A stretch of 34,045 nt of DNA from Gammaproteobacteria bacterium (GTDB lineage Bacteria > Pseudomonadota > Gammaproteobacteria > GCA-2400775). The stretch is taken from contig NVRF01000004.1 in assembly GCA_002400775.1 (NCBI GenBank), positions 19,675 through 53,719 of the forward strand, written 5' to 3'. Of the stretch, positions 1 through 34,045 are shown piece after piece (positions within the stretch are counted from its first letter, which is position 1; the number at the start of each line of letters is the position of its first letter). The notes under the pieces were generated by a model. The model worked only from the letters and a program-made list of their open reading frames with translations, was not told where the DNA came from and did not search any database. Made by a program: the position numbers and the translations under genes.

Positions 1-412
1 GCGAAGTGGAGGAAGGCTTGAAATCTTGATGCCATTTTTTCAAAGCGGGAGAATAGCCGCCTATAATGCTTGAAAAAACCAAAGAGGCACTCAATCTTGT
101 GTCGCTCCCTGTATAGCTCCTGGTCATAGTCGCGCTGAACTTTTCGATTTCTTTTGGGTGGAATAACGCACGAGGCCCCACTTTCACGGACATGGGCCAC
201 AATAGCGTCCGTATCGTACCCTTTGTCAGCCAAAAAAGCCTCATATTTTTTGTTTTCTATCAAGGGGATAGCTTGTGTACAATCTGCTTTTTCTCCGCCT
301 GTGAGAATAAAACCCAAAGGGTTGCCAAGAGCATCACAAAGGCCATGGATTTTAGTTGAAAACCCGCCGCGAGAACGCCCTAAAGCCTGTCTCTCTTGCC
401 CTCCGTTTTTTT
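1..412 (-). CDS. IS5-family transposase, second frame (OrfB, catalytic C-terminal half), 3' end beyond the window
   Basis: Reading the minus strand in the -1 frame from the A7 tract at 406-412 gives an uninterrupted continuation to the window edge. It carries the recognisable IS5 blocks GGFSTKIHGLCDALGNP, then LADKGYDTDAI with the second catalytic Asp, and near the edge the YRERHKIECLFGFFKHYRR block, whose Glu in KIE completes the DDE triad. There is no convincing independent start. Production as an OrfA-OrfB fusion by programmed -1 slippage on the A-tract is the simplest reading and is known for this IS group. The stop codon lies outside the window. Confidence 0.8.
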
Positions 413-739
413 AAGAGCGCCCGCCGCGCAAGCGTGAGCGCGCAAAACCGTGCTATCTACCATAATATATTCCATATCTGGGTCGCGAGCAAAATAATAC
501 AACATTTTGTACCATACACCGCGCTCCGCCCAATCCGAAAATCGTTGATAAACAACATTCCAATCCCCATATTCCCGAGGCAACATTCGCCATTGCGCCC
601 CACTGCGTAAAATCCAGAACACCGCTTCCACAAAGCATTTAGCCTTGTCTTCATTCTTTGTGTGTATGCGCGGAAAGGGCTTAAGATATTCGTATGGTTT
701 TGACCATTGTGACGGGTTTATATTTTGTGTGTAAGACAT
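380..739 (-). CDS. IS5-family transposase, first frame (OrfA, DUF4096-type N-terminal half)
   Basis: This 119-residue protein is the N-terminal half of an IS5/IS427-type transposase. It has the family block FWILRSGAQWRMLPREYGDW near residues 42-61, and the first catalytic Asp lies in IMVDSTVLRAH. The ATG at 739 follows a strong minus-strand Shine-Dalgarno (AGGAGG, 6 bases upstream). The frame ends in TAG shortly after an A7 tract (complement of 406-412). A -1 slip there enters the second frame and restores a full-length transposase. It binds and cuts the element ends as the fused product; alone it is probably inactive or regulatory. Confidence 0.85.
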   Translation of the reverse strand: MSYTQNINPSQWSKPYEYLKPFPRIHTKNEDKAKCFVEAVFWILRSGAQWRMLPREYGDWNVVYQRFSDWAERGVWYKMLYYFARDPDMEYIMVDSTVLRAHACAAGALKKTEGKRDRL

Positions 740-797
740 GAAATACCTCCTTTATAGCGGTGACCCTACATTAATTGCAAAATTTCACAACAGAACC

Positions 798-961
798 TAG
801 AGTGTAGTACCGTAAATCACCATTTCCTGATGCTTCACTGTCATGCCAATAAACTACAGACAGTATGCCTGCCAAGATCAATGGTAGAAGTAAAATTTTT
901 CCTACACGAACAGATATAAATTCGCTCAGATAATGATTGAAAATAGTGACATAAAGGATAT
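798..961 (-). pseudogene. Remnant of a polytopic membrane-protein gene interrupted by the insertion sequence
   Basis: The minus strand in one frame reads through a hydrophobic segment followed by SVVYWHDSEASGNGDLRYYT and stops abruptly at the IS edge. That block resembles part of a multi-spanning bacterial membrane family I know only by pattern (YWHxTExxGxGDLRxY followed by more membrane segments). Further upstream on the same strand a second frame gives FMSLFSIII, which would precede it in such a protein, so a frameshift seems to be present too. No start codon or downstream half remains. Family assignment is uncertain; that it is a relic is better supported. Confidence 0.4.
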
Positions 962-1041
962 ATCTCCGCTGTGATTGATTGCGTTGTAATGTTAACCCAT
1001 TGCCAATATTGCTTAATCACTACAATGTTACCTTAACAGCG

Positions 1042-1056
1042 TGGCATGCAATTTGC
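1042..1056 (+). promoter_or_regulatory. Sigma-54 (RpoN) promoter upstream of fliK
   Basis: TGGCATGCAATTTGC has the invariant GG and GC of the -24/-12 elements separated by exactly ten bases and matches the consensus TGGCAY-N5-TTGC closely. The transcript would start near 1067-1069, about 35 bases before the fliK start. In polar-flagellum bacteria such genes are driven by RpoN with the enhancer-binding protein FleQ; that link is inferred. Confidence 0.85.
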
Positions 1057-1063
1057 CCCTTAT

Positions 1064-1085
1064 TGTTTATAAGAAAATATAAACA
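1064..1085. promoter_or_regulatory. Perfect 8-bp inverted repeat in the fliK leader
   Basis: TGTTTATA and TATAAACA flank a six-base spacer. The repeat overlaps the predicted transcription start and ends just before the candidate fliK starts at 1090 and 1102. It could be a protein-binding operator or a weak leader hairpin. Being AT-only except for one pair, it would be an unstable RNA stem. Confidence 0.4.
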
Positions 1086-1101
1086 GTTGATGGGTAATAG
1101 C

Positions 1102-2415
1102 ATGTCGGTACAAGCAAGTTTAAATGTCGCGGGTGTTGTGGCAAACACCAAAGCTGGCAATAGTCATGCCTCGCCATCTGGCTCACCTGAAACTGGCTCG
1201 GAAAATCAGTTGTTTAGCGGAATTCTTGGTAGTGTAAGCCATGGTGGTTCAGGCCAGCTTGTGGCGTCAACAAACAATTTTGCTGAAGACCCAGGTGAGT
1301 TTGTTGGGCCACCACAACCTGATACGGGTCTAAGTACTTTTTTATCTGAGGCAAGCCTTGGTGAGTTAGAAGGCAAGCTGTTGCCGCTATTGCCTGGTGT
1401 TATTTCTGGTTTGAGCCTGAGTAATCAGACCGGAAGCTTAGGTGGTCAACTCGAGGCGACTGCAAGTGTTCAGTCATTGGCAGGCTCTGTATTATCGGGT
1501 TCTAATACTGTGCTTGAGCAATTGCGTGGCTTGTTTACTGGTGTAAGCTCAGGCGATGATTTAGAGCAAGTGACCGATTCACGTGTTCGCTTAACTTCGT
1601 TGCTTGATAAGTCAGCATTGAGTGATCAGGCCCAAACTAATTTACGACAAGAAGCCAACGTAACATCTAATGACTTGCGCGGTTCATTGAATGATTTTTT
1701 TGATCGGGTGGAGAAAGCGCGTAGCGGAGATTTTTTTGATCTGAATCAATCGTTCTTTGATACAGCACAGAAAAAAATGGCAGGTCTCGATGAGTTATTG
1801 ACTGGCTTAACAAAAACCAACACTGCTGGTGCTGACAATAGTGCGAATCTAAATGCCAGTACCGTACTAGGTCACATCAATAATCTGATTAGTGGTAATA
1901 CGGCTATAGGACAACCCTTGCTGGGTGTCGTTGCTGATACTGGCTCATTGCAGGCTTCTAATCCGACACAAACACAAGTGGCTGCGCCGCTGAATAGCTC
2001 GCAATGGTCGGAAGAGCTAGGCCAGCGCGTTCGCTGGTTGATAGGGCAAAATATAAATGCGGCACAAGTTCGACTGAATCCGGCGGAACTGGGGCCGGTT
2101 GATGTGCGTATAAATGTTACGGGTGATCAAGTCAGCGTAGCCTTTACTTCACAGTTTGGTGTTGTTCGCGAAGCCATTGAAGCTGCATTGCCAAAACTAC
2201 GAGAAATGTTGGAAAATCAGGGGCTTAATCTGGCAGATGCCGACATTAATCATGGCGATAACGCAGAGCGGAAAGGTGAAGATAGAGCTGGTACTGCAAG
2301 CAATGGTGAGCTAACTCGAAATGGAATAAGCGAAGATGCAGCTCTACAAGTAAATGATGTTGGCAACCCGGTTGTTGAATTTAGCTCGTCCGGTTTTGTC
2401 GATCAGTTTGTATAA
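1102..2415 (+). CDS. fliK: Flagellar hook-length control protein FliK
   Basis: FliK is the secreted molecular ruler that measures hook length and triggers the FlhB specificity switch. The N-terminal three quarters are Ser/Gly/Asn/Gln-rich and low in complexity, as expected for a ruler. The C-terminal Flg_hook domain is clear, including QVRLNPAELGPVDVRINV and a following helix EAIEAALPKLREMLENQGL. The frame is open upstream to 979, but a sigma-54 promoter sits inside that extension, so translation must begin at ATG 1090 or 1102. I chose 1102, preceded by a weak GATGGGT; this gives 437 residues. It sits first in the cluster and is separated from fliL by 530 bp. A second FliK-like gene lies at 23966-25258. 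Confidence 0.93.
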   Translation: MSVQASLNVAGVVANTKAGNSHASPSGSPETGSENQLFSGILGSVSHGGSGQLVASTNNFAEDPGEFVGPPQPDTGLSTFLSEASLGELEGKLLPLLPGVISGLSLSNQTGSLGGQLEATASVQSLAGSVLSGSNTVLEQLRGLFTGVSSGDDLEQVTDSRVRLTSLLDKSALSDQAQTNLRQEANVTSNDLRGSLNDFFDRVEKARSGDFFDLNQSFFDTAQKKMAGLDELLTGLTKTNTAGADNSANLNASTVLGHINNLISGNTAIGQPLLGVVADTGSLQASNPTQTQVAAPLNSSQWSEELGQRVRWLIGQNINAAQVRLNPAELGPVDVRINVTGDQVSVAFTSQFGVVREAIEAALPKLREMLENQGLNLADADINHGDNAERKGEDRAGTASNGELTRNGISEDAALQVNDVGNPVVEFSSSGFVDQFV

Positions 2416-2740
2416 CCAGGGGAACCTCGGAATAAGTCCCTGAACCCGCGCTAGTCGCGTTTACTCCATGTAAATTCGGCAATTGATCCAGCGTTACTCT
2501 ACCTCTGTATAGTTGCGTGCTTTCCACGTGCCCTAGGGGTATTCGCTTTTTTTCCTTGCCATCATCGATTTGATGAACTTATTCAGGTTCTCTGGAACAC
2601 TTAAGGGCATGTAGTAAGAGAAGGGCGCTGATACGCGTTTTTGTCTGAGCAAGACCAACGGCGGTTGGGCTCCTTCGCGTACTAAGGTGACATAGCCCGC
2701 TATACAGAGCTATCTGTGGAAATTGCTATGGTGTTTCCAC
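2416..2740. repeat. Gene-poor spacer with repeat-like and relic coding sequence
   Basis: No intact gene is visible. The stretch 2459-2488 (TTTACTCCATGTAAATTCGG and following bases) matches about 24 of 29 positions of a segment inside the MITE-like element at 33115-33352. The minus strand near 2521-2536 (GGGCACGTGGAAAG) resembles another segment of that element (GGGCACGTAGAAAG). Minus-strand 2533-2709 is an open 58-codon frame without a start, containing REGAQPPLVLLRQKRVSAPF, which looks like the tail of a lost gene I cannot name. The most likely reading is debris of a mobile element or an inserted segment. Confidence 0.4.
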
Positions 2741-2803
2741 GGGTATTTTGATTCTTATAGTCAATCCAACGTCGCTCAATTAACTTTTCACTTCAAGTTC
2801 ACT

Positions 2804-2817
2804 GTCAATAAGTTGTC
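2804..2817. promoter_or_regulatory. Candidate FleQ-like activator box upstream of the fliL promoter
   Basis: GTCAATAAGTTGTC matches the published FleQ box consensus as I remember it (GTCAATAAATTGAC) at 12 of 14 positions, and lies 72 bp before the -24 element of the fliL sigma-54 promoter. That is a sensible place for an enhancer-binding protein. No fleQ gene is in the window, so the assignment is inferential. Confidence 0.4.
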
Positions 2818-2888
2818 TTTGGCCCATGGGCTAATTAAGGCATGTATATAACTATCTGTTATTAAACGAATTATTCTAATAATTTCCG

Positions 2889-2903
2889 TGGCATAGCTTT
2901 TGC
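2889..2903 (+). promoter_or_regulatory. Sigma-54 (RpoN) promoter upstream of fliL
   Basis: TGGCATAGCTTTTGC has GG and GC exactly ten bases apart and shares the TGGCAT half with the fliK promoter. Transcription would start near 2914, giving a leader of about 32 bases with the fliL ribosome site in it. It probably drives the long fliL-to-flhA operon. Confidence 0.85.
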
Positions 2904-2946
2904 TAAAGCACTGTCGTACGTATTTGATTACTGAAAGGAAGTTGAC

Positions 2947-3468
2947 ATGGCGGAAGAGAAAGAAGAAGTGAAAAAGAAAGGTGGTGCTATGAAAATCGTC
3001 TTGATCGTCTTGGTTGTATTGATTGTTTTAGGAGGCAGTATTGGTGGCGGTCTCTATTTCGGTGGTTTTTTCGCTTCCGACGATGCTGAGCACGGCGATG
3101 ACGAGCATAAAGAAGACGTTGCGATAGCGAAAATGCCTGCTATCTACATCGCGCTGGATCCTGCTTTTGTTGTGAATTTTTCCGACCCTGACGCCAAGGC
3201 ACGTTTTCTTCAAATTAATGGCTCGATCTTGACGCGAGATCCCGCCGTTGAAGCAGATATCACGACACATATCACCGCTATTCGTAGCAAGTTGAGTGTG
3301 CTATTTAGCACGCAGAAAGAAGCCGCATTAAGAACGGTCGAAGGGCAAGAAAAACTTGCTGCTGATGCGGTAGCTGTAGTGAGAAAAATTATCTCTGCGG
3401 AAACAGGTAAACGCCCTGAAAATACTGGTGTTGAAGAGTTTCTGGTTACCGGCATGGTAATGCAGTAA
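2947..3468 (+). CDS. fliL: Flagellar basal-body-associated protein FliL
   Basis: FliL is a single-pass inner-membrane protein that surrounds the stator and supports torque and rod stability. The sequence has a Lys/Glu-rich cytoplasmic N-terminus, one membrane helix at about residues 16-38 followed by Gly-rich residues, an acidic His-containing linker and a periplasmic FliL domain including YIALDPAFVVNFSDPDAKAR and a C-terminal block ending GVEEFLVTGMVMQ. Length 173 is normal. The ATG follows a good ribosome site (AAGGAAG). It is the first gene of the switch/export operon and has its own sigma-54 promoter. Confidence 0.95.
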   Translation: MAEEKEEVKKKGGAMKIVLIVLVVLIVLGGSIGGGLYFGGFFASDDAEHGDDEHKEDVAIAKMPAIYIALDPAFVVNFSDPDAKARFLQINGSILTRDPAVEADITTHITAIRSKLSVLFSTQKEAALRTVEGQEKLAADAVAVVRKIISAETGKRPENTGVEEFLVTGMVMQ

Positions 3469-3478
3469 ATACTACTAA

Positions 3479-3490
3479 CTATAATTATAG
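3479..3490. promoter_or_regulatory. 12-bp perfect AT-rich palindrome between fliL and fliM
   Basis: CTATAATTATAG is a perfect palindrome in the 37-bp fliL-fliM gap, 15 bp before the fliM GTG. It might be an operator or a chance AT-rich palindrome. There is no T-run after it, so it is not a terminator. Confidence 0.25.
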
Positions 3491-3505
3491 AGAGAATAAT
3501 GCAAC

Positions 3506-4504
3506 GTGGATGATTTGCTTTCACAAGACGAGATCGATGCACTCCTTAATGGTGTTGACGGTGGCGATGTTGATACAGATTCGGAAATTCCTGATGATGG
3601 CAGCGCTAAGGGTTATGACTTTCATAGCCAGGATCGCATTGTTCGTGGGCGTATGCCCACGTTGGAAATGATTAATGAGCGTTTTGCCCGCAACTTCCGT
3701 CTCAGTCTTTTTAATATTTTGCGTCGTAGTGCTGAAATTGCTGTCAGTGGCGTGCAGATGCTCAAGTTTTCAGAGTATATGCACACCTTATTTGTGCCAA
3801 CCAGTCTTAATATGACGCGCGTTCATCCACTAAAAGGCACAGCCCTGATGGTGTTTGATCCGAAGCTGGTGTTTACTGTAGTGGATAACTTCTTTGGTGG
3901 TGATGGCCGTTGGCATGCAAAGATTGAAGGGCGTGAATTTACAGCAACGGAGCAACGTGTGCTGAGTATTGTTTTGCAGGATGCCTATAAAAATATTATG
4001 GAAGCGTGGAAACCTGTTTTACCCATTAATCTTGAATTTATGAATACTGAAGTTAATCCTCAGTTCGCTAATATTGTTAGTCCCTCTGAAATTGTAGTGG
4101 TCTCTATTTTCCATATCGAACTGGAAGGCGGTGGTGGTGATTTTCATATCACTATGCCTTACTCCATGCTTGAGCCTATTCGCGAATTATTGGATGCAGG
4201 TATTCAAAGTGATAGCGATGACAAGGACGAGAGATGGCAACATTCATTACGACACGAATTACTTGAATCGCCGGTTGAGATGGTTAGTAATTTGTCTGAA
4301 TTTAATATTAGTTTGCGCGAAGTAATGAATTTTAAGAAAGGCGATATTATTCCTATCGATACACCGCGAGAAGTCATTGCGACGATTGAAGATATCCCTG
4401 TAATACGAGGAAGCTATGGTTGGTCTGATGGCAATAATGCTATCAAAATCATTGAAAAAATGACTTCTTCACCGAAAATTCTGACAGTAGTCCCAGGAGA
4501 ATAA
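3506..4504 (+). CDS. fliM: Flagellar motor switch protein FliM
   Basis: FliM forms the middle of the C-ring and receives phospho-CheY. The N-terminal CheY-binding peptide is clear (DDLLSQDEIDALLNG, residues 2-16). It is followed by the CheC-like middle domain and a C-terminal SpoA/FliN-like domain with GDIIPIDTP. At 332 residues it has family length. The start is GTG at 3506: the upstream ATG at 3499 runs into a stop after four codons, and only the GTG frame gives the conserved N-terminus. The ribosome site is weak, so translational coupling with fliL may matter. The fliN ATG follows after one base. Confidence 0.96.
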   Translation: MDDLLSQDEIDALLNGVDGGDVDTDSEIPDDGSAKGYDFHSQDRIVRGRMPTLEMINERFARNFRLSLFNILRRSAEIAVSGVQMLKFSEYMHTLFVPTSLNMTRVHPLKGTALMVFDPKLVFTVVDNFFGGDGRWHAKIEGREFTATEQRVLSIVLQDAYKNIMEAWKPVLPINLEFMNTEVNPQFANIVSPSEIVVVSIFHIELEGGGGDFHITMPYSMLEPIRELLDAGIQSDSDDKDERWQHSLRHELLESPVEMVSNLSEFNISLREVMNFKKGDIIPIDTPREVIATIEDIPVIRGSYGWSDGNNAIKIIEKMTSSPKILTVVPGE

Positions 4505-4505
4505 A

Positions 4506-4997
4506 ATGGCTGATCCAGTTGATGGCGTAGATATTAGTCAGGATGATGTCGATAGTTTGATGAGCGGAGGCGCTACTGAAGGTGGTTCAGATGCTGATGC
4601 AATGGATGCATGGGGCGCTGCGCTTGAAGAGCAAGCAGATGCTGAGGCAGAAGATGTTGTTAGCGCCGAAACCGTTGTTAGTGCTGAAACCGTTGATTTT
4701 GATAATTTGAACGCAAGTGGCTCGGTCGGGAATGGTGAAGTTAATCTTGACATGGTGCTTGATATTCCAGTCACCATCGCCATGGAATTAGGCCGAACTC
4801 ATATAAACATTCGTAACCTTCTTCAATTAAACCAAGGCTCTGTTGTCGAGTTAGATCGCTTGGCCGGTGAACCAATGGATGTTCGTGTTAACGGCACATT
4901 GATTGCGCGCGGAGAGGTTGTAGTGGTTAATGAGAAATTTGGTATTCGTTTAACAGATGTTATTAGCGCTGCTGAACGTATAAAAAATCTCAAATAG
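4506..4997 (+). CDS. fliN: Flagellar motor switch protein FliN
   Basis: FliN forms the base of the C-ring and helps dock export cargo. The C-terminal SpoA domain (about residues 80-160) contains LDIPVTIAMELGRTHINIRN and GTLIARGEVVVVNEKFGIRL, as in other FliN proteins. The N-terminal 75 residues are acidic and probably disordered, and start VDGVDISQDDVDSLMSGG. That resembles a FliM-type CheY-binding peptide and may give CheY a second docking site. A perfect six-residue tandem duplication (VVSAET twice, 18-bp units near 4656-4691) lengthens the linker. At 163 residues it is at the long end for FliN. GGAGA lies 7 bases before the ATG. Confidence 0.95.
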   Translation: MADPVDGVDISQDDVDSLMSGGATEGGSDADAMDAWGAALEEQADAEAEDVVSAETVVSAETVDFDNLNASGSVGNGEVNLDMVLDIPVTIAMELGRTHINIRNLLQLNQGSVVELDRLAGEPMDVRVNGTLIARGEVVVVNEKFGIRLTDVISAAERIKNLK

Positions 4998-5032
4998 AAC
5001 GCATGTCTTTTTAGGATAACGGGCGCCACATC

Positions 5033-5488
5033 ATGTTGAAGACAAAAAAAATAATAGTAAATGCACTCACAATGATAGTCGTCTTTATATCATCAGCGAC
5101 CTTCGCAGAAGGTAATACCTTTACAAAAGCCTCTTCTATAAACGAAGCAGAGCCATTCGCCCTAAGTAATATTCTACAAATGCTTGCTGGCTTATCTTTT
5201 GTTGTTATTTTAATTTTGTTGCTGGGTTGGTTTTATCGCCGCTTTGGTACACCACGAGCAGGCAATTCCGGTGACTTTCGTATTGTGGCAGGAATATCTA
5301 TGGGGCAACGCGAACGTGTCGTTATGTTGCAAGTGGGGGATCGTCAAATTTTGCTTGGTGTTGGCCCTGGCCATGTTGAGAAAATCCACGTATTTGATGA
5401 GCCAGTCATTAACGTCACTACGCCCTCAGGGGTTGACAGCTTTGCAGATCGTTTGGCTTCGGTCATTAAGCATCGTGGCCAAAACTGA
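5033..5488 (+). CDS. fliO: Flagellar biosynthetic protein FliO
   Basis: FliO is a chaperone-like membrane protein that helps FliP assemble in the export gate. A cleavable signal-like N-terminus (about residues 1-25, ending ATFAEG) precedes a short periplasmic stretch and a membrane helix at about residues 47-64 with the family pattern GWFYRRFG. A basic cytoplasmic region with MGQRERVVMLQVGDRQILLG follows, which is diagnostic for FliO. Length 151 fits. The stop codon overlaps the fliP ATG by one base, indicating coupled translation. Confidence 0.93.
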   Translation: MLKTKKIIVNALTMIVVFISSATFAEGNTFTKASSINEAEPFALSNILQMLAGLSFVVILILLLGWFYRRFGTPRAGNSGDFRIVAGISMGQRERVVMLQVGDRQILLGVGPGHVEKIHVFDEPVINVTTPSGVDSFADRLASVIKHRGQN

Positions 5489-6225
5489 TGCGTTTTTTTA
5501 GTCTGATTTTATTAGTATTTCTACCGATGATGTCTGCACTGGCTGTACCTGGTTTGGACGCTATTTCTGTGACTACCGCGGCTAATGGAGATGAAACCTA
5601 CTCGGTAACGTTGCAAGTATTACTGTTGATGACGCTGCTTAGCTTATTGCCAGCAGCTCTGCTAATGATGACCTCTTTTACTCGCATAATTATTGTGTTG
5701 GCGCTCCTTCGTACAGCGATGGGTACCGCGCAAACCCCGACTACTCAGGTGCTAATTGGTATTGCTTTGTTTTTAACGTTCTTCATTATGGCGCCGGTAT
5801 TTGAGCAGGTTTATGATGACGCCGTAATCCCTTATCTTGCTGAAGAGGCGTCGGTTGCCGAGACGCTTGAAGCTGCTAGCAAGCCGTTTCGCGCATTTAT
5901 GATAAGCCAGGTACGCGATAGTGATTTACAACTTTTTTCTGAGTTGTCCGGAAAAGAAGAGTTTGACTCCGCAGAAGACGTGCCCATGACATTGCTTATG
6001 CCGGCATTTATTACCAGCGAAATTAAAACTGGATTTCAAATTGGTTTTCTTGTGTTCATTCCTTTTTTGGTGATTGATCTTGTTGTGGCAAGTGCTTTGA
6101 TGTCGATGGGTATGGTGTTTTTATCACCTATCATCATTTCGCTGCCTTTTAAGATTATGTTGTTTGTTCTTGTTGATGGTTGGGTGCTTCTGGTCGGCAC
6201 CTTGGCATCCAGCTTTTACGTATAG
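5488..6225 (+). CDS. fliP: Flagellar export gate protein FliP
   Basis: FliP is the main subunit of the FliP5-FliQ4-FliR1 export gate in the MS ring. It begins with a signal peptide (residues 1-19), unusual for an export-gate protein but normal for FliP. The hallmark block MTSFTRIIIVLALLRTAMGT spans residues 61-80 and is followed by PTTQVLIGIALFLTFFIMAP. A large periplasmic loop separates the first two from the last two membrane helices, and the C-terminus has VMSMGMV-like and ISLPFKIMLFVLVDGW features. The 245-residue length is typical. Start and stop overlap neighbours tightly, as expected within one operon. Confidence 0.97.
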   Translation: MRFFSLILLVFLPMMSALAVPGLDAISVTTAANGDETYSVTLQVLLLMTLLSLLPAALLMMTSFTRIIIVLALLRTAMGTAQTPTTQVLIGIALFLTFFIMAPVFEQVYDDAVIPYLAEEASVAETLEAASKPFRAFMISQVRDSDLQLFSELSGKEEFDSAEDVPMTLLMPAFITSEIKTGFQIGFLVFIPFLVIDLVVASALMSMGMVFLSPIIISLPFKIMLFVLVDGWVLLVGTLASSFYV

Positions 6226-6236
6226 CAGGTGATGCA

Positions 6237-6506
6237 ATGACACATGAAACTATATTAGCGATTGGTAGCCGCGCTATTGAACTTACTCTTTTGTTAAGTA
6301 GCGTGTTGTTGCTGCCGGCTCTAGCGGTGGGTTTAATTGTTAGTGTCTTTCAAGCGGCGACGCAAATTAATGAGATGACTCTATCGTTTATACCTAAGCT
6401 GATGGTTATTTTCGGCCTGCTAGTGGTGTTGGGTCCATGGCTTTTACTTCAAATCACCAATTTTGCTAGAAATCTTTTTCTGGAAATACCCAGCCTAATT
6501 GGTTGA
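6237..6506 (+). CDS. fliQ: Flagellar export gate protein FliQ
   Basis: FliQ is the small two-helix gate subunit. The frame is open upstream to 6180 inside fliP, but the conserved protein starts at ATG 6237 (MTHETILAIGSRAIEL), 11 bases after fliP and with AGGTGA as ribosome site. This gives 89 residues, the standard length. Two membrane helices are visible, around residues 16-38 and 52-75, separated by the conserved FQAATQINEMTLSFIPKL loop. Confidence 0.96.
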   Translation: MTHETILAIGSRAIELTLLLSSVLLLPALAVGLIVSVFQAATQINEMTLSFIPKLMVIFGLLVVLGPWLLLQITNFARNLFLEIPSLIG

Positions 6507-6517
6507 AGTGAACCATT

Positions 6518-7303
6518 GTGAACTTTACTGACGAACAAATTATGTTGTGGGTCGGTTCGTTTCTATGGCCATTGATTAGGGTGGGAGCAATGTTAAGCGT
6601 GGCACCATTGGTTAGCTCGCGTTCGATCTCGGTTAGAGTACGCGGCGCGCTAGCTGTTGTGCTGGCGATTGCCATTGCGCCTATGGTTCGTTACGAAACT
6701 GTAATTGATCCCTTTGGTTTAGATACCTGGTTGGTGGTCTCGCACCAAATTATCATTGGTTTTGCCATGGGCCTGGTATTGCGAATTGTTTTTACTACGT
6801 TAGAAACAGCAGGGCACCTGATTGGTATCTTAACTGGCTTGGGTTTCGCTCAGTTTATTGATCCTGATAGTGGTGTACCGACTCCTGCTGTAGGCCGTTT
6901 ATACGCGGTAATTGGTTCGTTGCTATTTTTAGCGCTTAACGGACATATTATTTTGATACTTGTTGTTGCAAAAAGCTTTGAGGTTATGCCAGTCAGCACA
7001 ACTGGATTAAGCGCAGATAGTGTTTGGCAAATGCTTGAGTGGGCTGGACTGATGTTTGCCGGTGGTGTGTTGATAGCGCTTCCTGTAGTGGCGGGCTTAT
7101 TGTTTGTGAATGTTGGGTTTGGTGTGATGACACGTTCATCACCTCAATTTAATATCTTCAGCGTTGGCTTTGCTATCACGATTTCCTTAGGTTTTGTCAT
7201 TATTTTATTTTCTCTGCCTTATACGGCTGATCAATTTATTGGTTTGTTGGAATCTGGGTTTGTCCAAATGGATCAATTTGAACTTGGTCAAAACCGAATC
7301 TGA
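6518..7303 (+). CDS. fliR: Flagellar export gate protein FliR
   Basis: FliR is the single-copy gate subunit. It begins MNFTDEQIMLWVGSFLWPLI from a GTG start, the typical FliR opening, and continues with six hydrophobic segments and the conserved GLGFAQFIDPDSGVPTP region at about residues 107-123. Length 261 is normal. No better start exists, because the conserved N-terminus begins right at the GTG. The TGA overlaps the flhB ATG by one base. Confidence 0.96.
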   Translation: MNFTDEQIMLWVGSFLWPLIRVGAMLSVAPLVSSRSISVRVRGALAVVLAIAIAPMVRYETVIDPFGLDTWLVVSHQIIIGFAMGLVLRIVFTTLETAGHLIGILTGLGFAQFIDPDSGVPTPAVGRLYAVIGSLLFLALNGHIILILVVAKSFEVMPVSTTGLSADSVWQMLEWAGLMFAGGVLIALPVVAGLLFVNVGFGVMTRSSPQFNIFSVGFAITISLGFVIILFSLPYTADQFIGLLESGFVQMDQFELGQNRI

Positions 7304-8427
7304 TGGCTGAAGAGACTGGACAAGAGAAAACTGAACAGGCGACGCCGAAGAAACTTAACGATGCTGCCAAAAAAGGACAAGTTCCTCGCTCGAGAGAACT
7401 CAATACCGTTGCAATGTTAATAGGTGCTGCATGCACCTTAATAGTAATGGGGCCTGATCTTGCCGAAACAATGGCGTCGCTGTTAGCAGGTGGTTGGAGT
7501 ATTCCAAGAGAATATGCCTTTGACACCATCAAGATGACGGAGACCTTATATGACCAGGTAACAAGTGGATTAGTCATGCTTATTCCACTATTTGTGGCAA
7601 TGGTTGTTGTGGCGATTTTGTCTTCTGTGTCAATTGGTGGGATTGGATTTAGTGTCGAATCATTACAATTTAAAGTAGAAAAACTTAGCCTCTTAAAAGG
7701 GATGAAACGCATGTTTGGTGTGCAGGCCCTTATGGAAATGGTTAAGGCGCTAGCGAAAGCATCTTTAGTTGGCTTCGTGTTAATAGCCATGCTATGGGTT
7801 AATTCAACTTGGATAATTAGCCTGTCAAATCAAGATGTCATTTCCGGTTTAGGTGTTGCCATAGATTTTGTTGTATGGGGGTTCCTTTTCCTTTCATGTA
7901 GTTTGATTATCGTCGCCTTAATCGATGTGCCATTTCAGCTGTGGAATAATGCGAAAGAATTGCGCATGACGCTACAAGAAGTAAAAGACGAAAGTAAAGA
8001 TACCTTGGGTAACCCGGAAATCAAGGGTCGTTTACGTCAAATGCAGCTAAATGTGGCGAATCGTCGAATGATGTCAGACGTGCCCGACGCTGACGTTATA
8101 GTGACGAACCCGACACATTTTTCCATAGCGCTACGTTATGACCAGAAAAACATGGGTTCTCCCGTTGTTGTTGCCAAAGGTGCTGACATTATTGCTATGC
8201 ATATCCGCCGTATTGGTGATGCACACAATGTTACTCGAGTCGAAGCACCACCACTTGCGCGGGCCATTTTTTATAGCACTGAAATTGGTCAACCAATTCC
8301 CCGTGGTCTGTATATGGCTGTTGCACAGCTATTAGCCTATGTATATCAGCTGAAGCAAAACCCAAGAAACAAACGCAAAGTTGTCCAGCCAGATTTCCCA
8401 ATCCCCGATGAGCACATACGTGACTAG
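7303..8427 (+). CDS. flhB: Flagellar export switch protein FlhB
   Basis: FlhB is the membrane protein whose self-cleavage changes export from hook to filament substrates. It starts with the conserved EETGQEKTEQATPKKLNDA, has four membrane helices between about residues 30 and 215, and then the cytoplasmic domain. The autocleavage site NPTH is intact at residues 269-272 (cleavage after Asn269). At 374 residues it is of normal length. The ATG overlaps the fliR stop. A separate homologue of only the post-cleavage part is encoded at 23655-23954. Confidence 0.97.
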   Translation: MAEETGQEKTEQATPKKLNDAAKKGQVPRSRELNTVAMLIGAACTLIVMGPDLAETMASLLAGGWSIPREYAFDTIKMTETLYDQVTSGLVMLIPLFVAMVVVAILSSVSIGGIGFSVESLQFKVEKLSLLKGMKRMFGVQALMEMVKALAKASLVGFVLIAMLWVNSTWIISLSNQDVISGLGVAIDFVVWGFLFLSCSLIIVALIDVPFQLWNNAKELRMTLQEVKDESKDTLGNPEIKGRLRQMQLNVANRRMMSDVPDADVIVTNPTHFSIALRYDQKNMGSPVVVAKGADIIAMHIRRIGDAHNVTRVEAPPLARAIFYSTEIGQPIPRGLYMAVAQLLAYVYQLKQNPRNKRKVVQPDFPIPDEHIRD

Positions 8428-8454
8428 ATCGGCGATTATATATGAGAGTAAAGA

Positions 8455-10554
8455 ATGATTATTAATCAACAAGCCAGTAATTTTATATCCGCAGGATCAT
8501 TTAATCGCGCCGGCGTCGGTGCACTTATTATTTTAATATCGATGTTGGCAATGATTATATTGCCGATGCCGCCACTAATTCTTGATCTATTGTTTACTTT
8601 CAATATTTCGTTTGGAATAGTGATTCTGCTTTCCAGTGTTTACACCAAGAGACCGCTCGACTTTACTGTCTTCCCAACCATTATTCTTATGGCAACATTG
8701 CTGCGGCTGGCGCTAAATGTTGCATCTACTCGTGTGGTATTACTTGAAGGCCATACGGGTACCGATGCGGCAGGCGAGGTTATTAAGGCTTTTGGCGACT
8801 TTGTTGTTGGTGGTAATTATATTGTTGGTATTGTTGTCTTTGCCATTTTGGTGATCATAAATTTCATTGTGGTGACAAAGGGAGCAGGGCGTATTTCTGA
8901 GGTTAGCGCACGTTTTACGCTTGATTCGATGCCTGGTAAGCAAATGGCTATTGACGCCGACCTTAACGCTGGGGTTATCGACCAGGATGAAGCTAAGGAA
9001 CGCCGTGAAAGTATCGTGCAGGAAGCGGATTTTTACGGCTCAATGGATGGTGCCAGTAAGTTTGTTCGCGGTGATGCGATTGCGGGTATTTTAATATTAT
9101 TTATTAATATTATCGGTGGACTTTTGATTGGTGTCATTCAACATGATCTTACTGTGGCCGATGCTGCGCATAACTACACATTGCTGACTATTGGTGATGG
9201 TCTGGTAGCTCAGATTCCTGCGTTAATATTGTCGATTGCTGCTGCAATTACTGTTACTCGTGTTTCTTCGGTATCGGAAAGCATGGGTGATCAGGTGATG
9301 GGGCAGTTATTTGAATCACCTAAACCTTTGGGAATTACCGCGGCTGTGCTTGGTATTATGGGCGTAATTCCTGGCATGCCAAATATTGTTTTTTTATTAA
9401 TGGCTGCGGCGGCTGGCTATGGTGCTTATCAAATCTCTTTGCGTGCATCTCGTCCGCAGGTGGTAGAGGAGGATGAAGTACCTGTGCCGGTTGATAACAG
9501 TACTCAGGAAATCGGCTGGAAAGATGTCGTGCCGGTGGACTCGCTGGGCCTGGAGGTGGGTTACCGATTGATTCCATTAGTGGACAAGAATCAGGGTGGA
9601 CAATTGCTATCGCGCATTAGAGGTATTCGCAAGAAGTTGACACAAGATCTTGGTTTTTTAATTCCGCCCATACATATTCGTGACAATCTTGATCTTACTC
9701 CCAATGTCTACCGCATTAGCTTGCTGGGCGTTATCTTAGCCGAAGCTGAGATCCACCCGGATAAAGATCTTGCCATTAATCCAGGTCAGGTTTTTGGAAC
9801 ATTGAATGGAATTCCGACCAAGGATCCGGCCTTTGGTCTTGACGCCGTATGGATAGAAGCACGTCAACGTGATGAAGCACAGACCATGGGTTACACCGTG
9901 GTCGATGCCAGTACGGTAGTTGCCACTCATATTACTCAATTGATTCAATCTCATGCAGACGAATTGCTGGGGCGGGATGAGGTACAGCAACTACTCGATA
10001 CCCTGGAGCGATCGGCACCTAAATTAGTTGATGAATTAATCCCCGATATTATTCCGATTGGTGTTGTTTCTCGGGTCTTAAAGAATTTACTACAGGAAGG
10101 CGTGGTAATACGTGATGTTAGGACTATCGTCGAAACCTTGGCGGAAAACGGCACGAAGAGTCAAGACCCTGCCGTTTTAACGGCAATGGTCCGTATCGCA
10201 CTGGGTCGTTCTATTGTCCAGAGTATCTGCGGAATTAGTCAGGAGCTGGAAGTTATTACATTAGACTCCGCTCTGGAACAGATATTGCAAAACTCTATGA
10301 AAGGGCTGGATCAATCCGGTGCAGCACTTGAACCAGGGCTTGCGGACAGAATGCATCAAACTTTAATTTCTATGGCTCAACGTCAGGAAGCGGCTGGCAA
10401 TGCAGCGGTTTTATTGGTTTCCGCTACGATTAGAAATTTGATTTCTCGTTTTGTGAAGTATTCGATTCCTAATTTGAAAGTGCTCTCTTATAACGAAGTA
10501 CCAGATAACAAGAAAATTAAGATTATTGCGACCGCTGGCGCGAACGCCTTGTAG
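8455..10554 (+). CDS. flhA: Flagellar export protein FlhA
   Basis: FlhA is the largest export-apparatus component. It forms a nonameric ring that binds chaperone-substrate complexes and takes part in proton-driven export. About eight membrane helices occupy residues 20-325. The FHIPEP-family signature lies at residues 146-175 (SARFTLDSMPGKQMAIDADL within it). A short linker is followed by the cytoplasmic domain with its HIRDNLDL and HPDKDLAINPG segments. Length 699 is typical. GAGAG precedes the ATG, 27 bp after flhB, so it is probably in the same transcript. Confidence 0.97.
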   Translation: MIINQQASNFISAGSFNRAGVGALIILISMLAMIILPMPPLILDLLFTFNISFGIVILLSSVYTKRPLDFTVFPTIILMATLLRLALNVASTRVVLLEGHTGTDAAGEVIKAFGDFVVGGNYIVGIVVFAILVIINFIVVTKGAGRISEVSARFTLDSMPGKQMAIDADLNAGVIDQDEAKERRESIVQEADFYGSMDGASKFVRGDAIAGILILFINIIGGLLIGVIQHDLTVADAAHNYTLLTIGDGLVAQIPALILSIAAAITVTRVSSVSESMGDQVMGQLFESPKPLGITAAVLGIMGVIPGMPNIVFLLMAAAAGYGAYQISLRASRPQVVEEDEVPVPVDNSTQEIGWKDVVPVDSLGLEVGYRLIPLVDKNQGGQLLSRIRGIRKKLTQDLGFLIPPIHIRDNLDLTPNVYRISLLGVILAEAEIHPDKDLAINPGQVFGTLNGIPTKDPAFGLDAVWIEARQRDEAQTMGYTVVDASTVVATHITQLIQSHADELLGRDEVQQLLDTLERSAPKLVDELIPDIIPIGVVSRVLKNLLQEGVVIRDVRTIVETLAENGTKSQDPAVLTAMVRIALGRSIVQSICGISQELEVITLDSALEQILQNSMKGLDQSGAALEPGLADRMHQTLISMAQRQEAAGNAAVLLVSATIRNLISRFVKYSIPNLKVLSYNEVPDNKKIKIIATAGANAL

Positions 10555-10572
10555 CTACCAGGATAATTGTTA

Positions 10573-11841
10573 ATGAAGGTAAAACGTTTTTTTGCTGTAG
10601 ATACACGAATTGCCATGCGCGAAGTGCGTGAAGCGTTTGGTTCAGATGCAGTGATACTAGCCAATCGAGAAGTTGATGGCGGTGTTGAATTGATCGCCGC
10701 AATTGATTACGACGCGAATGTCTTGTCAGAATCAGTTAATCAAGCAGAGAAGAAAGCTGAGCAAAATCCAGTTAGTTCATTCTCTGAGCATCGCGCGAGA
10801 AAATCTGTTGCTGCCAGGGAAAAAGCACCTGAACCAGAGCAGATTCAAGCTAAACAAACCAGCGCATCGATTAAAAAACCACAAACAATGAGCTGGCTTC
10901 AAGAGCCTGCTCTGGAACGTATGCAAGAAGAACTGTCTTCTCTACGTCATGTTGTTGAAGATCAGCTGTCGGGTTTGGCATGGGGTGATTTTGAGAGACG
11001 CCATCCTCAGCGTACTGAATTACTTAAACGTCTAATGAGCCTGGGTTTAAACGCGAGCATTTGTCAGCTCATTAGTAATAGCGTTGATGACAGCAATGAC
11101 ATTGAGCATAACTGGCGCCAGGCATTAGCACAGCTTGCATCACAAATTAATATTTCAGGCGAAGATGTGCTTGGTAACGGCGGTGTTATTGCCATGGTTG
11201 GTCCTACCGGTGTAGGTAAGACAACGACTATAGCAAAATTGGCGGCGCGTTATGTCTTGCGGCATGGCCCAAAAAGTGTGGCTCTTGTCACTACCGATAA
11301 CTATCGTATTGGCGCCTACGAACAATTACGAATTTATAGCAGAATTTTAGATGTGCCACTGCATCTTGTTAATCAAGGCGACAAACTTGAATACGTGCTC
11401 GACAAATTGATCGATAAAAAACTTGTATTGATTGATACCGCTGGCGTAAGTCCACGTGATGTCGAGCTAAAACAGCGAATCCAGCCACTTATGAGTAATA
11501 GAGAGCTGTTTGATACGTATCTTGTGTTGTCAGCAAATTCTCAATTTTCAAGCATGAGTAAATCCATTGAAGCATTTTCTGAGCTTAAGCCCGATGCCTG
11601 CGTCGTAACCAAAACTGATGAGGCGGAAAATTTGGGTGCTACTTTAGGTTCCTTAATACATTCCGGTTTGCCACTAGCATACGTTTGCAATGGGCAACGC
11701 GTTCCTGAAGACCTACATCTTGCACGACCACATAGTCTTGTTAGTGATGCAGTAGCACTTACTCAAGATAACAACCAAACATTTGACTGGGAAGCACTAG
11801 CTATCGTGCTCGGAGGAAGTTCAGCTAATGCTTACAACTAG
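10573..11841 (+). CDS. flhF: SRP-type GTPase FlhF, flagellar polar-placement factor
   Basis: FlhF marks the pole for flagellum assembly. The N-terminus (MKVKRFFAVDTRIAMREVRE) is the conserved B-domain start. A variable Lys/Gln/Glu-rich linker leads to the NG GTPase domain with P-loop GPTGVGKTTT from residue 210, then TTDNYRIGAYEQLRIYS, DTAGVSPRD and TKTDEAENLGA, matching SRP54/FtsY motifs. A TTG at 10567 would add two residues, but the ATG at 10573 has better spacing from AGGA. It gives 422 residues. The end overlaps fleN by 14 bases. FlhF-FleN pairing is characteristic of polar flagellates. Confidence 0.95.
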   Translation: MKVKRFFAVDTRIAMREVREAFGSDAVILANREVDGGVELIAAIDYDANVLSESVNQAEKKAEQNPVSSFSEHRARKSVAAREKAPEPEQIQAKQTSASIKKPQTMSWLQEPALERMQEELSSLRHVVEDQLSGLAWGDFERRHPQRTELLKRLMSLGLNASICQLISNSVDDSNDIEHNWRQALAQLASQINISGEDVLGNGGVIAMVGPTGVGKTTTIAKLAARYVLRHGPKSVALVTTDNYRIGAYEQLRIYSRILDVPLHLVNQGDKLEYVLDKLIDKKLVLIDTAGVSPRDVELKQRIQPLMSNRELFDTYLVLSANSQFSSMSKSIEAFSELKPDACVVTKTDEAENLGATLGSLIHSGLPLAYVCNGQRVPEDLHLARPHSLVSDAVALTQDNNQTFDWEALAIVLGGSSANAYN

Positions 11842-12712
11842 CTCACCTTACGATCAGGCTCACGGTTTGAGACAAATACGTCCAAGTGGCCCGGTGCGTG
11901 TTATCACGATTACGGGTGGCAAAGGGGGTGTTGGTAAAACCAATATTTCAATTAATCTTGGTGTCACCATGGCCAGCCAGGGTAAAAATGTTTTGTTACT
12001 CGATGCTGATCTTGGCCTGGCAAATGTTGATGTATTGCTTGGTCTTCATCCTAAAAAGAACTTATCTCATGTTATTAGAGGTGAGTGTGATCTTGAAGAT
12101 ATTATTGTTACCGCACAAGGAGGTTTGAAAATCGTGCCGGGTGCATCGGGTATTCAAGCGATGGCCGATTTAACAGCGGCTCAACGTGGCGGTTTGGTTA
12201 ATGCGTTCAGCGAACTCAATACGAACCTTGATGTGATGTTGATAGACACTGCGGCAGGGATATCGGAGTCAGTCCTGAGTTTTGCTCGTGCAGCGCAAGA
12301 GGTTGTGATTGTTGTATGTGATGAACCTGCATCAATGACAGATGCCTACGCCATGATTAAGACCTTAAGTTGTGAATACGGTGTCCATCGTTTTCGTATT
12401 GTTGCCAACATGGTGGCAGGTGTAAGAGAAGGCCAGGAACTCTATAAAAAGCTGTCAGTAGTGACCAACCGCTTTCTGGATGTAGCACTCGATTTTATGG
12501 GTGCTGTTCCCTATGACGAATATTTGCGTAAAGCAATACAAAAACAAAAACCATTGGTAGAAGCGTATCCGAGGAGTAAAGCATCTATGGCATTTAAAAA
12601 TCTTGCTCAAAAGGCCGATAAATGGCCTGTATCCACTGAAGCACGAGGGCATGTGGAGTTTTTTTGGGAACGTTTAATCGGTGATCAATGCGCTCAGGGA
12701 GTTCCGTTATGA
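11828..12712 (+). CDS. fleN: MinD-like ATPase FleN/FlhG, flagellar number regulator
   Basis: FleN (FlhG) limits flagellar number, in known systems by acting on FlhF and on the activator FleQ. A deviant Walker A motif (GGKGGVGKT, residues 30-38) is followed by LLDADLGLANVDVLLGL and VMLIDTAAGIS, standard for MinD/FlhG. The N-terminus contains a short DQAHGLRQI segment resembling the conserved DQAxxLR motif by which FlhG stimulates FlhF GTPase. Length 294 is typical. The start has a strong GGAGGAAG site inside flhF, and the stop overlaps the fliA ATG. Confidence 0.95.
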   Translation: MLTTSSPYDQAHGLRQIRPSGPVRVITITGGKGGVGKTNISINLGVTMASQGKNVLLLDADLGLANVDVLLGLHPKKNLSHVIRGECDLEDIIVTAQGGLKIVPGASGIQAMADLTAAQRGGLVNAFSELNTNLDVMLIDTAAGISESVLSFARAAQEVVIVVCDEPASMTDAYAMIKTLSCEYGVHRFRIVANMVAGVREGQELYKKLSVVTNRFLDVALDFMGAVPYDEYLRKAIQKQKPLVEAYPRSKASMAFKNLAQKADKWPVSTEARGHVEFFWERLIGDQCAQGVPL

Positions 12713-13446
12713 ATGGTGCGGCAATGTATGCGTCTGTGCAGCCAAACGGCACAGAACAGAATGACGTTATCGCGCGGCATGCGCCCTTGGTTAAGAGAAT
12801 TGCTTATCACTTGATGAGTCGCTTGCCGGCAAGCGTGCAAGTAGATGATCTCATTCAGGCCGGGATGATCGGTTTGTTAGAAGCGGCGCGAAATTATGAT
12901 GCGAGCCAGGGCGCGAGCTTTGAAACGTATGCGGGTATTCGTGTTCGTGGTGCGATGCTGGACGAAATTCGCAAAGGCGACTGGGTGCCTCGTTCTGTGC
13001 ATCGCAAAGCCAGACAAATGGCAGAAGCGGTACGTGCAATTGAACATAAAGAAGGTCGTGACGCACGTGACCACGAGGTTGCCGAGGCGATGGAGCTTAA
13101 CCTCAACGATTACTACAAAGTATTGCAAGACGTTAGTGGACATCGTGTACTCAGTTTTGAAGATGTTGGCGTTGACGAGGATGCTATGCCTACTTTGACA
13201 GCAGATCCGTCAACAAACCCTGATGAAGGCTTGTTGAGAGAGGATTTTAAACGCTGTTTGGCAGAAGGGATTTCCGGTCTACCCGAGAGAGAACGACTGG
13301 TATTAACCCTTTATTATGACGAAGAGCTTAACCTTCGGGAGATTGGTGCCGTTATTGGAGTAAGTGAATCGCGAGTTAGTCAGATTCACAGCCAGGCATT
13401 GATCAGGCTTAAGGCACGAATGGCAAATTGGTTAGGCAAGGATTGA
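12709..13446 (+). CDS. fliA: Flagellar sigma factor FliA (sigma-28)
   Basis: FliA directs transcription of late flagellar and chemotaxis genes. Region 2 (LVKRIAYHLMSRLPASVQVD, then DLIQAGMIGLLEAARNYD), region 3 and region 4 (LPERERLVLTLYYDEELNLR followed by the helix-turn-helix ESRVSQIHSQALIRLK) are all intact. Translation starts at ATG 12709, overlapping the fleN stop as ATGA. A farther upstream ATG at 12688 lies inside fleN and is less likely. The product is 245 residues. The usual partner anti-sigma FlgM is not in the window. Confidence 0.96.
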   Translation: MNGAAMYASVQPNGTEQNDVIARHAPLVKRIAYHLMSRLPASVQVDDLIQAGMIGLLEAARNYDASQGASFETYAGIRVRGAMLDEIRKGDWVPRSVHRKARQMAEAVRAIEHKEGRDARDHEVAEAMELNLNDYYKVLQDVSGHRVLSFEDVGVDEDAMPTLTADPSTNPDEGLLREDFKRCLAEGISGLPERERLVLTLYYDEELNLREIGAVIGVSESRVSQIHSQALIRLKARMANWLGKD

Positions 13447-13490
13447 AGTCTTGTTTCTAGCAGAAAAAAGAATAGTTTGGAGGTTAATCA

Positions 13491-13880
13491 ATGGATAAAA
13501 ATATGAAAATCTTGATTGTGGATGATTTTTCCACAATGCGTCGAATAATCAAGAACCTATTACGTGATTTGGGATTTAACAATACTACTGAGGCAGATGA
13601 CGGTCAGACCGGGTTGCCAATTTTACAGGCAGGTGGCATCGATTTTTTGGTTACTGACTGGAATATGCCCGGTATGCAAGGAATAGACCTGTTAAAAGCA
13701 GTGCGAGCCGACCCCAAATTGGCAAGTACGCCGGTGTTGATGGTTACCGCTGAGCAAAAACGCGAACAGATCATTGAAGCTGCCCAGGCAGGTGTGAATG
13801 GCTATATTGTCAAGCCATTTACTGCAGCGACTTTGAAGGAAAAGATCGACAAGATTTTTGAACGTATCGAAGCCGCTTAA
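13491..13880 (+). CDS. cheY: Chemotaxis response regulator CheY
   Basis: CheY is the diffusible receiver that binds FliM/FliN when phosphorylated by CheA. It has the acidic pocket [12 protein letters not shown], the phosphoacceptor Asp at residue 56 ([11 protein letters not shown]), the Thr in [11 protein letters not shown] and the Lys of VKPFTA. Length 129 and lack of an output domain fit CheY. A strong GGAGG lies 7 bases before the ATG. It starts the chemotaxis block 44 bp after fliA; I saw no convincing promoter in that gap. Confidence 0.97.
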
Positions 13881-13905
13881 ACAGCTAAGAATGCAGGGGA
13901 GCACA

Positions 13906-14661
13906 ATGCAAAATCATGCTATAGAAGAAGATATACGTTTGTTAAAGGCACGTGAACTTGTTCACTTTCTTGAGCAGTCTGATGAAGAATCAGCGATCAG
14001 GATTATTGACGACATAACTAATGTGCGTAATACCGATTTATTTAATTCAATTGGGCGCTTGACTCGTGACCTTCATAGTGCCTTGTCTGGTGTTGGTGAT
14101 GGTGATGGTTCAAATGCTTCACAACTGACAGAATTCGACATTCCTGACGCCAAGGAACGACTTAATTATGTCGTTACCATGACACAGCAAGCGGCAGATA
14201 AGACACTTACTGCAATTGAAGAAATGTTGCCACGTTGTGACCAGTTACACGATCGTTCGGTTCGCTTGACCTCAATATGGAATCGCTATGCTTCGGGTGA
14301 TATGCCTGAAGATGAATTTCATTCTATGTCGGATGTTATTAGAACGTTCCTGAATAAGTCTGAGATTGACTCTGGTGAGATGCGCGTGCAGTTAAAAGAA
14401 GTGCTGATAGCGCAAGAGTATCAAGATATCACCAGTCAGGTGATCGGTCGTGTTATTCGGCTGGTAGATGATGTTGAAAATAGTTTAATGAAGGTTTTAC
14501 GCTTGTCTGGTATGAGTGGCGAAGAAAGTGCTGATAAGTCAGCATCCGGAAAGCGCACTGAAGATAATTTAGAAGGGCCACAAATACCTGGGCATAAGTC
14601 TTCGACGGCAGTGTCCGGTCAAGATGAAGTTGACGATTTGTTATCTAGCCTTGGTTTTTAG
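13906..14661 (+). CDS. cheZ: CheY-phosphate phosphatase CheZ
   Basis: CheZ ends the signal by dephosphorylating CheY. The long helical hairpin contains AQEYQDITSQVIGRVIRL, where Asp174 and Gln178 align with the catalytic Asp143/Gln147 of E. coli CheZ. The C-terminus DEVDDLLSSLGF is the conserved CheY-docking helix. The frame is open to 13858 inside cheY, but ATG 13906 has the ribosome site AGGGGAG at correct spacing, giving 251 residues. CheZ is typical of beta/gammaproteobacteria with this cluster layout. Confidence 0.96.
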   Translation: MQNHAIEEDIRLLKARELVHFLEQSDEESAIRIIDDITNVRNTDLFNSIGRLTRDLHSALSGVGDGDGSNASQLTEFDIPDAKERLNYVVTMTQQAADKTLTAIEEMLPRCDQLHDRSVRLTSIWNRYASGDMPEDEFHSMSDVIRTFLNKSEIDSGEMRVQLKEVLIAQEYQDITSQVIGRVIRLVDDVENSLMKVLRLSGMSGEESADKSASGKRTEDNLEGPQIPGHKSSTAVSGQDEVDDLLSSLGF

Positions 14662-14674
14662 GGGTGATTGAATA

Positions 14675-16666
14675 ATGTCTTACGATTTAAATGATGAAAT
14701 CTTACAAGATTTCCTGGTCGAAGCAGACGAGTTAATGGAACTGCTTGCTGAGCAGTTGGTTGATCTTGAAAGAACACCCGAAGACTCCGAGCTATTGGCA
14801 GCAATCTTTCGTGCCTTTCATACGGTAAAAGGTGGAGCCGGGTTTTTAGCTATAGCGCCATTAGTTGATGTCTGTCATCGCGCCGAAGATGTTTTTAATG
14901 TTTTGCGCCAAGGTGATCGAATCGCTGATACGCATCTTATGGATGTCATTCTTCAGGTGATGGATTCGGTCAATGCGATGTTTGATACCGTGCGCACGGG
15001 TGAAGAACCTGAGCCTACCGATCCTTCCATACTAAGGGCGCTGGAAATGCTGGCTAAACCAGCCACTGCTGAGCCAGTAGCTGTTGTTCCAGCGTCGGTA
15101 AAAGCACAGGCAGTGGAGCCGGTTACCGAGCTTGCTGCTACTGAAAGTGACGATATTACTGATGCTGAATTTGAGGCGATGCTTGATCAATTACATGGTC
15201 AAGGTGAATCTGACACGGTTTCAAGTGATGACGTTACTGCATCAATGGCAAGCAACAGCGATATAATCTCCGAAGATGAATTTGAAAGTATGCTCGATGA
15301 CCTTTATGGTCAAGGGCCCATCGGCGTCGGTGGTGCAGCTTCAGTTGCAGCAGATAAAGCTACGATAACACCTGAGAAAATGGAGCAAACAGCAGTGCCG
15401 GTAGAACAAAAATCAGTTGTTCCGGTCATAGCAGAAGCGCCTGTTCAAAGCGAAACCAAAGCGAAACCAAAGCCAAAGCCGCCGACACCTAAAACCGACA
15501 GTGTGGTGCGTGTTAATACCGAGCGCCTTGACGAAATCATGAACATGGTGGGTGAGTTGGTCTTGGTAAGAAACCGCTTGCAGACTTTGCATCTTGAAAT
15601 AGAACACGAACGTATGGCCAAGGCGGTCAGTGACCTTGATTTGGTTACTTCTGATCTACAGGCAGCCGTAATGAAAACCCGTATGCAACCGATAAAAAAG
15701 GTATTCGGTCGCTTTCCTCGCGTTGTGCGTGACCTGGCTCGGAGTTTAAATAAGGATATTGAATTAGAGTTAGTGGGTGAAGATACTGATATGGATAAAA
15801 ACATGGTTGAAGCGCTGGCTGATCCCTTGGTCCATTTAGTACGAAATTCCGTCGACCATGGTGTGGAAATTCCTTCTGTGCGTGAAGCAGCTGGTAAACC
15901 ACGTCAAGGTAAGGTATTGCTTTCTGCTGCACAACAGGGGGATCATATTTTATTAACTATCGAAGATGATGGTGCGGGTATGGATGCTGACGTATTACGC
16001 AATATAGCTGTTAAGAAGGGCTTGATGGATCAGGAGTCGGCCGCGCGTCTTGATGATCGCTCCTGTTATAACTTGATTTTTATGGCTGGTTTCTCGACAA
16101 AAGAAACAATTTCTGATGTGTCAGGTCGTGGCGTCGGCATGGATGTTGTGAATACTCGTATTACCCAGTTGGGTGGATCAATAACAATTGATTCAGAGCT
16201 GGGTAGAGGCACCATCATGCGGCTTAAATTGCCATTGACATTGGCAATTTTACCCACCCTTATGATTGTGTTGAAGGATCAAACCTTTGCACTGCCGCTG
16301 ACTGCCGTGGTTGAGATTTTTCATGTGGATGTTGAAAAAATCAGTGTGGTAGACGGCAATCCGGTTATTGTCATTCGTAATCAATCTTTACCATTGCTTT
16401 ATATTGGTAAATGGCTCGTAAATAATTATGACGAAGATGAGTCCAACTTAAAAATGGCGCATGTGGTTGTTGTTAATGTTGGTTCACAACAACTCGGTTT
16501 TGTCGTAGATCAACTGGTCGGACAAGAAGAAGTTGTGATTAAGCCACTGGGTGCTTTTTTACGCGGCACAAAAGGCTTGTCAGGAGCAACGATTACCGGT
16601 AACGGTCAAATTGCACTCATTCTAGATGTGCCAGGTTTGGTCACGCAATACCAAAACGTCGCTTAG
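14675..16666 (+). CDS. cheA: Chemotaxis histidine kinase CheA
   Basis: CheA autophosphorylates and passes phosphate to CheY. The HPt domain has the phosphorylated His49 (FRAFHTVKGGAGFL). The dimerisation helix starts near residue 278 (RVNTERLDEIMNMVGELVLV), the ATPase domain shows NSVDHGVE (391-398), DDGAGMD (431-437) and DVSGRGVGMD (481-490), and the C-terminal CheW-like domain is complete. I do not see a canonical CheY-binding P2 domain in residues 130-275. Instead there is a linker with two copies of a motif, ITDAEFEAMLDQLHGQG (161-177) and ISEDEFESMLDDLYGQG (198-214), then a KPKPKPP stretch. Similar short motifs occur in Pseudomonas-type CheA. Length 663. Confidence 0.97.
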   Translation: MSYDLNDEILQDFLVEADELMELLAEQLVDLERTPEDSELLAAIFRAFHTVKGGAGFLAIAPLVDVCHRAEDVFNVLRQGDRIADTHLMDVILQVMDSVNAMFDTVRTGEEPEPTDPSILRALEMLAKPATAEPVAVVPASVKAQAVEPVTELAATESDDITDAEFEAMLDQLHGQGESDTVSSDDVTASMASNSDIISEDEFESMLDDLYGQGPIGVGGAASVAADKATITPEKMEQTAVPVEQKSVVPVIAEAPVQSETKAKPKPKPPTPKTDSVVRVNTERLDEIMNMVGELVLVRNRLQTLHLEIEHERMAKAVSDLDLVTSDLQAAVMKTRMQPIKKVFGRFPRVVRDLARSLNKDIELELVGEDTDMDKNMVEALADPLVHLVRNSVDHGVEIPSVREAAGKPRQGKVLLSAAQQGDHILLTIEDDGAGMDADVLRNIAVKKGLMDQESAARLDDRSCYNLIFMAGFSTKETISDVSGRGVGMDVVNTRITQLGGSITIDSELGRGTIMRLKLPLTLAILPTLMIVLKDQTFALPLTAVVEIFHVDVEKISVVDGNPVIVIRNQSLPLLYIGKWLVNNYDEDESNLKMAHVVVVNVGSQQLGFVVDQLVGQEEVVIKPLGAFLRGTKGLSGATITGNGQIALILDVPGLVTQYQNVA

Positions 16667-16669
16667 AGA

Positions 16670-17104
16670 AGCTTGCTATTAAAGTTCGGGTGCTGGAGGT
16701 TGATCACTTGGCATTCTATCTTGTTGTGTATTCGAATTGTTAAGTATCAATTCGTCAATACCATTGATTCGGAATATTTTTCGTAAATTTACTCCTGGAT
16801 TTTTATAGTGTTTACATAAACTTATTAAAGTTAGGGAAAAGGAAATAATTAAAGGTGAAACCCTCATGTCATGTGTTGTTTATTTGGCGCCTGGTTATTA
16901 TCAGGCAAGGGTTATTGATTCGGTCGCGACGATGAAACTTTTTATAAGCCTTGTGAAAGTTGACGAAATTTGTAAACCATGTATTGACACTATCTATGAC
17001 GCCCTGGCGAAAATTGGGTCAGATACGGTCATGGCAGCCTGGGTTGCAAAGAGTATGGTTCATTGGATGAAGCGGGTTCAGTCTCGGCAGATTCGAGATC
17101 GCGC
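16670..17104 (+). pseudogene. cheB: Decayed cheB (chemotaxis methylesterase) relic
   Basis: The cheA-motC gap is where cheB normally lies. One frame reads AIKVRVLEVDHLAFY from 16675, matching the start of CheB (AxKVLVVDDSxFF) with the phosphoacceptor pair DD changed to DH, no start codon, and a TAA at 16741. The frame 16866-17040 gives VVYLAPGYYQARV, then ICKPCIDTIYDALAKIGSDT, which match the VxLAPGGxQxxV and YKPCVDVTFxSAAKxYG blocks of CheB. A frameshift leads to GSLGCKEYGSLDEAGSVSAD, matching GADGxxGxxxLKxxGSxVxAQDE. About 600 bp of middle sequence is missing, including the catalytic Ser and His region, and the Asp of the TGMGxDG motif is replaced. The gene cannot be functional. Family comparisons are from memory. 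Confidence 0.8.
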
Positions 17105-17845
17105 ATGGACTTTCTAAGTTTATTGGGGATTATTATTGCATTGGCCGCTATTTTAGGCGGCAATATTCTTGAGGGTGGCCATACCGCTTCACTGGTCCAA
17201 GTTACCGCCTTCGTGATTGTTATGGGCGGTACTGTGGGCGCCATCATGCTGCAGGTGCCTGTGCGTGTTTTCGCTCGCTCATTACGTATCGTGCGCTGGG
17301 TGTTTATGCCACCGCTTGTTAACTTTGAAGAATACATAGGAAAAATTGTTAACTGGAGCAACGTTGCGCGGCGCGAAGGTCTGCTAGGGCTTGAAGTAAT
17401 TGTTGAAGATGAGAAAGAAGATTTTGCGCGCAAGGGGTTACAACTGTTGGTAGATGGTAGTGAGCCAGAATCTATACGTGCCATTTTGGATGTCGACATC
17501 ATGGTTAAAGAAGATTTTGATTTGCAAGCCTCTAAAGTTTATGAAGGCATGGGTGGTTATGCACCCACTGTAGGTATTCTCGGTGCCGTAATGGGCTTGA
17601 TTCATGTTATGAACAATCTCGCTGATCCATCAAAGCTTGGTCCCGGTATCGCCGTAGCCTTTGTTGCAACAATTTATGGCGTCGGTTTTGCAAACCTTTT
17701 GTTTCTACCTGTTGCCGCCAAATTAAAGGCGAATATACATCAGCAAAGCCGTCTTAGAGAAATGATTCTGGAAGGTATTGTTGCAATCGCCGAGGGCGAA
17801 AATCCTCGAAACATCGAAACCAAGCTACAAGGTTATTTGATATAG
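17105..17845 (+). CDS. motC: Flagellar stator protein MotC (MotA/PomA family)
   Basis: MotC is the proton-channel A subunit of a second stator known from Pseudomonas. The sequence has four membrane segments, with the family blocks GGYAPTVGILGAVMGLIHVM and GIAVAFVATIYGVGFANLLF in the second half. The frame is open to 17063, but those first 14 codons are cheB relic. ATG 17105 (MDFLSLLGIIIALAAIL) gives 246 residues, the usual MotC length. There is no good ribosome site, perhaps because translation once depended on coupling to cheB. MotD follows after six bases. Confidence 0.93.
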   Translation: MDFLSLLGIIIALAAILGGNILEGGHTASLVQVTAFVIVMGGTVGAIMLQVPVRVFARSLRIVRWVFMPPLVNFEEYIGKIVNWSNVARREGLLGLEVIVEDEKEDFARKGLQLLVDGSEPESIRAILDVDIMVKEDFDLQASKVYEGMGGYAPTVGILGAVMGLIHVMNNLADPSKLGPGIAVAFVATIYGVGFANLLFLPVAAKLKANIHQQSRLREMILEGIVAIAEGENPRNIETKLQGYLI

Positions 17846-17851
17846 ATAACA

Positions 17852-18664
17852 ATGAGATCACAACGACGTCATAGACATGAAGAACCTGAAAACCATGAGC
17901 GCTGGTTGGTTTCCTATGCTGATTTTATTACTTTGTTATTCGCATTTTTTGTTGTGCTGTATTCCATATCATCGGTTAATGAGGGAAAATATCGCGTGTT
18001 GTCTGATGCGCTCGAAGCAGCTTTTCGTGCTCCTGCCAGCAGTTTAAACCCGGTAAACGTGGGTAAAGGTGGTCAACCTACTGCATTTGATCCCGAAAAT
18101 TCATTAATGATTGAATTGCCGCGTGTACCCTTAGCCCACTTGGCGCCAAAACAAGAGCAAGTTGATGTCGATAAAATTGCCGGGGATATTGAAGACGCAT
18201 TGGAAAGCTTGATCGATCAAGAGCTTGTCAGCGTTAATAAAGACGGCTTATCAGTAGAAATTGAACTGAAATCACGCATATTGTATTCAAGTGGTAGCGC
18301 CGAGCTCGCGCGTAGTGCAGAACCAATACTGCTACAAATCGCAGATATCATTCGTGGCTTTGATTACCCCGTAAGGGTCGAGGGCTATACCGACAATGTG
18401 TCAATTAATACGAAACAGTTTCCGTCTAACTGGGAATTATCTGCCGCACGGGCATCAAGCGTAGTGCGGCTTATTGCCGGTGCAGGGATCGACCCGCTGC
18501 AGCTGACTGCGTCGGGTTTTGGAGAGTTTAGGCCGATTGCGAACAATGATACCGAGCAGGGGCGTGCAGATAATCGTCGTGTTGTCTTAGTCATCGATGC
18601 TGGGGAAACGCTAAGGCCAGGGGCTGCAGTAGCTGAAGATCTCGTGTTTTCCGGCGGGCTATGA
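17852..18664 (+). CDS. motD: Flagellar stator protein MotD (MotB family)
   Basis: MotD is the B subunit that anchors the stator to peptidoglycan. The basic N-terminus (MRSQRRHRHEEPENHERWLV) precedes a single membrane helix with the proton-carrying Asp24 in SYADFITLLFAFFVVLYSIS. The C-terminal OmpA-like domain spans about residues 145-250 (VEGYTDNVSINTKQFPSNWE, then LSAARASSVVRLI and DNRRVVLVI). Length 270. It pairs with motC immediately upstream. Residues around the ion path look MotB-like, pointing to proton rather than sodium drive, but this is inference. Confidence 0.94.
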   Translation: MRSQRRHRHEEPENHERWLVSYADFITLLFAFFVVLYSISSVNEGKYRVLSDALEAAFRAPASSLNPVNVGKGGQPTAFDPENSLMIELPRVPLAHLAPKQEQVDVDKIAGDIEDALESLIDQELVSVNKDGLSVEIELKSRILYSSGSAELARSAEPILLQIADIIRGFDYPVRVEGYTDNVSINTKQFPSNWELSAARASSVVRLIAGAGIDPLQLTASGFGEFRPIANNDTEQGRADNRRVVLVIDAGETLRPGAAVAEDLVFSGGL

Positions 18665-18698
18665 GCAATCAAATAGAAATAGGATTAAGGACAGTGTG

Positions 18699-19487
18699 AT
18701 GAAAGTATGGGCAGTATCAAACCAAAAGGGAGGTGTTGGCAAGACGACAACAGTTGCCACCTTAGCCGGGTTACTTGCATCAAGGGGTAAGCGAGTGCTT
18801 ATGCTTGATCTTGATCCGCATGGCTCGCTGACAAGCTATTTTGGTGGGGATCCAGATGCAACGAGCACCAGCATATACAACTTATTTCAGCAAGGGCCTG
18901 AATGTGCCGATACATTGGTACAGGAAACCGGAGTTGATGGCCTGCATTTGATACCAGCGGCTACGGCTATGGCAACGTTAGATCGCCAAATGGGTGCGAG
19001 CGGTGGCAAAGGCCTTATCGTTAGCCGGGGGTTGGCGCGGTTACATGAAAAATACGATCATGTGTTGCTCGATTGCCCGCCGATGTTAGGAGTGTTAATG
19101 GTCAATGCACTTGCTGCATGTGAGCATTTGCTTATTCCTGTACAGACTGAATTCCTTGCATTAAAAGGATTGGAACGTATGTTGAACACCTTGAAAATGG
19201 TGATGAAGGCTAAACAAATGAAGTTGGAATATACAATATTGCCAACGATGTTTGACCGTCGTACGCGCGCATCAATTCACAGCCTGCGCGTTTTGCGTGA
19301 AAACCATGTAGAAACCATCTCTGGGCACGTGATTCCTGTTGACACACAATTTCGTGACGCTAGCATGGCTGGCAAACCACTATCATTGATAAATCCACGC
19401 GCTCGTGGTGCTGTTGCTTACGGCCAAATATTGGACGAACTATTAACTTGCGACCATCCCTCACAACAAAGGGTGATGCAGTCATGA
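18699..19487 (+). CDS. ParA/Soj-family ATPase for polar chemotaxis-array positioning (ParC type)
   Basis: The protein is a ParA-type ATPase with deviant Walker A NQKGGVGKTTT (residues 8-18), LMLDLDPHGSLTSYFGG and VLLDCPPMLGVLMVNALAAC. In Vibrio the orthologue in this exact position is called ParC and carries chemotaxis arrays to the pole together with ParP. A GTG three bases upstream also fits the frame, but the ATG at 18699 has AAGGA at good spacing, giving 262 residues. The stop overlaps the next ATG (ATGA), linking it tightly to the ParP gene. Confidence 0.9.
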   Translation: MKVWAVSNQKGGVGKTTTVATLAGLLASRGKRVLMLDLDPHGSLTSYFGGDPDATSTSIYNLFQQGPECADTLVQETGVDGLHLIPAATAMATLDRQMGASGGKGLIVSRGLARLHEKYDHVLLDCPPMLGVLMVNALAACEHLLIPVQTEFLALKGLERMLNTLKMVMKAKQMKLEYTILPTMFDRRTRASIHSLRVLRENHVETISGHVIPVDTQFRDASMAGKPLSLINPRARGAVAYGQILDELLTCDHPSQQRVMQS

Positions 19488-20452
19488 GTCACACTAATAA
19501 TGTGCAGCAGCCAAGCCAGTTAGCAGATAAAGATACGGCGTTAAGCGATTATTTTGATATGTTGCTGCATGAAACCACTATAGCTGAGAAACCAGCACTG
19601 GTTAGTGAGTGCGAAGAATCGCATGATGAGCCAGAGCTAATAATTGCGGGCATAAAAAAAACTAAAATTGTAATAGAAAAAGAAGGCTCTGCGCTCGACA
19701 TTACAGCTTCATCTGAAGATTTCCATTGTGGATCATTGGTTGCTGTTACACCGTCTAACAACATACAAAATGTTACGGACCTGGCACCAATAACAGAATT
19801 AGAGTCTGAGCCATTGGTCGATGCCCTATCGGATACTGATGAAGCTGGAGCAGTAGAGCCTATTTCTGTATTGCAGGTAGCTGATGCCGATCTTGAGTCA
19901 AGCTCTAATAGTTGTTCTGGCGACGAGGCATCAGAGCCTGAAGAAGAAAATTATTATGTTGAAGGTGCTCCAGAGTGGGCACATGGTCCGTTCCAGGGTC
20001 TTGAATTCACCATTGCAAAATTGAAGCTAGTGATTCCGTTGATACATCTATGTGGAATTCTCGATTGGGAAAACGCCGAGCTGACTCCTATGCCTGGTCA
20101 TAGTAAGCTGTTTATCGGTATTTGGCCTAATCATGGTACAAGCTCAAAAATTGTGGATGTGGCTGAAATGCTAGTGCCAAAACGTTATCACAACAAGATT
20201 GAGGCATGGCAAAGCCGCACCACAAAAATAGTGCTTATCGACGATTCGGTTTGGGGGCTGGCATGTGACGAGGTTTTGGGTGTTGTGACCCTGGATCCGC
20301 GTGAGGTTCGTTGGCGCAGCAATCTTACACAACGTGCCTGGTTAGCAGGTACATTGGTTGGTCATATGTCGGCATTAATCGATGGTGATGAACTTGCGGC
20401 AAGGTTATTGCACGGTGACAAGAACGAGGAATTTATTGCATCTTGTGCATAG
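19484..20452 (+). CDS. parP: CheW-domain array-positioning protein ParP
   Basis: The 322-residue protein has an acidic, low-complexity N-terminal part (about 1-160) and a C-terminal CheW-like domain beginning around FQGLEFTIAKLKLVIPLIHL and ending with the LTQRAWLAGTLVGHMSALID region. ParP in Vibrio binds CheA and chemoreceptors through this domain and the ParA partner through the N-terminus. The frame is open upstream to 19448, but ATG 19484 overlaps the ParA stop and has GGGTGA upstream. A plausible sigma-54 promoter for cheW begins at its stop codon. Confidence 0.88.
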   Translation: MSHTNNVQQPSQLADKDTALSDYFDMLLHETTIAEKPALVSECEESHDEPELIIAGIKKTKIVIEKEGSALDITASSEDFHCGSLVAVTPSNNIQNVTDLAPITELESEPLVDALSDTDEAGAVEPISVLQVADADLESSSNSCSGDEASEPEEENYYVEGAPEWAHGPFQGLEFTIAKLKLVIPLIHLCGILDWENAELTPMPGHSKLFIGIWPNHGTSSKIVDVAEMLVPKRYHNKIEAWQSRTTKIVLIDDSVWGLACDEVLGVVTLDPREVRWRSNLTQRAWLAGTLVGHMSALIDGDELAARLLHGDKNEEFIASCA

Positions 20453-20467
20453 TGGCATATTTTCTGC
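20453..20467 (+). promoter_or_regulatory. Candidate sigma-54 promoter upstream of cheW
   Basis: TGGCATATTTTCTGC has GG and GC ten bases apart and shares the TGGCAT half with the fliK and fliL promoters; the -12 half is CTGC rather than TTGC. It starts at the end of the parP stop codon and would give a leader of roughly 70 bases before cheW, suggesting cheW and the genes after it can be transcribed separately. Confidence 0.55.
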
Positions 20468-20550
20468 TTATAGACTGTTAAGCAAATAATATGTCGATTT
20501 TTTGACTTAAATAATATCGATGGCACGGTAGTGCAATAAGGGGTTTGATT

Positions 20551-21054
20551 ATGGCTAAGGTGGCGTACGACGAATACCAGGATCCTATTAACCAGGATAT
20601 TCAGGATCCACTATTGCAATGGGTGACATTCCGCCTGGACGAAGAAAAATACGGCATTAACGTTATGGCTGTGCAGGAAGTGCTTAAAGTCACCGAGATA
20701 ACGCAAGTGCCGGGAGCTCCTGATTTTGCGCTGGGTATTATTAATCTACGCGGTAGTGTGGTGACAGTTATTGATGCCAGGACACGTTTTGGTTTGGCAT
20801 ATCGCAAAGAGGATGATAATTCCCGTATTATTATTATGGAAGCCGGCGATCAGGAAGTAGGTATTCTTGTTGATAGTGTGGCAGAAGTTGTTTACATGCG
20901 AAGCTCCGAAATTGAGCCTGCACCTTCAGTGGGTAGCGATGAAGGATCACAGTTTATTCAAGGCGTAAATAGCTCAGGATCAGAATTATTAATTTTGGTG
21001 GAGCTTGATAAGTTATTGTCCGAGCATGAATGGGAGGAAATTGCCGCTTTTTAA
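20551..21054 (+). CDS. cheW: Chemotaxis coupling protein CheW
   Basis: CheW links CheA to chemoreceptors. A short N-terminal extension of about 20 residues precedes the CheW domain, with LQWVTFRLDEEKYGINVMAV, ITQVPGAPDFALGIINLRGS and VVTVIDARTRFGL, followed by the second beta-barrel. The ATG at 20551 has AAGGGG upstream; an in-frame TTG six bases earlier is less likely. Length 167. The 98-bp gap from parP carries a sigma-54-like promoter, unlike the tight spacing elsewhere in the block. Confidence 0.95.
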   Translation: MAKVAYDEYQDPINQDIQDPLLQWVTFRLDEEKYGINVMAVQEVLKVTEITQVPGAPDFALGIINLRGSVVTVIDARTRFGLAYRKEDDNSRIIIMEAGDQEVGILVDSVAEVVYMRSSEIEPAPSVGSDEGSQFIQGVNSSGSELLILVELDKLLSEHEWEEIAAF

Positions 21055-21074
21055 AGTGGCAATTGACTTTAGTA

Positions 21075-21236
21075 ATGGCCGACGTGCGTGATGTCCAGCC
21101 GATAAGTCCGATATGGCCAAAAAAATCGACAACGCAAAAACGTCGACAACAACAATCAGGTAATCAACAGAAAAAACCCACAAAAAAACCAAAGCGTGAT
21201 CGCTATGACCGTGGTCATATCGATGAGTTTGCCTAG
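21075..21236 (+). CDS. Small basic protein of the chemotaxis cluster, unknown function
   Basis: A 53-residue protein starts at ATG 21075. It is Lys/Arg/Gln-rich (KKSTTQKRRQQQSGNQQKKP) and probably disordered, with a C-terminus RGHIDEFA. Small proteins ending in a HIDEYA-like tail are found next to cheW and DUF2802 genes in related bacteria, as far as I remember, so I take it as real rather than a chance frame. The ribosome site is poor. Its frame is open further upstream into the end of cheW, but the protein-like part begins here. Its role is unknown; the conserved acidic tail may be a docking peptide. Confidence 0.55.
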   Translation: MADVRDVQPISPIWPKKSTTQKRRQQQSGNQQKKPTKKPKRDRYDRGHIDEFA

Positions 21237-21252
21237 TTTGGGTCTGAAATAT

Positions 21253-21660
21253 ATGTCTATTGAAATGTTGATTATTGCGATTTGTATAGGGTTAAATATA
21301 GCTCTGGCTTATGGCTACTACCAGTTAGGGAAGCGTTTGCAAAGTGCTCATCAAGTGATTCGAGCCTTGCAAAGTGATGTCTCAGCGCTTTGTGCTGGTG
21401 CGGTTGGCGTTAGCCAGCATATTGATAAAATAGAGGGCCAGTCTCGTTACCTGGCAGATAGACAAGATCAAATTAATGCCAATTCCAGCGATGATAGGTC
21501 TTACATTCAAGCCATGCGCATGGCAGAAAAAGGTATGGATGTAGATGAGTTGATGAGCACTTGTGATTTGGCGCATGAAGAGGCATCGCTGATTTACGCC
21601 TTGCATACCGGGCACTATGGGCAAAAACCTGCGGTGGGTCTTGATATTCGTTTAGACTGA
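21253..21660 (+). CDS. DUF2802 membrane protein
   Basis: The protein has one N-terminal membrane helix (MSIEMLIIAICIGLNIALAY) followed by a short coiled-coil-like region and a C-terminal helix-turn-helix-like segment MAEKGMDVDELMSTCDLAHEEASLIYALH. That pattern is the DUF2802 family, found downstream of cheW in Pseudomonas-type clusters, with unknown function. The frame is open from 21196, overlapping the previous gene; I chose ATG 21253 because it begins directly at the membrane helix, giving 135 residues. The real start could be 21196 or 21226. It is the last plus-strand gene of the cluster. Confidence 0.75.
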   Translation: MSIEMLIIAICIGLNIALAYGYYQLGKRLQSAHQVIRALQSDVSALCAGAVGVSQHIDKIEGQSRYLADRQDQINANSSDDRSYIQAMRMAEKGMDVDELMSTCDLAHEEASLIYALHTGHYGQKPAVGLDIRLD

Positions 21661-21678
21661 TACGTGTCTGTATAGCTA

Positions 21679-23532
21679 TCAGCTTTTGTTGATGGGTAGT
21701 GGCAATGGTTTGCCAATAAAGTAGCCTTGCACGTAGTCGACACCGTAACTGGTTAATAGGTCGAGTGTCTCTTGATCTTCAACAAATTCCGCAATAACCT
21801 CTTTGTTTAGTGATTTACCTACTTCAATCATTGATTTGACTAGTGATTGATCGACTGGATCGGTAACCAGGTTGCGAATAAATGCGCCATCAATTTTTAG
21901 CTGATCAACGGGGAACTGCTTAACGTAACTAAACGAACTGAATCCTGAACCAAAGTCATCGAGCGCAAAGCGACAACCAAGTTCTTGCAGCTTAATGACC
22001 ATCTCGCGCGTTTGTTTCGCATTGGCGACAGCAGCCGTCTCAGTAATCTCAAATAATAATCGAGACGGGTTGATCTGGTGCTTAATAATTTCTTTTTGGA
22101 TCATTGCGTATAGCGTGGGATCTTGAAAGGCATGACCGGAAAGATTAACGTGTAAAGATATATTGCTTTGGCTACTTGGTAGTGTGGCAAGTGTTTTAAT
22201 GACACTACGCACCATATAGCGGTCAATTTCATGAATTAGTCCCATGCGTTCAGCGACAGGAATAAAGTCGTTAGGGCCGACAATATTACCGTTGTCATCG
22301 ATCATGCGTATCAAGGCTTCGTAGTGCTGTATTTTGCCGCTGGCGACGTGTTGTACAGGTTGAAAGGCGAGACAGAATAAGTCTTGTTCCAATGCCTTTC
22401 TGATAATGGGTACCCAGTGAGCAGCACTTCGAAGAATATGCATTTCCGCATCTTTTTCATCGAACATATGGATTATGTTGCGACCATGCGCTTTCGCGAC
22501 AAAGCAGGCTTGGTCTGCGCGTACCAGCGCTTCACTTGCTGTACATTGACTGTTTGGTGCGATTAGCGAGATACCAATGCTGGCACCAACATGATAAGTT
22601 CGGCCTTCAATTTTAAAGAATAATTGGTTGAGAGTATTGTGTAGTGTATGGGCAAACTCCAGAGCCTGTGTTTCGTCAATATTATTGGCTAAAATGACGT
22701 ATTCATCCGAACTGATTCGTGCCAGCAAGTCCCCCTTTTGAACATGTTTGCGTAAGGTGTTGGCGACTAAAATCAACACTCGGTCACCTGCAGCATGCCC
22801 TTCAAGATCGTTGATGACCTTAAATTGATCAAGATCGATATAAAATAACGATGCATAGCGCTTATTGTGGTTGGAGTGTACTACTGCCAGCTCGATCGCT
22901 TGTTCAAGGCGGCGGCGATTACACAAGCCTGTGAGATCGTCATGCCCCACGAGATATTGAAGCCGCGCCCCCATTATTTTACGTTCGGCCAGCTCAGTTT
23001 CGAGTTCGTGTTCACGCGATTTTCTCAGGTCACGTTCGCGTTTAAGACTTAGTGCGGAGACAACACGAGGTAGTAGTTCCATACGACGGAATGGCTTAAA
23101 TATGATGTCAGAGGCGCCACACTCCAGGCTGGAGATAGCAGTGTCATCTTGCCACATGTTATTGGCTGTTAGCATAATTACGGGTATATCGACCCATTCA
23201 CTATGTTGGCGAATTTCCCGGCAGACTTCGTAGCCATCCATATCCGGCATCATGACATCAAGCAGAACTAAGTCGATGTCACTCACATCATTATGAATAC
23301 TTTTTTGTAATAGGCGGATGGCCTCGGTGCCATTACTGGCCGTGACTACATTGGTAAAGTTGCTTTTGCGTAGCATCGCACGCGCGAGATCAACATTGCT
23401 CTTGGTGTCATCAACGATGAGAATGCGCATATTGCACAGATGATCAAATGTACTGGTAAGGCCTGATCTTGATTTAGTCGCAGCGTCGCTAAGCCTGGGA
23501 TATGCATTAATGTTGTGCCTTAGCTGTGCCAT
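21679..23532 (-). CDS. Response regulator with degenerate GGDEF and intact EAL domain (c-di-GMP phosphodiesterase)
   Basis: The receiver domain has ILIVDDTKSN and phosphoacceptor Asp92 (LVLLDVMMPDMDG). The GGDEF domain (about 190-360) has SSDEY at residues 274-278 instead of GGDEF, so cyclase activity is unlikely. The EAL domain keeps the catalytic set: EALIR at 405-409, Asn463 in NLSG, Glu495 in FEITE, DDFGSG at 525-530, Lys546 in LKIDG and the QGYFIGKP loop, so phosphodiesterase activity is expected. The start at 23532 gives 617 residues; a start at residue 35 is also possible. Placed against a flagellar cluster, it probably lowers c-di-GMP to favour motility; that is inference. Confidence 0.92.
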   Translation of the reverse strand: MAQLRHNINAYPRLSDAATKSRSGLTSTFDHLCNMRILIVDDTKSNVDLARAMLRKSNFTNVVTASNGTEAIRLLQKSIHNDVSDIDLVLLDVMMPDMDGYEVCREIRQHSEWVDIPVIMLTANNMWQDDTAISSLECGASDIIFKPFRRMELLPRVVSALSLKRERDLRKSREHELETELAERKIMGARLQYLVGHDDLTGLCNRRRLEQAIELAVVHSNHNKRYASLFYIDLDQFKVINDLEGHAAGDRVLILVANTLRKHVQKGDLLARISSDEYVILANNIDETQALEFAHTLHNTLNQLFFKIEGRTYHVGASIGISLIAPNSQCTASEALVRADQACFVAKAHGRNIIHMFDEKDAEMHILRSAAHWVPIIRKALEQDLFCLAFQPVQHVASGKIQHYEALIRMIDDNGNIVGPNDFIPVAERMGLIHEIDRYMVRSVIKTLATLPSSQSNISLHVNLSGHAFQDPTLYAMIQKEIIKHQINPSRLLFEITETAAVANAKQTREMVIKLQELGCRFALDDFGSGFSSFSYVKQFPVDQLKIDGAFIRNLVTDPVDQSLVKSMIEVGKSLNKEVIAEFVEDQETLDLLTSYGVDYVQGYFIGKPLPLPINKS

Positions 23533-23654
23533 GAATGTTGAACTACCCCGTTGGGCACATTTATCCAGTAATAGTAGTTATGTGTGCCATAGTGTTTATA
23601 TGGTGAAGGTGGGCGAGTATATAATCTGACTATTTATTTAGCGGCGCCAGCTGG

Positions 23655-23954
23655 CTATTCTTTAGCGCTGGATTGTGTGTTGACAGGGGGTGTTTGGCCT
23701 GATATCAGGTAGGCGAATGAAAGAATTTCAGCGACTATTATGAACACATCTTCGGGTATGGATTCACCTGGTTTGATTTGAGCTAATACCTGTGCAAGGG
23801 CGGGGTCTTGATGAATAGGCACGCCATATTGGCGTGCGAGTTCGATAATATCTTCACCACCTTTGCCACTGTTTTTGGCCGTGACTCTTGGTGCAGCTGA
23901 GCCATCGTATTTTAGTGCTACGGCGATGGTATCGGTATGATTATGATCAGCCAC
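23655..23954 (-). CDS. FlhB C-terminal-domain homologue (FhlB type)
   Basis: This 99-residue protein corresponds to the part of FlhB that follows the autocleavage site: TDTIAVALKYDG aligns with the FlhB stretch after NPTH, and GVPIHQDPALAQVLAQIKPG and IPEDVFIIVAEILSFAYLI align with the rest. The NPTH motif itself and the membrane domain are absent. Such FhlB proteins are known in several bacteria and can partly substitute for the FlhB C-terminal fragment. The start is GTG at 23954; an ATG nine bases upstream runs into a stop. It lies 11 bp after a FliK-like gene, so the pair is probably co-transcribed. Confidence 0.88.
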   Translation of the reverse strand: MADHNHTDTIAVALKYDGSAAPRVTAKNSGKGGEDIIELARQYGVPIHQDPALAQVLAQIKPGESIPEDVFIIVAEILSFAYLISGQTPPVNTQSSAKE

Positions 23955-23965
23955 GGTATTTCATG

Positions 23966-25258
23966 TTAAGCATGTGTATCCAATAGTTTATCTAAGTTGT
24001 TAGGTCGTAATATATCCGGGATTTCGCTTTGTCGGGTTTGTCCTATGTTGACCTCAAACCCTAGCACGTTTAAGCGGTTGTTCAATAGATGGATATTATT
24101 TTGCAATAACTGCACGCCTGCAGTTGTTTCAGCGGTAAAGCGAAGATTGATTGTTTTTTCTTTGAGTCGTATATCACTTAATACACTGCCGTGATCGCCG
24201 AGTTCAAAGCGAAACTCCAGTTTCCACACACTTTCTTCTTTGTCTTTCTGGTTTTTAGCGTCTTTGCTGATACGTAGCTGTAGTGCGTGATGTTGATTAT
24301 TGTGTGCATAGGGAATTTCCGTATACCAAACTTGATTGTTTTCACTGCTTTGTACCAGTGATGATAGCTGGGTGAGCTGGATTCGCGATAGCAGTGACTC
24401 ACTTGTTTTGAGCAGTTGCTGTAACGGTTGTAATTGCAAGAACCGCATCATTTCGGCACGATTTTGGGCTTCAGAATTTTTGTTGGAAGAGGGTGCTGAT
24501 TTTGCATCAGTAATGGTTGCTGAAAATTTTTCTTCCAGTCTGGCGATAAACTGCGGCGACAGTTTAGTGTCACGGGCAATGGCCTGGCGCACTGTTATGA
24601 TTAATTGTAATAAAAGTGGCTTAATGTCCTTTGTGATGGCATTTACACTTAATGGCGGGTTTGAATTTACCAATTTTGACTCAAAAAAGGGACCGGAATC
24701 AAAAATGGATTGTTTGAGTTGTAGTGGCTGCCGTAGTTGGCCGAGCAAGGGTATGGAGTCGCGCACCCGCTGCGCTGCCGTTTTTAATTCTAATTCAAGA
24801 TTTGGGGCAAGCTGTGTAGTAGCCGTATTAGTGGTGATAGGGTTGGCATTAGTGATGGCAGCGGAAAACTGTGGAAGCGCGTCAATCGCATTAATTGCCT
24901 GAGCAAGTGCGGGTAGCAGTACGCTTATTGGTGATTGATGGGCGATGACCGCACGAATAGCTTGATTAATAGGCAGTGTTGCTGGGCTGGATAGGGTGGG
25001 TGGTGGTGTTAAAATTCGTAATTCGGGTTTATTCCCAGTCTGCTCAACACGGATGATAAGCAGTTGGCCAGCAGCAAAAGGTAATTGACGATCTGTTTTG
25101 ATACGTGTTCCGCCGATATCTATAAAACGCTGCTGAGATTGCTCGTCTACTCCGACTTTGGCTTTTAATAGCTGCCCTATCTCCCACGCTTTGACTAACT
25201 TATTGCTTGAGCGTATTAACACCTGTGTCGTCAATTGCGGGAACTTACCTATTTCCAT
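23966..25258 (-). CDS. Second FliK-like hook-length control protein
   Basis: The C-terminal part is a Flg_hook-type domain (SVWKLEFRFELGDHGSVLSD, then INLRFTAETTAGVQLLQNNI and LNVLGFEVNIGQ). The N-terminal part is long and rich in Ala, Leu, Gln, Asn and Thr, like a ruler segment. An upstream GTG at 25309 is possible, but the ATG at 25258 has a strong AAGGA at proper spacing and is preferred; it gives 430 residues. The genome therefore encodes two FliK-type proteins in one cluster. The pairing with the FlhB-like FhlB gene mirrors the FliK-FlhB interaction. Whether it measures length or has another role is unknown. Confidence 0.82.
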   Translation of the reverse strand: MEIGKFPQLTTQVLIRSSNKLVKAWEIGQLLKAKVGVDEQSQQRFIDIGGTRIKTDRQLPFAAGQLLIIRVEQTGNKPELRILTPPPTLSSPATLPINQAIRAVIAHQSPISVLLPALAQAINAIDALPQFSAAITNANPITTNTATTQLAPNLELELKTAAQRVRDSIPLLGQLRQPLQLKQSIFDSGPFFESKLVNSNPPLSVNAITKDIKPLLLQLIITVRQAIARDTKLSPQFIARLEEKFSATITDAKSAPSSNKNSEAQNRAEMMRFLQLQPLQQLLKTSESLLSRIQLTQLSSLVQSSENNQVWYTEIPYAHNNQHHALQLRISKDAKNQKDKEESVWKLEFRFELGDHGSVLSDIRLKEKTINLRFTAETTAGVQLLQNNIHLLNNRLNVLGFEVNIGQTRQSEIPDILRPNNLDKLLDTHA

Positions 25259-25356
25259 TATTGTCCTTAAGGCTTCGTGCGTTAAAGTCGCTGTATTAGT
25301 GGCAGCCACGTATAATCAGGTATCGGACAATTATGGGGCATCTGAACTGTTAAGCT

Positions 25357-26241
25357 ATGAAAAGAGAACCGCTTTGGTATATCCGACGAGAAGATGGAGT
25401 GGTAGGCCCATTTCCAGTGGGGCTGATTGAACGCTACGTTGTGTTGGGTCGTGTTGGTGCCGCAACAGAACTAAGTGTTGATAGTGCGCATTGGGCAAAC
25501 TGTTCTGCGTGGCCCGAATGGGTGGCTTATGTCGAGGAGCTTAAGTCCGCCGACGAAAATGGTGAGCACCTTGAAGCCCTGCGTCGTTGGGAAGATGAGC
25601 GTGGTGGTTCTGACAGACGTATGGGAACGCCAACGAATGTTGAATCAGATCAACGTCATCATAATGACCGTCGTAACATAGAAGGGGCCGATGAGATCGA
25701 GTTAAGGCTGCATCGTACTCAACGCAAAACTTCAGCTCGACGTTATTCTTTGCGTGCGGCAGCTGTACTTATTGTGGCAGTAATGGTTTTTGTTGGTTTT
25801 TATTTAGCGTTTTATAAGCCAGCCGCTATACAAGGGTCGGTAGATTGTTCTGCGAGCGCTGCAGAAGGTGTAAACTGGAGTTACTGTGATTTACAAAATC
25901 GTAGCCTACTAAACATTAGTTTACGTTATAGTAATTTACAGAACAGTAATATGACGGGCGCGATATTGGAGGTCGTTGATTTGTCAGATTCCGACATGTC
26001 ATTTTCAGTGTTGACCCTTGCGCATATTAATAATTCAACTTTTTTAAATTCCAGAATGATTGGAGTGAGTTTCCGTAACTCTTTGATAAATAATACTAAC
26101 TTTAGTAATTCAGACCTTACTTATGCCGATTTTTCAAATGCTGAGCTTAATAACACAGTGTTTGAGGGCGCGCGTCTTGATCACGCTATTTGGATAGATC
26201 GACGTCGTTGTGCCGTTGGTTCTATTGGTGTTTGTCTCTAA
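25357..26241 (+). CDS. Membrane protein with GYF-like N-domain and pentapeptide repeats
   Basis: Residues 7-55 fit a GYF_2-type domain: LWYIRREDGVVGPFP, then LGRVGAATELSVDSAHW and WPEW. A charged linker with DRR repeats (SDRRMG at about 85-90 and NDRRN at 103-107) follows. A membrane helix spans about 133-153, and residues 172-275 form pentapeptide repeats with periodic Leu/Phe and Asn/Ser (LRYSNLQNSNMTGA, TNFSNSDLTYADFSNAEL). Four of its five Cys residues flank the repeat domain (164 and 177, 285 and 293) and could form disulfides if it is periplasmic. I know no function. The combination of cytoplasmic GYF-like and extracytoplasmic pentapeptide solenoid suggests a linker or scaffold. Confidence 0.75.
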   Translation: MKREPLWYIRREDGVVGPFPVGLIERYVVLGRVGAATELSVDSAHWANCSAWPEWVAYVEELKSADENGEHLEALRRWEDERGGSDRRMGTPTNVESDQRHHNDRRNIEGADEIELRLHRTQRKTSARRYSLRAAAVLIVAVMVFVGFYLAFYKPAAIQGSVDCSASAAEGVNWSYCDLQNRSLLNISLRYSNLQNSNMTGAILEVVDLSDSDMSFSVLTLAHINNSTFLNSRMIGVSFRNSLINNTNFSNSDLTYADFSNAELNNTVFEGARLDHAIWIDRRRCAVGSIGVCL

Positions 26242-26360
26242 TACAAAAAAGATGTTGTATTCCGTGTGGTTAAATTAAAATTAAAGAATTTCCAATATTC
26301 ATCGAAATATACTATATATTAGGCGTAATATAGCGTCAGTACTAACAGGAGGAATAAAGG

Positions 26361-26738
26361 ATGTTGGTAGCAACTAAACATGTGCTTGTGGTCGATGATG
26401 ACGAAGACAGTCGTATTTTGGCGCAACGTGTTTTATGGCATGCAGGCTATCAGGTTGATACAGCCTGTGATGGTGCCGAAGGTTTGCAAAAGGCGAGAGA
26501 TAAGCATTTTGATCTCATTCTTCTCGATGTCATGATGCCTAAGCTTGATGGTTTTGAGGTGTGCTCTCGAATACGGCAAATTAAGACCAATGCAGAGACG
26601 CCTGTTGTTATGGTTACAGCTCTTGATTCCTTAGCTGATATGGCTAAGGCAACCGAGTCGGGCGCTCAGTGGCTAGTCAATAAGCCTTATGATTTCTGTT
26701 ATTTATTATCAGTTGCCAATAATTGTGTGGCGCACTAG
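26361..26738 (+). CDS. Stand-alone receiver-domain protein (response regulator), tandem copy 1
   Basis: A 125-residue receiver domain with the acidic pocket VLVVDDDEDSR, phosphoacceptor Asp56 (LILLDVMMPKLDGFEVC), Thr in MVTALDSL and Lys in NKPYDF. There is no output domain. A strong AGGAGG precedes the ATG. It is closely similar to the gene immediately downstream: both have LDVMMPxxDGFEVCxRxxQ, PVVMxTALDSLxDxAxAT and GAxWxxxKPxD, so they arose by tandem duplication. The C-terminus is shorter and diverges after LLSV, lacking the last helix motif seen in copy 2. It may act as a phosphate sink or through a partner. Confidence 0.85.
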   Translation: MLVATKHVLVVDDDEDSRILAQRVLWHAGYQVDTACDGAEGLQKARDKHFDLILLDVMMPKLDGFEVCSRIRQIKTNAETPVVMVTALDSLADMAKATESGAQWLVNKPYDFCYLLSVANNCVAH

Positions 26739-26741
26739 CTT

Positions 26742-27155
26742 GTGGATGACGGTATGCAGCTAGGGCAGAAGCGAATATTGGTTGTCGATGATGATGAGCC
26801 AAGTAGAACCTTGGCTGCGCGTGTTTTGACGCGTGGCGGGTTCAGTGTCGAAACGGCAGCTAATGGTGCAGAAGCCCTCGTCAAGGCCTCCGAATTTGAG
26901 TACGATCTTATCGTATTGGACGTGATGATGCCTAACATGGATGGTTTTGAGGTATGCACGCGTCTTCAACAAAACCCTATGACAGTAGATATACCGGTCG
27001 TAATGCTAACAGCCTTGGACTCACTTAATGATGTTGCGCAGGCAACCCAAGCCGGGGCCAAGTGGTTTGTTTCCAAGCCATTTGACGCAAAATATCTACT
27101 ACGGCGAATTCGCCAGATCTTGTTTTATCAAGAAAACCCGCATTCGAGCGCTTGA
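26742..27155 (+). CDS. Stand-alone receiver-domain protein (response regulator), tandem copy 2
   Basis: A 137-residue receiver with RILVVDDDEPSR, phosphoacceptor Asp60 (LIVLDVMMPNMDGFEVC), Thr in MLTALDSL and Lys in SKPFDA, ending in a full last helix YLLRRIRQILF. It starts with GTG at 26742, three bases after copy 1; an ATG at 26754 is an alternative. Paralogy with copy 1 is obvious over the whole receiver. No kinase gene is adjacent, so the input is unknown. Confidence 0.85.
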   Translation: MDDGMQLGQKRILVVDDDEPSRTLAARVLTRGGFSVETAANGAEALVKASEFEYDLIVLDVMMPNMDGFEVCTRLQQNPMTVDIPVVMLTALDSLNDVAQATQAGAKWFVSKPFDAKYLLRRIRQILFYQENPHSSA

Positions 27156-27179
27156 AGAAGTAAGGTTTGCACGCTGATT

Positions 27180-27203
27180 GCCCCATGACTGATTGTCATG
27201 GGC
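27180..27203. promoter_or_regulatory. Hairpin after the receiver-gene pair
   Basis: CCCATGA and TCATGGG form a 7-bp perfect stem (27182-27188 and 27196-27202) with a 7-base loop, 25 bp after the second receiver gene. There is no T-run on either side, so it is not a classical intrinsic terminator; it may stabilise the 3' end of the transcript or aid rho-dependent termination. Confidence 0.4.
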
Positions 27204-27291
27204 CTCAGCCTGCCTGTCGTTCGTAGTCTGTAGGGCGTCTCAACAATCTGTTATTATCAAGCTACTTTAATTCAATAGTAAATCAATTGCA

Positions 27292-27795
27292 GTGTCACTG
27301 TATTCCGTAGATAAACTCATTAGTGAGGCTAGGCAGCTCGCGACCGAATACCGCCGCACCACAGGTAATCCATTGCCTGGTATTAGTGGCGAAATCGCAC
27401 GCTACGATGCCATACGACTGCTTGATTTGGCTGCGGCAGAGAATGGTGTCAGTTACGATGCCGTTGGCAATGGCCAGCGTAAAGGCAAACGTATTCAAAT
27501 TAAAGGGCGTGTCATACAAGATGACAATGTTCGTGGCCTACGTATTGGACAAGTTAAATCAGAGCAAGAATGGGATTCCATAGTCTTGGTGCTGCTTGAT
27601 TGCAAGCACGAGCCTTTTGAGCTGTATGAAGCCGAGCGTGATGAAATTGTCGGCTCAGAGAATGATACGGTGTCACGCAGTAATAAACGCGGTGCTATGA
27701 CCATGGCACGTTTCAAAGTGATTGCCCACCTTGTCTGGACGCGTGAAGACGGTTTGATGGAAGATAGCCTGTGGGCTACCGACAACAGCATTTAA
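27292..27795 (+). CDS. Hypothetical protein, possible nuclease-fold domain
   Basis: The 167-residue protein begins with GTG (MSLYSVDKLISEARQLATEY). A GISGEIARYDAIRLLDLAAA segment followed by GYDAVG-like SYDAVGNGQRKGKRIQIKGR resembles the Glu...Asp...QxK layout of restriction-endonuclease-like folds (DUF6998-type proteins). I cannot confirm the catalytic residues. It lies just before tsaB and its end overlaps the upstream part of that reading frame, but the two functions are unlikely to be linked. The ribosome site is not evident, so the start is uncertain. Confidence 0.6.
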   Translation: MSLYSVDKLISEARQLATEYRRTTGNPLPGISGEIARYDAIRLLDLAAAENGVSYDAVGNGQRKGKRIQIKGRVIQDDNVRGLRIGQVKSEQEWDSIVLVLLDCKHEPFELYEAERDEIVGSENDTVSRSNKRGAMTMARFKVIAHLVWTREDGLMEDSLWATDNSI

Positions 27796-27815
27796 CACCT
27801 GACTTTTTTATTGAA

Positions 27816-28490
27816 ATGAAACGTATTTTTGCCATAGACAATGCGAGCGAGTCTTGCTCGGTTGCATTGTATGATGGGAGCATAAGCTGTTCTCTCTCAC
27901 GCATTGCCAGTCGTGGACATGGCGATGCTATCTTACAAATGCTGCGTCAGCTCCTGGACGAAACAGGCTATACAAAAAACTCCATTGATGTCTTGGCATT
28001 TGGTCGTGGCCCGGGTGCTTTCACCAGCTTACGTGTCGGTGCCGGGATTATTCAGGGCCTCGCTGTAGGCATGGATCGCCCAGTGGTTGCAATTTCTTCT
28101 CTCGCTGCCTTGGCGCATGGTGTATTTAGAACCCGGCACCACAAGAGAACAGTGGTTGCCATTGATGCACGAATGGGGCAGGTTTATCATGCGGCCTATG
28201 AAACTCGCGCATTGGGCGATAGTGTCTTATTGAACGACGAACAGGTGTCTGATCCGAGCCAAATAGTCTGGCCCACAGGCGATTGGAGCGCTGTCGGTAA
28301 TGGCTGGCAAGTGTATGAAAATGATATTGAGCATGGCGAAGACCTGCAATATCTTGGGGTTGGAGTTGAAAATAGCGCATTAGATGTCGCGTATTTATCG
28401 CTTAAAGAGGACAGCGAAGGCAAAGCGGTTTCTGCAGAGCTGGCGATACCTGTTTATATTCGAGATAAAGTGGCGCATAAAAAGAGTTAG
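27816..28490 (+). CDS. tsaB: tRNA N6-threonylcarbamoyladenosine biosynthesis protein TsaB
   Basis: TsaB (YeaZ) is the partner of TsaD in making t6A37 on ANN-decoding tRNAs. The N-terminus FAIDNASESCSVAL and the diagnostic FGRGPGAFTSLRVGAGIIQG (about residues 62-81) are intact. The frame is open upstream to 27771, but the conserved protein begins at ATG 27816, 20 bp after the previous gene, giving 224 residues, a normal length. The stop overlaps the stop of an esterase relic on the opposite strand. Confidence 0.93.
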   Translation: MKRIFAIDNASESCSVALYDGSISCSLSRIASRGHGDAILQMLRQLLDETGYTKNSIDVLAFGRGPGAFTSLRVGAGIIQGLAVGMDRPVVAISSLAALAHGVFRTRHHKRTVVAIDARMGQVYHAAYETRALGDSVLLNDEQVSDPSQIVWPTGDWSAVGNGWQVYENDIEHGEDLQYLGVGVENSALDVAYLSLKEDSEGKAVSAELAIPVYIRDKVAHKKS

Positions 28491-28796
28491 TAGACGCTGT
28501 ATTCTTTTTTAATAGTTTGGTTAGCGTTATCTGCGATAAGACGATAACCTTTTGTATTAGGATGTACAGCATCTGATTTTAGCTCGCCCCGCGATTCAAC
28601 GCCGGTAATAATATCGTCTGCATGAGCGAGACCAAATTTGTTTGCTAATTCACAGTAAAGCGGTGGTGCTGAAAGGAATATTTTTGGCGTTGGCGTAGCT
28701 ATTAATTAGGAATTGAGTAGATTATTAAGCAGAGTATGAGCGAGCAGTCTTGCGTCAGCAACATTATTTGAGCTAGCTAATGGTTTCGAGTAACTA
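28487..28796 (-). pseudogene. SGNH/GDSL esterase relic (TesA-like)
   Basis: Reading the minus strand from the stop at 28487 backwards gives a C-terminal SGNH-hydrolase tail: ELANKFGLAHADDIITGVES, then SDAVHPNTKGYRLIADNA, which has the catalytic DxxHP block V. The same frame continues upstream through PTPKIFLSAPPLYC, which fits the preceding strand of the fold, but is broken by a TAA after LLNNLLNS and runs into the end of the neighbouring Trm112-like gene. The N-terminal half, with the GDS nucleophile, is absent. This is a decayed gene rather than a short real one. Confidence 0.7.
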
Positions 28797-28985
28797 GCGA
28801 AGCTGTTCTTTTTCTTCTAAACTGATTTGCCGCGCTTCGCTTTCAAGCATGACAGGAATGCCATCCCGAATGGGGTAGGCCAGTGCGCTGGCTTTGCAGA
28901 TGAGTTCGTTATTGGCTTTATCGTAAATTAATGGCGCCTTACTGACCGGGCATACCAGGATATCGAGTAGTTTTTTGTCAATCAT
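28794..28985 (-). CDS. Trm112-family small protein (YcaR-like)
   Basis: The 63-residue protein [20 protein letters not shown] matches the bacterial Trm112/YcaR family ([14 protein letters not shown]...NELIC...[17 protein letters not shown]). The zinc-ligand set of the eukaryotic members is only partly kept: C12 is present, and the later Cys is C30. In E. coli the homologue sits near kdsB and lpxK; here it stands alone with a relic downstream. Function in bacteria is not settled. Confidence 0.85.
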
Positions 28986-29068
28986 TTGGGATCCAGCGTT
29001 GCGATGTAAGAGTTGTCGCTTATTATATACGCTGAAGTGATTGGTGGGATGAGGTTTTTTAACGCAAA

Positions 29069-29098
29069 ATGCCGGAGGGTAAAAAGTGCCGCCGGCAT
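29069..29098 (-). terminator. Possible intrinsic terminator downstream of mscL
   Basis: ATGCCGG (29069-29075) and CCGGCAT (29092-29098) form a 7-bp GC-rich stem. On the minus strand it lies 25 bp past the mscL stop and is followed by TTTGCGTT, a poor U-run. It could also end transcripts in either direction. Confidence 0.45.
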
Positions 29099-29122
29099 CG
29101 TTACTATTTGTGGCTTTGCGAA

Positions 29123-29545
29123 TTAACGGTTTTTCAAGGAATCGCGAATTTCTTGCAGTAACAGGACTTCATCACTAGGTTTTGCTGGCTCCTCTGGTGC
29201 TGTTTCTTCTTTTTTCTTCAACGAATTCATACCTTTAATCACCATGAAAATAGCAAAGGCGATAATGACAAAATCAAGCGTGGTTTGAATAAAATTACCA
29301 TAATTAATGGTTGGCGCACCAGCTTCTTGTGCTAAAGCTAAGGATGTATAGCCCTCGCTACTTAAATTGATAAACAGTTGTGTAAAGTCAACCCCACCCA
29401 TTAATTTCCCTAGTGGTGGCATTAATATATCGCTGACAAACGAACTGACGATCTTACCGAAAGCAGCGCCGATAACGATACCGACAGCCATATCCATAAC
29501 ATTACCGCGCATTGCAAAATCTTTGAACTCTGACATCATGCTCAT
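29123..29545 (-). CDS. mscL: Large-conductance mechanosensitive channel MscL
   Basis: MscL opens under membrane tension to release solutes in osmotic downshock. The start [20 protein letters not shown] and the following [20 protein letters not shown] helix are diagnostic, and the second membrane helix (about residues 78-100) and charged C-terminal helix ([13 protein letters not shown]) are intact. The family SEF-start suggests ATG 29545 or the ATG nine bases later; AAGGAG fits the first. The acidic/Pro insert before the last helix is longer than in E. coli. Length 140. Confidence 0.95.
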
Positions 29546-29737
29546 CGTTATATACTCCTTAAGGTTTAGTAGTTTTGTTTGGTTTTATTTTTTGTTAGAT
29601 GGATATCCACCCGCCGAATAGATCATATAGTTACTGGGCGTACAAAACAATGTTGAATGAGCAACATAACCTTGCTTCGGGTAGGGAGTTTTTGGGGCTA
29701 TAATCGAGCCAATAATACTATTTCAATTGAATATATT

Positions 29738-30478
29738 GTGAGCAATACATTGCGGCTACTGCATGTTACGGATCTTCACCTTGGTAACAATAAGGGCGAT
29801 TGCTTGTCCTCAATTGATTGTGATGAGTCACTGAACCAGGTTATCGAACAGCTGAAAAATGAGCGCTATGATGCCTTGTTAATTACCGGTGATATCGCCA
29901 ACCATGGCGCCAAGAGCGCATACTTACGGTTGCAGGTGTACCTTTCCGAGATAAAAATGCCAGTCTACATGTTACCTGGCAATCATGACGATAAGGCGCT
30001 AATGCAGCAAGTATTTGGCGAATTAAATAATAAGATTGAGCTTGGTGCCTGGAACCTTATTTTTCTTGATTCTAACGACGGTAAACATTATCACGGTCAA
30101 CTATCTGTTAATGAATTGGACTTTCTTGAGGGTGCTTTAAAGCAAAGCGAAGGCAGGCACACTCTAATTGCCTTACACCATCCCCCGGTCGATATCGGCA
30201 GCGCATGGATGGACGCCATGCAATTGAAGAATAAACAGGCATTTTTCGATATCATAGACTGCTTTGAATCACCCCGCGCCGTGGTTTGGGGCCATATTCA
30301 TCAGGAATTCGATCAGTATCGAAGGGGTGTTCGCTTATTGTCGTCGCCATCTACCTGTAGCCAATTTTTGCCACAGAGCGCGCAGCATCAAAAAGACACA
30401 CAGGCTGCAGGTTACCGATGGTTAGAGCTGAATGCCGATGGCAGCCTTGATACCGGTGTGATTCGTGTTACCGGATAG
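29738..30478 (+). CDS. cpdA: Metallophosphoesterase, 3',5'-cyclic-AMP phosphodiesterase CpdA-like
   Basis: The dinuclear-metal motif set is complete: DLH (Asp12, His14), GDIANH (Asp52), GNHD (Asn82, His83), ALHHPP and GHIHQE. The C-terminal AGYRWLELNADGSLDTGVIR closely resembles the end of E. coli CpdA, so cAMP hydrolysis is the likely role. The frame is open upstream to 29657; the conserved part begins at GTG 29738 (VSNTLRLLHVTDLHL) and gives 246 residues, but the ATG at 29657 cannot be excluded, and neither start has a good ribosome site. Confidence 0.85.
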   Translation: MSNTLRLLHVTDLHLGNNKGDCLSSIDCDESLNQVIEQLKNERYDALLITGDIANHGAKSAYLRLQVYLSEIKMPVYMLPGNHDDKALMQQVFGELNNKIELGAWNLIFLDSNDGKHYHGQLSVNELDFLEGALKQSEGRHTLIALHHPPVDIGSAWMDAMQLKNKQAFFDIIDCFESPRAVVWGHIHQEFDQYRRGVRLLSSPSTCSQFLPQSAQHQKDTQAAGYRWLELNADGSLDTGVIRVTG

Positions 30479-30508
30479 TTTGATATTGTCTATGTTTGGA
30501 GAAGTAAT

Positions 30509-30922
30509 ATGTTAATTCGTTATAGTTTGCTGTGTTTTGTGGTCGCGAGTCCGTTGGCGATGGCTGTGCAGTTTGAAGAAGGCGAATGGCAAACAGAAGT
30601 GCGTATTGAATTTAACGGCGCCATGTTTCCCGTTCCATTTACTACCGAACGATGCCTAAGTCCGCAAGATCCAATTCCTAATACCACTGCCAATAATGCC
30701 AATTGTAAAATCAGCGATGTCTCTGATACCGATAGCGAGCTGGGCTGGACCTTACATTGCGATGATGCTAAAGGCAGCTTGCACGGGGTTGGTGGCATTA
30801 CATTCAAAGGCAATGGCTTTACCGGCACCATGAAAATGGAAATACGCGATGATGAAGGCGAGCTTCAGAATCAGCATCGCTATCATATGACCGGCTTTCG
30901 TAAAGGCCCTTGTAAAGAATAG
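30509..30922 (+). CDS. Secreted DUF3617 protein
   Basis: A signal peptide (MLIRYSLLCFVVASPLAMAV) precedes a 117-residue mature protein with EEGEWQTEVRIEF, a TERCLSPQDPIP block, paired Cys and a C-terminal HMTGFRKGPC. This is the DUF3617 pattern, a periplasmic family of unknown function common in proteobacteria. GGAG lies 6-10 bases before the ATG. It is 30 bp after the cpdA-like gene and in the same direction. Confidence 0.85.
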   Translation: MLIRYSLLCFVVASPLAMAVQFEEGEWQTEVRIEFNGAMFPVPFTTERCLSPQDPIPNTTANNANCKISDVSDTDSELGWTLHCDDAKGSLHGVGGITFKGNGFTGTMKMEIRDDEGELQNQHRYHMTGFRKGPCKE

Positions 30923-30942
30923 CGAAAATTAGGTAAAGCGCC

Positions 30943-31563
30943 ATGTGGTCTCAATTATTAAGTATTTTTATCGCATGGCTACTTTATTGCGTTGTCCACT
31001 CATGGATGGCGTCGACATCGTTTAAGCAGGTTAGTTATCAAAAATTAGGCTTAAATGATCGTAGTTACCGCTTGGCATATGTGTTGATATCCAGCTTACT
31101 ATTGTTGCCGCTAATGTATTTAATTTGGGCAGACTCAACACCAATAGTATGGCAACATCAGGGATGGATGAAACTCTTCATGGATGGCATTGCCCTTATC
31201 GCTTTAATAGGATTTTTTATTGTGGCGCGCAGCTACAATATGAGCAGTTTTATGGGTTTAACCGCTGACAATAGTAGCCCAAGTCTAAGCATCTCCTGGT
31301 TACACCGCTACGTGCGCCATCCCTGGTATTTTTTTGGCTTATTAATTATCTGGACGCGGGATATGAGTGCGCTCTGGTTGCTGAGCTGCCTTGCTATTAC
31401 GGTATATTTGATTGTTGGTTCAAGACTGGAAGAAAATAAGCTGATATCGCAATACGGCGAGGCTTATCGTTATTATCAGCAACAAGTACCGGCATTACTT
31501 ATGATTCCCGGACGTTATATGTCTGATGAGGCGATGCTAAAATTTAATGCGCTTAGGCGTTAA
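30943..31563 (+). CDS. Isoprenylcysteine-methyltransferase-like membrane protein (PEMT/ICMT/NnrU type)
   Basis: A 206-residue polytopic protein with about five membrane helices. The C-terminal RYVRHPWYFFGLLIIW, then SRLEENKLISQYGEAYRYYQ and VPALLMIPG match the SAM-binding RHPxY...EExxLxxxYGxxYxxYxxxVP pattern of membrane methyltransferases in the ICMT/PEMT group. The substrate is unknown; bacterial members act on lipids or are uncharacterised. It may be co-transcribed with its neighbours (20-bp spacing to the DUF3617 gene, 12 bp to the HIT gene). Confidence 0.8.
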   Translation: MWSQLLSIFIAWLLYCVVHSWMASTSFKQVSYQKLGLNDRSYRLAYVLISSLLLLPLMYLIWADSTPIVWQHQGWMKLFMDGIALIALIGFFIVARSYNMSSFMGLTADNSSPSLSISWLHRYVRHPWYFFGLLIIWTRDMSALWLLSCLAITVYLIVGSRLEENKLISQYGEAYRYYQQQVPALLMIPGRYMSDEAMLKFNALRR

Positions 31564-31575
31564 TAGGGGAATGTT

Positions 31576-31926
31576 ATGTCTACAGATAATTGTTTGTTTT
31601 GTAAACTAATTAATGGCGATATCAAAACTGATAGCGTGTATGAAGATGATGACGTATTTTCTTTTTACGACGTCAGCCCGCAAGCACCTGTGCATATTCT
31701 TGTTATTCCGAAACAACATATTGCAACACTCAATGATACGGATGATTCGCATACGAACTTACTCGGTAAACTGGTGCTGACTGCAAAAGCTATTGCGAAG
31801 AAAGAAGGCTTGGCCGACAACGGTTACCGTTTAGTAATGAACTGTAATGAAGATGGTGGTCAGACAGTATTCCATATTCATCTGCATCTATTGGCAGGCC
31901 GCAGCCTATCCTGGCCGCCGGGATAA
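31576..31926 (+). CDS. hinT: HIT-family purine nucleoside phosphoramidase (HinT-like)
   Basis: The N-terminus CLFCKLINGDIKTDSVYEDD and the histidine triad FHIHLHLLAG (His100, His102, His104) identify a HinT-type protein that hydrolyses nucleoside phosphoramidates and acyl adenylates. The residue YDVSPQAPVHILVIPKQHI region is also conserved. At 116 residues it is of normal length. A GGGG ribosome-like site lies 7 bp upstream of ATG 31576. Confidence 0.93.
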   Translation: MSTDNCLFCKLINGDIKTDSVYEDDDVFSFYDVSPQAPVHILVIPKQHIATLNDTDDSHTNLLGKLVLTAKAIAKKEGLADNGYRLVMNCNEDGGQTVFHIHLHLLAGRSLSWPPG

Positions 31927-31938
31927 AACAGACTAAGT

Positions 31939-32427
31939 ATGAACCAAGAACAAAAACTCGTCCTGGCAAAATTGATTCGCCAACAACGTTGGGCAGCGTT
32001 AGCCACCGTTGATGCCGAGGGCCAACCGCTAGCCGCTATGGTGGCCTATGCCTTTAATGAAGACTCCTCAGCGTTTTATATTCACGTAAGCCAACTATCA
32101 CAACATACCAAACACATGTTGGCACAGCCTCGTATTTCTTTGGTGATTGGCGAACCCGATATAGGAGGGGGTGATCCACAAACTCTACCGCGTGTCAGTA
32201 TCGGCGGTGTTGTCGAAGTACTACAGCGTGATAGTGAAGCTTATCTTCGTGCAAAAGCCAAATACCTGAATCGCTTGCCCGACTCTGAACAATTATTTGG
32301 TTTTGGTGATTTTATTTTATTTCAATTGATTCCTGAATCATTGCGTTTTGTCGGCGGCTTTGCTCAGGCGCATAGTTTGAGCGCTAAAACCTTGGCAGAG
32401 TGTTCAAAGCTTAGTCTTGGCGAGTAG
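31939..32427 (+). CDS. Pyridoxamine-5'-phosphate-oxidase-like FMN-binding protein (HugZ/PNPOx fold)
   Basis: The start LIRQQRWAALATVDAEGQPL, then MVAYAFNEDSSAFYIHVSQL and SQHTKHMLAQPRISLVIGEP match the N-terminal split-barrel domain of the PNPOx/HugZ family. These proteins bind FMN, or haem in HugZ members. The C-terminal haem-contact domain of HugZ is absent, so I would not call it a haem oxygenase. Length 162; it follows the HIT gene by 12 bp. Confidence 0.8.
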   Translation: MNQEQKLVLAKLIRQQRWAALATVDAEGQPLAAMVAYAFNEDSSAFYIHVSQLSQHTKHMLAQPRISLVIGEPDIGGGDPQTLPRVSIGGVVEVLQRDSEAYLRAKAKYLNRLPDSEQLFGFGDFILFQLIPESLRFVGGFAQAHSLSAKTLAECSKLSLGE

Positions 32428-32641
32428 CATCGTTTGACGCCGAGGTTTTTGTCCTTGTGCATAGCAAGCTACTTTTGTTTGATATGAGGCGTAGCAAAAT
32501 AGCGGCCAGGTGGAACATTTTGTTAAAGGAATGTGCACGACTTCGCAAAGATATGAAGAGGAATTTTAATTTGGCTTTTTGCAATATGTCTACGGGAAGC
32601 TTAAATTATTGTTATGTTACGTACACACAGGCGATAGTAAT

Positions 32642-32977
32642 GTGAGCGAATTTGTAGAGTATTTAAAAGAAGTGTTTGAACAATTTGGTGATGTTCACGC
32701 TCGAAAAATGTTTGGTGGTTATGGGATATATCACGACGGTGTTATGTTTGGTTTAGTAGCGGACGATATTCTGTATCTTAAAGCCGACACAAACACTGCT
32801 GAGTATTTTAAGTCAAGAAACCTCGGCCAGTTTGAATATGACAAAGGCGGAAAAATGGTGAAAATGTCTTATTACCTGGCGCCCGAAGAAATTTTCGACA
32901 ATGCGGAGGAGGCTACTCTATGGGCAAAGCGTGCTTATGAAGCGGCGTTTCGAGCGAAAGGAGCAAGTCAAAAATGA
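32642..32977 (+). CDS. TfoX N-terminal-domain protein
   Basis: The protein MSEFVEYLKEVFEQFGDVHA, with RKMFGGYGIYHDGVMFGLVA and MVKMSYYLAPEEIFDN, fits the TfoX N-terminal family. Full TfoX/Sxy regulators of competence have an added C-terminal domain that is missing here. The frame is open upstream to 32579, but GTG 32642 begins right at the conserved domain and gives 111 residues. Many stand-alone members have no known function. Confidence 0.82.
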   Translation: MSEFVEYLKEVFEQFGDVHARKMFGGYGIYHDGVMFGLVADDILYLKADTNTAEYFKSRNLGQFEYDKGGKMVKMSYYLAPEEIFDNAEEATLWAKRAYEAAFRAKGASQK

Positions 32978-33013
32978 CAGTGAGGCGTGTGCGTCACGAT
33001 TGTATATCTTGCA

Positions 33014-33077
33014 GGTGGCGTTGAGCTATTGTTAACAGCTCATAACTATTGATTGAGAACGCCCCCTAGTCTTTTTT
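33014..33077 (+). terminator. Possible intrinsic terminator after the TfoX-domain gene
   Basis: GGTGGCGTT (33014-33022) can pair with AACGCCCCC (33058-33066), eight of nine positions, and the stem is soon followed by a run of six T at 33072-33077. Inside the loop, GAGCT and AGCTC form a second short stem. The 35-base loop is longer than usual, so the call is only moderate. Confidence 0.45.
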
Positions 33078-33114
33078 GGCTCGTATTAACAGCTTGAATT
33101 ATAGTTGTTTGCTG

Positions 33115-33352
33115 TGAGACCTTTGCACGCTGCATCTTTTCCGCTATGGCGGCGTTAAAAACAGTCTCATACGCCAAGGGCACGTAGAAAGGCTCATTTA
33201 CTCTTGTAAACTCGGCAACTGCTCCTTGGCTTTGTCTCCTGAGTCGCTCTAACTCCTGTATTCGTGCAGTCGTGCGCTTTCGAGGTGTTTTTGCGGTATG
33301 CGACGATTTTTGCCTTGCCCTAACGAAAAATCTACGTCGTGCAAAGGCCTCA
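33115..33352. mobile_element. MITE-like element with terminal inverted repeats
   Basis: The ends TGAGACCTTTGCACG (33115-33129) and CGTGCAAAGGCCTCA (33338-33352) are inverted repeats of 15 bp with one mismatch. The trinucleotide CTG flanks both ends (33112-33114 and 33353-33355), a possible target duplication. The 238-bp interior has no open frame. Size, ends and lack of coding capacity fit a non-autonomous element, perhaps mobilised by an IS5-type transposase. Part of the interior resembles sequence at 2459-2488, implying more copies in the genome. Confidence 0.7.
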
Positions 33353-33450
33353 CTGTATGATGTTGCAGGGTAAAATTAGAATACTGTGCACTTGGCGCAC
33401 CAGGTAGAACTGTTAGGTGCTGGCAATAACAACAGGGTTGGAGAATGACT

Positions 33451-33939
33451 ATGCTTGAAGAAATGAAGGCAGTAAAAATAGGCTTGTTTTTGGTTATGTT
33501 GACCTTGGTTTTTGGGATAAGTATGGGCGTTACCTTCGGGATTGCTGAAGATTCTATGCAGTCCTATATATCAGACGGCGTAACATCTCATGCAGAGCTG
33601 CATGATGAGTAAAGCAAGGAAAAAATATGGAGATATGCTCAAAGGGCTCATTTTCATGCAACAGGAATAGCAGCGTTCTCGCTTGGGCTGGTTATTCTCG
33701 TCATGCTATCTTCTCTTAAGCAGAAGTTAAAAACAGTCTCATCTTTTTTGGTTGGGCTTGGCGGCTTGTATCCATTGTCGTGGTTTACGATGTTTCTTCT
33801 GGCTCCATCAATAGGAAGGAGCGCTGCGCATAGTCACTTTATGACGGAAACATTTACTTATATTGGTGTGGGTGGTTTGCTATTAGGTCTTACAATTTTA
33901 TGTGCAAATTTATTTCTCGGAATGTTTCGTAATGAGTAA
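33451..33939 (+). pseudogene. Four-helix membrane-protein gene split by an in-frame TAA
   Basis: From ATG 33451 (GGAG 8 bases upstream) the frame reads MLEEMKAVKIGLFLVMLTLV and on to HAELHDE, then TAA at 33610-33612. The same frame continues open with SKEKIWRYAQRAHFHATGIA, two further hydrophobic segments, and TYIGVGGLLLGLTILCANLF to a stop at 33939. The two halves together make a coherent 162-codon protein with about four membrane segments. A single base change (for example AAA to TAA) explains the break. Without it I would call this an uncharacterised membrane protein. The 78-residue stretch from 33703 alone is unlikely to be a real gene start. Confidence 0.7.
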
Positions 33940-33951
33940 CGACGACCGCTG

Positions 33952-33980
33952 ACCGCCAAGGAAAGCGAAGCGAAGGCGGT
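33952..33980. repeat. Short inverted repeat near the right edge
   Basis: ACCGCC (33952-33957) and GGCGGT (33975-33980) flank a 17-base purine-rich loop just after the split membrane-protein gene. The stem is short and has no T-run, so it could be part of a REP-like repeat or a weak transcript-end structure. The rest of the window, to 34045, shows no gene. Confidence 0.35.
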
Positions 33981-34045
33981 TAGTCGCCGATAGTCAACGC
34001 CGTCTGCATATTCGTAAGTAGGAGCGAGAGCGAGAGGTGAAGAAG

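Follow-up and report, generated by a model that had tools for sequence, protein, structure and literature searches.

The 438 bp that separate cheA from motC in the flagellar-class (F6) chemotaxis operon analysed here (positions 16667–17104 of the window, forward strand) are, with high probability, a unitary pseudogene of F6 cheB, judging from the sequence. Because the gap appears to hold a wrecked cheB, the gene is intact at the same spot in close relatives, and it has apparently been lost more than once, the flagellar F6 chemotaxis system of this organism probably operates with no dedicated CheB, the enzyme that resets bacterial chemotaxis receptors.

The F6 Operon

The window is the whole stretch of DNA that was analysed (34,045 nucleotides, G000:C6:19675-53719). 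It belongs to a draft genome (G000) of 1.50 Mb in 52 contigs, 52% complete, some contigs of which contain ambiguous bases. Four genomes of the same genus were used for comparison: G001, G002, G003 (80% complete) and G004 (95% complete).

The operon reads, all on the forward strand, cheY (13491–13880), cheZ (13906–14661), cheA (14675–16666), the gap, motC (17105–17845), motD (17852–18664), a gene for a parA-type ATPase (18699–19487), a gene for a ParP-like protein (19448–20452, putative start) and cheW (20545–21054, putative start); the gap runs from the cheA stop at 16666 to the motC ATG at 17105. This order, with motC, motD, parA, parP and cheW beside an intact kinase gene, is that of an F6-class system. 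The preliminary description had called all the neighbours of the gap intact, and open reading frames, domains and identities within the genus bear this out. CheY is 95–98% identical to its orthologues in G001, G002 and G004 (pN/pS 0.02–0.06), CheZ is 81–82% identical to those of relatives, and CheA (663 aa) has Hpt, H-kinase_dim, HATPase_c and CheW domains above cut-off (pN/pS 0.18–0.21 against relatives). MotC is 93–94% identical within the genus (pN/pS 0.05–0.08) and was found at this identity in three other genomes, the G003 assembly being without motC. The corresponding identities are 76–78% for MotD, 82–84% for the ParA-type ATPase and 85–88% for CheW, and CheW domains are present in CheW and, above cut-off, in the ParP-like protein. 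Across CheA, CheY and MotC, pN/pS was 0.02–0.21, including between the two cheB-less genomes (G000 and G004), indicating purifying selection. Since the rest of the operon is still under selection, the F6 flagellar kinase pathway is probably still in use.

Homology of the Gap to cheB

In G002 and G001, an intact F6 cheB of 351 and 358 codons, respectively, lies between cheA and motC. DNA alignment of the gap to the ≈1.1-kb target in G001 gave three collinear blocks, at 16684–16743 (E = 3e-6), 16783–17014 (E = 4e-16) and 17059–17130 (E = 4e-10), the last of which extends into motC. In terms of the former gene, the first block (16684–16745, aligned to cheB of G001 and G002) corresponds to cheB codons ≈2–23, with the start codon lost and a 1-nt frameshift. 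The second block (16783–17014) corresponds to codons ≈209–286 in G001 numbering, with one in-frame TAG and the VYLAPG and KPCID motifs, and the third (17042–17104; E = 4e-10 with G001 and 3e-9 with G002) to the 3′ end, with LDEAGSVSAD. Four CheB pieces had been named in the preliminary description (AIKVRVLEVDHL, VYLAPG, KPCIDTIYDALAK and LDEAGSVSAD), and all four align to CheB in that order. The best local score of the gap was 57 against G001, where 200 dinucleotide shuffles gave 14.7 ± 1.9 (maximum 22), and 52 against G002, where they gave 14.3 ± 1.7 (maximum 19). A derivation of the gap from the cheB of the F7 cluster in the same genome (see below) was rejected, the local score of 15 being at chance level.

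The Pfam profile CheB_methylest (PF01339) matched the gap at 16761–17030 (E = 5e-5), over profile positions 29–112 only and with one in-frame TAG; the score of 22.8 bits is just below the curated cut-off of 24 bits, which a functional CheB would be expected to reach. A phmmer search of the PDB with the remnant as a single sequence, a method too weak here, gave no CheB match. The case for a pseudogene therefore rests on the orthologous alignment. Because G001 and G002 have intact orthologues in this position, and the collinear homology to them is far above that of shuffled sequence while none is seen to the F7 cheB, the earlier identification of the gap as a relic of cheB, with disabling lesions, is upheld.

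Lesions and Relaxed Constraint

The ATG of cheB aligns with an ATT just upstream of the first block, and a 1-nt deletion follows. About 40 bp stand in place of ≈560 bp of cheB (G001 numbering), and a second deletion, of ≈130–175 bp, lies near the 3′ end, where, as had been noted earlier, the frame of the LDEAGSVSAD block differs from that of the second block. Only codons 1–23 of the receiver domain are left, frameshifted and without a start codon, and the phosphorylated aspartate (D55 in G001) is absent. The regions of the catalytic serine and aspartate (S180 and D303 of the triad S180, H207 and D303 in G001) are deleted. The preliminary description had the start codon, the middle of the gene and both the serine and the histidine gone; this holds for the first three, but by alignment the histidine codon may persist as AAT (Asn). 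With the start codon, two stretches of the interior and the reading frame gone, the F6 cheB cannot make a methylesterase.

Within the second block, pN was 0.30–0.31 between the remnant and the intact copies, compared to 0.136 between the intact copies over approximately the same region; synonymous sites were saturated. Half-sums gave a dN of ≈0.315 for the remnant branch. A value of ≈0.10 would be expected from the CheA branch (0.0825) scaled by the cheB/cheA ratio of the intact copies (≈1.2), so that the remnant has evolved about three-fold faster than a constrained cheB should, which indicates relaxed constraint. Together with the constraint on CheA, CheY and MotC, this excess indicates that cheB is decaying in an operon whose kinase pathway is maintained. 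Scanning the gap for promoters, terminators and Rfam families gave nothing above chance, and no inverted repeats were found in it, so that no mobile-element scar was seen.

A Separate F7 Cluster and the Receptors

A search of the genome for cheB, cheR, cheD and cheV returned an F7 cheR-cheD-cheB set on contig C35 and a CheV gene on contig C16. The C35 genes are in the order cheY-cheA-cheW-receptor-cheR-cheD-cheB, and the CheB is intact (362 aa). A STAS gene lies upstream, and a 418-aa MCP, a STAS protein and a SpoIIE-type phosphatase with a receiver domain are encoded divergently. This content (STAS, cheY, cheA, cheW, aer2-like receptor, cheR, cheD, cheB, mcpA-like receptor, STAS, serine phosphatase) matches the ancestral (stage 1/2) F7 clusters of Ortega et al. 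2020 (PMC7184735). The layout falls between their stages 1 and 2, since it combines the 5′ STAS gene kept at stage 1 with the three genes moved to the front at stage 2; there is one cheW. The F7 set cheA-cheW-mcp-cheR-cheD-cheB is kept in all five genomes of the genus, as is the CheV on C16.

The sequence EWEDF or EWDEF at the end of the F7 receptor is a CheR/CheB tether, and the methylation motifs of this receptor are canonical. (The F7 receptor at L191:10139-13012 has an N-terminal globin, PAS domains, HAMP, a 36H-type signalling domain and a WEDF tail; it is Aer2-like with an added globin.) The other receptors have no tether, and their signalling hairpin is ≈28 residues longer than that of the F7 receptor. 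We infer that the F7 receptor is of the 36H class and the longer ones of the 40H class, the latter presumably serving F6. The tether-less 40H receptors keep glutamate and glutamine pairs in their methylation helices and may still be modified. In two receptors, L201 (G000:C28) and L203 (G004:C32), MSAT is replaced by MSDT or MSET beside the first methylation helix, a parallel acidic substitution of both cheB-less species that the orthologues in G001 and G003 do not have. G001:C39, G002:C33 and G003:C12 carry a Wsp-like chemosensory cluster, which was not found in G000 (52% complete) or G004.

A cheV-cheR pair belonging to F6, the CheV being different from that on C16, lies between flgA and flgB in G001, G002 and G003. 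In G004, both genes are gone, and ≈500 bp with no similarity to them lie between flgA and flgB (L225, G004:C116:7711-8463). The G000 assembly does not include the flg locus at all (FlgE was not found either), and the absence of F6 cheR and cheV from it was not counted. Of the F6 system's own CheR–CheB pair, then, CheB is lost in G000, where the CheR locus is outside the assembly, and both are lost in G004. The earlier statement that only the methylesterase had been lost is thus unproven: the cheV-cheR locus falls outside an assembly that is 52% complete, and the sister genome G004 has lost F6 cheR and cheV as well.

Possible Consequences for Adaptation

We propose that the F6 array no longer has a methylation-reset arm of its own, just as in G004, which is without F6 cheR and cheV besides. 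F6 signalling would then proceed with little or no methylation-based adaptation, aided by the CheV retained on C16, while the intact CheR-CheD-CheB set on C35 would most likely serve the separate F7 array. We put adaptation-free F6 signalling, which is predicted from gene content, at slightly short of an even chance. Against it, the missing parts of a genome that is 52% complete could contain F6 cheR, cheV or a displaced cheB of the F6 type, and the tether-less receptors keep the Glu/Gln pairs of their methylation helices. E. coli cells without CheR regain some gradient drift in the laboratory without short-term adaptation (PMC12270135), which makes an adaptation-free flagellar pathway conceivable. 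A role of CheV-type proteins in adaptation, raised in the preliminary description, is possible given the CheV on C16.

The preliminary description also offered adaptation by another CheB. Such a CheB does exist, on C35, as part of the distinct F7 cluster, whose receptor has its own tether; the presumed F6 receptors have none. For it to replace the lost enzyme, the F7 CheB, with the F7 CheR and CheD, would have to have taken over demethylation of the F6 receptors through cross-talk between the arrays, making F6 cheB redundant. This, the main alternative, is possible, though we consider it rather unlikely. In its favour, CheB, CheD and CheR are intact on C35 and in all four relatives, and the 40H receptors retain their methylation-site residues. 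However, the tether for CheR and CheB is confined to the F7 receptor, and in Pseudomonas aeruginosa it is bound by CheB2 of the matching pathway alone, with apparent insulation between the pathways (PMC7698151). Furthermore, G001 and G002 have the same F7 set and yet keep F6 cheB and cheR.

One Loss or Two

The F6 cheB of G004 is reduced to a 148-bp remnant. Its deletions share no breakpoint with those of G000, and either genome has preserved stretches that are missing from the other. In a tree of F6 operon genes, G000 and G004 group together (support 93/91), as would be expected if both had inherited a single ancestral loss. The rooted F7 gene tree, on the other hand, places G004 with G001 and G002 (100/100) and rejects the G000–G004 grouping (p-AU 4e-89), although divergence of the F7 genes between the groups is unusually high and they may have undergone exchange. 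A further five (housekeeping) genes also place G004 with G001 and G002 (89/90) and nearly reject the G000–G004 grouping (p-AU 0.06). (A tree of SdhA and PepA was unresolved, and the longer gene sets were used instead.) With the breakpoints and both of these gene sets against it, a single ancestral loss is unlikely. Two independent losses are more likely, if not proven. As a tentative reading, held with less than even confidence, the genus has on at least two occasions stripped its flagellar F6 array of the module for methylation-based adaptation (CheB, CheR and one CheV), whereas the ancestral-type F7 system has kept its own.

Other Readings of the Gap

The remnant might instead have been kept as a short leader gene. 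A frame of 83 codons built of the remnant is open at 16866–17117 (forward strand); it has an AAGGTG-like site upstream that could serve as its own ribosome-binding site, and it ends inside motC, overlapping the motC start by 13 nt, so that it could couple motC translation to the operon. G004 likewise has a frame, of 41 codons, that begins at the former cheB start and extends nearly as far as motC. Some openness is expected of former coding sequence, however, and the 83-aa product has no Pfam match, its amino acids are not conserved (the pN of the remnant is about twice that of intact cheB), and the frame has no independent copies. We consider this reading improbable. A mis-joined gap, from an assembly or binning error in a genome with an intact cheB, might be suspected in so fragmented a draft, but it has a negligible probability given several separate lesions and scattered substitutions in all three blocks, which are unlike a mis-join, intact flanking genes, and decay of the same gene with other breakpoints in the sister genome.

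F6 Loci in Other Genomes

We surveyed 65 other F6 loci that contain both cheA and motC. A full-length cheB is present in 57 (one of which, L012, JAADIY010000004.1, is the same sequence as G002), a receiver-less one in five, and none in three. The receiver-less proteins (195–257 aa; L020, L034, L035, L036 and L046) are encoded between cheA and motC, and that of L034 has the Ser, His and Asp motifs. With no receiver, a CheB of this type would lie outside the usual control through CheA phosphorylation.

The cheB-less loci come from metagenome-assembled genomes (MAGs) of Methylophaga (L003), Methylococcaceae (L007) and Methylothermaceae (L022). The Methylophaga genome (G037) keeps F6 cheR and has two F7-type cheB genes. 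F6-type cheR was also missing from the Methylococcaceae genome (G038), where an F7-type pair is present, and in the Methylothermaceae genome (G039), F6 cheA is followed directly by motC, and no CheR and no CheB methylesterase domain were found; as all three genomes are MAGs, the absences are provisional. G039 is a candidate for methylation-free F6 chemotaxis. Mobile-element-like inverted repeats were observed in two cheA–motC regions: at L007:5230-5395, where they replace cheB (49-nt arms), and at L085:237-415 (G001), just upstream of the intact cheB (25-nt arms).

Comparison with Known Systems

The operon has the same order as the F6 flagellar operon of Pseudomonas and Methylophaga (cheY-cheZ-cheA-cheB-motC-motD-parA-parP-cheW), with all other members present and the remnant in the slot of cheB. 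It differs from them in that cheB is a pseudogene and, in G004, in that the F6 cheR and cheV next to flgB are gone as well.

Almost all chemotaxis systems are held to have CheB and CheR, the usual exception being gastric Helicobacter, with its methylation-independent chemotaxis (PMC12270135). The likeness to the latter lies in a flagellar kinase without its own CheB and in the presence of CheV. Unlike Helicobacter of this kind, whose genomes encode neither CheR nor CheB, the present organism has an F7 CheR-CheD-CheB set, on C35. If F6 signalling is adaptation-free here all the same, there would be living species that run adaptation-free flagellar chemotaxis.

Partial F6 systems in which CheA is kept while CheB and CheR are lost are already known from genomes at stages 3–4 of Ortega et al. 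(PMC7184735), and the retention of F6 CheA and loss of F6 CheB (in G004 also CheR) beside a complete F7 set resemble these. In those genomes, however, the F7 system is of the later type and is presumed to drive the motor, whereas here it has ancestral stage 1/2 features (SpoIIE-type phosphatase, STAS, mcpA-like receptor, globin-PAS receptor and cheD), and F6 motC, motD, parA, parP and cheW are intact. In the same survey, all organisms with a stage 1 or 2 F7 system also had an F6 system, which was complete at stage 2 (PMC7184735). The genus thus apparently breaks the published rule of a complete F6 system beside an ancestral-type F7 system. Decay of F6 cheB, joined in one species by the loss of cheR and cheV, is seen here beside an F7 system that has kept its old type, and related losses and receiver-less CheBs occur in other gammaproteobacterial genomes. 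The occurrence of intact and broken cheB within one genus makes a before-and-after comparison possible. If the F6 array has indeed shed its methylation module at least twice here, the genus would represent a natural intermediate, absent from the published survey, on the way to the F7 takeover of flagellar control in the ancestors of E. coli.
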